Part shown: piece by piece, positions 1 to 59,203 of the stretch
Position numbering within the stretch: position 1 is the stretch's first letter
Layout: every line of letters starts with the position of its first letter
Source: Planctomycetia bacterium
GTDB taxonomy: Bacteria; Planctomycetota; Planctomycetia; Pirellulales; UBA1268
DNA: 59,203 nt
Direction: 5' to 3'
Assembly (NCBI GenBank): GCA_014192425.1
Contig: BJHK01000024.1
Span: forward strand, 1-59,203
Position numbers and translations under genes: made by a program
The notes under the pieces: generated by a model
What the model saw: only the letters and a program-made list of their open reading frames with translations
Databases searched by the model: none
What the model was told of the DNA's origin: nothing

Positions 1-70
1 CCTCGATCACGCGACGGCGAAGGTCTTCTTGGGCCTCGGACGACAGCGAGCGAGCGTCTTTGTGTGCCAT
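1..70 (-). mobile_element. 5' end of an IS630-type transposase gene, cut by the window edge
   Basis: Read on the minus strand, an ATG at position 70 opens a frame beginning MAHKDARSLSSEAQEDLRRR, which runs off the window. This resembles the N-terminus of IS630-family transposases, just before their helix-turn-helix DNA-binding region. The AT-richer stretch at about 71-115 differs from its surroundings and is probably the terminal sequence of the element. The element has landed in the 5' part of the heme-protein gene to the right, whose recognisable coding begins near position 115. The family call rests on one short N-terminal match. Confidence 0.6.
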
Positions 71-3000
71 GCACCGACTATAGCGAGGTAAAGCGTATAA
101 GTCAAGTATTTGACGCCCGGAGTAGTAACAACAGGAACCTGGCCCTGTACACCGACGCCATGCGCGACGTCTGCCGGGAGAAAGAGGTCGTGTTCGTCGA
201 CCTGTTCGCGGCGACGCAGCGGCTCTACGCCACGGCGGCGAAGCCGCTGACGATGAACGGCGTCCACCTGCTCGACGAGGGCGATCGGGCCTTGGCCGAC
301 GTGGTCATGCAGAACCTGTTTCCGGGGGCACGCTCGGCCCCCGAGCCGGCCCTGGAGCGGCTCCGGCAGGCGGTGCTCGACAAGAACGACCACTGGTTCA
401 GCCGCTACCGGGTGATCGACGGTTACAACGTGTTCGGCGGCCGCTCCAAGCTCGCCTGGTTCGGGCAGTCGAACGCCGACGTGATGATGCGCGAGATGGA
501 GATCCTCGACGTCATGACGGCCAACCGCGACGCCCGGATCTGGGCCGTCGCCACGGGGGGCGACCTCGTCGTCAGGGACGACAACCTGCCCCCCCAGGTC
601 GAGGTGAAGACCAACAGTCCCGGAAAGCTCGAGGGGGGCAGGCACGTCTATCTCGGGGGCAAGGAGGCGATCGAGAGGATGAAGGTCGCCGACGGGATGC
701 AGGTCAACCTGTTCGCGTCGGAGGAGATGTTTCCCGAGGTGGCCAACCCGGTGCAGATGGCGATCGATCCCGACGGCGTGCTGTTCGTCGCCATGTGGCC
801 GTCCTACCCGCACTGGAATCCGACCGAGCCGCGGCTCGACAAGATCGTCAGCCTGCCCGACGACGACGGCGACGGCGTGGCGGACCGCTGCGTGACGTTC
901 GCCGACGGCCTCGACAGCGTCACGGGCTTCGAGTTCTGGGGGGGCGGGATGCTGGTGGCGGCGCTCCCGGAGATCTGGTTCCTCAAGGACACCGACGGCG
1001 ACGGCAGGGCCGACTTCAGGCTCCGCATGCTGCAGGGGCTCGACAGTGCCGACTCCCACCACTCGGCCAACGCGATGCTCATCGGCCCCGACGGCTGGCT
1101 GTACTGGTCGCGGGGGGTGTTCAACGTGTCGGCGATGGAGACGCCGACGCGGACCGTGCGGTCCGACCGGACCGGCGTGCACCGCTTCAACCCGCGGACG
1201 TTCGAGGTCGAGTTCCACTTCCCCATCGGCCCCAATCCCCACGGCGACGTCTTCGACCAGTGGGGCTACCAGTTCGCAAACGACGGCACGACCGGCGTCG
1301 GTTCGTACGTCAACATCGGCAAGGGGGTGGGGAACAAGCCGTGGTTCGAGAAGCGCGTGCGGCCGGTGGCCGCGACCGGCCTCCTGGCGAGCAGCCATTT
1401 CCCGGAGAAGAACCAGGGGAACTTCCTGGTCTGCAACACGATCGGCGTCCTCGGCGTGCTCCAGCATGAGGTGAAGTACAACGGCGCCGAGATCACGGCC
1501 AAGGAGATCGAGCCGCTCCTCGTGTCGAGCGATCCCAATTTCCGTCCCTCCGACCTGGAAATCGGCGCCGACGGCGCCCTGTACGTCGCCGACTGGGCCA
1601 ACGCGATCATCGGCCACATGCAGCACAACATGCGCGACCCCAATCGCGACCATACCCACGGCCGGATCTACCGCGTGACCGCCACGGACCGGCCGCTGGT
1701 CAAGCCGGTGCGGCTCAAGGGAAAGCCGATTGCCGACGTTCTCCAGCAGGCGTTCTTCGCCAAGGAGAACGCCACCCGCTACCGGGGCCGGCTCGAACTC
1801 TCGGGCCGCCCGACGCCGGAGGTGGTGGCAGCGGTGCGGGCGTGGACGAAACCGCTCGATCCAGCCAACCCCGAGCATGCCCAGGCGCTGCTCGAATGCC
1901 TGTGGGTGTTCGAGGAGCATCGGACCCCCGACGGGGCGCTGCTCGACCGGGTGTACGCGGCCGCGGAGCCCCGCGTGCGGGCCGCCGCGATCCGCACGCT
2001 GGGGCACTGGGGGGAGAAGATCGCCGGCTGGAAGCCGCTGTTGCTTTCGGCGGCGACCGATGCGTCGCCGCTCGTGCGGGCCGAGGCTGTCAAGGCGGCC
2101 GCGGCGATCGGCCCGACCGCCGCCGAGGCGGTGTTCGAGGCGTCCGACCGGCCGACCGATCGCGAACTCGAGACGGTGCTCGGCTACGCGCAGGGCAAGG
2201 TGCAGGCGTTCGCCGTTCTGCGCAATGCCGTGACGGCGAAACAGCCGCTCTCGGCTGCGGGAATGCGGTACATGCTGCGGCACGCGCCGGTCGACGACCT
2301 ACTCACGCTGGAGCGGACCGAGGCCGTTTGCGACGCCATCGTCGACCGGCCGGGGGTGCCGATCGAGGCGGTGCGGCAGGCCGTGACCAGCCTCGCCGGG
2401 ATGCGCACGGCCGGGACGGTGCCGGTGCTGCTCGACCTGATCCGCCGACGCGACGCGGCGAACGGCGCCAGGGCCATCGCCGGCCTCGGCCGGCTGCTCG
2501 CCGAGCAACCGGCCGAGCAGCTGAAGGCCGAGCGGTCGGCGATCGAGACCCTCGCCACGAAGGGGGCGACCGGCCCGGCCCGGCAGGCCGCGTATGCCGC
2601 CTGGATCGGCGCCGACGGTTCCGGCGATGGGGCGTTCCTGGCCGCCTCGCGGGCCACGGAGAGTCTGCGCGACGTGTTGGCCGCGGTGCCGGGGGTGGCG
2701 GACGAGACACTGCGCGGCAGCCTGTACGCGGCTGTCCGGCCGCTGCTGTTCAGCCTGCCCCCGGGGCTCGAGCCTGAGCCGGTGGGCGGCACCGGCCGGC
2801 CCGCGGCAACGGGCGTCTCGGTCCACGAACTGGCGATCCGGACGCTCTCCGCGATCCGCGGGCACGAGGCGGAGAAGTTCGCCGACCTGACGGCGATCGT
2901 GAAGGCCGACCGGCATCGGGCCGCGGCGATCGCCGAGTTGGGAAGGCTTCCGGACACGGCCTGGGCGGCGAGGGAAATTCCGGAACTTGCCGACAATCTG

Positions 3001-4116
3001 GTCGGCTACCTGAGCGGACTGCCTGCGGCGGCCCGCACAGCGCCGGCCGCGGCCGAGGCCACAAAACTCGTCAGGGTCCTCGCCGGCCGGCTGCCGGCAG
3101 ACAGGGCCTCGACGATCACCAACCGGCTGCAGAACCTCGACGTTCGCGTGATCGCGATCGGGACCGTCTACGAGCGGATGATCTTCGACAAGGAGACGCT
3201 CGTCGTCGAGGCGGGGAAGCCGGTCGAGTTCAGGTTTTCGAACGGCGACGCCATGCCGCACAACCTCGTGATCCTCCGGCCGGGAGCGCTCGAGGAGGTC
3301 GGCCTGCTCGCCGAGGCGACCGCCCGCGATGCCGACGCCAAGGAGCGGCACTACGTCCCGAAGAGCGACACCGTGCTGCTCGCCAGCCGCCTCCTCGATT
3401 CCGGGCAGTCGCAGGTGCTCTCCTTCGAGGCGCCCAAGGAACCGGGGGTCTATCCCTATGTCTGCACCTATCCGGGGCATTGGAGGCGAATGGTTGGCGC
3501 GCTGTACGTGGTTTCCGATCTCGCCGCATACGAGAAGAATCCGCAGGCCTTCCTCGCCGCCACGCCCCTGCCAGTGAAGGACGAGATGCTCGCGGTGCTG
3601 GGCAGGAACACCGACTGGAAATACGACGATCTCGCCGCCGCAATGAAGCCGCTGCCGCCGGGCCGGTCGTTCGAGGTCGGCAGGCGGGTCTTCGCCGCGG
3701 CCAACTGCGTCGGCTGCCACAAGGTTGGCGGGGCGGGGAACGAGATCGGCCCCGACCTGACGAGGCTCGAACCGGCGCGCGGCACGCCCGAGGCGCTGCT
3801 GAGATCCCTCTGTGAGCCGTCGCACGAGATCGCCGACACGTACCGGTCGCACACGTTCGCGCTCGACTCGGGCCGGCTCGTCACCGGCATGATCGTGGCG
3901 GAGACGCCGACCGCGATCACGGTCATGGAGGATCCGCTCGCGCGCTGCGAACCGACGCTGATCGAGAAGGACACGATCGAGGATCGCAAGGCGTCGCCCG
4001 TGTCGATCATGCCCAAGGGCCTGCTCAACCGGCTTTCGCGCGAGGAGATCCTCGACCTCGTCGCCTACCTCGTCGCCAACGGCGACGCCCGCAATCCGAT
4101 CTACGCCCCGCGCTGA
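64..4116 (+). CDS. PVC-type CxxCH heme protein with azurin-like domain, 5' end lost to an insertion sequence
   Basis: The 1350-residue frame starts inside the insertion-sequence end (GTG at 64). Homology-like sequence begins near NRNLALYTDAM, so the true N-terminus is missing. Order of domains: the tail of an SGNH-hydrolase-like region (to about residue 105), a beta-propeller of the planctomycete 'membrane-bound dehydrogenase' type (about 195-550), helical HEAT-like repeats (about 560-1010), an azurin/plastocyanin-like domain (about 1025-1150) with candidate copper ligands in MPHNLV and CTYPGHWRRM, and a C-terminal cytochrome c domain with CVGCH near residue 1215. Such proteins are exported redox enzymes, probably acting on sugars or other small molecules. 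The substrate is unknown. Without its promoter and export signal the gene is probably inactive unless transcribed from the element. Confidence 0.85.
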   Translation: MPCTDYSEVKRISQVFDARSSNNRNLALYTDAMRDVCREKEVVFVDLFAATQRLYATAAKPLTMNGVHLLDEGDRALADVVMQNLFPGARSAPEPALERLRQAVLDKNDHWFSRYRVIDGYNVFGGRSKLAWFGQSNADVMMREMEILDVMTANRDARIWAVATGGDLVVRDDNLPPQVEVKTNSPGKLEGGRHVYLGGKEAIERMKVADGMQVNLFASEEMFPEVANPVQMAIDPDGVLFVAMWPSYPHWNPTEPRLDKIVSLPDDDGDGVADRCVTFADGLDSVTGFEFWGGGMLVAALPEIWFLKDTDGDGRADFRLRMLQGLDSADSHHSANAMLIGPDGWLYWSRGVFNVSAMETPTRTVRSDRTGVHRFNPRTFEVEFHFPIGPNPHGDVFDQWGYQFANDGTTGVGSYVNIGKGVGNKPWFEKRVRPVAATGLLASSHFPEKNQGNFLVCNTIGVLGVLQHEVKYNGAEITAKEIEPLLVSSDPNFRPSDLEIGADGALYVADWANAIIGHMQHNMRDPNRDHTHGRIYRVTATDRPLVKPVRLKGKPIADVLQQAFFAKENATRYRGRLELSGRPTPEVVAAVRAWTKPLDPANPEHAQALLECLWVFEEHRTPDGALLDRVYAAAEPRVRAAAIRTLGHWGEKIAGWKPLLLSAATDASPLVRAEAVKAAAAIGPTAAEAVFEASDRPTDRELETVLGYAQGKVQAFAVLRNAVTAKQPLSAAGMRYMLRHAPVDDLLTLERTEAVCDAIVDRPGVPIEAVRQAVTSLAGMRTAGTVPVLLDLIRRRDAANGARAIAGLGRLLAEQPAEQLKAERSAIETLATKGATGPARQAAYAAWIGADGSGDGAFLAASRATESLRDVLAAVPGVADETLRGSLYAAVRPLLFSLPPGLEPEPVGGTGRPAATGVSVHELAIRTLSAIRGHEAEKFADLTAIVKADRHRAAAIAELGRLPDTAWAAREIPELADNLVGYLSGLPAAARTAPAAAEATKLVRVLAGRLPADRASTITNRLQNLDVRVIAIGTVYERMIFDKETLVVEAGKPVEFRFSNGDAMPHNLVILRPGALEEVGLLAEATARDADAKERHYVPKSDTVLLASRLLDSGQSQVLSFEAPKEPGVYPYVCTYPGHWRRMVGALYVVSDLAAYEKNPQAFLAATPLPVKDEMLAVLGRNTDWKYDDLAAAMKPLPPGRSFEVGRRVFAAANCVGCHKVGGAGNEIGPDLTRLEPARGTPEALLRSLCEPSHEIADTYRSHTFALDSGRLVTGMIVAETPTAITVMEDPLARCEPTLIEKDTIEDRKASPVSIMPKGLLNRLSREEILDLVAYLVANGDARNPIYAPR

Positions 4117-4169
4117 TCCGCTGCCGGCTCAGCGCGGGCGGAGCCGGGCTCGAAGGAACCGCGGGCGGC

Positions 4170-6536
4170 TCAGGGAAGGGAGGCGGCCCGGAGTTCCGGG
4201 CTGGCCGGCCGCGACGGCCCGGCCTCATCGAGGGCGGTGAGCACGTCGCGCTCGCTGATCAGGTCGCGGAGCACGATCGGGGCCGGCGCCGGCTCTCCGG
4301 GCCGGCCCGCGGGGAAGACGGCGAGCACGGGGATCGACCGGCTTCCCAGGCTCTCGAGCGCCTGCTTGATCTCCGGCGACCCGTCGGTCCAGTCGGCGAG
4401 CAGCGGCACGACCCGGTTGCGGTCCAGCGCGTCCCGGACCTTGCGGGTCTCGATGGCGAACGCCAGGTTGACCTTGCAGGTCGGGCACCAGTCGGCCGTG
4501 AAGTCGACCATCACCGTCCTGCCGGACCGCTGCAGGTCGGCGAGCCGGGCCCGGGAAAACGGCTCCTCCCACTCGATCAGCGACCGCACCGGCCCGAGCA
4601 GCACAAGCGCCGCCGCGCCGACGACCGCGGCGATCGTTCCCGCCTGCACCCAGCGGCCGACGCCGACCACTCCGGTCGTCTCCTGGGCCCGGCCGACCCA
4701 CCAGCAGGCCATCCAGATCCCGATCAGGACGACGAACGTGGGCACGAACCAGTCGTGCTGCAGGAACGTGAACAGGTAGGCCACCGTGCCGAGCATCACG
4801 AACCCGAGAACCTCCTTGAACGTCGCCATCCAGGCGCCGGGCCGGGGCAGGAAGCGGACGAGGCCCGGCACGAGGCCGACGACGATGTACGGGAGGGCCA
4901 TGCCGGCGGCGATCGCCATGAAAACGGCATACGTCACGGCCGTGGGCTGGCCGAGCGTGAACCCGAACACGGGACCGAGAAACGGCCCGCTGCAGGGGGT
5001 CGCCAGCACGGTGCTGAGGACGCCCTTGAGGAACGCCCCGACCGGCCCCTCGCGGGACTGCACGTGCCCGGCCTTCTCACCGATGAACCCGGGAATCGGC
5101 AGTTCCCAGACGCCGAGAAACGAGAGTGCGAAGGCGAACACGATCCCCGTCATCGCGATGTTGAAGCCGGTCGACGTGAACTGCTCGCCCCAGGCGAGGT
5201 TCGCCCTGGCGAGGCCGATGTTCGCGGCCACGCTCGCCGTCGCCAGGCAGAAGAAGACGGCGAACACGCCGAGGCAGTACCAGAGGTTCATCTGGAACAC
5301 CTCGCGCCGGTCGCGGCCCGACTGCTGTGCGAACGACATCAGCTTCAGGCCGAGCACCGGGAGGACGCAGGGCATGAGATTGAGGAGCAGACCGCCGGCG
5401 AGGCTCATGAGGAGCACGAGCGGCAGCGACAGCGGCGCCGCGGCCGACGCGGCGGCGATCGGCGGCCCGACAGGCGCCGCAGGGGCGGCGGCGGCGAGGG
5501 GCAGGGGGCTCGTGCCGGCGTCGCGATACGCGGCCGGCGCGAACGTCACGTCCGTACCCGCGACACGAATCCGGATCCCGGTCGGCGGATCGCAGGAGTC
5601 GTGGTCGCAGGTCTGCAGTCCGACCACGAGGCCCAACGGCGCCGAAGCCGGGCGGGATAGCGTCAGCACCACTGGGCCGTCGACCGCCCCCTGGGCCGCG
5701 AGTTCGGCATCGGCCGCCAGGCGGGCGTCGCTGACCGTCACCGTGGGGATCGTTTCGGCCCCCGCATTTCCGTCGACCGCGACGATCGTCGGCTTGCCCT
5801 GTCCGAGCCCTGAGTCGGCGGAACCCGCGGGGCTGTAGACGTGCCAGCCGGCGTCGGGAAGGATCTCGATCCGCACGGTGTCGGAGCGGGCCGCGACGCG
5901 GACGCGGGCGTGCGAACGCTCCACGGGCTGCTCGGCCGCGGTCGGGCCGGGGGAGCCGGCAGGGGCGGGAGCGGAGCCTGACGCCGGGCCGGCGGCAGCA
6001 ATGAAGGGGATCGTTTCCGGGGGATTGCAGGCGTTGTCCCGACAGAGCTGCAGGCTCACGGTGCCCCGCAGAGGGCCGGCCGCCCCGGGCTCGAGCGGGG
6101 CCCGCCACGTGACCGTGCCGTGGTGTTCCTCGATCGGAATCCCCTTCCAGGCGGGAACGTCGTCGAGAAACCGGGCCGACGGGGGGGCATCGGGCGCGAA
6201 CGGCCCGGCGGCCTTGCGCAGCGAATCGACCGCGAGCGCGATGCGGGTCGGCTTCGGCCCGCCCGGCTTCTGTGTCACCGAGTAGAGGTGCCAGCCCTCC
6301 TCCAGGGTGGCCGTGACGGCGAGCACGTCCGGCCGGCCGACCCGCCCGGGCTCGACCACGGCCGACAGCCTGACCGGGGACCCGAGCCCCTCGTTGACCG
6401 CAGCCAGGGCATCCGCCCCGACGGGGGCCTGAACGCCGAGCCGGGCTGCCAGATCGTCGCCCGGCGCCCGGCCGGCCAGGCCCGGCACCGAGAGCAGCGA
6501 CAGGACGAGGAACACCGTGCGGCTGCGGCCGGTCAT
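4170..6536 (-). CDS. dsbD: DsbD-family protein-disulfide reductase
   Basis: This membrane protein is predicted to carry electrons from cytoplasmic thioredoxin to the periplasm. The chosen start (ATG 6536) gives MTGRSRTVFLVLSLLSV, a normal signal peptide; an upstream frame adds 12 residues. The N-terminal part appears to contain two DsbD-alpha-like domains, each with a cysteine pair (CRDNAC near residue 165 and CDHDSC near 309). A DsbD membrane core follows from about residue 370, with the redox cysteines in PCVLP (near 389) and PCSGPF (near 515). The C-terminal thioredoxin-like domain has DWCPTCK near residue 684. The total of about 788 residues is longer than Escherichia coli DsbD, mainly because of the doubled N-terminal domain. 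It converges on the heme-protein gene and may serve cytochrome maturation. Confidence 0.88.
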   Translation of the reverse strand: MTGRSRTVFLVLSLLSVPGLAGRAPGDDLAARLGVQAPVGADALAAVNEGLGSPVRLSAVVEPGRVGRPDVLAVTATLEEGWHLYSVTQKPGGPKPTRIALAVDSLRKAAGPFAPDAPPSARFLDDVPAWKGIPIEEHHGTVTWRAPLEPGAAGPLRGTVSLQLCRDNACNPPETIPFIAAAGPASGSAPAPAGSPGPTAAEQPVERSHARVRVAARSDTVRIEILPDAGWHVYSPAGSADSGLGQGKPTIVAVDGNAGAETIPTVTVSDARLAADAELAAQGAVDGPVVLTLSRPASAPLGLVVGLQTCDHDSCDPPTGIRIRVAGTDVTFAPAAYRDAGTSPLPLAAAAPAAPVGPPIAAASAAAPLSLPLVLLMSLAGGLLLNLMPCVLPVLGLKLMSFAQQSGRDRREVFQMNLWYCLGVFAVFFCLATASVAANIGLARANLAWGEQFTSTGFNIAMTGIVFAFALSFLGVWELPIPGFIGEKAGHVQSREGPVGAFLKGVLSTVLATPCSGPFLGPVFGFTLGQPTAVTYAVFMAIAAGMALPYIVVGLVPGLVRFLPRPGAWMATFKEVLGFVMLGTVAYLFTFLQHDWFVPTFVVLIGIWMACWWVGRAQETTGVVGVGRWVQAGTIAAVVGAAALVLLGPVRSLIEWEEPFSRARLADLQRSGRTVMVDFTADWCPTCKVNLAFAIETRKVRDALDRNRVVPLLADWTDGSPEIKQALESLGSRSIPVLAVFPAGRPGEPAPAPIVLRDLISERDVLTALDEAGPSRPASPELRAASLP

Positions 6537-6629
6537 GGACTGCGATCCATCGGTAGAGGAGCGGTTGCTCACGGCGGGACCCCGAATCCCTGGGGCAATG
6601 TCGACCCTGAAAGTCTACAAACTGCAATT

Positions 6630-7736
6630 TCAGCCGGTCAAACCGCCCCGTCCCGCCCGATCGGCGAGGAACTCCAGCGCGGCGGGCAGGTCCGCGAGCA
6701 GTCCATCGATCCTAGAGAGTGCGGCGTCCGGCCGGGGAAAGAGCCGTTCCTCCTCGATCAGCCAGTGAAACCAGGTGTCGAGGCCGAACAGGACACCCGT
6801 GGCGGCGAGCAGCGGGATCAGCAGCCGCTCGCTGGCCTGGAGCGGCCTGATCCGCTCGTAGGCGGCGAGCGTCGGCCCCCAGGCGGCGAAGTACGTCCCC
6901 TCCCGTCCGGGCGGTCGCCAGCTCCCCAGCAGTCGGGCGATGTCGGTTGCCGGGGAGTCGATTGCCGCCGCATGGTAGTCGATGATCCCCCCCACGGCCG
7001 CGGTGCCGTCGACGAACAGGACATGGTCGGCCCAGACGTCGCGGAGCACCGGCAGGAGGTCGGGCACGACCAGGTCGAGCCGGGCGATCCAGCCCAGGAT
7101 GTGCGTTGTCGTCGGCGGCAGGAGCCGCGTGGCCCGTTCGAGGCGGGCCGCCACGTCCGCGGAGGGCACGCGGCCCGGGCCATGGCCCTGCACGGAGTCG
7201 CACAGCCGGCGCAGCATCGTCCACGGGCGGCCCAGCATCCGCTCCGCCAGGCGGATCCGGCGCAGCACGCATGCCGGCATGCCGGCCGCACGGGCCGGGG
7301 CGACCGCCCGGCGTGCGGCGTCGTGCATGCGCGCCAGGGCCACGACCGCCGCCTCGGCCTGACCGGGCGTCGGCGCGGCGGTCGGCAATCCGCGGCGAAA
7401 CTCGATCAGCTCCCAGTGGGCGCCCGCCCGATCGGTCACGATCGTGTCACCGGCCGGGGTGGCGGCGACGGCCGGCACCTCCGCCACGCCCGCCTCGCGC
7501 AGGATGCGCATCAGACGATGGACCCAGGCGGCCCGGATCGAGTCGACGCCGGCCGCGAACGCCTTGCAGACGAAGGTCTCGTCGCGATCCCGGCCGCACG
7601 TCTGCACGCGGTACACGCGTGAGCCGCTGAAGCCGGCGCCCCGCAGCGGCGCGATCGCCAGGCTTCCATCCGGCACGAACTTCCGGCAGATCGCCCGCAC
7701 GCCCGGCTCGTCCATGGCGGTCGTCATGTCATCCAT
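6630..7736 (-). CDS. Aminoglycoside phosphotransferase-like kinase
   Basis: The 368-residue protein has the layout of the APH/choline-kinase family. It has a glycine-rich loop (GAGFSGSRVYRV) and a likely ATP lysine (FVCKAF) in the N-lobe. The C-lobe carries the catalytic-loop equivalent LRDVWADHVLF and then the metal-binding IIDYHAA. In the catalytic loop the usual HxDxxxxN pattern is altered: the aspartate is kept, but His stands where Asn is usual. The substrate cannot be told from sequence; these enzymes phosphorylate small hydroxyl compounds or sugars as well as antibiotics, and nothing here points to resistance. It stands alone, divergent from the PII-like gene with about 130 bp between. 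A start at the third or seventh Met is also possible. Confidence 0.7.
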   Translation of the reverse strand: MDDMTTAMDEPGVRAICRKFVPDGSLAIAPLRGAGFSGSRVYRVQTCGRDRDETFVCKAFAAGVDSIRAAWVHRLMRILREAGVAEVPAVAATPAGDTIVTDRAGAHWELIEFRRGLPTAAPTPGQAEAAVVALARMHDAARRAVAPARAAGMPACVLRRIRLAERMLGRPWTMLRRLCDSVQGHGPGRVPSADVAARLERATRLLPPTTTHILGWIARLDLVVPDLLPVLRDVWADHVLFVDGTAAVGGIIDYHAAAIDSPATDIARLLGSWRPPGREGTYFAAWGPTLAAYERIRPLQASERLLIPLLAATGVLFGLDTWFHWLIEEERLFPRPDAALSRIDGLLADLPAALEFLADRAGRGGLTG

Positions 7737-7867
7737 CGCTGCCCCGGCGTCGTGCGAAGTGCGATCGTGCCTGTGGTTCGTCTCCTCGCCCGATGCTACC
7801 CTGTCGGACGGCAGCGGCGCTGCCAGCGGTTCGGACAGCGGCCCCGGCGCCGGAGGAGGATTGCCAG

Positions 7868-8170
7868 ATGCGGTTCGTCGTCGCGATCGTCAAGCCGGCG
7901 GCCGTGGAGTTTCTGCGGCAGGCGCTGGCCGCCGTCCACGTCACCCGGCTCACGGTCTGCGATACCCACGACTACGATCTGGCCGCGGACGGCGTGGCCC
8001 AGGGGGCGCTGCTGGAGATCGCGGTCAACGAGGATTTCCTGGAACGGACGCGGGCGACGCTCGCGGAGGCGCTGGCGGCGCTCGGTCCGGATGCCGGCCG
8101 GGTCTTCGTCCTGCCCGTCGAGGAGGCGGTGCAGATCTACCGTGACGTCCGCGGCGCCGAGGCCGTCTAG
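7868..8170 (+). CDS. PII-like small regulatory protein with shortened T-loop
   Basis: The start at 7868 was chosen because MRFVVAIVKP matches the first strand of PII proteins and lies behind a strong ribosome site (GGAGGAGG). The 100-residue product follows the PII plan, with a first strand, helix, second strand (VTRLTVCDTHDY) and a C-terminal helix-strand part. The region between strands 2 and 3 is much shorter than a normal T-loop and lacks the modifiable tyrosine motif. PII proteins sense ATP/ADP and 2-oxoglutarate; without a T-loop the partner and signal are unknown. The gene lies 30 bp ahead of a receiver-like gene, so the two are probably cotranscribed. Confidence 0.65.
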   Translation: MRFVVAIVKPAAVEFLRQALAAVHVTRLTVCDTHDYDLAADGVAQGALLEIAVNEDFLERTRATLAEALAALGPDAGRVFVLPVEEAVQIYRDVRGAEAV

Positions 8171-8200
8171 TCCGGGTCCTTCCGACAAGGAGCAGCATCG

Positions 8201-8563
8201 ATGCAGCCCGAGCCCCGAATCCTCGTCGTCAGCGCCGACCTGATGGTGACCAGCCGGCTCGCCGGTCCGGCAGGGGCGGCCGGGGTGCGGCTCGATCAGC
8301 GGGCCGTGATCGGCGCCGACACAGGGCCATACGATCTCGTGCTCCTCGACCTGCAGGGGCTCTCGGGCCCGGTCGAGCCGATCGTGGCCGCCGCCCGCGG
8401 GCTTGCCGGCGCCTCCCGCTTCGACGTCCACGTCGTGGCCTTCGGCCCGCACGTGGCCGGCGACCAGCTCCGCGCCGCGGTCGCGGCGGGCTGCGACGAG
8501 GCGGTCAGCCGCGGCGAGCTGCTCGGCGGCTTTGCGACGCTGCTGAGACGCTGGCTGGCGTGA
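8201..8563 (+). CDS. Stand-alone receiver-like domain protein
   Basis: This 120-residue protein has only a response-regulator-like fold. It has a first strand ending in ILVVSADLM and the acceptor-strand pattern YDLVLLDLQGL with a candidate phospho-aspartate. A strand VHVVAFGPH follows, where the usual Thr/Ser is missing, and then AVSRGEL, where Arg replaces the conserved Lys. It therefore looks like a degenerate receiver acting as a binding module. The ribosome site AAGGAG lies about 10 bp before the ATG. It follows the PII-like gene closely and ends 12 bp before the convergent membrane-protein gene. Confidence 0.6.
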   Translation: MQPEPRILVVSADLMVTSRLAGPAGAAGVRLDQRAVIGADTGPYDLVLLDLQGLSGPVEPIVAAARGLAGASRFDVHVVAFGPHVAGDQLRAAVAAGCDEAVSRGELLGGFATLLRRWLA

Positions 8564-8575
8564 CGGCGCGGCGGG

Positions 8576-9751
8576 TCAGGCTGCGTCACCCGCCGGTACG
8601 TCGAGAACCACCTCGTCGAGTTCGGTGCCGTCCACGCTCTGGCGGAGCAGGAGGTACGAGGCCGTGGCGATCGCCCAGCCATACCCCCAGCCGAACGAGG
8701 CGAGCAGTGTCTCCAGCCCGCGGCACCAGAATTGGATCGCCTGCACGCCCCACGGACTGCCTTCACCCGCGCCCGCTGCCAGGCCGCCGAGCACGGTCGC
8801 GGTCCGGTCGTGCCCCATGCCCAAACTCGCCGCCCACATGGCGAGGGTCGCGGTCGCGTCGGCGAACAGGGCCGCCGCCACGACAGCCGGGATGGCGACG
8901 ACGAGGGCCACGAGGGCATGGAACGCGTAGTGCAGCGGCCGCTGGTAGAGGTAGGAAAACGCCGTCGAGATCGCCTGGAAACTGTCGCCGCGCTCGACCC
9001 CGACGCAGGCCACCATCAGCGGCCAGCCGGCGGCGACGCCGATGGCGAGGATCGCCAGCACCAGGGCGCCGAGCAGCACCAGCGGCCAGACGGCACCGGC
9101 GAATGCAAGCCCCCACTCCGTACGCATGAGGAGCCCGAGGAGCGCCCCCGGCACGGCAAGCGCGGCAATCCCGACGAGGACGAAGAGCACCGAGTTGAAC
9201 GCCGACACCCACATGCGGGTTCCAAACCAGATCGCACCGAGGAGACCGGGCGCGTCCTCGCCGACGAGCTTGAGCGCCACCCGGCGGCTGATCCCGGCGC
9301 CGAAGATCGACCACACGAGGAGGAACCAGCCGATGCGAGCCGCGGCCCCCGCCACCTCATCCAGCGACGACGACGGACGGAACGGCAGCGTCAGCAGGCC
9401 GAGCACGTGTCCCACGGATGCGGGCAGCTGGCGGGCGAGTGTCCCGAGCCACGGCACGGCGAGGCTGCTCGGCGTGAGGCTGGCGGGGACGACGGCCGCG
9501 GCGGGCGCCGCGTCGGCCGCGGGCAGCCGCAGTTCGTCTCCCTGCACCGTCGCGGGCCGGCCAGCGGAGAGCCCCGCCTGGTCGAGCAGCCGCCAGCCGG
9601 CCGCGGTCGCCACGGCGCCGAGGGCGGCGAGGACGATGACCGTGGGGGAGAAGGCCGCGGCGGCCGCCCGGAACAGAAGCCACCACGGCAGCGCCTCGGC
9701 CCAACGGACTTCGTGGACGACGCCGGCGGATGGATCGTGCGTGCTTGACAT
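8576..9751 (-). CDS. Multi-pass membrane protein of unknown function
   Basis: The start at ATG 9751 is preceded by GGGAGGGAGAG; the open frame extends further upstream but without such a site. The 391-residue product has several long hydrophobic segments: near the N-terminus around WWLLFRAAAAAFSPTVIVLA, around WFLLVWSIFGAG, two in the middle (FNSVLFVLVGIAALAV and WPLVLLGALVLAILAIGVA), and one near FHALVALVVAIPAVVAAALF. It has no recognised catalytic motif. Such proteins are common in planctomycetes. It sits between the receiver-like gene (convergent) and yacG. Confidence 0.7.
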   Translation of the reverse strand: MSSTHDPSAGVVHEVRWAEALPWWLLFRAAAAAFSPTVIVLAALGAVATAAGWRLLDQAGLSAGRPATVQGDELRLPAADAAPAAAVVPASLTPSSLAVPWLGTLARQLPASVGHVLGLLTLPFRPSSSLDEVAGAAARIGWFLLVWSIFGAGISRRVALKLVGEDAPGLLGAIWFGTRMWVSAFNSVLFVLVGIAALAVPGALLGLLMRTEWGLAFAGAVWPLVLLGALVLAILAIGVAAGWPLMVACVGVERGDSFQAISTAFSYLYQRPLHYAFHALVALVVAIPAVVAAALFADATATLAMWAASLGMGHDRTATVLGGLAAGAGEGSPWGVQAIQFWCRGLETLLASFGWGYGWAIATASYLLLRQSVDGTELDEVVLDVPAGDAA

Positions 9752-9846
9752 GAATCGCTCTCCCTCCCGTGCCGGCTCCGTGCCGGGCGTGGGCCGAAGT
9801 ATAGGGCCGAGGGGACCGGAATCGCCATGCCAACGCGGCACGCGTG

Positions 9847-10038
9847 TCACTCGGCCTCGTCGGCCTCGCCGTCCGCGTTCGGGGACGCATCGGACCCCGG
9901 CCGGCGCGGCTGGGGCACGGCATACGACTCGTTGAGCCAGCGGCCGAGGTCGACGAGCCGGCAGCGGTCGCTGCAGAACGGCACCGTGGGCGTGCGCTCG
10001 ACATCGACTGTGGCGTCACAGACCGGGCAGCGCGGCAT
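9847..10038 (-). CDS. yacG: YacG-like zinc-binding protein
   Basis: The 63-residue protein carries the YacG signature: CPVC near the N-terminus, then [19 protein letters not shown], whose four cysteines bind zinc. In Escherichia coli YacG inhibits DNA gyrase. The C-terminal tail is acidic, as is usual for the family. It is the last gene of the chaperone block, starting 3 bp after the end of the FmdB-like gene. Confidence 0.88.
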
Positions 10039-10041
10039 GGC

Positions 10042-10377
10042 TCAGTCTCCCCCCGTGCCTCCGCCGCCGGACGAACCCTTGCCTTCGGCCTTCTTGCCAC
10101 CGTCCTTGCCGGGTTCCTTGGCGCCGCCCTTGCCGCCGTCCTTGCCGCCGGAAGATGCGGCGGAGTCGGCCGCCGCCCCCTTCTTGTAGGACTCGCTGCG
10201 GTAGTCGGTCTTGTAGAACCCCGAGCCCTTGAAGACCAGCGCCGCGCCGGCGCCGATCAGCCGCCGGAGCTTGCGCTTCCGGCACTTGGGGCAGGTTGTC
10301 TTCGCGTTCTCCGTCATCGACTGGAACAGCTCGAAGGCGTGCCCGCAGCCGTCACAGACGTAGTCGTAGGTCGGCAT
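10042..10377 (-). CDS. FmdB-family zinc-ribbon protein
   Basis: The N-terminal 45 residues match the FmdB/CxxC regulatory zinc ribbon: MPTYDYVCDGCGHAFE, a second pair CPKC, then LRRLIGAGAALVFKGSGFY. The remaining third is low-complexity Gly/Lys/Ser-rich sequence, typical of planctomycete members. It lies 3 bp after grpE and 3 bp before yacG, so it is part of the same transcript. The function of the family is poorly known. Confidence 0.85.
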   Translation of the reverse strand: MPTYDYVCDGCGHAFELFQSMTENAKTTCPKCRKRKLRRLIGAGAALVFKGSGFYKTDYRSESYKKGAAADSAASSGGKDGGKGGAKEPGKDGGKKAEGKGSSGGGGTGGD

Positions 10378-10380
10378 CGC

Positions 10381-10890
10381 TCATTCCTCCCGTGCAACGA
10401 TCACCTGCGCCGGTCGCACGACCCGGTCGTGCAGCCGGTATCCGCGGCTCGCGGTTCCGATGACCGTCCCGGCCGTGACGCCGGGGACGGCCTGCTGCAG
10501 GATGGCGTCGTGCACGGTCGGGTCGAAGGCCGAGCCTTCGGTGTCGATGGTCCGGCAGCCATGCGACTCGAGGATCTTCTCGATCTGCTGGGCCGTCATG
10601 CGAAACCCGGACCGCAGGCTGTCGACGTCGGCCGTCCGGTCTGCCGCCTCGATCGCCCGCAGGACGTTGTCGAGCACCGGCAGCAGGTCGCGCAGCAGGT
10701 CGATCTCCCGGTAGCGCTGGGCGTCGTCGAACTCGCGCCGCGAGCGGCGGCGGAAGTTCTCCAGTTCCGCCTGGGCCCGCAGGGCCCGGTCGTTCGCCTC
10801 GCGGACGGCTTCGTCGGCGGGGGACAGGAACGCCCCCTCGGTGTCGCCGGCCGCGGCCGGCTCGTCGCTCCGGTTTTCATTCTCGCTCAT
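10381..10890 (-). CDS. grpE: GrpE nucleotide exchange factor
   Basis: GrpE drives ADP release from DnaK. The 169-residue protein has an acidic start, a long helical stretch ([20 protein letters not shown]) that forms the dimer stalk, the core [14 protein letters not shown], and the beta-domain motif with HDAILQQ and [21 protein letters not shown]. Its start overlaps the end of dnaJ by 4 bp (ATGA), so the two are translationally coupled. No dnaK lies in the window. Confidence 0.95.
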
Positions 10891-12059
10891 GACGCATCTC
10901 CCTTGTCTCCCTCGACGGAGGCCGGCTCCCGCGGAGCCTGAAAATACTCGGCCAGCCGGCTGAAAAACGACGATCGCCTGGGGGTCACGGCGGTCTGCTC
11001 CTCGGCGGCCAGTTCACGGAGCAGTTGCTCGGCCCGGGGCGAGAGCGCCTTGGGCACCTCGACATGGAGGTGGACGTGGAGATCGCCGATGCCGCGGCCG
11101 CGGACCTCGGGCATCCCCAGGCCGCGGACGCGGACCACATCGCCGCTCTGCGTGCCGCGGGCGACGGCCAGCGGCCGCAGGCCCTCGAGCGTGGGCACGT
11201 CCACCGTGGCGCCGAGCGCCGCCTGGGTGAACGTGATCGGGACCTCGCAGTGCAGGTCGCGGCCCTGCCGGGTCAGGAACGGGTGGGCCTCGATCTCGAT
11301 CACGACGTAGCAGTCGCCCGGAGGCCCCCCGTTGCTGCCCGGCTCCCCTTCGCCGGCGAGGCGGACACGGACGTCGTTGTCGACGCCGGCGGGAATCGTC
11401 ACCCGGCGTTCGACCTGCTCCTCGCGCACGCCCTCGCCGGCGCAGTCGGGGCACTTGTCGCGCACGATCGTGCCGGCGCCCCGGCAGGCCGGGCAGACCG
11501 TCTGCAGGCGGAACACGCCCGCCGACTGGATCACCTGCCCGCGGCCGGCGCAATAGTCGCACTGCTGCGGCCGCGTGCCCCGCTTCGCCCCCGTGCCCTC
11601 GCAGCCGGCACAGGTCTCGTGGCGGGCGAAGGCGACCGTCGTGGTGGCACCGCGGGCCGCGTCGAGGAGCGACAGCGAGACCTGGGCGAAGACATCGCGG
11701 CCCTTCCGCGGCCGGATGCCGCGCCGGCCGCCGCCCCCGCCAAACGCCTCGCCGAAGATGCCCCCGCCGAAGATGTCGCCGAAGGCCTCGAAGACGTCGC
11801 CGATATCGTTGAACTCGTGCCGCTGTCCCCCCGCGAGGCCGGCATGGCCGAAGCGGTCGTAGCGGGCCCGCAGTTCCTCGTCGGAGAGCACCTCGAACGC
11901 CCGGGCGGCCTCCTTGAACCGGGCGGCGGCCTCGTCGTTGCCCGGGTTCTTGTCGGGGTGGAAGCGGATCGCCAGTTTTCGATACGCGTCGGTAATCTCC
12001 GCGACTGAAGCTCGGCGGGCGACGCCGAGCACCTCGTAGAAATCCCGCTGCTCACCCAT
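10887..12059 (-). CDS. dnaJ: DnaJ molecular chaperone
   Basis: A full type I DnaJ of 390 residues. It has the J domain with HPD in [11 protein letters not shown], a Gly/Phe-rich linker (about 85-115), four CxxCxGxG zinc repeats ([32 protein letters not shown]), and the C-terminal substrate-binding domains. It delivers unfolded proteins to DnaK and stimulates its ATPase. It follows groEL1 with a 128-bp gap and is coupled to grpE. Confidence 0.96.
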
Positions 12060-12187
12060 GGTTCACCGGTTCAGCGTCGCACGACGGTGGCAGGGACGGG
12101 TCCGGGCCATCCGCCGTGCTCGTCCCGTTCAGCCGTCCGCACATCCCTGATCCCATCGAACCCACGCATGCCGCCGTGGCCGGACGG

Positions 12188-13807
12188 CTAGCGGACGACG
12201 CCCTCGACCCGTCGCTTCTTCGCCTCGTCCTTGTCGAGGCTCGTGACGAGGGCCTCGGTCGTGAGCATGAGTCCGGCGATGCTCGCCGCGTTGCTCAGCG
12301 CCACGCGGACGACCTTCACCGGGTCGATGATCCCGGCCTTGAACATGTCGACGTACTCCCCCTTGTTGGCGTCGTAGCCGACATTCAGATCCTTGCCCGC
12401 GACCTCGTCGGCCACCACGCCGCCGTCGATGCCGCCGTTCTCGGCGATCTGCCGGATCGGCGCCTCGAGGGCATGCAGGACGATGTCGACGCCGATCTTT
12501 TCGTCTCCCTTGGCCTGCGAGCGGGCCTTCTCCACGGCCTCGCGGCAGCGGAGCAGGGCCACGCCGCCGCCGGGGACGATGCCCTCCTCGACGGCCGCCC
12601 GGGTGGCGTGCAGGGCATCCTCGACGCGGGCCTTCTTCTGCTTCATCTCGGCTTCGGTGCCGGCCCCGACGGACACGATCGCGACGCCGCCGGTCAGCTT
12701 GGCGAGCCGCTCCTGGAGCTTCTCCCGATCGTACTCGCTCTCGGAGGCATCGAGTTGCGTGCGGATCTGCGCGACCCGGGCCTGAACGTCGGCCTGCTTG
12801 CCCGCCCCCTGCACGATCGTGGTCTCGTTCTTGTCGACCGTGACGCTCTTCGCCTTGCCGAGGTGGGAGAGGTCGAGGTTCTCGAGCTTGAGTCCGAGGT
12901 CCTCGCTGATCAGCGTCCCACCGGTGAGCGTGGCCACGTCACCGAGCATCGCCTTGCGCCGGTCGCCGAAGCCCGGGGCCTTGGCGGCACAGATGTTGAG
13001 CACGCCGCGCAGTTTGTTGACCACGAGCGCCGTCAGCGCGTCGCCATCGACGTCCTCGGCGATGATCAGGAGCGGCTTGCCCGACTGCACGACCTTCTCC
13101 AGCAGCGGCACGAGATCACGCAGGTTGGAGATCTTCTTTTCGTGGATCAGGATCAGGGCGTCGTCGAGTTGGCACTCCATCTCGGCCGGCTTATTGACGA
13201 AGTACGGCGACACGAAGCCCTTGTCGAACTGCATGCCGTCGACGAACCGGACCGTGGTCTCGGTCGTCTTCCCCTCCTCGACCGTGATCACTCCGTCCTT
13301 GCCGACCTTCTGCAGGGCTTCGGCGAGCAGATCGCCGATTTCACGGTCGTTGTTGGCGCTGATCGCCCCGACCTGGGCGACCTCCTCGGGCCGCTCCACC
13401 TTGCGGGCCATGTCCATGAGCCGCTGCACGGCCGCCGCCACGCCCTTCTCGATGCCGCGACGAACGGCCGTGGGATTGCTCCCGGCCGCCACGTTCCGCG
13501 TCCCCTCGCGGAAGATCGCCCGGGCCAGCACGGTGGCCGTCGTCGTGCCGTCGCCGGCCAGGTCGGAGGTCTTCGAAGCCACTTCGTTGACGAGCTTGGC
13601 GCCCATGTTCTCGAACGCGTCCTCGAGGTCGACTTCCTTGCTGACGGTGACGCCGTCCTTGGTGACGGTCGGACCGCCGTACGACTTGTCGATGATCACG
13701 TTCCGCCCCGTCGGACCCATGGTCACGGCCACGGCACCGGCGAGTTTCTCGACGCCCTTGAGGAGCTTGGCGCGGGCGACGTCGTCGAACATCAATTGCT
13801 TGGGCAC
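12188..13807 (-). CDS. groEL: GroEL-type chaperonin, paralog 1 (no GGM tail)
   Basis: The 539-residue 60-kDa chaperonin has all core motifs, including [19 protein letters not shown], the ATP-site [14 protein letters not shown] and [12 protein letters not shown]. Its C-terminus ends in charged residues ([10 protein letters not shown]) instead of the flexible GGM repeat found in its partner paralog, which suggests a specialised ring or cage. The start MPKQLMFDD is the family norm. It lies 55 bp after groES in the order groEL2-groES-groEL1. Confidence 0.96.
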
Positions 13808-13862
13808 TGGTCTGTCTCCTGGATGCGGCCTGGGTTGGGTTGGGGATGGAACGGGGCGACTG

Positions 13863-14171
13863 TCAGGTCATGACCTTGGCGAGAATGTCACCCTCGCGGA
13901 GGATCTTGACGTCGTGACCATCGACCTCGATATCGCTGCCCGAGTACTTGCCGTAGATCACCTCGTCGCCGATCGTGACGGAGAGCGGGGCCCGGCTACC
14001 GGTGTCGAGCAGCTTGCCCGGGCCGACGGCGACGACATGGCCGCGTTGCGGCTTTTCCTTGGCCGTGTCGGGAAGGACGATGCCCCCGGCGGTCCGCTCC
14101 TCGGCCTCGACGGGCTCGACAACCACCCGGTCGTCGAGCGGACGGATCTTGAGATTTTTGCTGGCAGCCAT
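13863..14171 (-). CDS. groES: GroES co-chaperonin
   Basis: The 102-residue protein matches GroES, with [20 protein letters not shown], the mobile loop ahead of [14 protein letters not shown], and the C-terminal [20 protein letters not shown]. It caps GroEL rings. It sits between the two groEL genes and presumably serves both. Confidence 0.96.
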
Positions 14172-14229
14172 CGGTTCAGGTCTCCTGTTGCAGAAAGGTT
14201 GGTTGGTTTTCGAACGAAAGTCGCATTCC

Positions 14230-14262
14230 GCCGGATGCTCCCGCGCGGGGAGCGGATCCGGC
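14230..14262 (-). promoter_or_regulatory. GC-rich hairpin between groEL2 and groES
   Basis: Just after the groEL2 stop the sequence GCCGGAT...ATCCGGC encloses CTCCC/GGGAG, giving a strong imperfect stem-loop. It has no following T-run, so it is more likely an mRNA-processing or attenuation element that adjusts groEL2 to groES/groEL1 ratios than a full terminator. This is inferred from sequence only. Confidence 0.5.
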
Positions 14263-14267
14263 TGCCA

Positions 14268-15947
14268 TCACATGCCGTGGTCGTGGCCGCCCATGCCGCC
14301 CATGCCGCCCATGCCACCCATGCCGTGGTGGTCATGGCCGCCGCCGGCAGGCTCCTCGTCCTCCTCCTTGGGGATCTCGGTGATCAGGGAATCGGTCGTC
14401 AGCAACAGCGCGGCGACGCTGGCCGCGTTTTGCAGGGCCGTCCGCACCACCTTGGCGGGGTCGATGACGCCGGCGCTGACGAGGTCGCAGTACTCCCCCT
14501 TGTCGGCGTCGTACCCGTCGTTCTTCCCCTTCATCTGCCGGACGCGGTTGACCACCACCGAGCCGTCCACGCCGGCGTTGTCGGCGATCGCCTCCAGCGG
14601 ATACCGGAGAGCGTTGCGGACGATCGAGGCTCCGAGCTTCTCGTCCCCCTCGATGTCGAGCTTCTCCAGGGCCTTCTCGCTCCGCAGCAGGGCCACGCCG
14701 CCGCCGGGGACGATGCCCTCGGCGAGGGCGGCCTGGACGGCGCTCTTGGCGTCATCGATGAGCGCCTTCCGCTCCTTCATCTCGGTCTCGGTGGCCGCGC
14801 CGACGTTGATCTGGGCAACGCCGCCGGCGAGTTTGGCGAGCCGCTCGAGGAGCTTTTCCTTGTCGTACTCGCTCGTGGTCTTCGCGATCTCCTCGCGGAT
14901 CTGGGCGATCCGCCCCTCGATGGCGGTCTTCGTGCCCGCACCGCTGACGATCGTCGTGTTCTCCGCGTCGATCGTCACCTTCTTCGCCCGGCCGAGGTCG
15001 GTGAGCTTGACGGCGTCGAGCGCGATGCCGAGGTCCTTGAAGATCGGCTGGCCGCCGGTGAGCACGGCGATGTCGCCGAGCATCGCCTTGCGCCGGTCGC
15101 CGTAGCCGGGCGCCTTGACCGCCACCGACTGGACGATGCCGCGGAGTTTGTTGACCACCAGCGTGGCCAGCGCCTCCCCCTCGACGTCCTCGGCGATCAC
15201 CACCAGCGGCTTGCCCGCCTTGCTGATCGCCTCCATCAGGGGCACGAGGTTCTTGGCGGCGGAGATCTTCTCCTCGAGCACGAGGATGTAGGGATTCTCC
15301 AGTTCGCAGGTCTGGGAGTCGGCGTCGGTGACGAAGTGCGGCGAGAGGAAGCCGCGGTCGAACTGCATCCCCTCGACCACGTCCACGGTCGTCTCCGCCT
15401 GCTTCCCTTCCTCGACGGTGATCACGCCATCCTTGCCGACCTTGAGAAAGGCCTCGGAGAGGACGTTGCCGATCGTCGGGTCGTTGTTGCCGGCGATCGT
15501 GGCGATCTGCATCAACTCCTTCTTGTTCTTCTCGTTGATCGGCGTGGCCGAGGCCACGATGGCCTTGGAGACGGCCTCGACGGCCTTGTGGATGCCGCGG
15601 GCCAGGGCCATCGGATCGGCCCCGGCGGCGATCATCTTGATCCCCTCGCGGAAGATCGCCTCGGCCAGCACCGTGGCGGTCGTCGTGCCGTCGCCGGCCA
15701 CGTCGTTGGTCTTGCTGGCGGCCTCCTTGACGAGCTGGGCACCGAGATTCTCGTACGGATCCTCGAGGTCGATGTCCTCGGCGACGGTCACGCCGTCCTT
15801 GGTGACCTTGGGGGAGCCCCAGCCCTTGTCGAGCACGGCGTTGCGGCCGCGGGGGCCGAGGGTGCTCTTTACGGCGCGGGCGAGTTTCGCGACGCCGGCG
15901 AGCAGCGGCTGGCGGGCCTCGTCGTCGAACACCATCTGTTTTGCCAC
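14268..15947 (-). CDS. groEL: GroEL-type chaperonin, paralog 2 with His/Gly/Met tail
   Basis: A full chaperonin of about 559 residues. The start is GTG at 15947 ([20 protein letters not shown]), preceded by AAGGAG at a good distance; an in-frame GTG five codons upstream overlaps this ribosome site and is unlikely. The ATP motif [14 protein letters not shown] is intact. The C-terminus has the classic GGM repeats flanked by His-rich pieces (HDHHGM and GGHDHGM), which could bind metal. It is the first gene of the chaperone block. No CIRCE operator was seen upstream. Confidence 0.95.
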
Positions 15948-16203
15948 GAGTAACTCCTTCACTAGGCGAAGAACGATGTCGGAAATCCGCCACGGCCGAT
16001 GTCGGCCGGTGCCTGAACCGGGACGGACCGTCTATGGCAGTCCGAACCGCGGGTGGCCCATTCGAACGCAACCGGCGTGCCGGGGCGGAAAAGATTCGGC
16101 GAAAATGTCAGGGATTCCTCGTTTTTCATTGTTTTTCCAGCCACGGCCCGGGATGAGAAAACCTTCCCGGATGCCTTTTTGGCAGCCTCGGATTGACGAT
16201 CCG

Positions 16204-17265
16204 TCACGGGGCCCACGAGATCGGGCCCTCGAGGCCACGGACGAACGCGGCGAGGAGGTCCGCGGCCCGATCGGCGTCGTCGAGCGAAATCGTCTCCACG
16301 GCCGAGTGCATGTAGCGGTTCGGCACGCTGACCAGGCCCGTGGCGACGCCGCTGCGGGTGGTCTGGAGAACGTTGGCATCGGTCGGGGTCGCCCGGCCGC
16401 TGGCCCCCAGTTGCACCGGAATCTCCCGGGCCTTGGCGGCGTTGAGGAGCCGTTCGACGACGTGGGGATTCATGTTCGGCCCGCGGAACACGACCGGACC
16501 CTTGCCCAGCGACACGTCCCCCTCCGCCTTGCGGTCGATCGTGGGGCAGTCGGTGGCGTGGGTCACGTCCACGGCGATCGCCACGTGGGGATCGACCGCA
16601 TGGCAGCTCGTCTGGGCGCCGCGCAGGCCGATCTCTTCCTGCACCGTCGAGGCCACGAACAGGCCACAGGGCAGGGGGCCGGCGGCGACCGCCCGGCGAA
16701 ACGCCTCCAGCACCACCCACAGGCCGACCTTGTCGTCCATGGCGACCGAGCAGGCGAGGTTTCGCCGCAGCATCTGGGCCTTGAGCTCCAGCGTCACGCA
16801 ATCGCCGATCCGGACGACCGACTCGCAGTCGGCCTTGTCGGCGGCGCCGATGTCGATCCACAGATCCTTCATCTTGGGGACGACCTTCCGCTCCTCCTCG
16901 GTGAGCAGGTGGATCGGCTTCCGCGACATGACGCCCGGCACGGGCCCCGCGGCGGTCCAGACGGTGACCCGGGCGCCGACGAGCTGGATCGGGTCCCAGC
17001 CGCCGATCGGCTGCACGGATATGAAACCGTCGGAATCGATGTACTGGACGATGAGGCCGATCTGGTCGCAGTGGCCGGCGAGGAGCATGCGGGTGGACGC
17101 CCCGGCGTTCTTCGCGCCGATGACGTTGCCGTGGGAGTCGGTCGTCACCGTGTCGGCGCAGGCCGCGAGATACTCGCGGACGACGGCCTGGATCGGCTGC
17201 TCGTAGCCGGACGGGCTCGGCGTGTCGAGCAGGCGGAAGAGAAAGTCACGGGAAGCGGATTCCAT
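16204..17265 (-). CDS. M42-family metallo-aminopeptidase
   Basis: The 353-residue protein is a dinuclear-metal aminopeptidase of the glutamyl-aminopeptidase/deblocking type. Likely metal ligands and catalytic residues are seen in AGHCDQIG, VAMDDKVG, VQEEIGLRGA (the Glu pair), AVDVTHATD and MNPHV near the C-terminus. The length is typical. It acts in the cytoplasm on peptides released by proteasome-like or other proteases. The gene is transcribed in the same direction as the chaperone block, 256 bp upstream of groEL2, and looks independent. Confidence 0.92.
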   Translation of the reverse strand: MESASRDFLFRLLDTPSPSGYEQPIQAVVREYLAACADTVTTDSHGNVIGAKNAGASTRMLLAGHCDQIGLIVQYIDSDGFISVQPIGGWDPIQLVGARVTVWTAAGPVPGVMSRKPIHLLTEEERKVVPKMKDLWIDIGAADKADCESVVRIGDCVTLELKAQMLRRNLACSVAMDDKVGLWVVLEAFRRAVAAGPLPCGLFVASTVQEEIGLRGAQTSCHAVDPHVAIAVDVTHATDCPTIDRKAEGDVSLGKGPVVFRGPNMNPHVVERLLNAAKAREIPVQLGASGRATPTDANVLQTTRSGVATGLVSVPNRYMHSAVETISLDDADRAADLLAAFVRGLEGPISWAP

Positions 17266-17582
17266 CGGCGGTCACTCCTCGAGTCGGGCAGTTGGGCGGA
17301 GTTGTACTCGATGACGGAAGAAAACGCGCTCCCGCGAGCCGACGGGAGCAGACGGGACAGGCACCTGTTCCTCCGAGACGGAGCAGACGGGACAGGCACC
17401 TGTTCCTCCGGAACACGAGCCAGCCGCCCCGATGGCCAGGAACGGAAGGCTCAGGAAAGATCATGCCTGTCCTTTTCGGGAAGGATCATGCCTGTCCTTT
17501 TCGCGTCTTTCGGCGCCAAGTCTCCTCGGGCGGGGAGTCGCCGTGGCAGGCTCGAGCGCGGGCGTGAGCGCCGCTTCGTGCG
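17266..17582. repeat. Intergenic patch of short tandem repeats with the ACAGGCA/TGCCTGT core
   Basis: This 317-bp gap has no gene. It holds two copies of a 35-bp unit beginning GAGCAGACGGGACAGGCACC (from 17346 and 17381) and two copies of a 20-bp unit GATCATGCCTGTCCTTTTCG (17459 and 17484, period 25). The cores of the two units are reverse complements, so transcripts could fold. The same TGCCTGTCCTTTT core recurs elsewhere in the window (23849, 34880, 46577). Confidence 0.8.
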
Positions 17583-17864
17583 TCACGAGGCCTGGATCGT
17601 CTGGTAGACCGCCATCATCATCTGCTCGGCTGACGCGGGATCGCCCGGGCTGAAAGAGTTGATTACCGTCGCGGAGCCCCCCTCGCAGTCGATCGACACC
17701 ACGGTGACGAGCACGCCCGCGGGATGATCACCGCAGACCGTGATCTTTCCGGGCTGCAGAGGGTCGAAGACCTGGAAGCCGGATTGAACCAGCACCTCCT
17801 GGGCGATCTGCAGTGCGGCCAGGGGAGCGAGGTAGGTCTTGATCGCGGCGGCGTAGGCGAACAC
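17583..17864 (-). CDS. Small conserved-looking protein, possibly 5'-frameshifted
   Basis: The 93-residue frame (GTG start at 17864) reads like a folded domain, with QIAQEVLVQSGFQVFDPL, ITVCGDHPAGVLVTVVSIDC and a C-terminal helix. I do not recognise the family. Upstream, up to an ATG at 18054, two other frames also look protein-like (MFGAAFNIKVTLAAARGDL, then GIERAVEAAHASLGWEETPV), which suggests a single gene of about 155 codons broken by two frameshifts or by sequencing errors. It diverges from hom. Confidence 0.45.
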   Translation of the reverse strand: MFAYAAAIKTYLAPLAALQIAQEVLVQSGFQVFDPLQPGKITVCGDHPAGVLVTVVSIDCEGGSATVINSFSPGDPASAEQMMMAVYQTIQAS

Positions 17865-18176
17865 GGGATGGCTCTCGGAGCGGGTACCGGACCGATGACA
17901 GACTGCACGATGGTACCGGGCACGGGCGTCTCCTCCCAGCCGAGGCTCGCGTGTGCCGCCTCGACCGCTCGCTCGATGCCGCGGCCGGGGCGGTCGTCAG
18001 GTCGCCCCTGGCCGCAGCCAGGGTCACCTTGATGTTGAATGCCGCCCCAAACACGCTTCTCTATTCCCGCCATCGTCCTGCTGCCGAAACGGTGCCTCCC
18101 GGGACTGCTCCAATGCACTTTTTCCGGGGAGGGTATGCTCTCTAAACTAATGCGTCTCCCCGAATCCAGACTGCCC

Positions 18177-19502
18177 ATGACCACTGAACCCGTCCGCGTC
18201 GGCATCGTCGGTCTCGGCACCGTCGGCTCGGGCGTCGTCCGCCTGCTCGTCGAGTCGGCCGACCACATCACCAGCCACACCGGGCGACCAATCGTCGTCG
18301 AGCGGGCCGTGTGCCGCGACGTGGGCCGCGACCGGGGCCTGAAACTCCCCGCGGAACGGATCTCCGCCGACATCCGCGACATCGCCCGCGACCCGTCGAT
18401 CACCGTGGCGGCGCTCCTCGTCGGCGGCCTCGAGCCGGCCCGGTCGATGATGGTGGAGCTGCTCGAGAACGGCAAGGACGTCGTCACCGCCAACAAGGCC
18501 CTGCTCGCCGAGCACGGCCCCGAGCTCTTCGAGCTCGCCCGGCGGCACGGCCGGTCGATCGCCTTCGAGGCGGCCGTCGCCGGCGGCATCCCCATCGTGG
18601 CCGCGATCGGCGAATGCCTGGCCGCCAACCGCATCGAGTCGATCCGCGGCATCCTCAACGGCACGAGCAACTTCATCCTCTCGCGGATGGAGGAGGACGG
18701 CGCCGACTACGCCGAGGTCCTGGCCCTCGCCCAGGCCCGCGGCTACGCGGAAGCCGACCCGTCGATGGACGTGGACGGCACCGACGCGACTCAAAAGCTC
18801 GCGATCCTTTCCCATCTGGCATTCGGCGTCTGGGTGCCGTGGGGCGAAATCCCGCGGACCGGCATCGAGCGGATCGACGCCGCCCTGCTCAGCTACGCGG
18901 CCGAGCTCGGCTACCGGATCCGGCTCGTGGCGGTGGCCGCCCGGACGGAGGACGCCGGCGGCGAGCGGCTGGCGATGCGGGTCGCGCCGGCGCTGGTGAA
19001 GATCGGCACGCCCCTGGCGGAGACTCGCGGCGCCTACAACGCCGTGAGCATCGTCGGCGATGCCGTGGGGCGGATGTTTTTCCACGGCCTCGGTGCCGGG
19101 CAGATGCCCACCGCCTCGGCCGTCGTCGCCGACATCATCGACACCGTCGTCGGCCGGACGGCGATCACGTTCCGGACCACCGGGGTCCTCGACGTGGAGA
19201 GCCCGACCGCGAAGATCGCCGGCGTGGACATGCAGGAGCGGCACTTCCTGCGCATCAAGGTCACCGATCAGCCGGGCGTGCTCTCGCAGATCACCGGCAT
19301 CCTCGGCAGCCACGGGATCTCGATCGCCTCCGTCATCCAGCATGGCGCGGAGGGTGCGGAGGGGAGCGACGCCCCGGTGCCGCTGGTGATCATGACCCAT
19401 GCCGCGGCGTCAAGCGCGGTCCGCGAGGCTCTGGCTGCCATCGACCGCTGCTCGACCGTCCGCGGGCCGAGCGACTGCCTGAGCGTGCTCGACGATGCAT
19501 GA
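18177..19502 (+). CDS. hom: Homoserine dehydrogenase
   Basis: It reduces aspartate semialdehyde to homoserine, the branch point to threonine and methionine. The 441-residue protein has the NAD(P) loop VGIVGLGTVGSG, the motif VTANKALLAEHG, the catalytic-site run GILNGTSNFILSRM, the substrate motif YAEADPSMDVDGTDA, and a C-terminal ACT domain (from about FLRIKVTDQPGVLSQ) for feedback control. The start at ATG 18177 gives the family N-terminus. ATGs at 18135 (behind GGGGAGGG) and 18150 are alternatives. Its end touches the next gene. Confidence 0.95.
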   Translation: MTTEPVRVGIVGLGTVGSGVVRLLVESADHITSHTGRPIVVERAVCRDVGRDRGLKLPAERISADIRDIARDPSITVAALLVGGLEPARSMMVELLENGKDVVTANKALLAEHGPELFELARRHGRSIAFEAAVAGGIPIVAAIGECLAANRIESIRGILNGTSNFILSRMEEDGADYAEVLALAQARGYAEADPSMDVDGTDATQKLAILSHLAFGVWVPWGEIPRTGIERIDAALLSYAAELGYRIRLVAVAARTEDAGGERLAMRVAPALVKIGTPLAETRGAYNAVSIVGDAVGRMFFHGLGAGQMPTASAVVADIIDTVVGRTAITFRTTGVLDVESPTAKIAGVDMQERHFLRIKVTDQPGVLSQITGILGSHGISIASVIQHGAEGAEGSDAPVPLVIMTHAAASSAVREALAAIDRCSTVRGPSDCLSVLDDA

Positions 19503-19509
19503 CGCCCGC

Positions 19510-20739
19510 ATGAAGCACGTCATCGTGATTCCCGACGGCGCTGCCGACGCCCCGCAGGCGGCGCTCGGTGGCCGGACGCCGTTCCAGGCGGCGCGGACGC
19601 CCCACCTCGACGCGCTCGCCGCCCGGGGCCGCGTCGGCCTCACGAACCACGTCCCCGACAGCCTGCCGCCGGGCTCGGAGGTCGCCTGCATGAGCCTGAT
19701 GGGCTACGACCCGCTTGCGTTCTTCACCGGCCGGGCGCCGCTCGAGGCCGCCGCGCAGGGGATCGCCCTCGGCCCGCACGACTGGGCCGTGCGTTGCAAC
19801 CTCGTCACCGTCCGCAACGGCCTGATGGAGGACTTTACAGCCGGGCACGTCTCCACCGCCGAAGCGACCGAATTGCTGGCCGCCGCCCAGCGTGGGCTGG
19901 AGCGGGACTTTCCCGCGGTCGCCGCCGCCTGGCGGTTCGTCCCCGGCGTCAGTTATCGAAACCTCCTCCTGCATCGCGGCGCGGCCGGCCGCGCACCGCT
20001 GGGGGCCGACCTGCGGGCCACGCCTCCGCACGACCTGATGGACCAGCCTGTCGCGGGCCGGTTTCCGCGCGGCACCGGCTGCCGGCTGCTCGCCGACATC
20101 ATGACGGCAAGCGCCGCGTGGCTCGTGAACCATCCCGTCAACACGGCGCGGATCGCCGCCGGCAAGCGGCCGGCGACGCACGTCTGGCTGTGGGGTGCCG
20201 GCCGGGCGCCGGCCTTCGAGCCCTTTGAGCGGAAATACGGACTCTCGGGCACGATGATCACGGCCGTCGACCTGCTCCGCGGCCTGGCCACGCTCGCCGG
20301 CTGGAAGCGGCTCGAGGTGCCGGGTGCGACCGGCTATCTCGACACCGATTACGCGGCCAAGGGCAGGGCGGCGATCGCCGAACTGGCCACGGCTGACCTC
20401 GTCTGCGTCCATGTGGAAGCCCCGGACGAGGCCAGCCACCAGGGAGACGCAGCGGAGAAGGTGAAGGCCATCGAGGAGATCGACGCCAAGATCGTCGGCC
20501 CGATTTCGGCCCATCTGGCCGCGATCGGCCCGCACCGGATCCTTGTCTGCCCGGACCATCCGACGTTCCTGGCGACGAAGACCCATTCGCGGGGCGCCGT
20601 GCCGTTCGTCATGGCCGGCAGCGGCGTCTCCGGAAACGGGCAGCAGACGTATGACGAAATTGCGGCCGCCGCCGCGCAGGACACGATCCTGCCGGGCTGG
20701 CGGCTGATGGGGGAGTTTCTCGGTTCCAACCGCGCATGA
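19510..20739 (+). CDS. Phosphoglycerate-mutase-family protein, proposed homoserine kinase
   Basis: The 409-residue protein belongs to the archaeal-type cofactor-independent phosphoglycerate mutases (alkaline-phosphatase fold), with VIPDGAADAP, TPHLDALAARGRVGLT and the metal-site run HVEAPDEASHQGD. A subgroup of this family found in threonine operons has been proposed to replace the classical homoserine kinase ThrB. Its position between hom and lysC fits that subgroup. ATG 19510 gives MKHVIVIPDG; an ATG at 19495 overlaps the hom stop and would add five residues. No classical thrB or thrC is in the window. Confidence 0.85.
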   Translation: MKHVIVIPDGAADAPQAALGGRTPFQAARTPHLDALAARGRVGLTNHVPDSLPPGSEVACMSLMGYDPLAFFTGRAPLEAAAQGIALGPHDWAVRCNLVTVRNGLMEDFTAGHVSTAEATELLAAAQRGLERDFPAVAAAWRFVPGVSYRNLLLHRGAAGRAPLGADLRATPPHDLMDQPVAGRFPRGTGCRLLADIMTASAAWLVNHPVNTARIAAGKRPATHVWLWGAGRAPAFEPFERKYGLSGTMITAVDLLRGLATLAGWKRLEVPGATGYLDTDYAAKGRAAIAELATADLVCVHVEAPDEASHQGDAAEKVKAIEEIDAKIVGPISAHLAAIGPHRILVCPDHPTFLATKTHSRGAVPFVMAGSGVSGNGQQTYDEIAAAAAQDTILPGWRLMGEFLGSNRA

Positions 20740-20760
20740 CGCGCAGGAGTGACGTGGGCG

Positions 20761-22521
20761 ATGGCTCTCGTGGTGCAGAAGTTCGGCGGGACGAGCGTGG
20801 CCGATGCGGGCAAGATCAAGGCGGCCGCCGCCAAGGCGATCGCCCGGCATGCCGCCGGTGACAAGGTCGTGGTCGTGGTCAGCGCCATGGGGCATCAGAC
20901 CGACATCCTCGTCGATCTGGCCAAGCAGATCTCCGACCGGCCCAGCGCCCGGGAGATGGACATGCTCCTCTCCACCGGCGAGCAGGTGAGCGTGGCCCTG
21001 TTCGCGATGGCGATCCAGGCGGCCGGCCACAAGGCGGTGAGCCTGACCGGCGCCCAGATCGGCATCCGCACCGATTCGACCCACACCAAGGCCCGGATCC
21101 GCTCGATCTCCACCGACAACGTCCGCCGGCTCCTCGACGACGGCGCGATCGTGATCGCGGCCGGCTTCCAGGGGATCGACCAGAACGGCAACATCACCAC
21201 GCTCGGCCGCGGCGGCTCCGACACCACGGCCGTGGCCCTGGCCGCGGTCCTCGAAGCCGACGTCTGCGAGATCTACACCGACGTGGACGGCGTCTACACG
21301 ACCGACCCGCGGATGCTCGCCGACGCCCGCCGGCTCGGCTCGATCAGCTACGACGAGATGCTGGAGCTCGCCAGCCTCGGCGCCGGCGTGATGCACTCGC
21401 GGTCGATCGAGTTCGCCAAGAAGTTCGGCGTCAAGGTGCTCGTGCGGTCGAGTTTCCGCGACGTCCCCGGCACGATGATCCTGCCCGCCGACGAGGCGAC
21501 GCCCCGGCCGGCGAGCGGCGTGGCCCTCGCCAAGGAAGAAGGACGGATCACGCTCGAAAACGTCCCCGATCAGCCGGGGTCGAGCCACGCGCTGTTCACG
21601 CAGCTGGCCGCCTCGGGGATCGCCGTCGACATGATCGTGCAGAACGTCGGGCAGGGGGGGCGGGCCGACATCTCGTTCACCGTCCCGGCCGACGACCTCG
21701 CCGAGGCTCTCGAGCTGGCCGGCCCGGTGGCGAAGAGCCTCGGGGCGACGGGCCTGTCGCACGACGGTGGTCTGGCGAAGGTGTCGGTCGTGGGTGTGGG
21801 CATGGCCCGGGCCGAGGGAGTGGCGGGGCGGATGTTCGCCGCGCTCTCGAAGGCCGGAATCAACGTCCGCATGATCACGACGAGCGAGATCAAGATCTCC
21901 GTGCTCGTGGACCGGACCGACGGGCCCGCGGCGGTGGCCGCGGTGCACCGGGCCTTCGGCCTCGAGAAGGAGACGGCGCAGGAGGACGGCGACATGCCGG
22001 CCCACCGGCCGACGAAGTCGAGCCCGCTGGAGGTCGTCCGCCGGCTGGAGGGGATGGAGGACCTGGCGGTCGAGGACTGCATCCTCGACTCCTCGCAGGC
22101 GGTCGTGACCTTTACCGATCTCCCCGACACGCCGGGCGTGGCGGCGGACGTCTTCGAGGAGGTGGGCCGGGCCGGCCTGTTCGTGGACATGATCGTGCAG
22201 AGCCATCCGCGGGACGGCCGCGCGGAACTTTCGTTTACCGTGCCGGCCGGCGACCGCGATCGGGCGATCGAGGTGGCGGAGCGGATCGCGGCGGCCCGCG
22301 GCGCGAAGGTGGCGGACGTGCCGCAGGTGGCGAAGCTGTCGATCACGGGCGTCGGCATCCGCAGCCATGCCGGCGTCGCCGACCGGCTGTTCAAGCCGCT
22401 TGCTGACGAGGGGATCAACATCGACCTTGTGAGCACGAGCGAGGTGAGGCTCAACGTGGTCGTGGCGGCGGAGCAGGGGGAGAAGTCACTCCGCGTGCTG
22501 CGCCGGGCGTTCGGGCTCTGA
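20761..22521 (+). CDS. lysC: Aspartate kinase with four ACT domains
   Basis: It catalyses the first step of the lysine/threonine/methionine pathway. The kinase domain spans about residues 1-245: VVQKFGGTSVADAGK, FQGIDQNGNITTLGRGGSDTT split over two motifs, and YTDVDGVYTTDPR. After it come two ACT pairs in tandem, one beginning ITLENVPDQPGS and a similar one beginning VVTFTDLPDTPGV. The usual length is near 405 residues, so about 180 residues are an extra regulatory module. ATG 20761 is the normal start, with AGGAG about 13 bp upstream. A decayed copy of the last 200 bp lies at 23876-24095. Confidence 0.95.
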   Translation: MALVVQKFGGTSVADAGKIKAAAAKAIARHAAGDKVVVVVSAMGHQTDILVDLAKQISDRPSAREMDMLLSTGEQVSVALFAMAIQAAGHKAVSLTGAQIGIRTDSTHTKARIRSISTDNVRRLLDDGAIVIAAGFQGIDQNGNITTLGRGGSDTTAVALAAVLEADVCEIYTDVDGVYTTDPRMLADARRLGSISYDEMLELASLGAGVMHSRSIEFAKKFGVKVLVRSSFRDVPGTMILPADEATPRPASGVALAKEEGRITLENVPDQPGSSHALFTQLAASGIAVDMIVQNVGQGGRADISFTVPADDLAEALELAGPVAKSLGATGLSHDGGLAKVSVVGVGMARAEGVAGRMFAALSKAGINVRMITTSEIKISVLVDRTDGPAAVAAVHRAFGLEKETAQEDGDMPAHRPTKSSPLEVVRRLEGMEDLAVEDCILDSSQAVVTFTDLPDTPGVAADVFEEVGRAGLFVDMIVQSHPRDGRAELSFTVPAGDRDRAIEVAERIAAARGAKVADVPQVAKLSITGVGIRSHAGVADRLFKPLADEGINIDLVSTSEVRLNVVVAAEQGEKSLRVLRRAFGL

Positions 22522-22568
22522 ATTTCGCGCCGTCGCAGCCGACACAGCGTCTGCTCCGGCTTACGTCG
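22314..22568 (+). repeat. Direct repeat, copy A (3' end of lysC and following bases)
   Basis: This is the intact copy. The match to copy B (23876-24095) begins at GACGTGCCGCAGGTGGCGAA inside lysC and continues past the stop codon to CTCCGGCTTACG. The two copies bracket about 1.3 kb containing a transposase tail, a toxin-antitoxin pair and an RHS-like fragment. Confidence 0.85.
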
Positions 22569-22870
22569 CCGGGCATGGCCGCGAAGGCATGCTGCCCGGG
22601 TTGTCCCTGTCGAGCTACCTTGCGCTCGTGGACTGGACGGCGCGGCTCTGCCGCACAGGCAAGGCGAGAGTCACCGAGAACTTCGCCGGCATCATGACCC
22701 GCCTGGGCACGAGCGCCGAATACTGGCAATCACACCTCAAAAAGCTGCTCGGCAAAACCCGCTGGCTCGGCAGCTACTGTGCGACGAGCGCGGAGCGACT
22801 GAAGGCAATCGCCGCGAAGCGGGGCGTCCACCACGTGGACAACGCCCTCGGCGGCCTGGCCGCTGGATAG
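22555..22870 (+). pseudogene. C-terminal fragment of a planctomycete transposase
   Basis: The open frame (ATG 22589) gives 93 residues, including LSLSSYLALVDWTARLCR and an arginine/lysine-rich end. This resembles the C-terminus of the REP-associated (Y1/IS200-like) transposases common in planctomycetes. The catalytic HUH domain is absent, so it cannot be functional. It lies directly behind the duplicated lysC tail, which suggests that it took part in creating this island. Confidence 0.5.
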
Positions 22871-22906
22871 ATGCCGGCCAATCGCCACATCGCACCGCAT
22901 GAAGCA

Positions 22907-23236
22907 TCACGCAAACATCGCCACGACGCCCTGACGAATCCGTTCGAATGCGGTCGCGCGTAAACGCCCGACTTCGGCAGTCAGAAGTGCTGCGTGAGCC
23001 GTCAACAGTTTCCCGGGCCGTGCGACACTGGGCACGCGAAGCCCGCCTGTTTCGAAGTCCTGGTCCGTGATTGCGATGGCGCGATCGTCGCCATACGGCC
23101 TGCTCGTCACCTGGCAAAGAATCCAGTCATCTCTGCCGGCGTCCGCCATCACGACTGCCGGGCGCAGTTTCGCTTGCGAGAGATCCGAGAAGGGAAACGG
23201 CACCAGCACTACCGATCCTTTTGCAGGTGTGCCCAC
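22907..23236 (-). CDS. PemK/MazF-family toxin
   Basis: The 109-residue protein has the family start KGSVVLVPFPFSDLSQAKLR followed by PAVVMAD, then ILCQVTSRPYGD, and a C-terminal basic helix. Members are mRNA-cleaving ribonucleases kept silent by a partner antitoxin. It starts at GTG 23236 and overlaps the antitoxin gene by 28 bp, which implies coupled translation. It is one of three toxin-antitoxin pairs in the window and lies inside the lysC-tail island. Confidence 0.85.
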   Translation of the reverse strand: MGTPAKGSVVLVPFPFSDLSQAKLRPAVVMADAGRDDWILCQVTSRPYGDDRAIAITDQDFETGGLRVPSVARPGKLLTAHAALLTAEVGRLRATAFERIRQGVVAMFA

Positions 23237-23430
23237 GCGGCATCCTCCTCGGGCCGGTTCCAGTCGTCCGCAAGCGCTCTCTCGCTCAGCAATGCAGTCT
23301 CGAGAATCGGCGCAGTTGGCTCCTCGTCAAGGATGGTCACCAAGGCCCTCCGTGGGCACGGCAGCTCGACATGCTCGGCCAGCCTGACCGTGCCTCGCTC
23401 ATCAACGGTAGCTTCGACGGTTTTGATCAT
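23209..23430 (-). CDS. Antitoxin of the MazF-type pair
   Basis: The 73-residue acidic protein (start ATG 23430) begins MIKTVEATVDERGTVRLAEH, an AbrB/DUF2281-like or SpoVT-type opening strand. It ends in a helix rich in Asp/Glu/Trp (ADDWNRPEEDAAWAHL), the usual kind of toxin-neutralising tail. It is identified mainly by overlap with the downstream toxin. It probably also represses its own promoter. Confidence 0.75.
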   Translation of the reverse strand: MIKTVEATVDERGTVRLAEHVELPCPRRALVTILDEEPTAPILETALLSERALADDWNRPEEDAAWAHLQKDR

Positions 23431-23474
23431 CACAGCATTCTACCGCCGAATCGATAGGAACGAGCCTCTGAAAA

Positions 23475-23870
23475 GTGGCAGGTTTTTCGGCATCGACCTC
23501 GACTGGCGGACCGAGCACCGAGACCCGCCCCGACGGCACCCAGCGGATCACCTACGCCAACGCCCGCCTGCAGCCGATGCTCGAAGTGATCCGCACCACC
23601 GACGGCGGCGTCACAAAGCAACAAGGCACCTACACCCGCTACGACTCCCGCGGCCTGCCGATCTGGGTGGCCAGCCCGGAAGCGGTCAGCCTCCCGGCCA
23701 ACCTCGCCGACATCGAGCGGCACCCCGAGCTCCTGAACGAGGTCGCCGGCAATTTCCAGTACATCAGTGACTCGAGCGGCCTGATCGAGGTCACGAACTA
23801 CGCCACGGCCACAGTCGCCGGCAGCGTGGACCGGTTCGAATCAATCCCAAAGGACAGGCATAGTCCCTAA
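23475..23870 (+). pseudogene. Fragment of an RHS/YD-repeat-like protein
   Basis: The frame is open for 131 codons. The middle part reads like repeat protein, with TETRPDGTQRITYAN, GTYTRYDSRGLPIW and YISDSSGLIEVTNYATAT. There is no ribosome site and no signal peptide, and both sides end abruptly, so this is a piece of a much larger surface protein. Its end contains the AAAGGACAGGCA dispersed repeat core, and then copy B of the lysC tail begins. Confidence 0.5.
23849..23861. repeat. Dispersed 13-bp repeat core AAAGGACAGGCAT
   Basis: This is the reverse complement of the TGCCTGTCCTTT core seen at 17459, 17484, 34880 and 46577. It sits exactly at the junction of the RHS fragment and the lysC-tail duplicate. 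Confidence 0.7.
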
Positions 23871-23875
23871 ACCTT

Positions 23876-24095
23876 GACGTGCCGCAGGTGGCGAAGCTCT
23901 CGATCACAAACGTCGGCATCCGCAGTCATGCCGGCGTCGCCGACCGGCTCTGTAAGCCGCGCGCCGACGAGCGATCAACATCGACCTCCTGAGCACGGGC
24001 GAGGTGCCGCTCAACGTGGTCATGGCGGCGTCGGGCGTTCGGGCGGCGATTTTCGCGCCGTCGGAGCCGACGCAGCGTCGCCTCCGGCTTACGGT
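23876..24095 (+). pseudogene. Decayed duplicate of the lysC 3' end (direct repeat copy B)
   Basis: The bases follow lysC 22314-22568 closely: GACGTGCCGCAGGTGGCGAA, the ACT-domain code for GIRSHAGVADRL, CATCGACCT, GAGCACG, CTCAACGTGGT and even the non-coding stretch TTTTCGCGCCGTCG. Small deletions destroy the frame and a block of about 30 bp is missing. The duplicate must have arisen together with the island that separates it from lysC. Confidence 0.85.
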
Positions 24096-24107
24096 GCCGG
24101 ACCGCGG

Positions 24108-24509
24108 CTAGCCGAGGACGTTCTCCAGGACCTCCTCGGAGACGTAGATCGGCAGGTTCGGCTCGCAGGTCACCGCCACCGCGATCGCATCCGAGGGACG
24201 GGCGTCGATCTCGATCACCTCCCCCTCGCGGACGACGCGGATCAGAGCGTAGTACGTGTGCTCCTTGATCTCGGAGATGATCACGTCCTGAAGTTCGCCG
24301 CCGAGAAGTTCGACCGCCGCCACGAGGAGGTCGTGGGTCAGCGGCCGCGGTGACGCGTGGTGCTTGACCCGCCGGTCGATGCTCGTCGCCTCGAACAGGC
24401 CGATGAGAATGGGAAACGTGCGGTCACCCTCGACCTCCTTCAGGTACACCACCTGCTGGTCGTTGATCTCGCTGATGATGATCCGCGAGAGCTCCATCTG
24501 GACGCTCAT
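24108..24509 (-). CDS. Bifunctional nuclease family protein (DUF151)
   Basis: The 133-residue protein has the BFN domain pattern VVYLKEVEGDRTFPILIGLF, ATSIDRR, RPLTHDLL and the conserved IDARPSDAIAVAV. Family members have been described with nuclease activity or as small stress-linked proteins. The ATG at 24509 follows an AGGGAGACC site. It is separated from valS by a strong hairpin. Confidence 0.92.
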   Translation of the reverse strand: MSVQMELSRIIISEINDQQVVYLKEVEGDRTFPILIGLFEATSIDRRVKHHASPRPLTHDLLVAAVELLGGELQDVIISEIKEHTYYALIRVVREGEVIEIDARPSDAIAVAVTCEPNLPIYVSEEVLENVLG

Positions 24510-24585
24510 GGGAGGTCTCCCTGGGGTGCCGGCCGCCCGGCAGGAACGCTGTCCGCCCGCCGGACCGAGATTCTACCCGAAGATC

Positions 24586-24605
24586 GCCCCCGGTGAACCG
24601 GGGGC
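24586..24605 (-). terminator. Hairpin immediately after the valS stop
   Basis: GCCCCCGG, loop TGAA, CCGGGGGC: a perfect 8-bp stem with a 4-base loop beginning 2 bp after the stop codon of valS on the minus strand. No T-run follows, as is common for terminators or 3' stabilisers in GC-rich genomes. Confidence 0.65.
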
Positions 24606-24606
24606 A

Positions 24607-27600
24607 TCAGCCCTTGCGGGTCTCCAGGTCGGCGAGCGTGGCCCGCCCCTTGGCCAGCTTTTCCTCGAGGTCCGCCAGTTGCGCCCGCTCCTTGGCGACC
24701 ACGGCCGCCGGGGCCCGCGCCGCGAACGATTCGTCCGCAAGTTTTTTCTGCTTGGCCGAGATGAACCCCTCCGTCTTCTCCAGCTCCTTGCGCAGCCGGA
24801 CGATTTCCGCACCGACGTCGATCAGGTCGGCGAGATCGACGAACACCTCGCAGCCCCGGACCGTGGCCGCGGCCGCCCCCGGTGCTCCGACGGCGTCGGG
24901 GCCGACGGCCGTCAGATCCGCGGCTGCCATCGACTCGACGGCATCGTGCAGGGGCGCGAGCAGGTCGGCCTGATCGCGCGGCGCCCGGATCGCCACCTTG
25001 ACCCGCGTCTTCGGCGGCACGTTCTGCCGGGCACGGACCTCGCGGATCGCCCCGACCACGGCGAGGAACGTGCCGAACCGGTCCTCGATCGACCGGTCGA
25101 TCCACGGCGCCGGAGGCACCGGCCATTGTGCGACCATGATCGAGTCGGGCAGGGGCCGCGAGTCCCAGGGGAGCCGACGAGTCCCGGCGACCTCGCGCAG
25201 GTGCTGCCAGATCTCCTCGGTGACGAAGGGCATGATCGGATGGAGCAGACGCAGGATCGTGTCGATCCCCGCCAGCAGCATCCCCTGGGCCCGCTCCCGC
25301 GTGGCCGGATCGGCGAGTCGGGGCTTGCAGAGCTCGAGGTAGGCGCTGCAGAACTCGTCCCAGGCGAAGGCGTAGAGGATCCGCGCCGCCTCGGCGAACC
25401 GATACTCGTCGATCGCCCGCGTCGCGTCGCGGCTGACGCTCGCCAGCCGGCTCGCCAGCCAGCGATCCTCGAGCGGCGCGGCGGCGATCGCGGCAGCGTC
25501 GAGTGGCTTCCCGGCAAAACCTTCGAGGTTCATGAGCACGAACCGGGTCGCGTTCCAGAGCTTGTTGGAAAAGTTTCGCCCTGACTCGAACTTCTCGCTC
25601 ACCGCCGGGCCGCGCGGCAGGGCGAGGTCGGCCTCCGCCGCGGCCCATTGGGTGCGAAACGGTTTGCCGCACTTCGGGCAGTCGATCCGCGGCCGGACCC
25701 GGTTCTGCACCGTCTGCTCGACCAAGTGCCCGCAGGCCGGGCACTGGAAATCGACCGGCATGCGCACGTCCTGCGTCTCCGTCGCCATGCCGGCGAGGGC
25801 GAACCGCAGCGCGTCGGCCCCGAGCGTGTCGATGACGTCCACCGGATCGACGCCGTTCCCCTTGCTCTTGCTCATCGTCTCGCCGTAGCGGTCGAGGATC
25901 TTGGGGTGGATGTAGACCTCGCGGAACGGGATCTCCCCGATGTCGAACAGGCCAAGGATCACCATCCGCGCCACCCAGAGCGTGAGGATGTCGCGGCTGG
26001 TGACGAGCGTCGCGGTCGGATAGAAGGCGGCCAGCTCCGCCGTCGCCGCCGGCCAGCCGAGCGTCGAGTGCGGCCAGAGCGCCGACGAGAACCAGGTATC
26101 GAGGACGTCGGGATCACGGACGAGCGGTTTGCCTGCAACCGCGTCGACGCCGAGCGATTCGTCTCCTGAGCAGACGAACCAGCCGCCGGCGTCGTCGAGC
26201 CGCCAGGCCACGGCCTCGCGACCGGCAAACGCCTCTTCAAGGTCGGCCTCGGTCACGCCGGCGACGTGCCAGATCGGGATCCGGTGCCCCCACCAGAGCT
26301 GGCGGCTCACCGGCCAGTCGCGCTTCTCCGAGAGCCAGTCGAGGTAGCTCTTGGCGTACCGCTCGGGAACGATCCGCACCCGGCCCGACGTCACGGCATC
26401 GAGGGCCGGCTGCGCCAACTCGTCCATGCGGATGAACCACTGGTCGGCGAGGTAGGGCTCGATCGGCGTCTTCGAGCGGTCGGAGTGGGCGAGCTCGATG
26501 AGCCGGTCCTCGACCTGCTCCAGCTGCCCGGCCGCCTCGAGGTCGGCCACGACCTTCGTCCGCGCCTTCTGGATCGTCAGGCCGGCATACGGGCCGGCGG
26601 CGGCGTTGAGCGTGCCGTCTGGATTGAGAATGTTGACCTGCGGCAGGCCGCGCCGCAGCCCGACGTCGTAGTCGTTCGGGTCGTGAGCCGGCGTGATCTT
26701 CACGCAGCCCGAGCCCATCTCCGGCTTGGCCCACTCGTCGGCCACGAGCGGGATCGCCCGGCCGAGAAGGGGAAGCCGCACCTGCCGGCCGGCGGCCGCC
26801 ATCGCCGCCAATCGCTCGAGCCCGGGCAGCACGTCGCGGCGCCGGGCGGCCAGGTCCTCGAGTTCCCGGTCGATGCCGGCCTGTTCCTTCAGAGCCGCGG
26901 CGGCCCGCTTCTCGCGCAGGGCCTGCTCGGCGGCGGCGAGGGCCACGGCGGGCGCCGGATGCACGGCCACGGCCGTGTCGCCGAGGAGCGTCTCCGGCCG
27001 AGTCGTTGCCACGGTCACGCTCGCCGGCTCGCCCGGCCGGGGATCGACGACGTCGTAGCGGATGTGCCAGAAGTGCCCCTTCACCTGCTCGTGAAACACC
27101 TCGTCGTCGCTGACGGCCGTCTGCAGGAACGTGTCCCAGTTGACGAGCCGCTTGCCGCGCCGCACGACGCCCTTCTCGAAGAGCCGGAAGAAAGCGGTGC
27201 GGACGGCGGCGGCGCACTGCTCATCGAGCGTGAACCGGGTCCGGTCCCAGTCGCAGCTCGCCCCGAGGTCACGGAGCTGGCCGAGAATCCGCTTCTCATA
27301 CTGCTCCTTCCAGGCCCAGATCCGGGCCACGAGCTTGTCCCGGCCGATGTCGTGCCGCGAGAGCCGCTCCTCCTCGAGGAGCCGCTTCTCGACCACCGCC
27401 TGCGTGGCGATCCCGGCATGGTCCGTGCCGGGCATCCACAGGGTCACGAAGCCCTGCATCCGGCGGGTGCGGGCGAGCACGTCCTGGAGCGTGTTGTTGA
27501 GGGCGTGGCCGAGGTGCAGCGCGCCGGTGACGTTCGGCGGCGGAATGACCATCGAGAACACCGGCCGGCGATCGTCCGGGCCGGGGGCGTCGGCGTGCCA

Positions 27601-27678
27601 GTGGCGGGCGGCGTCCCACAGGGCGCGGCAGCGGCCCTGGGCCGCCCGGTGGTCATAGTGCTTTGGCAGTTCGTGCAT
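24607..27678 (-). CDS. valS: Valyl-tRNA synthetase
   Basis: The enzyme charges tRNA-Val. The start at ATG 27678 (MHELPKHYDH) is preceded by AGGAG; the open frame runs 19 codons further up without a site. The product is about 1023 residues. The class I motifs are HLGH near residue 55 and MSKSK near 600. The editing domain lies between them, an inserted zinc ribbon (CPAC...CPKC, about 645-670) precedes the anticodon domain, and the C-terminal coiled-coil arm (about 960-1020) ends the protein. Confidence 0.97.
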   Translation of the reverse strand: MHELPKHYDHRAAQGRCRALWDAARHWHADAPGPDDRRPVFSMVIPPPNVTGALHLGHALNNTLQDVLARTRRMQGFVTLWMPGTDHAGIATQAVVEKRLLEEERLSRHDIGRDKLVARIWAWKEQYEKRILGQLRDLGASCDWDRTRFTLDEQCAAAVRTAFFRLFEKGVVRRGKRLVNWDTFLQTAVSDDEVFHEQVKGHFWHIRYDVVDPRPGEPASVTVATTRPETLLGDTAVAVHPAPAVALAAAEQALREKRAAAALKEQAGIDRELEDLAARRRDVLPGLERLAAMAAAGRQVRLPLLGRAIPLVADEWAKPEMGSGCVKITPAHDPNDYDVGLRRGLPQVNILNPDGTLNAAAGPYAGLTIQKARTKVVADLEAAGQLEQVEDRLIELAHSDRSKTPIEPYLADQWFIRMDELAQPALDAVTSGRVRIVPERYAKSYLDWLSEKRDWPVSRQLWWGHRIPIWHVAGVTEADLEEAFAGREAVAWRLDDAGGWFVCSGDESLGVDAVAGKPLVRDPDVLDTWFSSALWPHSTLGWPAATAELAAFYPTATLVTSRDILTLWVARMVILGLFDIGEIPFREVYIHPKILDRYGETMSKSKGNGVDPVDVIDTLGADALRFALAGMATETQDVRMPVDFQCPACGHLVEQTVQNRVRPRIDCPKCGKPFRTQWAAAEADLALPRGPAVSEKFESGRNFSNKLWNATRFVLMNLEGFAGKPLDAAAIAAAPLEDRWLASRLASVSRDATRAIDEYRFAEAARILYAFAWDEFCSAYLELCKPRLADPATRERAQGMLLAGIDTILRLLHPIMPFVTEEIWQHLREVAGTRRLPWDSRPLPDSIMVAQWPVPPAPWIDRSIEDRFGTFLAVVGAIREVRARQNVPPKTRVKVAIRAPRDQADLLAPLHDAVESMAAADLTAVGPDAVGAPGAAAATVRGCEVFVDLADLIDVGAEIVRLRKELEKTEGFISAKQKKLADESFAARAPAAVVAKERAQLADLEEKLAKGRATLADLETRKG

Positions 27679-27822
27679 GTCGGCTCCTGATTGAGCCGCA
27701 AATGTAGCGAACGGCGGCTCCCTTCCGCCAGCCAAAACGGCGCCCCGTCGCGGTGCGTTCGCCGGACCTGTTCCAGCTCGCGTCGCAGCGGCGTGTCAGG
27801 CGAGCATGGTCCCTGTCCGCCG

Positions 27823-28731
27823 TCAGCAGGCGGGCAGAATCGGCTCGCAGGCCGGCGCGGGCTCGGCCGGCGACACGTCCACGTTCACCGTCAGCGTCTG
27901 CCCGCCCGACGCGAGGATCACGCCGTCGAGGGGCGCGACGTCGGCATAGTCGCGGCCGCGTCCGACCACGATGTGGTCGTCTCCCACGACGAGGGCGTTG
28001 GTGGGGTCGAAGTCGAGCCAGCCGCACTCCGCGCCGCACCACAGCGACACCCAGGCGTGCGAGGCGTCGGCGCCCACGAGCCGGGGTTGGCCCGGCGGAG
28101 GAAGCGTGCGGATGTAGCCCGACACATAGGCCGCCGGCAGGCCGAGCCCGCGCAGGCCCGCGATTGCCGCATGGGCGAAGTCCTGGCAGACGCCGGTCCG
28201 CGCCGCGAAGGCCTCCGCCAGCGGCGTCGTCACGGCCGTGGCCTTGGGGTCGTAGAGAAAATCGTCATGCACACGCTGCATCAGCTCGCGGACGGCCGCC
28301 ACGATCGGCCGGCCGGGCGTGAAACTGTCCGCGGCGTAGGCGGTCGCCGGATCGAAGAGCGGCACGAGTCGGCTGGGATAGAGGAAGTGGGCCGGCGACC
28401 GCGTCCCGAGGGCCATGACGGATGCCGCCTCGCGCCGCACATCCTCCCAGCGCGGTGAGGCATCCGGGGCCGGACGACGTTCCACGTCGACCCGCGACGT
28501 CGCCGTGATCCGCAGCTCGCGATGCGGCGCCCCGATGATCGCCGTGGCGACCCGCGTGCCGAAGAAATCGGCCCGCTCCACCAGCGACGTAGGGCGGGGC
28601 ACGACGTCGATGCCGTAACCGAGGAGCCGCTGCCCTTCGCCGGCGGCCGGCACCAGCCGCAGCGAGCACCGGGCGGCCGCCACCGGCGCGTCGTAGCGGT
28701 AGGTCGTGACGTGGCGGATGTCGTAGATCAT
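27823..28731 (-). CDS. Transglutaminase-like protein (third gene of the ATP-grasp operon)
   Basis: The 302-residue protein begins [17 protein letters not shown], the N-terminal beta domain usual for bacterial transglutaminase-like proteins. The catalytic triad region follows: Cys in ARTGVCQDFAHAA (near residue 180), His in DASHAWVSLW, and Asp in WLDFDPTNA. It is probably a peptidase or amidase acting on an isopeptide or amide product. The ATG overlaps the stop of the ATP-grasp gene (ATGA). A much longer open frame upstream is only a shadow of that gene. Confidence 0.92.
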   Translation of the reverse strand: MIYDIRHVTTYRYDAPVAAARCSLRLVPAAGEGQRLLGYGIDVVPRPTSLVERADFFGTRVATAIIGAPHRELRITATSRVDVERRPAPDASPRWEDVRREAASVMALGTRSPAHFLYPSRLVPLFDPATAYAADSFTPGRPIVAAVRELMQRVHDDFLYDPKATAVTTPLAEAFAARTGVCQDFAHAAIAGLRGLGLPAAYVSGYIRTLPPPGQPRLVGADASHAWVSLWCGAECGWLDFDPTNALVVGDDHIVVGRGRDYADVAPLDGVILASGGQTLTVNVDVSPAEPAPACEPILPAC

Positions 28732-31256
28732 GCCAGCTCCATCTCCGGTGCCGGCCGGGCCGCACCCGCCGCCTGGAGGAAGTAGCGGGCCGCGATGGCG
28801 TCGGCCAGCGCCATCAGCCGGCGCTCGACAGCCGCAACCTTCTGGGCGTCGAGCTGGGCGGCATCCTCGACGGCGAGGTCGGCGGCGAGCGTGAGAGCGA
28901 TCCGCCGTGGACGCTCCATGATGCCGTCCTCGTGGAGGACAGGCAACGCGGCGAAGTGCTCGTTGATGCGGTCCGCCTGAAACGTGACCGACCGCGGGTT
29001 GAAGCCGTCGAGGAGCACCATGTCGCGGACGGGGAGAAGCGCCGCGTTGACGAGATAGCGGGACCGATAGGTGATCTGCGAGTCGATCAGGTCGAGGAGC
29101 ACGTCGAGTGCGTCGGCGGTGGCGTCGCGATCGGCGAACGTGCGGGCGAAGCGGCAGGTGTTGATGCCGCGCTCCACCCGCCGACCGAGGTCGAGAAACC
29201 GCCAGCCGGCGACGCGGTTGGTGTTCTCCTGGAACAGCCCGGAGAGCGCCGCCGTGACCCGCAGGGCGTCGTTGGCCTGGTCGAAGACCTCGACCTCCGA
29301 CAGGCTCTTGCCGGCATCCCGCGCCAGCCCCGTCTCGAGTGTTCCGATCAGCTGCCAGGTGTCGGGGGAGAGCCGTTCGCGGATCACGCCCGCGGCCCGG
29401 CGCGCCGCGGCGGCACTGGCGGCCGCCGATCCCCCCTGGCCGGCATCGTGCACGGCGCTGGCGGCGAGGTCGGCCGTCGTCGATTCCGCCATCTCGCCGG
29501 CCGCCGCCCCCCACCCGACCAGCAGGCGGGAGAGACGCAGGATCGACTGCCGGCTGCCTCCCGTCGTGTCGGGGTCGATGACCCGGGCACAAAGGCTGCG
29601 GACGATCCGCAGCGTGGCTTCGGCCCGCTCCAGGTAGCGGCCCAGCCAGAAAAGGTTGTCGGCCGCACGGCTCGGCAGGTTGCCGAGCAGCCGCCGAATC
29701 TGCACGGTGTCGCCCGTGGGAAGGAGCGTCGACATCTCGACGGGCTCGTCGGCGAGCACCCAGGCGTCGGCCGACTGCACGCCTTCCCCCATCGAGACGG
29801 CCCGGGCATCGCCCTGGTCCGAGATCCGGCAGAAGCCCCCGGGCATGATCTCCCAGCCCTGCTCGGTGGCCGCGGCGTAGACCCGGAGCACGAACGGCCG
29901 CGGCGTCAGCCGGCCGTTCACCCAGACCGGCGTGGTGGAGAGCTGCACGACCTCCTGCCCCACGAAGTCGATGCCGCGGCGCTCGATGGCGGCGACGACC
30001 GCGGCCCGCTCGGCGTTGGACAGGTCGGCCCCGATCAACGAGGCCTGGCCCGGCCGGCCGGGCAGGGCATGGGCGAAGGCCGACGCGACGACGAGGTCGT
30101 CGAACCGCTCGATCACCTGGGCCCGTTCGCGCTCCTGACCACACCACCAGGTGGCGATGTTCGGCAGTATTAAGTCCGCCTCGAGCAGCCGGCGGGCGAG
30201 CGCCGGCATGAAGCCGAGCAGGGCCCGCGACTCGACGACCGCGCTGCCCGGCATGTTGCCCACCGCCACGGCACCGTCACGAATCGTCTGAAACAGGCCC
30301 GGCACGCCGAGCCGCGAACCGGCGTTGGCCTCGAGCGGGTCGCACCAGTCGGCATCGACCCGGCGCCAGAGGACGTCGGCCCGCTTCAGCCCCGCGATCG
30401 TGCGGACATGGACCTGCCCGTCGTGGACGGTGAGGTCGTCTCCCTCGACGAGCAGGATGCCGAGGTACCGGGCGAGGTAGGCCTGCTCGAAGTAGGTCTC
30501 GCTGAACGGGCCGGGCGTGAGCAGGCAGATCCGCGGGTCGGGCCGGCGGGCCGCGCCGGCGAGGCCCTGGCGAAACTCGCGGAAGAACGGCGCCAGCCGG
30601 GCGACGTTCATGTCCTTGTAGAGACTGGGAAACGCCCGCGAGAGCACGAGCCGGTTCTCCAGCGCGTACCCGGCGCCGGACGGCGCCTGGGCGCGGTCGC
30701 CGAGGACCCACCAGCGGCCATCGGGGCCCCGGCCGATGTCGCAGGCGTAGAGCCTGAGCCACCGGCCTCCCGGCGGCGTCACGCCCTGCATCGGCCGGAG
30801 GTAGTCCGGGCTGCCGGTGACCACCGCGGCTGGCAGGGCGCCGGCGGACACGAGCGTGTTCGGCCCGTAGACGTCGGCCAGGATGCGGTCCATCAACTCG
30901 GCCCGCTGGGCGACGCCCGCGGCGATCTCCTGCCAGTCACGCGCGGGGATGAGGAGCGGGACGTGGGCCAGCGGCCACGACCGCTCGGCGGTCTCGCCGC
31001 GGACGCGATAGGAGATGCCGAGGTCGCGAATGTGCCGATCGGCCGCCGCGAACCGCCGGCCGATCTGGTCGTCGTCGAGTCGCGACAGCGCCGAGAGAAA
31101 ATGGATCCAGTGGGGACGCGGCGCACCCGCCGCGTCGAGAAACTCGTCCGGGATGCCGGGCAGGGGCGCGTAGCCCGCCGTCCACTGCTCGGCCCGACGG
31201 GCCGGGCCGGCCGCGCGCTGCTCGCGGTTTCGCACCGCGCCGCCGTCGTTATCCAA
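28728..31256 (-). CDS. Circularly permuted ATP-grasp fused to alpha-E domain
   Basis: This is an 842-residue fusion. The first ~490 residues match the circularly permuted type 2 ATP-grasp family ([77 protein letters not shown]). The remaining part is the alpha-helical alpha-E domain ([40 protein letters not shown]). In many bacteria the two are separate neighbouring genes. Work on amidoligase systems predicts that such enzymes make peptide or amide bonds. It overlaps DUF2126-transglutaminase by 8 bp at its start and the second transglutaminase at its end. Confidence 0.92.
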
Positions 31257-34200
31257 CGCTCCTCCTCAGATCGAGCGTCAGCGGAAACTCCGCCGCCGGA
31301 GACTCCCGGCGCACCTCGATCGGGCCGGGAGTATGACCGTGATCCTGAAAACGGGCCAACCGCCGGGCCTCGGCCTCGAAGGCGTTGACGGGAACCGTGT
31401 CGTAATTCCGGCCGCCGGGATGGGACACGTGGTATACGAAACCCCCGAGCGAACGGCCGCTCCAGGTGTCGACGAGGTCGAACGTCAGCGGCGCGTGGAC
31501 GGGCATCACCGGATGCAGCCCTGCGGGAGGCTGCCAGGCCTTGAACCGCACGCCCGCCACGGCCTCCTGGTCCCGGCCCGTCGGCGTCATGGGGAGCTGC
31601 CGCCCGTTGCAGGTGACGACGTGCCGGCCGGCGACGAACCCCCGGGCCAGCACCTCCACCCGCTCGACCGACGAATCGACATATCGCACCGTGCCGCCGA
31701 TCGCCCCCTCCTCGCCGAGCACGTGCCAGGGCTCGAGCGCCTGCCGGACCGCGAGCATCACACCCCCGCGGTGCACCTCGCCCATGAGCGGAAAGCGGAA
31801 CTCGCGTTGGGCCTCGAACCAGGCGGGGTCGAACGCGTAGCCCGCACCGCCGAGGTCGGCGAGCACGGCGAGGAAGTCAGCCCAGACGAAGTGCGGCAGC
31901 ATGAACCGGTCGTGGAGGGCGGTGCCCCAGCGGACGAACGAGCCGCGCTGCGGCTCGCGCCAGAACCAGGCGACGAGGGCCCGAAGCAGGAGCTGCTGCG
32001 CCAGCGACATCCGCGGGTCGGGGGGCATCTCGAAGGAGCGAAACTCCACCAGCCCGAGCCGGCCAGTGGGGCCGTCGGGGGCATACAGCTTGTCGATGCA
32101 GATCTCGGCGCGATGGGTGTTGCCGGTGACGTCGACGAGCAGGTGGCGAAACAGCCGGTCGACGAGCCACGGCGCCGTCGGCCCGTGATCGGGGACCGGC
32201 ACCTGCGCCAGCGCGATCTCGAGCTCGTAGAGGCCGTCGTGCCGCCCCTCGTCGATCCGCGGGGCCTGGCTCGTCGGGCCGATGAACAGGCCGGAGAACA
32301 GGAACGACAGGGACGGGTGCCGCTGCCAGTAGCGGACGAGGCTCGCCAGCAGGTCGGGCCGGCGCAGGAACGGCGAGTCGAGCGGCGTCGGCCCGCCGAG
32401 CACCACGTGGTTGCCGCCGCCGGTGCCGGTATGGCGGCCATCGGTGAGGTACTTGTCGGTGCCGAGCCGGGCCTGCCGGGCTTCCTCGTACAGGGCCTGC
32501 GTGTCGTGCACGGCCTGGGTCCAGGAGGCGACCGGGGCGACGTTGACCTCGATGACGCCCGGATCGGGCGTGACCTTGATGACGCCGATCCGCGGATCGA
32601 CGGGGGGCGGATAGCCCTCGATGTGAACGGGCAGGCCGCAGGCCCGCGCCGCCGACTCCACCGCGGAGAGCAGTTCGAGATAGTCTTCGAGCGTGCCCAC
32701 CGGCGGCATGAAGACATGCATCACGCCGTCCCGCGGTTCGATCGCCAGCGCCGTCCGCACCGCCCCCTCCACGGCCACCTGCGGCACGAGTTCCTGGGGC
32801 TGGGTCCCGGTTGCCATCTCGGGCCCGGTCGCCGCCCGGGAATGCATCCGGGCGAATGCAGCCGGGTCGGGCAGCGGGCCGCGCGGCACCGTGGGATCCT
32901 CCGGCACGACGTGCGGATACGCCGCCGGCGGCACCCAGGGAAGCGAGGCGAGGGGCAGCCGAAAGCCGAGCGGTGAGTCGCCCGGGACGAGCAGCATCCG
33001 GCCGCGGCGCAGCCGCCAGCGTTCCGAACGCCAGCGCGGCGTCGGCGGGGCCGCCGCGTTCCAGGGTTGGACAGGCAGCACGTATCCCTTCGGCCGGGAC
33101 AGGCCGTGGGCGAACACGCGGGCCATCCGCGCCCGTTCTTCGGCATCGTCGAGTTTTGGATCGGCAGGATCGACGTTCACCGGCAGCCCCGCCTCCTTGA
33201 CGATCCAGTGGGCCGGGTCTTCATAGGCCGGCAGCGCGCAGTCGGCGTCGATGCCGAGCCGCCGGGCCGTCTCCTCCATCAGCCGCGCGGCCGCCTGAAC
33301 CGCGGCATCGGGGTCGGTGAACCGGCCCGCGCCGCTCTCGTCGGCGATCAGCGCCGCGTCCTGCCACATCGGCCGGCCGTCCTTCCGCCAGTAGACCGCG
33401 AACGCCCAGCGCGGCAGGCTCTCCCCCGGATACCATTTGCCCTGGCCGTAATGCAGGAACCCGCCCGGGGCGAGCCGGTCGCGGAGCCTGCGAATCAGGA
33501 CGTCGGCCTGGCGGCGCTTCGTCGGGCCCACGGCCGCGGTGTTCCATTCGGGCGACTCGAAGTCGTCGATCGAAACGAACGTCGGCTCGCCCCCCATCGT
33601 CAGCCGCACGTCGGCGGCGACGAGGTCGCGATCGACGGCGTCGCCGAGGGCGACGAGCCGCGACCAGGCCGCGTCCGAAAACGGCCGCGTCACCCGCGGC
33701 TGTTCCTGGATCCGCTCGACCCGCATCTGGAAGTCGAACTCGCAGCCCGCCGGCTCAACGAGCCCGCTGACCGGCGCGGCGGACCGGTAGTGCGGGGTGG
33801 CGGCGAGCGGCAGGTGCCCCTCGCCGCAGAACAGCCCCGACGTGGCGTCGAGGCCGATCCAGCCGGCGCCGGGCACGTAGACCTCGGCCCACGCGTGGAG
33901 ATCGGTGAAGTCGTGGTCGGTGCCGCGCGGGCCGTCCACGGGTTCGACGTCGGCCTTCAGCTGGATCAGGTAGCCCGACACGAACCGGGCGGCGAGCCCC
34001 AGCCGCCGCGCCACCTGCACCAGCAGCCAGGCAGAGTCGCGGCAGGAGCCGGAGCCGAGGGCGAGCGTCTCCTCGGGCGCCTGCACGCCCGGCTCCATGC
34101 GGATGACGTACCTGATCTGCCGCTGAAGTCGGGCGTTGAGGGCGACGAGGACGTCGACCGTCCGGCCGCGCTCCCGGGCCAGCTCGGCGACGAGCGCCTC

Positions 34201-34581
34201 GAATCGCTCCCCCTGCGGCTCGCTGGCCAGGTACGGGGCGATCTCGTGCCGCTCGTCGGCCGTGTAGGCGAACGGAAACTCCTCGGCGTGCTTCTCGACG
34301 AAGAAGTCGAACGGATTGACGACGGCCATCACGGCCGTCAGGTCGACCTCGATGCGAAACTGCGTCGTCGGCTTCGGGAACACGTGCCGCGACAGCCAGT
34401 TGCCGTGCGGGTCCTGCTGCCAGTTGACGAAGTGGTCGGCGGGGGAGACGGTGAGCGAATACGAGAGGATCCGTGTCCGGCAGTGGGGCGCGGGACGGAG
34501 GCGGATCACCTGCGGACCGAGGGCGATCGGCCGGTCGTAGGTGTAGCTCGTGACGTGGTGCAGCGCGACGCGGATCGCCAA
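31249..34581 (-). CDS. Transglutaminase-DUF2126 protein (first gene of the ATP-grasp operon)
   Basis: The 1110-residue protein begins (TTG at 34581) with [18 protein letters not shown], a transglutaminase-like N-terminal half with the catalytic Cys in [13 protein letters not shown] near residue 178, the His in [12 protein letters not shown] and [10 protein letters not shown]. From about residue 310 it is DUF2126, with [30 protein letters not shown] and PHFVWADF. The two parts are standard partners. It is the first gene of a three-gene coupled operon. No strong ribosome site is visible ahead of the TTG, but the family N-terminus begins exactly here. Confidence 0.92.
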
Positions 34582-34945
34582 CGGCGGAACTTTCGAGACC
34601 GGCGTTCAATGCCGGAGGAACGATCGCACTCGAGTCCGCGTTCACCGCGTCAGCCCCTGGGCGACGTGCAAACTCGGTTCCGCCTCCGTGACATCGTACC
34701 GCTGCCGTCCGTGCCGGCCAATGGGGACGGGCGGATGCCTCGGCCAGTGGCAGTTCGGCAAGCGTCGGCCGCGCGGAGCGGATCACGAGGAGCACTACCC
34801 GGGCTGGCCTGGCTCGATGGGGGCTCTGGTTGCTGCACGCCCGGCTCCAGTGGCTCCCGCGGCGGGGTATCGACGATTGTGCCTGTCCTTTTGGGCTCCC
34901 GACAAGGGTGGTTCTGGTGTGCGCACACGAACCAACATACGATGG
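34582..34945. other. Gene-free gap upstream of the ATP-grasp operon
   Basis: No convincing reading frame. It must hold the promoter of the operon to the left, but no clear -35/-10 could be read. A dispersed repeat core TGCCTGTCCTTTTGGG lies at 34880-34895. Confidence 0.5.
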
Positions 34946-35857
34946 TCAAGATCTGGCATACCGTGACACGTCGACAGTTTCCCCGGGCGACTCGAGCCCC
35001 AACTTCAGAAGTGGAAGCGGAAGGTGCGGGTTGCGGTCACCGATCCAGCCCTCCACGACGGCCAACGTGAGGAATTGGCGGTACAGGGCGAGATTCACCA
35101 TCGCCAGTGCCGGGAGACACAGTTGCGTAACCGCGATGTCGACCGGAAAGGGTTGTTCCGCACACACGCGTCCTTGCCACGCCAACAGCCGCCCCAGGCT
35201 CTCAGCGAACAGGCCTACGTCGCCGGTCGTCATGCCGCGAACCATATCTGCCTGAAAAAGGTATTTCTCTTCGCCATCGTTCGTGGGCACAACGTCCGCA
35301 AGATGTGCCAAGGCTCTCTCTGGGTGGTTTTCCACCAGATCCCGGATGGAATACGCCAACGGGCGGCCGACCACAGGCTCCTGAATGTCAGTGAAGAAAT
35401 CCTGTTTCAGCGGAAGATCTCGAGCAAAACCCGCGAGCCGTCTCGCGATGCCGAACTCGGCCGCACCGAGGGAAAGATGAAACCCGTCTAAACAGTATGT
35501 CGCGCATTTGTAAGTGCGCAATCTCTCCAGCAGCTCCTCTTCTTGAACCGTCGCAGGCTTGGGCTCGCGCTCAAACACCTGTAATTCTGCGAAAGCGGCT
35601 CTCGCCAGCGCATCGCGCACGTCTTCCGCCCGACCGTGATTCGCATGGATGACACAAGCGGCTTCGCGGTAACAACGCGAAAGGCTCCCGTATTTGCTCG
35701 CGCATTCCGTTAACCAGATCAGTACGGAAAGAGAGGAGCCGGGAAATTTAGGCGATGCCGAGTGCAGCGACTCCAGCGTCTTTTCGGCTTCACCCAGCTC
35801 GTTCGAAACAAACCTCGCCAGAAACTCCTTCAACTCATCCGCAGAGATAGTGCTCAC
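34946..35857 (-). CDS. Putative immunity protein, Imm49-like
   Basis: A 303-residue soluble, mostly helical protein with no signal peptide. The second half (RGMTTGDVGLFAESLGRLLA followed by a helix with LPALAMVNLALY and PHLPLPLLKLG) resembles the ends of Imm49-type immunity proteins, but the match is by pattern only. Its lower GC and its place behind a CPCC gene and a HINT toxin support an immunity role and recent acquisition. Other possibility: an unrelated cargo gene. It starts 36 bp after the CPCC gene ends. Confidence 0.5.
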   Translation of the reverse strand: MSTISADELKEFLARFVSNELGEAEKTLESLHSASPKFPGSSLSVLIWLTECASKYGSLSRCYREAACVIHANHGRAEDVRDALARAAFAELQVFEREPKPATVQEEELLERLRTYKCATYCLDGFHLSLGAAEFGIARRLAGFARDLPLKQDFFTDIQEPVVGRPLAYSIRDLVENHPERALAHLADVVPTNDGEEKYLFQADMVRGMTTGDVGLFAESLGRLLAWQGRVCAEQPFPVDIAVTQLCLPALAMVNLALYRQFLTLAVVEGWIGDRNPHLPLPLLKLGLESPGETVDVSRYARS

Positions 35858-35893
35858 AGTCTTCTCCTGATGAAGCCTCGCCGTGCTGAGGCC

Positions 35894-36493
35894 CTACCGA
35901 TTCGGACCACGAGATGGAAGCGGCTTCCAGTGCGGTTCCCTCTCATCGCTCGGTGCCGGTTCGGTCCGCAGGTGTGCGACATCCGGCGAGTACGCCCCGC
36001 ACCGCAGATAGTTTTGCTGACATTCGCGCAGCGACAGTCCCCGGTTTGTCTTCGGCGAACGCCAGTCCGCTTGTTTTCCAAACTGACAGTCAAAATAATA
36101 CCGACAAATACGGCACTCGGCGCCAGTAGAAAAGTGAGTAAGGTAGCCGCAACATGGGCAAGCCATTAAAACGCGTAAATCCTTCCTCCGCCAAGCCTTG
36201 CCATCCTCAACTGGATCGGGCACGGCGGGAAAGGGACGCCACTCAGGATCGCGCTCGAACTTCGACAGTCGTGGGCCGCGATAGATCTCAGGTCGTCCAT
36301 CACAATTGCCCCATTTCATGAAATTGTGCTGCGCATCGCGCAGAGTACATCCATTTGGGCCGGGCCGGAAATCGGGCTCGCTCTCCTGCGCATAGTCGCA
36401 TTGCCAGTGGCAGATGCGGCAACCATCATATTCGCCGCCAATCGTTCTGTACCCACAGCATGCACAGACTTCCGCATCTCTCTCATGGTTCAT
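35894..36493 (-). CDS. Double CPCC-domain cysteine-rich protein, putative immunity protein
   Basis: The 199-residue protein holds two copies of the cysteine-rich CPCC domain. Copy one has CACCGYRTI, CRICHWQCDY and the NGCTLRDAQHNFMKWG run; copy two has CPCCGYLTHF, CRICRYYFD and LSLRECQQNYLRCGAY. Each copy has two CxxC pairs that probably bind zinc. Single-domain relatives are often encoded next to polymorphic toxins and are thought to be immunity proteins. Start ATG 36493 (MNHERDAEV). It lies about 180 bp downstream of the open remainder of the toxin. Confidence 0.7.
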   Translation of the reverse strand: MNHERDAEVCACCGYRTIGGEYDGCRICHWQCDYAQESEPDFRPGPNGCTLRDAQHNFMKWGNCDGRPEIYRGPRLSKFERDPEWRPFPAVPDPVEDGKAWRRKDLRVLMACPCCGYLTHFSTGAECRICRYYFDCQFGKQADWRSPKTNRGLSLRECQQNYLRCGAYSPDVAHLRTEPAPSDEREPHWKPLPSRGPNR

Positions 36494-36669
36494 TTTCGCA
36501 GGTTATCCAATGAGCCTCATTGCTTCCGCCACCACCGCCGCATCGTAAAGAAACCGTCACTGTGCCACAAACCCTGCCTCCGTTCATTCGCCCATGCCGT
36601 CGTGCGCCGCGGCATGCCATCGGGGTGTGCCAAACTGTTTGCCGGTATTCATATGGCTGATCCAACCAC

Positions 36670-36999
36670 TTATTTTTTCTTAGCCCAGAAGACCAGCCAT
36701 TCGGCCCGAGTATTTCCCTCTGCCTTAAAAAAGGTCCTCAACGCGCCTGTATTTGGGCCCTGAATTACACGCGTCGTGAAATGGCCGTTGGTGAGATCCA
36801 GGATCAACTCGCTCTCGATTTCTATTCCATCTTCGAAGCGCGTTTGGTACTTCCGCAGAATTGTGGCGGGTAATTGGTCATCAAGTTTGCCGTCGCACTG
36901 CGTTGCGTGTCGGTGACCCTCTCTGATGTAGCTGAAGAGATCGTCAACACCATCGGGCTTGCTATTGTCGACGTTCAGTATGACGTGCTTGTCAAAGTG
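36670..36999 (-). pseudogene. Read-through remainder of the HINT toxin after a nonsense codon
   Basis: Directly after the TAA at 37002-37000 the same frame stays open for 109 codons, starting HFDKHVILNVDNSKPDG, through DLFSYIREGHRHATQ and ESELILDLTNGHFTTRV to WLVFWAKKK, and ends at TAA 36672-36670. It has no start codon or ribosome site of its own. The coding style matches the toxin tip before the stop, so the stop is most simply a single-base change (for example AAA or CAA to TAA) in one continuous toxin domain. Confidence 0.75.
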
Positions 37000-39900
37000 T
37001 TACCCGATGTTCTGTGCCGCCGTATCGAATCTCCCTTTCGTCCAAAGGGTGGCGGGAAGTTTCCGATCGGCTTTCGCTGCGTACTTGCCCAATGAGCCGA
37101 GCACTTCGTACAGTTCTTCTTCGGTGTGCCATTCGCGGCCTTTGTCGCCATAGACCATGGCGGTCGTTTTCTTTACTGCGTCAGTTATGGAGTCGCCGTC
37201 GATCTTCAGGGATTTCCAGTACTCTCCCTTGACGAAATCACAGTATCCGCCTGTGTTATGCACCCACACGCCATGCGGGCCGACGAAGTAGGTGTGGTAG
37301 TCCTGAACCGCGAAGTTGTACGTTGTGAAGGTTGACCCGACCGCGGCATCATCGCGGGCCAGCATGGCGACTACGGCCGTCGTTCCGTCTGCCAACGCGA
37401 GCGCATCGCCCGGTTGGAGTTCGGCCGCCGGAACAAACTCATTGCGATCAACGACGTAGAACGGGTGCTCGGCAGTGCAAACCAACAGCTCACTGGCGCC
37501 TGCGGGAGCACCCGGCAGGCAATACCACACGGAATAGAGGGCTGCCGGATGCGTGACAAAGGTCTCGAGCACAGGCTTGTAGCCCTGGTCGCCGGTGACC
37601 GGATCGCGGGACAGCACCCGATCGCCGGGCGTGACGTACTCGATAGCGATCAGCCCACGGTCGGTGACAACCGTCGTACCGGCCACGAAGCACATCTTGT
37701 TCGTGGCATCGGCGAGTAGGTCCACATATTCGAGGAACTTGCCGCCCGTTTGAAACACCTTGGCGATCACCGGGGAGGCATTGTCGCTGAACTTTCCGGC
37801 CTTCAAGGCGGCCTGAACCTTCTCAATCGCTCCCAGCTTGGCGAGTTTCGCCGTCCCTGCGGTGACAACAGCCTCTGCGACCTCATACAGGATTTGACCG
37901 ATCACCTCCCCCTTCTGATAGGGCGTGAGGTTGGCCATATGTTCGGCGAGTTCAAGCATGAGTTCGAGGGACACCTCGATCACGCTGGCGGCGACCTCGC
38001 CGAGCGCGTTCAGTTCCTCCAAGTCGCCCCGTGCAATTGCCTCGATCGTTTCTCTCTGGAACTCCATCACCTTCTGTGCAATACGGGCCATCGCCGTCAC
38101 CGTATCGGTGGCAATGCCGACGGCTTGAATGACGGCTTGCCGTTCGGCTTGGAACGTATCGCCCGTCTGCAGGCGGACCTGAATCGCGACGGGGTTGTAT
38201 TTCACTCCAGCTGTGACGCCGAACTTGAGAATGCCCCAAAGCCCTTCAACGGAGCCCCAGAGCCCGTGCCGGAAGAAGCCATCGACAACTCCGCCCAGGA
38301 AGAGCGGCGCATCGACCGGCTTGATGATCGCCGCTGCTCCGACTTTCTGGATGCGCGTGCTCAAAACGGCAGGGTGCAAGACGCTTCCCTCGCCGTCGTC
38401 CTTCATCGCTATGAACGCGTTTCCGGCGAGGTCGCGGGCGATTCCGCGCGGGCCGTCGTCTGTCTCGATGCTTTGGACAAAGTCTTCCATTTCGAGCGGG
38501 CCGAGCAGTTGGATCATGTACCGGTGCGCTTCGCCGGCGCCGGACTGGGCGAGTGTCACCGTCTCGCCGATCGCAAAACTGTAGCCCGAGAAATCCACGG
38601 CCTCGTAATCATCGACCGTTCGCTGTCGCGACGCGTTGAACGCCAACGAATCGTTGGACGACTCCGCCACCAGGAAGTCGAGCGCACTGATGTCGAGTGA
38701 CCTGCTGGTCACCACTGCCTCGACCGTATCGGGCAGCGCTGGGTCAAATACGTGATTCGGATCGATGACGATCACGAGGTCATCGGTATCGCCTCGAAAC
38801 GTCATGGAGGCATTGGCGGTTTCCGTCAAGACCGCCGACGCCGAGCCGTTGCCGCGCGTGATGATGGCGGTGATCGCGTCAGGCGCTCCCGGCGATGGCG
38901 CGGCGACGAACCCGAGCTGCACGGAAAGCTGCTCCGTGTAGGGGTAAGGCGATTGTGCCTGTACCTCAACCGCCGCCTCTGCGCTTCCGGTGTACCCAAA
39001 CACCCGGTCGGCGGCGACTACGGTCACACGGTTGTAGCCGGCTCCCAGAGCAACGTTGACGAACGCGTGTGAAAATGTGCCGGAGTAATCGTACGGCTTC
39101 AAGTACGAGTCGAACCGCTGCGACTTTGAAACGTTTGTCGTCACAGTGCCAAGGGGATCAACGGAGTCGCCAAGATAAACGGTGACTTCTTCGATCTTCC
39201 CCAGATCGCCAGGCGTGGAATCGCAAATGGCGGAGTCGACCGTGCCGGCGACTTGAACCGTGCCGAGGAGCGTGGTGTTGTCGGAACTGAGGTGCAGATT
39301 GCTCAGTGAAAGCGACGTGATCGACACGACGGGGCCGTCGTGCGAGACCGAGACGGTCGTTGTTGGTGTCAGGTAATTGTTCTCGTCGACGCTCACGAGG
39401 CGCCAATCGATCACGGTCGCCCTCACCGCGTCGGAAAGCGCCACGCTGCCTGTTCCACCGCCGCCGCCGAGGCGAAAGTCGACACCGATGCTTTGGTCGG
39501 CCACGTGACCACTTGCCCGCACGGCCTCCACATAAAGTTGCCACTCGTTCGGCCCAATGCGGGCCGCCTCGGGCAGGGAGGCGACCGTGTACGCCTTGCC
39601 GGAAGCGATGTAGTCTCCGCCCGCGTCGATCTCGGACTTACGACGGCTGGCTGGCCCATCTTTGCCCCAGAGTCGAAGGTGGCCTGCCGCAGGCTCGTAG
39701 CGATATCCATCTTCCGCCGTACCTGTCCGCACCACGGCTCTGGGGTCGGAAGCGTCGTAGCTGAAGACGAACTCCGCGTCTGGAATGTCGAGCGTGGAGG
39801 GAAGCCTGAGGATCACCGGTGCAAAGCCGGCACTGGCGCCGCTTCCTTGCTGACCGAAGATGTCATACCCGTCAGCGAAGTCCGGCACACGATCGCCATC

Positions 39901-41073
39901 GACATCGCCGGACGCAGCAAGAAGCACGCGGCCAGGCAGCCGCGTGTCATCGGTGCGCTCCTCAATAGGGTCATCGTCTTCACTGATCTTCCCGTCGTTG
40001 TTCGAGTCCACGTCCAGATCCACCGCCACCGCCGTGGCGCGTATCGTGTCGCGCGGTTGCGAAGTCGTGCTGCCACTGCCCGTGCCGACGTTGGGCGTCA
40101 GCGTGAAGGCGATGTCAGCCATGCTCGCACTCGGCGCGAAGGCTTCGATCCAGTAGGTCTGCACGGCACCGCCGGCGATCGTGGTGCCCGCTGCGGGAAT
40201 CGCCGTGCCGCCCGTCTGCGCCGTCCAGAGTCGGACCTTGTCCGCCCCTTGGGTGATGGCCAGCGTGGCCGACCGGCCCTGTGGCACGTCCACGATCATC
40301 TCCGCGCGGCTGCCCCCCACGGGCACGATCACGCCGGGCAGGTCGGTCTTCTCCTCGATCGGGTCGTCGTCTTCGGCGATCCTGCCGTCGTTGTTACTGT
40401 CGACGTCGAGATCGACTCCCCGCGGTTCCCAGACCACCTGGTCCTGCCTGGTGGGATGTTGCAGGACGTAGAGCGAGACGGCGGGGCCGCCGGCGCTGGG
40501 CGCGGGCGTGCCAGTACCGTTCAGCCACGACTCGGCGCGGGCGACGGCCGGAGACGCGGAAGCGCCGACTTGGAAGCTGCCGCTCTTCAGATTGCGCGAC
40601 GGGCCGTCGCTGATCAGCTCCCAGATTCCGAGCTGAAAGGCGGCGGCGTCGGTGACGCTGGTAAAGCCGGTGGTCTTGGGACCGTAACTCCGCCAGAAAT
40701 CGGCAACCAGGCCCGCATTGGCCAGGCCGCTGCTCGCGAGTGGCGCCCGCGTCGGAAACGTGTGCAGGCCGGGCGAGATCGACTGCCCGATTTCGACGCA
40801 GAACGAATTGAATCCCGACCAGGCGAACTGCCCCACGAAACTGGTGGGTACATTCGCGGGCCGCAATGGATGGATCACGGGAATGCGGTCAAACATCGAA
40901 ATGTTGTTCTCGAGCCTGGCCGTGGTGGAGAGCATGCAGCGGGATTCGAGCGGCTCGGCAGCCAGCTGAATGCGGCGGGAGGCAGAGGTCCGGCGGCGGA
41001 AGGAGTTGCCTGTGCGGGAGCGACGGAGCGAACGAGCACGGGTGAATACCGAACCGAAGCCGCGAGGCGACAT
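37000..41073 (-). CDS. Secreted polymorphic toxin with HINT domain, truncated by a nonsense codon
   Basis: The start ATG 41073 (MSPRGFGSVF) follows AGGAA; longer frames lack a site. The basic N-terminus leads into LEPLESRCMLS (near residue 45), the planctomycete N-terminal export-type motif. Then come adhesin-like beta repeats and at least two Asp/Asn-rich calcium-type motifs (DLDVDSNNDGRIAEDDD and DLDVDSNNDGKISEDDD). A HINT autocleavage domain spans about residues 1128-1272 (CFVAGTTVVTDRGLIAIEYV, CTAEHPFYV, ending VWVHN). The tip after it is 85 residues, then TAA. The HINT domain would release the tip. The tip appears incomplete: see the open remainder at 36670-36999. Putative immunity genes follow. 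If the stop is real, this allele should be non-toxic. Confidence 0.85.
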   Translation of the reverse strand: MSPRGFGSVFTRARSLRRSRTGNSFRRRTSASRRIQLAAEPLESRCMLSTTARLENNISMFDRIPVIHPLRPANVPTSFVGQFAWSGFNSFCVEIGQSISPGLHTFPTRAPLASSGLANAGLVADFWRSYGPKTTGFTSVTDAAAFQLGIWELISDGPSRNLKSGSFQVGASASPAVARAESWLNGTGTPAPSAGGPAVSLYVLQHPTRQDQVVWEPRGVDLDVDSNNDGRIAEDDDPIEEKTDLPGVIVPVGGSRAEMIVDVPQGRSATLAITQGADKVRLWTAQTGGTAIPAAGTTIAGGAVQTYWIEAFAPSASMADIAFTLTPNVGTGSGSTTSQPRDTIRATAVAVDLDVDSNNDGKISEDDDPIEERTDDTRLPGRVLLAASGDVDGDRVPDFADGYDIFGQQGSGASAGFAPVILRLPSTLDIPDAEFVFSYDASDPRAVVRTGTAEDGYRYEPAAGHLRLWGKDGPASRRKSEIDAGGDYIASGKAYTVASLPEAARIGPNEWQLYVEAVRASGHVADQSIGVDFRLGGGGGTGSVALSDAVRATVIDWRLVSVDENNYLTPTTTVSVSHDGPVVSITSLSLSNLHLSSDNTTLLGTVQVAGTVDSAICDSTPGDLGKIEEVTVYLGDSVDPLGTVTTNVSKSQRFDSYLKPYDYSGTFSHAFVNVALGAGYNRVTVVAADRVFGYTGSAEAAVEVQAQSPYPYTEQLSVQLGFVAAPSPGAPDAITAIITRGNGSASAVLTETANASMTFRGDTDDLVIVIDPNHVFDPALPDTVEAVVTSRSLDISALDFLVAESSNDSLAFNASRQRTVDDYEAVDFSGYSFAIGETVTLAQSGAGEAHRYMIQLLGPLEMEDFVQSIETDDGPRGIARDLAGNAFIAMKDDGEGSVLHPAVLSTRIQKVGAAAIIKPVDAPLFLGGVVDGFFRHGLWGSVEGLWGILKFGVTAGVKYNPVAIQVRLQTGDTFQAERQAVIQAVGIATDTVTAMARIAQKVMEFQRETIEAIARGDLEELNALGEVAASVIEVSLELMLELAEHMANLTPYQKGEVIGQILYEVAEAVVTAGTAKLAKLGAIEKVQAALKAGKFSDNASPVIAKVFQTGGKFLEYVDLLADATNKMCFVAGTTVVTDRGLIAIEYVTPGDRVLSRDPVTGDQGYKPVLETFVTHPAALYSVWYCLPGAPAGASELLVCTAEHPFYVVDRNEFVPAAELQPGDALALADGTTAVVAMLARDDAAVGSTFTTYNFAVQDYHTYFVGPHGVWVHNTGGYCDFVKGEYWKSLKIDGDSITDAVKKTTAMVYGDKGREWHTEEELYEVLGSLGKYAAKADRKLPATLWTKGRFDTAAQNIG

Positions 41074-41229
41074 GGTGGGGTTCCTGATGCGGGAGGGAGG
41101 TGCAGGGGCGGGGCCGCGGGCGGGCGGGGAGGAGCGTACGCTAACAAGGGGGGGGGGCGTCAAGGGGCCGCGCGATGAGAAGTTGATGAGCAGCGGACGT
41201 GCACGGGTCACGCGGCGTGCCGGGCGGGC

Positions 41230-41632
41230 AATCCAGACGGCAATCGCGGGGTGCTTCGGTCGCAGCCCATCGACGCCAAGGCCAGCACCTTCTCCGATAC
41301 TGCGCCCGGCCGCCCTTTGCGCTGGAGCGGCTCTCCGTGATCCGCGGCCCAGCCGACCGCATCACCCAAGTCCGCTACGTGCTGCCCAGACACAAAGCCG
41401 CCAACTGGGTCGGACCCCGCCGCGGCCGGAAGTCCACGCGGCCGGGAGCCAATGGCGTCGTCGACCTCACGCCGTTCGAGTTCCCTTTTGTTTTTTTGAC
41501 CGGCTCGCCGGCCTCGTGCCGCCGCCGCGCAAGCACCGGCACAGGTATCACGGCGTCTTTGCGTTGAATCCCCGCTCAGGCGAGCCGTCACGTCGCTCGC
41601 CATCGGGGCCGAGCCACCACCGCAACCGCTGA
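41230..41632 (+). pseudogene. IS91-like transposase C-terminal fragment, copy 1
   Basis: The frame gives LLRYCARPPFALERLSVIRG, a run of basic residues and VVDLTPFEF, then a frameshift into RYHGVFALNPRSGEPSR. These are the C-terminal motifs of IS91/Y2-type transposases of planctomycetes; the catalytic part is missing. A second copy with the same sequence motifs lies at 44195-44559. Confidence 0.65.
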
Positions 41633-41686
41633 TACCTAGAAAAAAGCGGCACAGGTTTTTGACCCATGCCGCCCTTTCCTCCAGCC

Positions 41687-41890
41687 CTACCCCGCCCACG
41701 CCCGACACGCCGCCCGATAGCCACACGAAGCGCAGTTCATCGTGCTCGGCGCCGGGTAGAACACGCCTGACTCGATAGCCCGCGAGGAGGGCGGTTTCAA
41801 GGCCGGTCTGCGCCGACGAGAAAAATCCGGCCTTGAGCGTGGATAGGAAGCTCTTCGGCACCTCCACGATCGGGTCGCATCCAGCCCGGC
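41687..41890 (-). pseudogene. C-terminal remnant resembling a PD-(D/E)XK (RecB/Cas4-like) nuclease
   Basis: On the minus strand the end of the frame reads AIESGVFYPAPSTMNCASCG followed by YRAACRAWAG and a stop. This is the CxxC...C iron-sulfur-type ending of RecB/Cas4-like nucleases. The upstream part (VEVPKSFLSTLKAGFF) is in another frame, so at least one frameshift has occurred, and the catalytic region is absent. Confidence 0.35.
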
Positions 41891-41980
41891 CAGGCCCGGC
41901 GGTTGCTCCTCATGATCCGCCCCGCTCGGCCGACGCTTGCCTGCGTGCCCTTGGCCGACCTAACCTTTTTTTGATGCGGC

Positions 41981-42598
41981 TTATGCTGCGGCGCGAGTGG
42001 GCTTCTCGTCGTTGACGGGCACCGCCGGCAGGTCGTCCGTCAGGCCCTGTCGCCGCATCTCCGCCCAGTCGGCCTCGGTCGGCGTGGCCATCGTGCCAAA
42101 TACGTAGTCGCCCACGAGCAGGAACACGTTGAAATTCTTCGCCGGGTAGCGGTGGTGGAGATAGTGGTGCCGGGCGAGCTGCTTGAACAGGCGGGTGTTT
42201 CCGAAAAAATGGCCCTTCGGTTGGTGCATCTCGAGATGCACAAAGTTCCACGTGAGGTGGTGAAGGACGACGACGATGGGGAACATGATCGCCCCGATCG
42301 TCGTGAACGGGGCCAGCACGAGTGCGAACGGCAGCGACTCGATCAGACCCTCGCGGGGGTTGAGGCGGATGCCCCGGTCTTCACCGGGCGGCAGCGGCTC
42401 GTCGTGAAACTCCTCGCGGTATTGCGAGTGATGCTCGAGGGCGTGGCTCGTGAAGATCTTGGTACGGGCTCGGACGTTGCGAAACAGGAAGAACTTTGGC
42501 CTCCGGTGCATCAGTTTCGCGTGAACCTGGTGTTCCACGAGCGACATGAACACGGCCAAGGCCACGAACCAGGCGACGACCTGCAGCGCGATCAACAT
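41981..42598 (-). CDS. Fatty acid hydroxylase / sterol desaturase-like membrane protein
   Basis: The 205-residue protein has histidine clusters typical of di-iron membrane hydroxylases: EHQVHAKLMH, HALEHHSQYREEFH, HLTWNFVHLEMH and HHYLHHR. Two or three hydrophobic spans separate them. It probably hydroxylates or desaturates a lipid. ATG 42598 is preferred; a GTG two codons upstream is possible. It is surrounded by mobile-element debris but looks intact. Confidence 0.75.
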   Translation of the reverse strand: MLIALQVVAWFVALAVFMSLVEHQVHAKLMHRRPKFFLFRNVRARTKIFTSHALEHHSQYREEFHDEPLPPGEDRGIRLNPREGLIESLPFALVLAPFTTIGAIMFPIVVVLHHLTWNFVHLEMHQPKGHFFGNTRLFKQLARHHYLHHRYPAKNFNVFLLVGDYVFGTMATPTEADWAEMRRQGLTDDLPAVPVNDEKPTRAAA

Positions 42599-42794
42599 GG
42601 GCACCTCATTACAACCGAATACGGCGGCCTAGCCGTCATTATCGGAAGTGACGGTGCCTATCCCTGAAGCATTGCAGGCGGAGATGTACCAGACCCCCCA
42701 AACTCATGTCCAGGGTGAGGGGCAGGTCAGGTTTCGCCGACATCGGCTGCTAGCAGACTGTGGAACACGTCTGCCGCCGCACGACGCGGCGACA

Positions 42795-42969
42795 GTCGAC
42801 TCGGGAAACCCTCGGCGTTTCCCGCGGTCGACCAAGTGGAAAAAGGCCATGGAGGGCTTTTTCCACGGGCAGCTAGACCGTCGACTCGGGAAACCCTCGG
42901 CGTTTCCCGCGGTCGACCAAGTGGAAAAAGGCCATGGAGGGCTTTTTCCACGGGCAGCTAGACCGTCGT
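42795..42969. repeat. 85-bp tandem repeat, two copies and a start of a third, with two palindromes per unit
   Basis: Units begin at 42795 and 42880 and are identical to each other over their whole length; a third is cut off after four bases at 42965. Each contains a palindrome GTCGACtCGGGAAA / TTTCCCGcgGTCGAC and a second palindrome GTGGAAAAAG / CTTTTTCCAC around GCCATGGAGGG. Strong hairpins are expected in either strand. It lies directly downstream of the SUMF1-like gene, where it could end transcription, and has the look of a REP/MITE-like element. Confidence 0.9.
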
Positions 42970-42970
42970 T

Positions 42971-43840
42971 TCAGGGCACCGTCAGCACCACGCGGAAGCC
43001 GCCGCTGAAGTCACTGAACGTGGGGTCGTTCTTGTTGCGGTCGGCCGATCGGCACCGGGGTGGGTCGTAGCCCCAGCCGCCCCCGCGGAGGACCCGCGAC
43101 ACCCCCTTCGCCGGTCCGGCGGGATCGGTGCCCCCGGCGAGCTTCGGGGCATACCAATCGGCACACCACTCGTAGGTGTTGCCGTGCATGTCGTAGAGCC
43201 CCCACGGATTGGGCTTCTTCGTGCCCACCGGATGGGCATATTGCTGCCGGGCCGCTTCGGTGTTGCCGTAGAACCAAGCGAACTCGCCGAGGCGCCGTGG
43301 GCTCGCTCCGAACGAATAGGCCGTGGTGGTGCCGGCCCGGCAGGCATATTCCCACTCCGCCTCGGTCGGCAGGCGGTACTCCGCCCCGGCAGCCAGCCGC
43401 CCGGCCTTCCGTTCGGCCGCTGTGAGCGCCTTGCAGAAGGCGACGGCGGCGTTCCAGTCGACATACACGGCCGGGTGGTCGGTGCCGCGCTCCACGGAGC
43501 GCTCCCCCCTCCAGGGCTCAGTTCCCATCACCTTCCGCCATTGCCCCTGGGTGACGACCGTCGCCGCCAGGAAGAACGGCCGGCTGATCGTCACCTTCAC
43601 CGCCTGCTCGTCGGCATTCCGCCCCTTCTCGCTCCTGGGGCTGCCCATCGTGAAGTTGCCGGCGGGGATCGGCTGGAGCCGCATCCCGACACCGTTGGAG
43701 ATCGGCTGCCCGATGGCTGCCGCCGGCGCCTTCGCCCGGCGCCCGGCGGGCCGGCGTGGCAGCGCCGCCGTCCGCTTCGCCAGCTTCCGCGTTCCCGGAC
43801 TACGCACCGAACCGGTCCGCCGCGACACGCGTTTTGCCAT
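42971..43840 (-). CDS. SUMF1/formylglycine-generating-enzyme-like protein
   Basis: The 289-residue protein starts with a basic, Ala/Arg/Pro-rich leader (MAKRVSRRTG...). The sulfatase-modifying-factor domain follows: PIPAGNFTMGSPRSEKG, PTEAEWEYACRAGTTT, WGLYDMHGNTYEWCADW and SRVLRGGGWGYDPPRCRSAD. Of the two catalytic cysteines of true formylglycine enzymes only one is found (PPRC), the other site being Tyr, so it is more likely one of the many related proteins with another role. ATG 43840 follows GGAGCG. The 85-bp repeat lies at its end. Confidence 0.82.
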   Translation of the reverse strand: MAKRVSRRTGSVRSPGTRKLAKRTAALPRRPAGRRAKAPAAAIGQPISNGVGMRLQPIPAGNFTMGSPRSEKGRNADEQAVKVTISRPFFLAATVVTQGQWRKVMGTEPWRGERSVERGTDHPAVYVDWNAAVAFCKALTAAERKAGRLAAGAEYRLPTEAEWEYACRAGTTTAYSFGASPRRLGEFAWFYGNTEAARQQYAHPVGTKKPNPWGLYDMHGNTYEWCADWYAPKLAGGTDPAGPAKGVSRVLRGGGWGYDPPRCRSADRNKNDPTFSDFSGGFRVVLTVP

Positions 43841-43911
43841 GATCGCTCCTTCGAGTGCCTGCATCTGCCCGGAGTGGTGACCACCAGACTCGCGCCGACG
43901 CACCGCCCTCG

Positions 43912-44184
43912 TCAGGACGGTAGCACAGGCGGCTGGCAGGGGTCAATCAGCAGCCCGGCCGGCGGTGCCGAGCGCGGGGTCGTGCTTTCCGGCCACAGGT
44001 GGAGCGTGCCCTCACTAGGCACGCCGTAGCGGACCTCGATCGGCATGTCGGCAGAAGGTGGAGCAAGATCGGTGCCCTCGACCGGCTTCATCACAGTCAC
44101 GGGCGTTCCAGTCTGCACTTCGACTGGCCCTGGGCTCTTCACCGCTACCCAGCCCACGACGGCGAGCACAGCAAGCACGGGCAC
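43912..44184 (-). CDS. Short membrane-anchored protein of unknown function
   Basis: The 90-residue frame begins with a hydrophobic stretch (VLAVLAVVGWVAV) and continues as a Pro-rich exported tail. In-frame codons upstream (HPKYAVV) suggest that its original N-terminus was cut by the IS91-like fragment at about 44200. It has no known motif. It lies just upstream of the SUMF1-like gene. Confidence 0.35.
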   Translation of the reverse strand: MPVLAVLAVVGWVAVKSPGPVEVQTGTPVTVMKPVEGTDLAPPSADMPIEVRYGVPSEGTLHLWPESTTPRSAPPAGLLIDPCQPPVLPS

Positions 44185-44194
44185 AACCGCGTAC

Positions 44195-44559
44195 TTCGGA
44201 TGCGGCCCGGGTTCTCGGTGGACGCCAGCGGCCGGATCACGCTCTTACGTCCCCATCTGCGTGTCTCGTGTCGGCCTCTCGAGCACCTGCTGCGATACTG
44301 CGCCCGGCCCCCCTTCGCGATTGAACGACTCTCCGTGATCCGCGGCCCAGACGGCCGGATCGCCCGCATCCGTTACGCGCTGCCACGGCACAAAGCCGCC
44401 ACCTGGGTCGGGCCCGGCCGCGGCCGCAAGTCCGCGCGGCCGGGAGCGAACGGCGTCGTCGAGTTCTCACCGTTTGAGTTTCTCGATCGTTTGGCGGACC
44501 TTGTGCCGCCGCCGCGCAAGCACCGGCATGGGGCGTGCGTTGCCGCCTTCGTCCAGTGA
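44195..44559 (+). pseudogene. IS91-like transposase C-terminal fragment, copy 2
   Basis: In one frame: GFSVDASGRITLLRPHLRVS, LEHLLRYCARPPFAIERLSV, FEFLDRLADLVPPPRKHRHG. This is the C-terminal part of an IS91/Y2-type transposase, better preserved than copy 1 at 41230-41632 and in the same orientation. The catalytic region is absent and the end is replaced by an ISL3 fragment at about 44556. Confidence 0.65.
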
Positions 44560-44775
44560 TCAAGGTTGCCAAGATGCTCAGGCGTCATCTGCCGCACCTC
44601 CTGAGCTACTTCCGCCACCGGATCACCAACGCCACGAGCGAGGTCTTCAACAGCGTTATCCAAGCCTTGAAATACGCTGCCCGTGGCTTCCGATCCTTCC
44701 GAAACTACAGAACACGAATCCTGTTCTTCTGTGGCAAACTCGACCTCAGGCCGCAGCTACCCTGCCACTGAAATG
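44556..44775 (+). pseudogene. ISL3-family transposase C-terminal fragment
   Basis: The frame reads KVAKMLRRHLPHLLSYFRHR, ITNATSEVFNSVIQALK and ILFFCGKLDLRPQ, matching the DDE-domain end of ISL3 transposases (usual form: HRITNATSEGLNSKIQ). The N-terminal two-thirds is missing. A separate ISL3 N-terminal piece lies on the opposite strand at 47580-47828. Confidence 0.8.
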
Positions 44776-44861
44776 CCGGAAGAACCAATGTATAGCTGAT
44801 AGTTGGGCTATGTGAACGCATCGCTCCCATACACTCTCGTGTTAAGTGCCATTCCAGTCTG

Positions 44862-46502
44862 TCACTCTGTTTTCCGAGGCCCCAGCGGTATGTCCAACCA
44901 GTCTGCCACCTCCATGCATTGCTCCGTCCAGTGCGGTCTGGGGGAGGCGTAGCTTTCAAGACCTCTTCCCCCGTGGGCAGCCACCTTGGCATCAATCCAC
45001 CCCTGCGCCAGCCGATAGTCCCAGACGTGCTCCCATGGCGTCAGGCCCGTGCCTCGAATTTCGCGAGCAAGTACGCGGCGAGCCGCTGCGAGGCGCGCCT
45101 CCAAAAATTGATCATCCGAGTACTGTGTCGGGCCGCGGTGCCAGGCTCGAAGCGCGTCGCGCCCGCCAACCTCCAACAGTTGCTTGATCTTCTGATTCTC
45201 GTCAAACTTTTGCTCAAAGGCTCGATGAGGTGCAGATTGGACGCTCACCCGGTTGCCGCCGTCGGGCTGGGTGTCGTTGTTCCAGACACTCAGCTCGGCC
45301 GCGGTCATTCGGCGCGGGTCGGGCCAGGTTTCGGGCCGGTCGTACCGGTAGGTCTTCCAGTTGTGGCTAAAGACCGGGGTCCCGTCAGGTAGAAACGACC
45401 TCGGCAAGCCACCAGCATCCCCGGGTGTTTCGACAGTCCTCATCCATGTGTAGGTCTCTTCGAACAACGTCCGGTAGCGGACTTCGCCGGTGACCACGTA
45501 GAACCAAGCCAGCATCTTGCCCACACACTGTTGGAAGGTGCGGGAATGGATGACCGGCCCCTCCCACCAGCGAGTCCAGGCTGGCTGATTGTCCGGCCCG
45601 TACTGCTCGCACCATCCGCGCACCAGGCCCTCTCCGAGCTGGGTGTCGAACATCCATTGCCCGACCTTGCTGGAACGGTCAAGAAAGGATGGGTCTTTGC
45701 TCAGGTGATACATCATGACCGACATCCGGAATGCATCGGTCGTTGCGTCGTCGTTGAAAGACCCGCCGTTCATGACTCCGGCCCAAGTGGTCACCAGGTC
45801 GGGGCGGCTCTGCGCATCTGGCCAGGTGAGCATGGGCGAAAAGGTGGGGATATAGGGGCCAACGTAGTCGGGGACGCTCCCGTTCTTAGGGTTCTGGAGC
45901 GAGTGGACCAGAGCCGCGCAGCGCTTGGCGGCATCCAAGTACTTCGCCTCGCCGGTGAGTTTGTGGGCGTAGAGGAGCAGGCAGAACGAAGGGTACTGGA
46001 CATTATCCTGGAGCCGTACCATCTCCGGTGCCTCCCATAACTTTCCCTCTGCGCTGACCCTTCCACCGCGGCGCACGATGATCCGCACCGGGAAGTGCCC
46101 CCGAGGCTGCTGAATCTGAAGGAACAGGTCTGCCGTCTTCAAGCCCGCGCGCAAATAGCGAGGTTCGTTCAGCATCTCGTAGGCTTGGAAGAACCGCGCC
46201 GCGTTGTGAAGCAGCTCGCCCCCCTTCAGATTGACCGTGATGGTGTCGTCGTGGATCTTCAAGCTCGGGGCGTAGATACCGTATTCGTCGAACTGCCGAA
46301 TCAGCTCGTCGAGCTCAGCGCGGACAGCACGTTCTGATTTCTGGTAGAGTGCCGCGTCCAGACGGGTCAGCGTCGATTCCAGAAGCTGAGCCGTGGGCTC
46401 GGCCGCGCCAGTCTCAATCGGCGCGCCGCGGCCGGCTACGACCATCCCCAGCAGCAGCATGACCGCAGCTATGGTCGCCATCAATTTCCGGTGTGTGTTC
46501 AT
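44862..46502 (-). CDS. Exported pectate-lyase-like protein (PL10-type toroid)
   Basis: The 546-residue protein begins with a clear signal peptide (MATIAAVMLLLGMVVAGRGA). The body has the helical toroid pattern seen in PL10-like pectate lyases, with LLHNAARFFQAYEML, QLQQ-type helices, and the motif GSFNDDATTDAFRMSVMMYH. It probably degrades an acidic polysaccharide such as pectin outside the cytoplasm. A glycoside-processing enzyme of similar fold is the alternative. It lies between ISL3 pieces and so may be acquired cargo. Confidence 0.65.
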   Translation of the reverse strand: MNTHRKLMATIAAVMLLLGMVVAGRGAPIETGAAEPTAQLLESTLTRLDAALYQKSERAVRAELDELIRQFDEYGIYAPSLKIHDDTITVNLKGGELLHNAARFFQAYEMLNEPRYLRAGLKTADLFLQIQQPRGHFPVRIIVRRGGRVSAEGKLWEAPEMVRLQDNVQYPSFCLLLYAHKLTGEAKYLDAAKRCAALVHSLQNPKNGSVPDYVGPYIPTFSPMLTWPDAQSRPDLVTTWAGVMNGGSFNDDATTDAFRMSVMMYHLSKDPSFLDRSSKVGQWMFDTQLGEGLVRGWCEQYGPDNQPAWTRWWEGPVIHSRTFQQCVGKMLAWFYVVTGEVRYRTLFEETYTWMRTVETPGDAGGLPRSFLPDGTPVFSHNWKTYRYDRPETWPDPRRMTAAELSVWNNDTQPDGGNRVSVQSAPHRAFEQKFDENQKIKQLLEVGGRDALRAWHRGPTQYSDDQFLEARLAAARRVLAREIRGTGLTPWEHVWDYRLAQGWIDAKVAAHGGRGLESYASPRPHWTEQCMEVADWLDIPLGPRKTE

Positions 46503-46640
46503 GGTGTTTCTCCTTGTCGCTGTTGGTCGTTTCTTTGGTCATTGGCCAAACCGGAAGCTGTAGACGTCAAGGATTATGCCTGTCCTTTTGTGGGCTCTTT
46601 TGTGGGCTTTGGTGGGGTGCGGGCCGGGTGCCATGCGGCA
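46503..46640. repeat. Short gap with dispersed repeat core TGCCTGTCCTTTTG
   Basis: The core lies at 46577-46590 and is followed by two GTGGGCT-type short repeats (TTTTGTGGGCTCTTTTGTGG). No gene is seen. It separates the lyase gene from the TacT-type toxin. Confidence 0.65.
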
Positions 46641-47162
46641 CTATCTGCGCTGCAGAGCGTCGAGTTTCAGAGCGCGAATCACGTGCATCGGCAGGAATAG
46701 ATGCCGTGAGTCATCGAGCAGTGGGCGAAATCCGAATGCGAGATAGAACTTTTTGGCGGTTTCATCGAGAGCGTCGACCTCGACGGCCCGGATGCCGACC
46801 TGGGCCGAGATGTCCAGAGAGCGACGCAGGGCATCCACCAGCAACAGCGATCCAAGACCCTGCTTCTGGATGCTTTGATCGACTGCTAGCCGACCAAGCA
46901 GCACCACAGGGACATCAATTCGAGGAAGTGCCCTGGCCTCGACGTCGGGAAGTGCCTCGTAGACGACTCGATGCGTCGAAAGGGAGTAGTAGCCGAAAAC
47001 CCTCGCTTCACCGGGTCGGGTAGCCACGAACGTGCGGGAGAGATCTCGACGATCGAACTGGCCGGCACGATCCTTGAGCCAGTCGTCCAGCACCGGCCGG
47101 CCACAGGCGAAGGGCGAGCGATCATGCCCCCGCTCCAAGCGATGGATCGACCAGGCGGCCAT
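46641..47162 (-). CDS. GNAT-family toxin (TacT/AtaT type)
   Basis: The 173-residue acetyltransferase has the core motif LLGRLAVDQSIQKQGLGSLL and the C-terminal FYLAFGFRPLLDD. It has the N-terminal features of toxin members (FACGRPVLDDWLKDRAGQFD). Relatives acetylate aminoacyl-tRNA and stop translation. Its start overlaps the end of the DUF1778 gene by one base, forming a standard TacA-TacT-like pair. Confidence 0.9.
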   Translation of the reverse strand: MAAWSIHRLERGHDRSPFACGRPVLDDWLKDRAGQFDRRDLSRTFVATRPGEARVFGYYSLSTHRVVYEALPDVEARALPRIDVPVVLLGRLAVDQSIQKQGLGSLLLVDALRRSLDISAQVGIRAVEVDALDETAKKFYLAFGFRPLLDDSRHLFLPMHVIRALKLDALQRR

Positions 47163-47440
47163 CAGCCGACCTGTTTTCGGTATCGCTTCACCGCCTTGAC
47201 CAAGGCCTCGTTGGGCATGCTCGAAGAATCGTCAAGCATCGCCACGAACCGTTTTCTGTCCCGATCGCTCAACCGCGTGATCTGCTGATCACGCAGGATC
47301 CGGCGGGCCTTTTGCACGAGTGTGGCGACGGCAAAATCACTGATCGACTGCCCCAACTCCGCGGCGGCGTCTTCGATCGTCTTTTTGAGATCGCCACGCA
47401 GGCGAAAATTGATCCGTGCAGTGCTTTTTGCTGACGACAT
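47162..47440 (-). CDS. DUF1778 antitoxin (TacA type)
   Basis: The 92-residue protein begins with a ribbon-helix-helix domain (TARINFRLRGDLKKTIEDAA, SISDFAVATLVQKA) followed by an acidic-basic tail that would bind the toxin. It should both neutralise the GNAT toxin and repress the operon. Confidence 0.9.
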   Translation of the reverse strand: MSSAKSTARINFRLRGDLKKTIEDAAAELGQSISDFAVATLVQKARRILRDQQITRLSDRDRKRFVAMLDDSSSMPNEALVKAVKRYRKQVG

Positions 47441-47579
47441 GGAAGGAGGCTCCTGGAAACGTCAACATCGACTGCATATTGTACGTCAATGTGCCACACC
47501 AAGCAAGCCGGCTTCGTCGGCGAGGAAGCGGCGAGGAGTATCTTGTCGCCGACGGCGCGGCCGCCCGGGGAATTGGGGA

Positions 47580-47828
47580 CAGCGTCCAGGGCAGGGGCTG
47601 CACGATCCCCGTCGTGAACTGCATCGTGTCGAGGTGCCGCCAGCGCCGCTCTTCCGCGTGATCGGCCAGCCCGCAGGACTGGCCGCATTCCGGGCAGGAA
47701 ACGCCCGAGCCGACGTGCGTTAGCCGGATTTCGACTCGCCGCTCATCGAGCCGAAGGTCAACAGCATCGACTTGCCAGGAGTCGTCAAGGCCCAGAAGAC
47801 GGGCATAGTGCGTCGAAAGTGTGTCCAT
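47580..47828 (-). pseudogene. ISL3-family transposase N-terminal fragment
   Basis: The frame reads VDAVDLRLDERRVEIRLTHV, CPECGQSCGLADHAEERRWR and HLDTMQF, the zinc-finger start of ISL3 transposases. After about residue 75 the sequence turns into unrelated code, so the rest is lost. ATG 47828. The toxin-antitoxin promoter lies in the 140 bp to the left. Confidence 0.85.
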
Positions 47829-47897
47829 CCCGGCAATCTACGGCACGGACGCCCAGGAAACGACTGGCCTGTGCCACGAAATTCCCCGAAGAACCAG

Positions 47898-47934
47898 AAA
47901 AAAGCACCCCGCACGGCGAAACGTACGGGGTGCC
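47898..47934 (-). terminator. Intrinsic terminator of the fasciclin gene
   Basis: On the minus strand, downstream of the fasciclin stop, GCACCCCG pairs with CGGGGTGC (plus an inner ACG/CGT), and six T residues follow. This is the clearest rho-independent terminator in the window. Confidence 0.85.
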
Positions 47935-47962
47935 AAGTGAGGCGCTCAGAGTCCGCGCTCGA

Positions 47963-48454
47963 TCATTCCGGAAGAATCACGGCGTCGATCACGTGGATGA
48001 CGCCATTGCTGGTCTTGATGTCGGTCTTGGTGACGTTGGACATGCCCTTGGCTGTGCCCACCTTCACGCCGCCCTCTGTTGAGACCTTCACTGTTGCGCC
48101 ACCGGCCGTCTTGGCTTCCTTGAGCTTCACGACATCAGCCGCCATGACTGAACCCGGAACCACGTGAAGAAGCAGGACGGCTTTCAACTTCTCCTTGTTT
48201 TCCGGCTTGAGCAGGGTCTCGACAGTTCCAGCAGGCAACTTCGCAAACGCCTCATCAGTCGGCGCGAACACCGTGAACGGGCCGTCTCCCTTGAGCGTGT
48301 CGACGAGGTCAGCCGCTCCCAGAGCCGCCGCCAAGGTCTTGAAAGTGCCGGCTCCGACGGCCGTCTCGACAATATCTGCAGCCTTCAGGACTGCAGTGCC
48401 GGAAAGCATGAAAACAGCCGCAGTGAAGGCAGCCGTGAGTTTGGTGAACAACAT
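47963..48454 (-). CDS. Exported fasciclin-domain protein
   Basis: The 163-residue protein has a signal peptide ([20 protein letters not shown], cleavage after about LKA) and one complete fasciclin domain: [52 protein letters not shown] and the ending [12 protein letters not shown]. Fasciclin proteins act in adhesion at the cell surface. ATG 48454 follows AGGAG; a start further upstream has none. A good terminator follows the gene. Confidence 0.95.
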
Positions 48455-48725
48455 GGGAACTCCTAGTGGGGATAAGAAACTCAATGGCAGGGTAGCAGAT
48501 GCAACCGTTTCGCGTGCGATTTACAGAACCTGCGATCCAATTACGTGCTCGACGTGTCATCGATACCCGTTGCTTGGCCACCTTGAGTTCCAACAGATTG
48601 CGAGGATTCCGTGTGTGACCGAGAAAAGCTGGCGGCCTGAAATCCCACGTAAAGACGCCGCACAGGCCCTCTTCTTGCCCATGCTCGCTCGGCTCAGCTG
48701 AATTCAAGCCTGTTTCCCGACGCCG
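48455..48725. other. Gene-free gap
   Basis: No reading frame with protein-like composition was found; it should hold the fasciclin promoter. Confidence 0.4.
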
Positions 48726-49067
48726 TTACTCGCTGGCCAGCCCCCTGTCTTTCCCCAGCATCCAGCTCTCGGGCTGAATCTTGCCGAGCCAGTCCAGGAG
48801 CGTGGGGATCCTGCCCAGGTCTTCGGGGACGTGCTGCTCGCCGATGAACCGCACGGGGAGAACCCTGTCGGTCGAGAGCACCGTGGTAGTCCCGAAGAAC
48901 TCCTCGAGCATGACGATGCCCGCGGAATGATGCCCGAGAGCCCGGTGCCGAAAGTTCGCCATGTGGCTCTTCGAGCGGTCGAGAAAGTCGTGAAACCTGA
49001 GGTACTCCTGGGGGATGCCGCCGAACTTCTTCGCAGAGCTTTCGGCATGGTGGTACGGGTGCGCCAT
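48726..49067 (-). CDS. DUF6915-like small protein
   Basis: The 113-residue soluble protein begins MAHPYHHAESSAKKFGGIPQ and has RHRALGHHSAGIVMLEEFFG and the core VRFIGEQHVPEDLGRIPTLL, as in DUF6915-like proteins often found with phage or mobile genes. Histidine-rich start; function unknown. Its ATG overlaps the stop of the upstream, IS-truncated gene (ATGA). Confidence 0.6.
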   Translation of the reverse strand: MAHPYHHAESSAKKFGGIPQEYLRFHDFLDRSKSHMANFRHRALGHHSAGIVMLEEFFGTTTVLSTDRVLPVRFIGEQHVPEDLGRIPTLLDWLGKIQPESWMLGKDRGLASE

Positions 49068-49257
49068 CAGGGCGTGAACTCCCGGGTACTGTCGTTGGTC
49101 TCGGTGTGGTTCTCCTGTTGCTCGAGCTTCACGGAGCCAGCCTCGACGTCGATCGCGACATCGCCCTGGCCACCCTCGTTGATCTCGAGGCCTGACGGCA
49201 GGAACTCGGAGAGCACGCGTTCTGGCCTGCCTTGGAAATCCTGACCCAGCGGATATG
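49066..49257 (-). pseudogene. 3' part of a small gene, 5' end removed by an IS3-type element
   Basis: The frame is open to the edge of the IS3 element and reads YPLGQDFQGRPERVLSEFLP, GLEINEGGQGDVAIDVEAGS, then a hydrophilic tail ENHTETNDSTREFTP and a TGA. No start codon remains. The composition is like a small DUF6878-type protein, but this is not certain. It was coupled to the DUF6915-like gene (ATGA overlap), so that gene may have lost its promoter as well. Confidence 0.5.
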
Positions 49258-49291
49258 AAGGTCTACTGCCCTACGGGCAAGGAGACTTTCG

Positions 49292-49579
49292 ATGACGACG
49301 AGACGACGGAAGAAGCACCGTCCCGAGGAGATCGTTGCGAAGCTGCGTGATGCGGAAGCGATGCTGAACGCAGGTAAGGATCTTGCGGCGGTGCTGCAGG
49401 CGTTGGAGGTCAGCGAGTCGACGTTCGATCGCTGGCGAGCCCAGTACGGCGGGATGAAGTGTGAGGAAGCCAAGAAGCTGAAGCAGCTTGAGGATGAGAA
49501 CAAGCGGCTGAAGACCTTGGTGGCGGATCTGTCCCTCGACAACCAGATGCTCAAGCATCTCTCGGAGGGAAACTGGTAA
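49292..49579 (+). CDS. IS3-family transposase orfA
   Basis: The 95-residue protein is a complete orfA: a basic helix-turn-helix domain (HRPEEIVAKLRDAEAMLNAG, VSESTFDRWRAQYGG) and a leucine-zipper coiled coil (KLKQLEDENKRLKTLVADLS). It binds the IS ends. It stands directly before the orfB remnant. Confidence 0.93.
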   Translation: MTTRRRKKHRPEEIVAKLRDAEAMLNAGKDLAAVLQALEVSESTFDRWRAQYGGMKCEEAKKLKQLEDENKRLKTLVADLSLDNQMLKHLSEGNW

Positions 49580-49893
49580 GCCCTTCCCGGAAGCGAGCGG
49601 CAGTCGCGGAACTCCAGCGGGAGTTCCGCGTTTCCGAGCGAAGGGCTTGCAAGGTGGTTGGCCAGCCGCGGAGCAGTCAGCGTTTCGAGGGTAATCCCCG
49701 GACGGACGAAGCACCGCTGGTGAAGCGGATGCTTCAGCTGTCACGGGCGAAGCCGCGGTATGGGTATCGACGGATCGGATGGCTTCTTCGGAGCGAGGGC
49801 TGGCATGTTGGCTTGTCGCGTGTGTTTCGGTTGTGGCAGCGGGAAGGCCTGAAAGTGCCTGTAAAGAAGCGGATAAAGCGTCGCCTCGGCTCG
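49577..49893 (+). pseudogene. IS3-family transposase orfB, N-terminal fragment
   Basis: After orfA the frame gives AVAELQREFRVSERRACKVV and PLVKRMLQLSRAKPRYGYRR, then IGWLLRSEGW and VPVKKRIKRRLGS. This is the N-terminal domain of orfB; the DDE integrase core is missing because the sequence joins a minus-strand zinc-ribbon gene at about 49893. The element cannot transpose on its own. Confidence 0.85.
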
Positions 49894-50072
49894 ATGCCCG
49901 TGGCTTTGCAGCACGGGCATTTCAGGGTCCTCGCCTGCACGTTCGCCGACACAGCCTGGCGGCATTTCCGGCACAGGCACGGCGCCAGCCATGTGCCCCG
50001 GGGGGCACGCATGCCGACGCCCACTGACAGGCTTTTGGCCGCGTAGCCGCAGGAACAACGACCAGTGACCAT
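49893..50072 (-). pseudogene. N-terminal fragment of a zinc-ribbon protein
   Basis: The frame from ATG 50072 reads MVTGRCSCGYAAKSLSVGVG, then CLCRKCRQAVSANV and LKCPCCKATGIEP, with three CxC/CxxC groups. It then runs into the orfB fragment, so its C-terminal half is lost. Function unknown. Confidence 0.55.
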
Positions 50073-50094
50073 GAAGCCCACTGTGCGGCCCTGT

Positions 50095-50733
50095 CTAGAT
50101 GACGCCGGACTTCACGGCCCACACGGCTGCCTGCGTCCGGTCATTCACGGCCAGTTTCCGTAGAAGGTTTTGGACGTGCTCCTTCACGGTCTCGATGCTG
50201 ATCCCGAGTGACCGGCTTATTTCCTCGTTGGACAGGCCGAACGCCACGTGGGAGAGCACCTGCGATTCCCTGGGCGTCAGGCCGGAGTCGCGAGCAGCCC
50301 GGGCATCGCGTGGCTCCATCGAGGCCGAGACCGTGGCAAACAAGGCTGAGCCGCCGCGGGCCTTCCCTGCAGCGGCATGTTCCATGGCCGTGGCGAGTTC
50401 CCGACTCGACGCGTTCTCCAGAAGGAAGTTCGCAGCCCCGGCGGCTTTCGCCCTGGCCATGTAGGTTGGGTTGTCGCTGGCCGAGAGAAACACGAACTTG
50501 GTCTCCGGGACCGCCTTGGCCAGTTTCTTGACCAGTTCAAAGCTGTCGGCTCCCTGAATATCCGTGCCGATGAGCAGGACAGCCGGCTTGTGCTTCTTGG
50601 CGAGCGTCAGGGTGCTGGAGGCGTCTGTGCTCTCACCTATGATCTTCACGGAGGTGCCAGCCAGCATCGACCGTAGGCCCGCCCGGATGAGTACCTTCGG
50701 GTAGGCGACGAGGAGGGTTATTGGGGAAGGCAT
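50095..50733 (-). CDS. LuxR/NarL-type response regulator with altered receiver
   Basis: The 212-residue protein starts at ATG 50733 (MPSPITLLVAYPKVLIRAGL). The N-terminal receiver has the strand PAVLLIGTDIQGADSFEL, where Gly takes the place of the phospho-acceptor Asp by alignment, though a nearby Asp two residues on remains. The C-terminal LuxR helix-turn-helix is intact (LTPRESQVLSHVAFGLSNEE and SRSLGISIETVKEHVQNLLR). It therefore probably acts without normal phosphorylation. No histidine kinase is next to it. Confidence 0.88.
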   Translation of the reverse strand: MPSPITLLVAYPKVLIRAGLRSMLAGTSVKIIGESTDASSTLTLAKKHKPAVLLIGTDIQGADSFELVKKLAKAVPETKFVFLSASDNPTYMARAKAAGAANFLLENASSRELATAMEHAAAGKARGGSALFATVSASMEPRDARAARDSGLTPRESQVLSHVAFGLSNEEISRSLGISIETVKEHVQNLLRKLAVNDRTQAAVWAVKSGVI

Positions 50734-50774
50734 GGGCAGGACTTCTTTGGTGTCATTATCAGGAGGGAGCCGGG

Positions 50775-51272
50775 TTACTTGGCGAGCACGATGATCGCAG
50801 ACCGGCCCAGGCCCTGAACTCGCCGCCAGGCCGAGACTTGGCACAGGTGCATCTTCGCATGGATGGAGATCAAGAACACGAAGCAGTCGCCCAAGGCCGG
50901 CAGGAAGCCTCGGACGGCCTCTAGCGGCGTCGGTTCGGACCACTGGCATGTCGGCACAGCAGGCAGGGCGGGTGCTTGAGCAAGCGTCGTACGATCACCC
51001 ACCGAAAGAGCGCCGACGCTGTGATTGACAGGCCTGGCGTCGACGGACACCGGTTTCAGCAGCCGGGCAGTCGATGGTTTCGGAAGACCGATCGCCGCCC
51101 AATCTTCAATTATGATGACGAAGGAATCCAGCGGCTCATGCGTCGTGATGCGAGCCAGCAAAAGATTGCTGGCGTCAGCCGGCAGCACGATTCCAGGACG
51201 ACGTTTCCGCCCCTGCATGTCCGTGATGGGACACTCCACGGACACGACATCCCCAACCCTAGAGGTTGTCAT
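50775..51272 (-). CDS. Second PemK/MazF-like toxin, C-terminus probably altered
   Basis: The start ATG 51272 overlaps the antitoxin stop by 14 bp. The first ~105 residues match the MazF plan (GDVVSVECPITD, KRRPGIVLPADASNLLLARI, EDWAAIGLPKPSTARLLKPV, VGALSVGDRTTLAQA). After that come about 60 residues rich in Pro and Cys with no counterpart in the family; a frameshift near 50965 or fusion to unrelated sequence may explain this. Toxicity is uncertain. Confidence 0.65.
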   Translation of the reverse strand: MTTSRVGDVVSVECPITDMQGRKRRPGIVLPADASNLLLARITTHEPLDSFVIIIEDWAAIGLPKPSTARLLKPVSVDARPVNHSVGALSVGDRTTLAQAPALPAVPTCQWSEPTPLEAVRGFLPALGDCFVFLISIHAKMHLCQVSAWRRVQGLGRSAIIVLAK

Positions 51273-51444
51273 GGACGGCATCGTCCGGGGAGACATCCCT
51301 GAAGAACTCTTCGATGGCCAGCCGTTGCCATTCGAGGTCTTCCGAATCGCGGCCGATCAAGTGCGGAAGGTCACGATACAACCGCAGTTGTTCAGCGCGG
51401 GGGAGCAACTCCACGGCTTTCTCGATTTCCTGAAGCGTTTTCAT
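51259..51444 (-). CDS. Antitoxin of the second MazF-like pair
   Basis: The 61-residue protein reads MKTLQEIEKAVELLPRAEQL, then RLYRDLPHLIG and an acidic tail (EEFFRDVSPDDAVHDNL). This matches small antitoxins that begin with a 'leading helix pair' and sit before PemK genes. The overlap with the toxin supports the pairing. No other start fits. Confidence 0.75.
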   Translation of the reverse strand: MKTLQEIEKAVELLPRAEQLRLYRDLPHLIGRDSEDLEWQRLAIEEFFRDVSPDDAVHDNL

Positions 51445-52008
51445 ATCCGCGCTCGCTGAGTTCTGCCCACCACCCAGAATTGCCTGGTTCGTAGGCCGGC
51501 TGCTCATGCCGCACAGGGATCGTGCACCCCACACGCCGTCAGCACTCTCGCAGGAGCGTCGGGTCATCATGAGTGGAAGGGGGCATGCACGGCAGGCAGA
51601 ACTGGGCGCCGATCATGAGCCGTGGCTTTCACGGCCCCGTTTTTCTCGCTTGGGCGAGGATATCAGGTCCAGTGTGGCCCCCCGCGGCAGCAGCTTGACT
51701 GCCGCCCCCCGCTTCAGGGCCCGGGACTTGGTCGGCAGGGGCCTCCTCGTAGGCCATTTCGATCGGGAGCCTGCTGCGGGTCTACCGGGCGGCCGTGCCG
51801 GCGGCGTGGAGCCGCGATCCGGTCCCTTATGGCCTGCCCACGCGGTTCCAGTTCACGCTGAACCAAGACACCGTGTCGACCATGCGCCTTGCCTCCGGGG
51901 GCAAACCGCACTCTCCCCCACGGAGCGCCCCACAAAAAAATCCCTGATGGACCATAATGCTCTTTCCGGAGGTTCGAACCCAACCGAGCCTGTTCTGGTA
52001 GGTCCCCC
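51445..52008. other. Gene-free gap with possible remnant
   Basis: No intact gene is seen. On the plus strand near 51750-51895 a short piece (SLLRVYRAAVPAAWSRDPVP, then YGLPTRFQFTLNQDTVS) looks protein-like but is broken on both sides. The region ends with the ribosome-site context GGTAGG ahead of the giant patatin gene. Confidence 0.4.
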
Positions 52009-55000
52009 ATGGACGTCTTTCGGCTGCTGCTCTGTGTCGGGCTCGGACTGCTTCTGTGGAAGGCGCAGGTTCGCGGCGTTCGGCCGGTCCGGGAATTTTT
52101 CCTGTGGGGCGTGGACTACCCGTTCCAGTTCCTGATCACCGTCGTGCTCATCCTCGTGATCTGGGGTGGTCTCGGGGGATCATTCGGGCTCCAAGGGCTT
52201 TTCCTCGACGAGGATCCGCTCACCCAAGTGCTCCTGGGAGGCACGGTGATGCTGCTCTTCGCCGCGATCGTCGTGCACTATGTTGCGCTCGGCACGTCGC
52301 GCCGCGGCTGGTGGGCATCGCTGCACGGGCTCACCGGCGTGCTCCGCGGCCTGGAGGCCGTGTCCGACCCGCGGCGTCCCGTGCACTCGGCGCTTGCCAA
52401 CGGGTTTCTCGAGCAACTCACCGCGACGGACATCGAGGCGATCGACATCGTCGCCCGACGTGAGGAAGCCGATCCTGGAGGGCGGCATCTCCCACGCACG
52501 GCTCTCGATCTCGAACTCCGCGACGCGATCGGGAGCACTCCCTTTCGGATGCTCGTCGCGCCGGCGATCTTCCTCGTGAAAGGAATCGGTCTCGTATTTC
52601 TCGTGGGGATCGTTCCGGTCGTTTTGCTGCCGCTCGTACATCGCGACACCCCTGCGATCTTCGAGAGGGTCCCGTGGCTCGTGGGCGTGTGCCTCGGGTA
52701 CATCATCGGGCTCATGCTCTTCTGCTGGACAACCCGCTGGCTCGGCGAAGCAGCCGGCTGGAACCGGCCCGATGGCGTCGCGGACGATTCCAAAGCCCCT
52801 CAGCACGAGGCCATCCTTGCCATCCTTCGCCGGTGGGAAGCCGAACGGGGCATTGCCGCGGCAACGGCAACGCTTCCACCACAGGCCAGGCCCTCGCCTC
52901 CCCCCACCTGGCTCGTGGTACTGACGTGGTTTTTTCTCGTTCATTCAGCCGTCACTCTCCTGCTGCCGGAGTCGCTGACAGCGCATTGGATCGACTGGCC
53001 CGAGCGCAATCTTGCCATCGAGGACGCGGCCGGCGGGCCAGCGCGATCGATGCTCACCACGAATTTTCCATGGCTGCCCGCAGGCGTTCTTGCGGCCGAA
53101 GGAATCGTGGCCGTTCTGCTTGCCAGCCTGCAACGTCGGGTCGCCCATTCAGCCGTGGCTCACGCTCGCACTCCCGCCTGGCGTCACGTTCTTGCCGCAG
53201 CCATCTCCACGATGGTGCATCTGCTTCGGGCCCCATGGCTCCAGCGACTGGCAATTGTCCTCGCGGCGGCGATCGCCCTCGCCTCGCTTGGCGTGACGCT
53301 CGTTCTCCGGCCCGAGGCGACCCACTCAGCCTGGGTCGGCCTGCGTGGGTACGCCTCGCTCGGTGCCATCCTTGTCACCTGGCTTGGCATCTTCTGGCTT
53401 GCCACCCACGCGGCGATCGGCGGAGGCGCCCGCACACCACTCGAACAGCGGGCCGCCATCGTCGGCCTCGCAGGACTCACCGTCCTGCATGTGCTCGGCG
53501 CAGCTCCACTGATCATCGCGCCGCTGGCGGCCACCGGGGCCATCCTCTCCGGATCGCGAACGCTCTCGAGCCTCTGGCAAGGATCACCGCCGGCCTGGCT
53601 GCGCCCGGGCTGGGCAATCGTGCTGGCCGTCATCGCGGCAGTGTCCCTGGTTCTTGCCTCACAGTCCGATGGGATGCATGTCGCCGCCGGAGTCTGGCTC
53701 GGCCTGGCAACCATATTCCTCGGATCGACTTCCCTCGCCGACGTTGCCATCCACCAGCCGATTCTTCTCTACCCGCTCACGGTGGTGCTCGGGTATGTAG
53801 GCTTCGCGATTCCTTATGCCACACTCAGCGAGCGGTGGCTTTCCGCGCTCCCGGCAGCCGGCTCGATCGCCTGCGTGACAGCGCTGTTGGCGGCCGCCTA
53901 CGCGATCCTCGCCCATGCCCGCCCCCGCAGCGCCTTCTTGACCGTCGCAGCCGTCCTCGGTGTGACGGTCCTCGTCAACGGTACGGCGCTCTTTGTCGCG
54001 CCCAACGAGTTCAAGGGCATGTTCCCCAACATGGAGGCCTACTACAGGCTGCCGGTGTACCTCGACTCGCGCGACTATTTTCGAGACACCACGCCATCAA
54101 CAGCCCAGCTTCGCAATCGCGCCGTCACCGAGGATTTCGATCGCATGGCCCGGCAGGGCTTCAGCGAGCGTCTGGCCACCGTCTACTTCACCGTCCAGCC
54201 GCTCCAACGGCGCGCCGACGGCAACCATGTGGTCGTTGTCGATGTCGAAGATCCGCGGAATCGTCTGCGCGCCGTGGCGGGTGATGTGGTCGGCCTGGCA
54301 GCCGAAGAATGGTTCACGATTCGTCTTGATGGCGACGACTGCATCGCTCTCGCGGAAGAGCCGTTCTACCGACGGATCTACCGGCTCTTCGGGTACGACA
54401 GTCTCCACATGATCCGTAACGGCATCATCCGCGGCGCGAGGCGGCGGCTCGTGCGCGGCGATGACGACCGGGCGAGGCGCGGCAACGCCACGACGTACAC
54501 GTTTCTCTCCGATGGTGAGGGAACGCTCGGCGAACCCGCTCCATCAGGAACACGGACCGACACCAACGTGCTCGGCCTTCGCCTCCACGGCCTCGCCGAC
54601 GAGTACCGATCGCTCAAGGCCGAATACGCGCTTATCGGCATGAATTGGCGGGGGCGGGTGGCCGAGGTGCGACACGAGTCACATGCCGACATGTATCGCG
54701 TCGAGTTCACGCTCCCTGCCGGCTCCGAGCCGCTTGATGCGGCACAGCTCCGCACGATGCAGTCGTGGATGGAGCGGTGCCATCTCGACACGCTCCGCTT
54801 GACCGCGTCGGTGCCAGAGCGACTCGCGGTTGCGGGCACGCCGAGTGAGCGGCCGGGTGATTGCCTCGTTCTGGAGGACGCCCGCACCGACGCGCCGGTT
54901 CCCGTGGGTGTGTTCCTTGCCCAAAGCTACGACCACGATGCCTACGATCCCGCCTTCGAGCCATTCTGGACGACTCCCGAGGCGATCCGGCGGACAGTCG

Positions 55001-57066
55001 CCGCGACGCCTGCCTCCGCGCCGCTGCCAGTCATGCCGCCCGACGATGCCGGTTCCACCGCAGGCTTCACGTTTCGCCCCGCGCACGATCGTGGTCTGTT
55101 TGCGGGTCCGAAGGATGCCATCCAGCGCCTCGAAGCCGCGATCGCGAATCGGTCTGGCGAGCCTGTCACCGTCGCCCTTTACAACGCAGGCCGGCTGCGA
55201 TCGGGCGATCGCCTGATCCTCACCTGGAACGGTCGCCACGGTACCGCCAGCGGTCCCGACCTCGCCCGGGCGACGGTCTGTGAGCTGGGGGCGCTGGATG
55301 TGCCGCCTCCCTTCGGCAGGCCATCAACCGCTCCTGCGAAACCACTGCCGCCCGGCGCGATGTGGGCTCGCATAAGGCCGGTGGGGCAGGCGACGGGGGG
55401 GGCAGGATCGTCCCCGCAAGAAAGCCCGAATGCAGACACCAGCACCATCGTGGTGGGTCAGTGGCAGAACCTCCAACTCCTCAACAACGCTGAGGTGCTG
55501 TTCGCCTGGAAGAATCTCGTGGGGCCACGGTGGAAGAACAGAAAGCCGAAGCTCGTGATCGTGACCGTGAGTGGCGGAGGCATTCGCGCGAGCGTGTGGA
55601 CGAGCGTGGTACTCCGCAAACTCGAAGCGACGCTGGGATCCGATTTTCCGTATCACATCCGCTTGGTCACGGGCGCTTCCGGGGGCATGGTGGCGGGGTC
55701 GTATTACGTCGCGTCGCTGCGACCGCCTCCGCCCGAGGTGCTGGCCGGCGGCAGCGCATCCTTTGAAGATCTGCATGGCGTATCGATCGGCAATTTCGTC
55801 GACCGCATGGCCCTCGATCAGCTCGATGCCGTCGCCGGGCGGATGCTGTTTGCCGATCTTCCAGCAACGCTCAATCCGTTCGTCCGCCGCGGCGACCGCG
55901 GCCGCACCCTCGAGGAAACATGGATCCGCTGGACCGGCGGCGACGCGAGCCCGCTGGGCCGGCCGATCCAGTCGTATGCGGCCGACGAGCGGATCGGCTG
56001 GCGACCTTCGCTCGTCTACACGCCGATGATGGTGGAGGATGGGCGGCGCTTGCTCATCAGCAATCTCGACATGGCCTTTGCCACACGTAATGTCGGCGGC
56101 CTGTTGCTCGAACCGTCGTCCCGCAAGATCGAACGCCCCGCGATCCAGGGTGGCGATTTCGATCAGAGCATCCACGAGGAAGACGAGGTCTTTTCGCTTT
56201 CGGCCGTCGAGTGTTTCCGACTCTTTCCCCGCGCTGGCGACTTTCAGATGACGACTGCGATCCGCATGAGTGCGTCGTTTCCTTGGGTATCGCCGGCTTG
56301 CAGTCTGCCCACGCTGCCGCCGCGGCGGGTGGTCGATGCAGGCTACTACGACAACTACGGCATCAACCTGTCGGCACTATGGCTCTCGAAGATGAGTCAG
56401 TGGCTGCAGGAGAACACGTCGGGTGTGCTGGTCGTGCAGATCCGCGACAAAGTGAGTCAGGGAGCGCGCACCGAGGTCGACTTTGATCGTCTCTCGGGCG
56501 ACGATTCCCTGCTCGACCGCCTGGTGTGGAACGGCGGGAGCAAGCTCCTGCAGCCTGGACTCCAGGCGCTGACGACGCCGCTCGTGGGATTGACGAACGC
56601 CCGGCAATGGACGATGGCCTTCCGCAACGACGAGCAGGTCGATCTGCAGGATCTCCTCTTCGACGAGTTGAGTGGCCAGGAGTTTTTCCGGACGGTCGTC
56701 TTTGAATGCCCAGTGGACGTGTCGCTCAATTGGCGGCTCACGGCGAGCGAAAAGGCGATCCTTGTCGGTGGTTTCGGGAGGCCGAACGCCGCTCCCGAAG
56801 GCGAGCTGGAGCGGGTGAAGGATTTTCTGACGGGCCGCGATTCGTACGAGTTTCACAAGTGGCGGCTCGAACACCGGAACCTCCCGGAGTTTCGCCGCGA
56901 GCTCAAGGCCCGGTATGACGAGCAGCTTGCGGCGCTCGGTGTCACGGCAACCGACCGGATCTCGCTCGAGGAGAGCCAAAGCCTCTACGAGAACGTATTG
57001 AAGAACCTCAAGCGCCTGGAACTGCTTGCCGATTGGTGGCATGCCGGCCGCGTCCCAGCACCGTGA
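52009..57066 (+). CDS. Giant multi-pass membrane protein with C-terminal patatin lipase domain
   Basis: The 1685-residue protein starts at ATG 52009 behind GGTAGG. Residues 1-660 hold a dozen or so hydrophobic helices (first ones: LLLCVGLGLLLW, FLITVVLILVIWGG, VMLLFAAIVVHYVAL). A long soluble part follows (about 680-1180). The patatin domain runs about 1180-1640, with the oxyanion loop SGGGIRAS near 1188, the nucleophile Ser1224 in VTGASGGMVAGS, and the partner Asp1443 in VVDAGYYDNYGIN. The dyad is complete, so acyl hydrolase activity is expected. Position in the membrane and control by the N-terminal part are inference. I know no standard family with this layout, and the neighbours give no clue. 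Confidence 0.85.
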   Translation: MDVFRLLLCVGLGLLLWKAQVRGVRPVREFFLWGVDYPFQFLITVVLILVIWGGLGGSFGLQGLFLDEDPLTQVLLGGTVMLLFAAIVVHYVALGTSRRGWWASLHGLTGVLRGLEAVSDPRRPVHSALANGFLEQLTATDIEAIDIVARREEADPGGRHLPRTALDLELRDAIGSTPFRMLVAPAIFLVKGIGLVFLVGIVPVVLLPLVHRDTPAIFERVPWLVGVCLGYIIGLMLFCWTTRWLGEAAGWNRPDGVADDSKAPQHEAILAILRRWEAERGIAAATATLPPQARPSPPPTWLVVLTWFFLVHSAVTLLLPESLTAHWIDWPERNLAIEDAAGGPARSMLTTNFPWLPAGVLAAEGIVAVLLASLQRRVAHSAVAHARTPAWRHVLAAAISTMVHLLRAPWLQRLAIVLAAAIALASLGVTLVLRPEATHSAWVGLRGYASLGAILVTWLGIFWLATHAAIGGGARTPLEQRAAIVGLAGLTVLHVLGAAPLIIAPLAATGAILSGSRTLSSLWQGSPPAWLRPGWAIVLAVIAAVSLVLASQSDGMHVAAGVWLGLATIFLGSTSLADVAIHQPILLYPLTVVLGYVGFAIPYATLSERWLSALPAAGSIACVTALLAAAYAILAHARPRSAFLTVAAVLGVTVLVNGTALFVAPNEFKGMFPNMEAYYRLPVYLDSRDYFRDTTPSTAQLRNRAVTEDFDRMARQGFSERLATVYFTVQPLQRRADGNHVVVVDVEDPRNRLRAVAGDVVGLAAEEWFTIRLDGDDCIALAEEPFYRRIYRLFGYDSLHMIRNGIIRGARRRLVRGDDDRARRGNATTYTFLSDGEGTLGEPAPSGTRTDTNVLGLRLHGLADEYRSLKAEYALIGMNWRGRVAEVRHESHADMYRVEFTLPAGSEPLDAAQLRTMQSWMERCHLDTLRLTASVPERLAVAGTPSERPGDCLVLEDARTDAPVPVGVFLAQSYDHDAYDPAFEPFWTTPEAIRRTVAATPASAPLPVMPPDDAGSTAGFTFRPAHDRGLFAGPKDAIQRLEAAIANRSGEPVTVALYNAGRLRSGDRLILTWNGRHGTASGPDLARATVCELGALDVPPPFGRPSTAPAKPLPPGAMWARIRPVGQATGGAGSSPQESPNADTSTIVVGQWQNLQLLNNAEVLFAWKNLVGPRWKNRKPKLVIVTVSGGGIRASVWTSVVLRKLEATLGSDFPYHIRLVTGASGGMVAGSYYVASLRPPPPEVLAGGSASFEDLHGVSIGNFVDRMALDQLDAVAGRMLFADLPATLNPFVRRGDRGRTLEETWIRWTGGDASPLGRPIQSYAADERIGWRPSLVYTPMMVEDGRRLLISNLDMAFATRNVGGLLLEPSSRKIERPAIQGGDFDQSIHEEDEVFSLSAVECFRLFPRAGDFQMTTAIRMSASFPWVSPACSLPTLPPRRVVDAGYYDNYGINLSALWLSKMSQWLQENTSGVLVVQIRDKVSQGARTEVDFDRLSGDDSLLDRLVWNGGSKLLQPGLQALTTPLVGLTNARQWTMAFRNDEQVDLQDLLFDELSGQEFFRTVVFECPVDVSLNWRLTASEKAILVGGFGRPNAAPEGELERVKDFLTGRDSYEFHKWRLEHRNLPEFRRELKARYDEQLAALGVTATDRISLEESQSLYENVLKNLKRLELLADWWHAGRVPAP

Positions 57067-57084
57067 GCACGGCGGACTTCCCCG

Positions 57085-57265
57085 CCCCGAGGAGCTGGAT
57101 CGAAATCTTCCAGTCCACTCGCTGGGCTGCTCGAACAAGCGGGCATTGATCGCCGCAGCCCAGAGTCACCGCGACATCCACGTGTTGCCCGTTGAACTCG
57201 TCCAGCACCTTCGAGGCGTGCGCGGGAGGTCGTCGCTCGAGGACCGCGAACTCGGCTTCCGCGAA
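57085..57265 (-). pseudogene. Arsenate-reductase-like remnant
   Basis: On the minus strand the frame contains HASKVLDEFNGQHVDVAVTL followed by GCGDQCPLVRAAQRVDWKI, which is the middle part of thioredoxin-coupled arsenate reductases. The N-terminal CxxxxxR phosphatase loop and the C-terminus are not found. The frame around it has no ribosome site. It is the only recognisable item in the gap between the patatin protein and the dehydrogenase. Confidence 0.5.
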
Positions 57266-57565
57266 CCAGATGATCCGGCTCGCGGAAGCCGCCGGCATCG
57301 CACTGGCGGCGGACACGACGATCCCACCAGACCGAAGTTCGCGCGAGCCTCGAATCCGCACTCCGCCGTCGGGTATCCTGGTACCGTGCGGCGGACGTTC
57401 CATGCGGCACAGCGACACCCCCGCCATGATCATGAACATGAGGGGCGGCTGCGCACGATCGACCTGGAGAACGGCTTCCGGCCCGAGGACGTCACGGCGG
57501 CTGCGAAGCAGCTCGAGTAACAGCGAGTCTCAGGCACGCCTGCGGATGCCAAGGATGTTGATGAC
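57266..57565. other. Intergenic stretch with no clear gene
   Basis: A short plus-strand run near 57420-57520 (HEGRLRTIDLENGFRPEDVT) looks protein-like and ends at a stop, but it has no start or ribosome site. It may be a remnant. Confidence 0.3.
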
Positions 57566-58567
57566 ATGAACATGCGGGTAGCTTTGCTGGAGGCTTTTTC
57601 CGGCCCCGCGGCAGTCCGTGTCGTCGAACGGCCGGTCCCCGAGCCCCGGCGTGGCGAGATCCTCGTCAAAGTGATCTGTTCCCCGGTGAACCCCTCCGAC
57701 GTTCTGTATTGCTCCGGGGTATACGGTTCTCCGCCTCCCTTGCCGGTCGTTCCGGGGTTCGAGGGCTGCGGGATGGTCGTCAAGTCGGGTGGTGGCTTGA
57801 TCGCCAATCGACTCGTCGGCAAACGCGTGGCCGGGGCCGTGCAATCCGGACAGGGCTTCTGGGCTGAGTATGTCATTCTAAAGGCCGTGGAAGCATTGCC
57901 CGTGCCCGCCCAAGTCAGCGATGAGTCGGCCGCGTCTGCATTCGTCAATCCGCTGACGGCGCTTTCCCTGGCCCGGCCGGTGATCAAGGGCACGCACCGG
58001 GGGATGATTCACAGTGCAGGAGCCTCCCAGTTGGGCCGGATGCTGATCCGTGTGGCGCGGCGGCACGGCTTTCCGTTGATCAACATCGTCCATCGCGCGG
58101 CTCTTGTAGCGGAGCTGAAAGCCGCGGGGGCCGCTCATGTCCTCGACAGCAGCCGGGCCGAGTTCGCGGAATCTCTCACTGCTCTGGCCCGGGATCTGCG
58201 GGCAACCTGGGCCGCAGACGCCGTCGCCGGGAGCATGACCGGCAGCCTGGCCTCGTGCATGCCGGAGGGCAGCACCATCGCGGTCTACGGCGTGCTTTCC
58301 GGAATGGAGTCGGTGGTCAATCCGGGCGATCTGATCTTCCGCGGACAGACCGTCACCGGCTACTGGCTGGCGAGGGAGTTCAAGGATCGCAGCCCGCTTG
58401 GACTCCTGCGGAGTATGCGTCTCCTGCGGAGAGCCAGCCATCTGCTCGATTCCGACTTGCAATCCACGGCACAGGCGCATGTGAAACTCGTGGACATAGC
58501 CGCGATGCTGCCGGAACTCCTCAAGTCCACGAGCAAGGGGAAGATCTATATCCGGCCGGCCGATTGA
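57566..58567 (+). CDS. Medium-chain dehydrogenase, quinone oxidoreductase-like
   Basis: The 333-residue protein belongs to the zinc-free branch of the medium-chain dehydrogenase family. It has ILVKVICSPVNPSDVLYCSG, PVVPGFEGCGMVVKSG, and a nucleotide-binding fold near MIHSAGASQLGRMLIRVARR in place of the usual GxGxxG. These enzymes reduce quinones or enoyl thioesters with NADPH. The start is ATG 57566, or the ATG two codons later. No partner genes nearby. Confidence 0.9.
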   Translation: MNMRVALLEAFSGPAAVRVVERPVPEPRRGEILVKVICSPVNPSDVLYCSGVYGSPPPLPVVPGFEGCGMVVKSGGGLIANRLVGKRVAGAVQSGQGFWAEYVILKAVEALPVPAQVSDESAASAFVNPLTALSLARPVIKGTHRGMIHSAGASQLGRMLIRVARRHGFPLINIVHRAALVAELKAAGAAHVLDSSRAEFAESLTALARDLRATWAADAVAGSMTGSLASCMPEGSTIAVYGVLSGMESVVNPGDLIFRGQTVTGYWLAREFKDRSPLGLLRSMRLLRRASHLLDSDLQSTAQAHVKLVDIAAMLPELLKSTSKGKIYIRPAD

Positions 58568-58748
58568 TCCTTCGCCTCCGTTGGTGGCCGAAGGTTCACT
58601 TAGCCTGGCTGTAGGAATAGTTTTCGACGATCGCCGGCCTCGTCGTCGATCCACCGGACGCCCTCTTTCAGTGCCGACGACTAGGTCCATGGTCGCGGGC
58701 ATGCGGCCGCCTGTCTCACATGAATTCGAAAACGGGTACGATTGAGGC

Positions 58749-59090
58749 ATGTTCGAACATCGTTCTGAACCGCTGTTGCCGGCTGCCAGGTTTTTCTGGC
58801 GTGCCGCCGGCTTTCTGGGACTTTCGGCCGCAGTCATCGGCCTGGCTCTCGGCATCGGGGTATTGGGCTACCACTACCTCGGTGGGCTGCCTTGGATCGA
58901 CGCTCTCGTGAACGCCTCGATGATCCTCGGGGGGATGGGGCCGGTCGACTTGATCACGAGTCATGCAGGCAAGCTCTTCGTTTCGGCCTACGCGCTTTTC
59001 TCAGGGCTGCTGTTCATCGGGGCCGCATCCCTCGTGATGACACCCTTCGTGCACCGCATCATGCACACAATGCACGTCGAGGACGATTGA
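58749..59090 (+). CDS. Small two-helix membrane protein
   Basis: The 113-residue protein has two long hydrophobic helices (FLGLSAAVIGLALGIGVLGY and LFVSAYALFSGLLFIGAASL) joined by a loop with LPWIDALVNASMILGGMGPV. The short C-terminus is rich in His (HRIMHTMHVEDD). The loop between two helices looks a little like the pore region of a two-helix ion channel, but no selectivity motif is present. ATG 58749 follows GAGG. Confidence 0.65.
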   Translation: MFEHRSEPLLPAARFFWRAAGFLGLSAAVIGLALGIGVLGYHYLGGLPWIDALVNASMILGGMGPVDLITSHAGKLFVSAYALFSGLLFIGAASLVMTPFVHRIMHTMHVEDD

Positions 59091-59203
59091 CTGACACCAA
59101 GCCGCTTGCGGTTCGGGGGAGCCTCCGGAGCATGCGTCGATCCGCGGGCGGGGATGAACGCCGTCGCGCTGGCTCCCGGAGGCGGCCATCTGCTGGTGGC
59201 CAC

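What the first reader, a model, noticed from the sequence alone, without database searches (positions are those of the whole stretch)
36670..37002. In-frame nonsense codon splits the toxin tip of a HINT polymorphic toxin
The C-terminal reading frame of the secreted HINT protein stops at TAA 37002-37000, but the identical frame is open for another 109 codons up to TAA 36672-36670 and reads as a credible continuation (HFDKHVILNV... to WLVFWAKKK). One base change would restore a toxin tip of about 195 residues after the HINT domain. This suggests recent disarming, phase-variable or suppressed translation, or possibly read-through.
Basis: partly seen in the sequence, partly recalled or inferred. 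Interest (0 to 1): 0.7.

Follow-up and report, generated by a model that had tools for sequence, protein, structure and literature searches.

The report
Nonsense-broken toxin tip with intact immunity
A planctomycete's bacteria-against-bacteria toxin gene carries a stop codon just before its RNA-cutting end domain while the neighbouring immunity gene is intact, so the weapon is probably disarmed, an ordinary kind of gene loss in such systems.

Summary
An intact tip from a related planctomycete (G056) aligns across both halves with one TAA inside; 6 of 6 relatives covering the stop column have a sense codon there. The open frame alone is weak evidence: 10 of 34 window ORFs, this one included, have 109 or more open codons after their stop. 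The 109 residues after the stop fold alone (pLDDT 85.5) like PDB 8EY4 chain A, a contact-dependent inhibition toxin, and less closely like colicin D. 8EY4's immunity chain is a CPCC protein; an intact CPCC gene follows here too (35894-36493). The stop directly precedes the conserved H-x-x-K-H, so the product lacks nearly the whole toxin domain. No further stop or frameshift follows, no tRNA for UAA was found among 46 tRNA matches, and no other copy of the tip was found in the assembly. Best reading: a recent nonsense mutation disarming a known kind of toxin. Main rival: a consensus error; reads were not available.

The parts
37000..41211 (-). large polymorphic-toxin ORF, 1403 aa as terminated by the TAA
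   Evidence: 469 of 1102 alignment columns identical to an intact relative in G056
37255..37671 (-). PT-HINT domain (PF07591), complete, ending in VHN
   Evidence: E 4.2e-25, profile 2-136 of 137; E 8.1e-24
37003..37254 (-). pre-stop part of the tip: 84 residues between HINT and the stop, including the start of the toxin domain's first helix
   Evidence: 27/81 identical to the G056 tip, E 2e-9; alignments
37000..37002 (-). in-frame TAA, directly before the conserved H-x-x-K-H
36673..36999 (-). post-stop part: nearly the whole colicin-D-like (BECR-type) ribonuclease domain, 109 residues
   Evidence: 34/105 identical to the G056 tip; own model pLDDT 85.5; 8EY4 chain A Z 9.5, colicin D Z 5.6-5.9
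36670..36672 (-). second TAA, end of the toxin domain; G056 and most relatives end close to the equivalent place
35894..36493 (-). intact cognate-type immunity gene, 199 aa, two Cys_rich_CPCC (PF14206) stretches
   Evidence: E 3.8e-25, 2 stretches; 37/84 identical to the CPCC protein next to the G056 tip; matches 8EY4 chain I, E 1.9e-7
34946..35857 (-). 303-aa ORF next in line, no family match; possibly another immunity-type protein (inference only)
   Evidence: no Pfam or NCBIfam match

Best explanation
The locus encodes a planctomycete HINT polymorphic toxin whose C-terminal tip is a colicin-D-like ribonuclease of the 8EY4 (contact-dependent inhibition) kind, paired with a CPCC immunity protein. 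A nonsense codon at 37002-37000 ends translation inside the first helix of the ribonuclease domain, directly before its conserved H-x-x-K-H. The product that is made has backbone, HINT and an 84-residue remnant, but no ribonuclease, and is therefore most likely harmless. The immunity gene is intact and could still protect against kin or rivals armed with the same tip. The domain after the stop shows no further stop or frameshift and keeps its conserved histidines, so the change looks recent. Shown by calls: the split, homology, predicted fold, partner gene, no other copy of the tip found in the assembly. Inferred: HINT processing, RNA cleavage, harmlessness, recency, the use of the retained immunity.
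For: An intact relative's tip aligns across both halves with one TAA inside. 6 of 6 relatives covering the stop column have a sense codon there, and the column is variable. The post-stop piece alone folds at pLDDT 85.5 and aligns to 8EY4 chain A at Z 9.5, rmsd 2.3, 82 residues, and to three colicin D entries at Z 5.6-5.9. An intact relative gives 8EY4 Z 15.6 and four colicin D entries Z 7.8-9.2. A profile of three tips finds 8EY4 chain A at E 2.6e-10. 8EY4 chain I is a CPCC protein. The next gene passes the Pfam CPCC cut-off in 5 of the 6 loci that carry the tip or a remnant of it, in G056 and here. Of 10 post-stop columns invariant in the six intact relatives the window keeps 7, including both H and the K, and two of the three changes are conservative (V to I, R to K). 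No suppressor-type anticodon. Only one match to the tip in the own assembly. A decayed remnant of the same tip beside an intact CPCC gene exists in another genome (L017), so loss of toxin with immunity kept has happened elsewhere.
Against: No reads, so a wrong base call cannot be excluded. No allele from the same species or genus is at hand to show the unbroken state: 0 of the other 21 genus genomes held (several of them incomplete) has the backbone piece searched. Foldseek on the post-stop model gave no match at E 0.001 or better and did not list 8EY4 among its best 50; the 8EY4 match comes from the second-look aligner and from sequence profiles. By sequence alone the post-stop piece found no relevant chain. 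The lack of further stops or frameshifts would also fit an error or a stop that is read through. Ribonuclease activity was not tested.
Confidence: 0.77

Rival explanations
1. The stop is a consensus or assembly error (or a minority-strain base) in a draft assembly, and the toxin is intact in the organism.
For: The rest of the domain has no further stop or frameshift and folds well. The assembly is in 70 contigs. The N-terminal half of this same gene holds blocks that are 97-99% identical to the ends of three other contigs (C7, C38, C2), so repeats may have troubled the assembler within this gene.
Against: Those three blocks lie at 40083-40962, over 3 kb from the stop, and no paralogous match comes nearer than 39959. 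Only one match to the tip was found in the assembly, so no known paralogue could have been mixed in there. 34 ORFs of 150 aa or more cover most of the window, which argues against a generally poor consensus.
Confidence: 0.17
2. The stop is read through at low frequency (near-cognate misreading or an unknown signal), giving a small amount of full-length toxin as a dosage control.
For: Downstream domain without further stops. Immunity kept intact.
Against: No tRNA gene with an anticodon for UAA, UAG or UGA among 46 tRNA matches. The RNA around the stop is not unusually structured (z -1.49, 10 of 200 shuffles at least as stable). No relative has a stop there (0 of 6), so there is no conserved programmed site.
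Confidence: 0.04
3. Two separate genes: the HINT protein truly ends at 37000 and the downstream 109 codons are an independent small toxin gene.
For: Small free-standing toxins with related folds exist (RelE/HigB-like entries appear).
Against: The post-stop translation has no M, and its first listed start (TTG, 36807) would give 45 aa without the H-x-x-K-H. In G056 and the five other intact relatives the two sides of the stop column lie in one frame. The pre-stop 84 residues are homologous to the part joined to the toxin in G056.
Confidence: 0.02

Closest known systems
Contact-dependent inhibition toxin / CPCC immunity complex of E. coli O32:H37 (PDB 8EY4; 8EY3 is a CPCC protein)
   Same: Same toxin family by profile (E 2.6e-10) and predicted fold (Z 9.5 broken piece, 15.6 intact relative); same kind of immunity protein
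   Different: 8EY4 comes from a CDI system (entry title; its chain A is named a PT-VENN protein), here the carrier is a planctomycete HINT protein; the window's immunity protein has two CPCC stretches; the window's toxin is cut by a stop
Colicin D ribonuclease domain (PDB 1V74, 1TFO, 1TFK, 5ZNM)
   Same: Helix-helix-four strands-helix arrangement in the models; intact relative Z 7.8-9.2 for the four entries; window piece Z 5.6-5.9 for three of them
   Different: No match to a colicin D family in Pfam; different immunity protein (recalled); identity 11-18%
HINT polymorphic toxins, planctomycetes included (survey PMC3482391; passages seen)
   Same: PT-HINT domain just before a variable tip, immunity gene downstream
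   Different: Tip truncated by a nonsense codon
G056:C193 HINT protein, another family of the same order
   Same: Backbone 43% identical over 1102 alignment columns, same tip, CPCC gene next
   Different: Tip intact; one CPCC stretch; gap from tip to CPCC gene 15 bases against 176 in the window

Membership tests
HINT polymorphic toxin (PF07591 carriers) | PT-HINT domain above the curated cut-off | tested here: met
   84.9 bits against 27.7
HINT polymorphic toxin (PF07591 carriers) | shared backbone with exchangeable C-terminal ends | tested here: met
   five other places in the same genome share blocks of the N-terminal half (86-99% identical); four of them (C34, C7, C1, C2) go on differently, judged by eye, and C38 runs off its contig in the block
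HINT polymorphic toxin (PF07591 carriers) | immunity gene next to the tip | tested here: met
   double CPCC gene 35894-36493
HINT polymorphic toxin (PF07591 carriers) | intact toxin domain in frame with HINT | tested here: not met
   TAA at 37002-37000
8EY4-type (colicin-D-like, CPCC-paired) toxin domain | sequence match to 8EY4 chain A | tested here: met
   E 2.6e-10 with a 3-row profile that includes the window tip, stop as X; E 2.7e-24 with an intact relative, next hits at E 0.095 or worse; the post-stop piece alone found nothing relevant by phmmer
8EY4-type (colicin-D-like, CPCC-paired) toxin domain | predicted fold | tested here: met
   Z 9.5, rmsd 2.3, 82 residues for the post-stop piece; Foldseek alone listed no match at E 0.001
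8EY4-type (colicin-D-like, CPCC-paired) toxin domain | conserved H-x-x-K-H present | tested here: met
   invariant in the window and six relatives
8EY4-type (colicin-D-like, CPCC-paired) toxin domain | CPCC partner | tested here: met
   5 of 6 neighbours
8EY4-type (colicin-D-like, CPCC-paired) toxin domain | RNA cleavage | not testable with these tools
   needs an assay
Colicin D family proper | Pfam-level sequence match | tested here: inconclusive
   no colicin D family listed; structural likeness only

The most novel reading that the evidence does not exclude
The UAA is kept on purpose: occasional read-through lets a few full-length toxin molecules be made while most copies are harmless, with immunity made in full. 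Nothing here supports it directly, but a domain without further damage behind a stop is what it predicts.
Probability: 0.03. Interest if true: 0.7.

Novelty: new member of a known kind. Interest (0 to 1): 0.22.

Why it matters
It documents a CPCC-paired, colicin-D-like toxin tip on planctomycete HINT proteins and seems to catch its loss at an early stage, with the immunity gene still whole. A later stage of the same loss is visible in an unrelated genome (L017). This fits the idea, recalled and not looked up, that orphan immunity genes arise by loss of the toxin first. As a single allele without reads or relatives of the same species it does not open a new question.

Tried and rejected
Chance open frame: the open stretch alone is not special (10 of 34 ORFs, this one included), but homology settles it. 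Independent downstream gene: rejected. Suppressor tRNA: none in 46 tRNA matches of an assembly rated 95.88% complete. Phase variation: one match to the tip in the own assembly, no direct repeats and one imperfect inverted pair 1162 bases apart in 34800-37400 (that tool leaves out runs of units of one to three bases, so short homopolymers were judged by eye only).

Close alleles: the post-stop piece was sought in 60 genomes, the own one included (2 of 60, own and G056), and in 392 genomes drawn from the phylum (1 of 392, the own one); the backbone piece in 22 genus genomes (1 of 22, the own one); the G056 tip in 396 genomes drawn from the order (3 of 396, own, G056 and G616). No match for the G056 tip in plasmids or viral contigs. 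First genome-contig scan, with the post-stop piece: no relative. Second scan, with the G616 tip: 7 loci, of which L018 is a 14-residue match judged to be chance and L017 a remnant; both were left out of the alignments. The G616 tip matched 45 plasmid records (the same search with two listings); none was fetched.

Pfam and NCBIfam name no family for the tip (weak chance-level Pfam rows at E 0.02 and 0.11 were set aside). Foldseek on the post-stop model: nothing at E 0.001. In the alignment with five relatives the window keeps only 7 of 18 columns invariant in those five, against 10 of 18 in intact G056. Literature: '8EY4' is in no held paper; no paper on a CPCC immunity protein with such a toxin was recognised in the listings (broken toxins and orphan immunity; planctomycete HINT toxins) were seen as listings only. 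The survey PMC3482391 was seen in passages; it lists several predicted BECR tips with planctomycetes among their hosts, and I could not match ours to one by name. PMC9086364 was seen in one passage. All other papers: search listing with abstract starts. That the 303-aa ORF 34946-35857 might be Imm49-like was a thought from memory; Pfam did not support it.

Full report
What is there. The window is contig C24 of a 70-contig assembly of 3.98 Mb rated 95.88% complete. It is a planctomycete by inference: the genome G616, which the tool places in the same order, has a contig of the same length as, and 100% identical at the tip to, a record titled 'Planctomycetota bacterium' (L012). The ORF holds a complete PT-HINT domain (one search places it at 37255-37671), followed by 84 residues to the stop.

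Is the open frame meaningful by itself? Hardly. Of 34 non-overlapping ORFs of 150 aa or more in the window, 10 (this one included) have at least 109 open codons after their stop. Mononucleotide shuffles of this stretch are stop-free in 92 of 20000 cases, but the window is GC rich (67%) and such stretches are common in it.

Homology settles it. Searching the post-stop piece in 60 genomes, the own one included, found one other, G056, from another family of the same order. There the matching part lies inside an uninterrupted frame of 1253 codons. The G056 protein (1195 aa) is identical to the window's protein up to the stop in 469 of 1102 alignment columns, has a PT-HINT domain and the same tip. 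Used as a query, the G056 tip aligned to the window over its residues 5-179 with '1 TAA' inside (37%, E 2.2e-22), and found a third planctomycete, G616. With the G616 tip as query, a scan of genome contigs gave 7 loci: G616's own record (L012), four intact relatives (Akkermansiaceae, Sumerlaeaceae, Cnuella, Thermoactinomyces), a remnant in Oxalobacteraceae (L017) and one chance match (L018). In the six intact relatives that cover the stop column (G056, L012 to L016) the frame runs through it, with several different residues in that column.

What the tip is. The G616 tip matches PDB 8EY4 chain A at E 2.7e-24, with nothing else better than E 0.095. A profile of three tips including the window's (stop as X) matches it at E 2.6e-10 and no other chain up to E 1. 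The post-stop piece by itself found no relevant chain by sequence. Aligned with five relatives, the post-stop 109 residues give a confident model (mean pLDDT 85.5, pTM 0.78; two helices, four strands, one helix). In the second-look structural comparison the model aligns to 8EY4 chain A ('Contact-dependent growth inhibition toxin-immunity protein complex from E. coli O32:H37') at Z 9.5 over 82 residues and to three colicin D entries at Z 5.6-5.9. Foldseek's own list had nothing at E 0.001 or better and did not show 8EY4 in its best 50. The intact L012 tip gives 8EY4 Z 15.6 and four colicin D entries Z 7.8-9.2, followed by other contact-dependent inhibition toxins and RelE/HigB-type toxins. This is the arrangement called BECR (Barnase-EndoU-ColicinE5/D-RelE), listed for many polymorphic-toxin tips in PMC3482391 (passages). 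From memory, colicin D's catalytic histidine is residue 611; one search places model residue 1 at residue 607, so the second H of H-x-x-K-H may be its counterpart, which is an inference.

The partner. The next gene, 35894-36493, is intact and has two Cys_rich_CPCC stretches. Chain I of 8EY4 is named a Cys_rich_CPCC protein and matches the G616 neighbour (E 1.5e-15) and the window's protein (E 1.9e-7). The gene directly after the tip passes the Pfam CPCC cut-off in 5 of 6 genome-contig loci, the exception being L015, and in G056. In three of these loci the two genes overlap by four bases; in the window they are 176 bases apart. The window and G056 CPCC proteins share 37 of 84 aligned residues. 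So the tip and the CPCC gene are a conserved toxin-immunity pair, and the window has the pair with only the toxin broken.

Where the stop falls and what it does. It lies in the first helix of the domain, directly before the conserved H-x-x-K-H, in a variable column. The terminated product therefore keeps backbone, HINT and an 84-residue remnant but no ribonuclease. Of 10 post-stop columns invariant in six intact relatives the window keeps 7, both H and the K among them; the other three are V to I, R to K and one G to E next to an insertion. Of 18 columns invariant in the five genome contigs relatives the window keeps 7 and the intact G056 tip 10, so much of the difference belongs to this branch of the family rather than to decay, although a little decay cannot be told apart from it. 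No further stop or frameshift follows. The break is thus recent, or not real, or tolerated.

Rivals. An error of the consensus cannot be excluded without reads. Repeats may have troubled the assembler in this gene: blocks at 40083-40223, 40277-40548 and 40737-40962 are 97-99% identical to the ends of contigs C2, C7 and C38. But these lie over 3 kb from the stop, and only one match to the tip was found in the assembly. Suppression: the 46 tRNA matches gave no gene with an anticodon for UAA, UAG or UGA. Local RNA structure is unremarkable (z -1.49). Phase variation has no visible machinery. A separate downstream gene lacks a usable start.

Context. Five other places of the same genome share blocks of the N-terminal half; four go on differently by eye and one runs off its contig. 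A second double-CPCC gene lies on C38 (122 of 208 aligned residues identical); neither a PT-HINT match nor a match to the tip was found on C38. None of the 36 genus and family relatives searched has a CPCC match. A decayed remnant of the same tip, about its last 28 residues with a stop inside, stands directly before an intact CPCC gene in the Oxalobacteraceae contig. Loss of the toxin with the immunity gene kept has therefore happened elsewhere in this family.

Verdict. The finding is real and correctly placed; its best explanation is ordinary: a known kind of interbacterial toxin tip, met here on planctomycete HINT proteins, disarmed by a nonsense codon while its immunity gene stands. Whether the base is right in the organism needs the reads.

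Noticed in passing
L017 (DHXL01000413.1, Oxalobacteraceae MAG) about 2998-3284: Remnant of the same toxin tip (about its last 28 residues, with a stop inside) directly before an intact CPCC gene: a later stage of toxin loss with immunity kept.
   Followed up: partly
L070 (G056:C186:12001-12189): A CPCC gene in the related genome G056 has a TAG inside its frame: a broken immunity-type gene, with no toxin recognised by eye beside it in the stretch read.
   Followed up: no
window 40083-41190 against G000 contigs C2 end, C7 end, C38 start, C34, C1: Blocks of the N-terminal half are shared with other large genes of the same genome (97-99% for C2, C7 and C38; 86-90% for the main C34 and C1 blocks); three contigs end in them, so recombination or repeat-collapse acts here.
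   Followed up: partly
G000:C38:2180-2812 (L081): Second double-CPCC protein, 59% identical to the window's immunity protein, with no PT-HINT or tip match on its contig.
   Followed up: partly
L003 and L002 (G000:C2:276682-281299): Another HINT gene with its own different tip and a possible immunity gene, followed by a partial second HINT end that closely repeats the first: looks like a displaced spare tip cassette (by eye).
   Followed up: no
L072 (G037:C4:163410-164180): Three CPCC matches in one 321-codon frame, without a toxin recognised by eye upstream in the stretch read.
   Followed up: no
window 34946-35857 (-): 303-aa ORF after the CPCC gene with no family match; by position a candidate second immunity protein.
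   Followed up: partly

Follow-up and report, generated by a model that had tools for sequence, protein, structure and literature searches.

The gene at positions 52009–57066 (+ strand, ATG start) of the window, meaning here the whole stretch of 59,203 nucleotides of planctomycete DNA that was analysed, encodes a multi-pass membrane protein of 1685 residues with a C-terminal patatin domain. Membrane patatins are common in planctomycetes, and this protein is an enlarged form of them that is restricted to certain lineages. The reading favoured here, to which we give about an even chance of being right, is that of a membrane-anchored acyl hydrolase (or acyl transferase) with a patatin/cPLA2 fold that acts in the planctomycete envelope. 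The open reading frame is a real gene and not a chance one, because both near and distant homologues align over its full length and the dN/dS ratio is about 0.06–0.35 in every region of the protein. Its length and its patatin ending, as described by the first-pass annotation of this DNA, are thus borne out.

Four regions can be distinguished along the chain. The N-terminal membrane domain (residues 1–664, positions 52009–54000) has 14 to 16 helices according to hydropathy, AlphaFold2 and counts based on the positive-inside rule. It is followed by a connector that is predicted to be beta-rich and that is specific to the long forms of the family (residues 665–1178, 54001–55542), by the patatin catalytic core (residues 1179–1500, 55543–56508), and by a C-terminal extension (residues 1501–1685, 56509–57063) whose alignment with five homologues from the same family gives 72–77% identity to the window protein. 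All four are read from the + strand. Scans for promoters, terminators and repeats returned nothing useful.

The patatin domain

The catalytic core carries the motifs of its family. The glycine-rich oxyanion-hole motif SGGGIR spans residues 1188–1193 (55570–55587), with GGGIR at 1189–1193. The nucleophile elbow GASGG begins at residue 1222 (55672–55686) and contains Ser1224, whose codon lies at 55678–55680, while DAGYYDN begins at Asp1443 (56335–56337), the other half of the dyad. Both SGGGIR and GASGG, as well as Asp1443, are invariant in the 11 long proteins compared, with DAG reading DAA in some of them, so that the complete Ser-Asp dyad proposed earlier stands. When the whole window protein is compared with Pfam PF01734, it scores 27.1 bits, just below the cut-off of 27.7, but the patatin domain alone reaches 29.3 bits against the same cut-off, and all 13 aligned members match. 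By profile and motifs, the protein belongs to the patatin-like phospholipases, and lipid acyl hydrolase activity is predicted for it. No other PF01734 match was found in the window's genome, which is 95.9% complete.

A sequence search for relatives of solved structure returned none that was credible. The second of two AlphaFold2 models, covering residues 690–1590, has a mean pLDDT of 58, and the catalytic part is poorly modelled (mostly below 65). Despite this, the top fold matches of the catalytic part stand out, and all have the patatin/cPLA2 fold. The best is human GIVD cPLA2 (Z 11.2 over 244 residues, with 11% identity), followed by iPLA2-beta (Z 8.4), CapE (8.4), PlpD (7.9) and CapV (7.7), and then by patatin (7.4) and ExoU (6.8). 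The window protein has the family match, the dyad and the fold in common with potato patatin, PlpD and ExoU. However, these proteins are soluble, secreted or injected, whereas the window protein, with its 1685 residues, is integral to the membrane. As for cPLA2, its recruitment to membranes occurs via a C2 domain or lipidation; Pfam finds no C2 domain in the window protein.

Relatives, distribution and selection

Among 60 related genomes, full-length or near full-length relatives were found in four besides the window's own. Nine of the 72 genomes from the window's family have any match: eight carry the long form, whole or in part, and the ninth has only a weak match in a separate and shorter protein. 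A scan of species genomes added five further carriers, namely Aquisphaera insulae, Singulisphaera acidiphila DSM 18658, with its homologue on NC_019892 (locus L033), an Isosphaeraceae MAG, a Singulisphaera MAG and a bacterial MAG. Ten relatives, from ten other genomes, align over the full length with 33–66% identity to the window protein; the five full-length homologues from its own family (including L025) show 62–66%, and the five others are more distant. In the Singulisphaera MAG, a second and shorter multi-pass patatin of 816 residues is encoded directly downstream of the long form (L029, 13706–16156, + strand).

Conservation is unevenly distributed along the protein. Identity to the window protein is 58–87% in the patatin core, 24–56% in the membrane domain and 24–59% in the connector. 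The dN/dS ratios (NG86, four pairs) are 0.06–0.13 for the core and 0.19–0.35 for the membrane domain and connector, these values being rough since synonymous distances approach or exceed 1. The whole protein is under purifying selection, which is strongest in the patatin part, and the slow evolution of this part is as for a working enzyme.

When the aligned patatin domains were used as query, 50 of the 198 Planctomycetia genomes gave a match, and the rest of the phylum gave weak and short matches to this domain only. Most of the proteins from the class are about 790–1040 residues long, and the sampled ones have 7–11 predicted helices followed by a patatin domain with GASGG. The window protein is a multi-pass patatin of this kind, with several N-terminal helices and a C-terminal patatin domain of the same subgroup; GASGG, DxGY and the lack of conserved neighbours are common to both. 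The shorter proteins differ by their lower number of helices and by a short linker in place of the connector of about 515 residues. They are also separated from the long forms in the domain tree (support 81/99), in which the six proteins of the window's family constitute a single clade (100/98) within the long group. Long forms, of 1592–1800 residues, were seen in just two families of the class, the window's and that of the Isosphaeraceae records.

Shorter relatives with membrane helices are also found in cyanobacteria and proteobacteria. A plasmid-borne protein of 773 residues from Planktothrix, with about 8–9 helices, has the same layout, as does one of 940 residues from Rhizobium, with about 11 helices before the GGG motif. 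The latter is encoded by plasmid pRlX4 of Rhizobium ruizarguesonis (L111, 1–4449, + strand), where it is annotated as hypothetical and lies downstream of a gene for a caspase family protein. The layout is thus widespread, and size is the distinctive point of the window protein. The first-pass annotation had suggested looking for the same architecture across planctomycetes, and long forms in ten other genomes as well as many shorter proteins were indeed recovered. Its premise of soluble or secreted proteins as the rule among bacterial patatins does not hold for this group, in which the sampled planctomycete relatives have 7–17 predicted helices ahead of the domain. Since multi-pass patatins are common in Planctomycetia, there is nothing unusual in the fusion as such. 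A quarter of the sampled genomes of the class carry a domain match, yet no paper on multi-pass patatins was found in the open-access literature searched.

Membrane domain, topology and connector

Hydropathy indicates 14–15 membrane segments before residue 665. The first AlphaFold2 model (residues 1–699, alignment of 11 sequences) has a mean pLDDT of 74, and 16 membrane helices can be read from its helix list. The ambiguity lies in residues 477–520, which form either one helix or two; the model gives two, with a pLDDT mostly of about 88–94, as over residues 481–600 in general. The membrane region described by the first-pass annotation is therefore confirmed, its count of about a dozen helices being slightly low.

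Several observations bear on the side of the membrane on which the enzyme lies. With the 16 modelled helices, lysine and arginine residues in the inferred outside and inside loops of the window protein are in a ratio of 6:28, and the bias runs in the same direction in all 11 long proteins, placing both ends outside. A dynamic-programming topology computed without the model, in which long loops are scored at their flanks, gave a C-terminus outside in 8 of 8 long forms and in 10 of 12 short forms, the margins being small throughout (about 1–11 units of an ad hoc score). By contrast, a cruder scoring that counted long loops whole preferred 14 helices with the enzyme inside. One relative (L030, 6332–11110, + strand) lacks about 100 residues after position 465 or so, corresponding to helices 10–13, with its reading frame kept; as this is an even number of helices, the gap was counted toward an exocytoplasmic enzyme. 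From the even helix count and the positive loops inside, the connector and the enzyme are likely to be on the outer (periplasmic) face. If this topology holds, two larger loops, at residues about 93–185 and 244–299, face the cytoplasm.

Residues 1–664 have no match to a transporter or permease profile of Pfam or NCBIfam at E values up to 0.1, and residues 1–1178 match no known permease or sensor family in Pfam, NCBIfam or PHROGs. Compared with the PDB, the fold of the membrane domain gave no Foldseek match with E below 0.001 (best E 0.026, TM-score 0.1), and all structural alignments were below Z 6.5. This lack of a convincing fold match speaks neither for a new fold nor for a known one. A known permease family in a conserved housekeeping context, which the first-pass annotation had named as the finding that would overturn its reading, was thus not encountered.

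The connector, of about 515 residues, contains no hydrophobic segment according to hydropathy, in agreement with the soluble connector of some 500 residues described initially. AlphaFold2 models it in blocks with a pLDDT of 70–89 and many strands, from which its beta-rich character is predicted. Its structural matches, at Z about 6, are with UPF1, V-ATPase and translation-factor-like beta-barrels, but this likeness may be just a common arrangement. A search of the 198 Planctomycetia genomes found the connector in six, each time inside a long form and never as an independent domain.

A divergent exported pair in the window's family

In four genomes of the family (G001, G008, G028 and G065), a divergent gene pair lies 143–255 bp from the gene of the giant patatin. 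It was located at L009 8082–11431 (- strand), L012 316–3665 (- strand), L089 2–2946 (+ strand) and L013 2904–6077 (- strand), the last of these being the fusion of both genes, found in G008, that encodes a single protein of 1057 residues. The pair consists of a protein of about 620 residues without a family match and of a patatin-like protein of about 480 residues. Wherever the start is visible, both open with a stretch resembling a signal peptide (read by eye), and both are predicted to be exported. The patatin-like partner keeps a GxSxG motif (GNSSG) and reads YYGGY at the site of the Asp motif. Two of its sequences fall just short of the PF01734 cut-off (E about 7e-6), and others match more weakly. 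Because a profile comparison with the domain of the giant patatin was insignificant, the label of patatin-like rests on these sub-cut-off matches and on the motifs.

The partner gene is present in 5 of the 72 family genomes, in one of them as a fragment on another contig. All five are among the eight carriers of the long form, with none in the 64 other genomes, in raw counts uncorrected for kinship between genomes. The window genome, G012 and G064 lack the partner, and the window genome would have lost the pair or never had it. Three other genomes of the order carry the partner gene, and none of them matched in the connector search. In two of these three, the partner gene has caspase-like (Peptidase_C14) genes next to it, of which some show PDZ matches (L100 4493–11416 and L102 8358–10794); the match to the partner in L102 contains one in-frame TAA. 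The link between the partner and the giant patatin is thus not obligatory, since the pair occurs without the giant patatin elsewhere in the order. In part of the window's family, the giant patatin probably works together with this divergent exported pair.

Gene neighbourhood

In the window, the giant patatin gene stands alone. According to gene calls made with a simple codon-usage script, it is preceded by a gene for a LuxR-type response regulator, by two short genes without family match, which look by eye like a toxin-antitoxin unit, and by transposase fragments, and it is followed by a quinone-oxidoreductase-like gene. The neighbours scanned in the window yielded neither a cyclase (CD-NTase) nor a nucleotide sensor nor any further defence gene. 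Among 24 relatives outside the window's family there is no recurrent informative neighbour and no operon conserved across the class, and the surroundings of the planctomycete multi-pass patatins showed no caspase-like motif pair.

Possible functions

For the envelope acyl hydrolase favoured here, the membrane domain would anchor the enzyme in the inner membrane and might also offer lipid to the patatin domain or hand it over, the connector would space or position the enzyme, and fatty acyl chains would be released (or transferred) from lipids of the cell's own envelope, in remodelling or turnover. The gene is patchy, only 9 of the 72 family genomes having a match of any kind, which suits an accessory role more than that of a core remodelling enzyme. 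Planctomycetes have an unusual and flexible envelope, and an acyl hydrolase that is integral to the membrane and faces the periplasm would, if confirmed, be a direct candidate for its remodelling. The homologues of S. acidiphila and A. insulae lie in sequenced, named strains, so that this can be tested.

A first alternative, which we consider unlikely, is a lipid transporter fused to a lipase, the 16-helix part moving a (lyso)lipid or a precursor across the membrane to the patatin domain. Transporter-enzyme fusions are known for lysophospholipid recycling (LplT-Aas), and the large membrane domain does have conserved Gly, Pro and Trp positions among the long proteins. However, this domain matches no Pfam transporter family and gave no PDB fold match within the thresholds stated above, L030 has lost a stretch with four helices, and the shorter forms have 7–11 helices only.

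It is more doubtful that the protein is a membrane stress sensor, in which the helices would sense a ligand, tension or lipid packing and the connector would relay the signal, so that the patatin is switched on for repair and not for death. The long conserved stretch between membrane and enzyme, limited to the long architecture among the 198 genomes, would suit such a relay, but residues 1–1178 contain no known sensor domain and most relatives carry the same class of enzyme behind short linkers. The same degree of doubt applies to a single-chain envelope machine, in which a 16-helix domain with a fold absent from the PDB would extract or flip a lipid, a periplasmic beta-barrel connector would hand it on, an exocytoplasmic patatin would deacylate it, and the exported Asp-less patatin-like protein would assist in some strains.

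The weakest case is that of a defence effector, whose membrane part or connector would sense infection and whose patatin would degrade the cell's own membrane, thereby stopping phage spread. Patatin-fold lipases are indeed effectors of CBASS (CapV and CapE, chains of both of which appear in the fold search), the weak PADLOC matches are to defence phospholipases, the gene is patchy, the window region contains toxin-antitoxin-like pairs and transposase pieces, and a caspase-family gene precedes that of the Rhizobium plasmid relative. However, the window protein adds a membrane domain to the fold of CapV and CapE and has no cyclase neighbour, and its PADLOC matches are fragmentary, spanning about 50 of 331 residues (E 0.0002 and 0.07). 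The CBASS lipase model NF041079 gives 17.8 bits over its residues 3–48 of 317, against a cut-off of 200, which does not place the protein in CBASS. In addition, there is neither an adjacent defence gene nor a recurrent neighbour, caspase-like motifs are not seen near the planctomycete proteins, the sequence is conserved over the whole class, and the catalytic domain is exocytoplasmic by prediction. A defence role is thus improbable, and cleavage of the cell's own envelope lipids is more likely than killing of the cell. The first-pass annotation had proposed a membrane sensor that triggers a phospholipase, in membrane remodelling or in a self-damaging response; the former is compatible with the data, whereas the latter finds no support in them.

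Other elements of the window

The transposase pieces (HTH_Tnp_1 and HTH_21, 49292–50046, + strand) lie some 2 kb before the giant patatin gene and apparently belong to a broken insertion sequence. Further upstream, a TacA-like antitoxin gene (PF08681) beside a GNAT acetyltransferase gene (46641–47440, - strand) probably constitutes a toxin-antitoxin pair. Finally, a protein of 1311 residues encoded at 37000–40935 (- strand) carries, towards the C-terminus, a pretoxin HINT domain (PF07591, E 7e-24).
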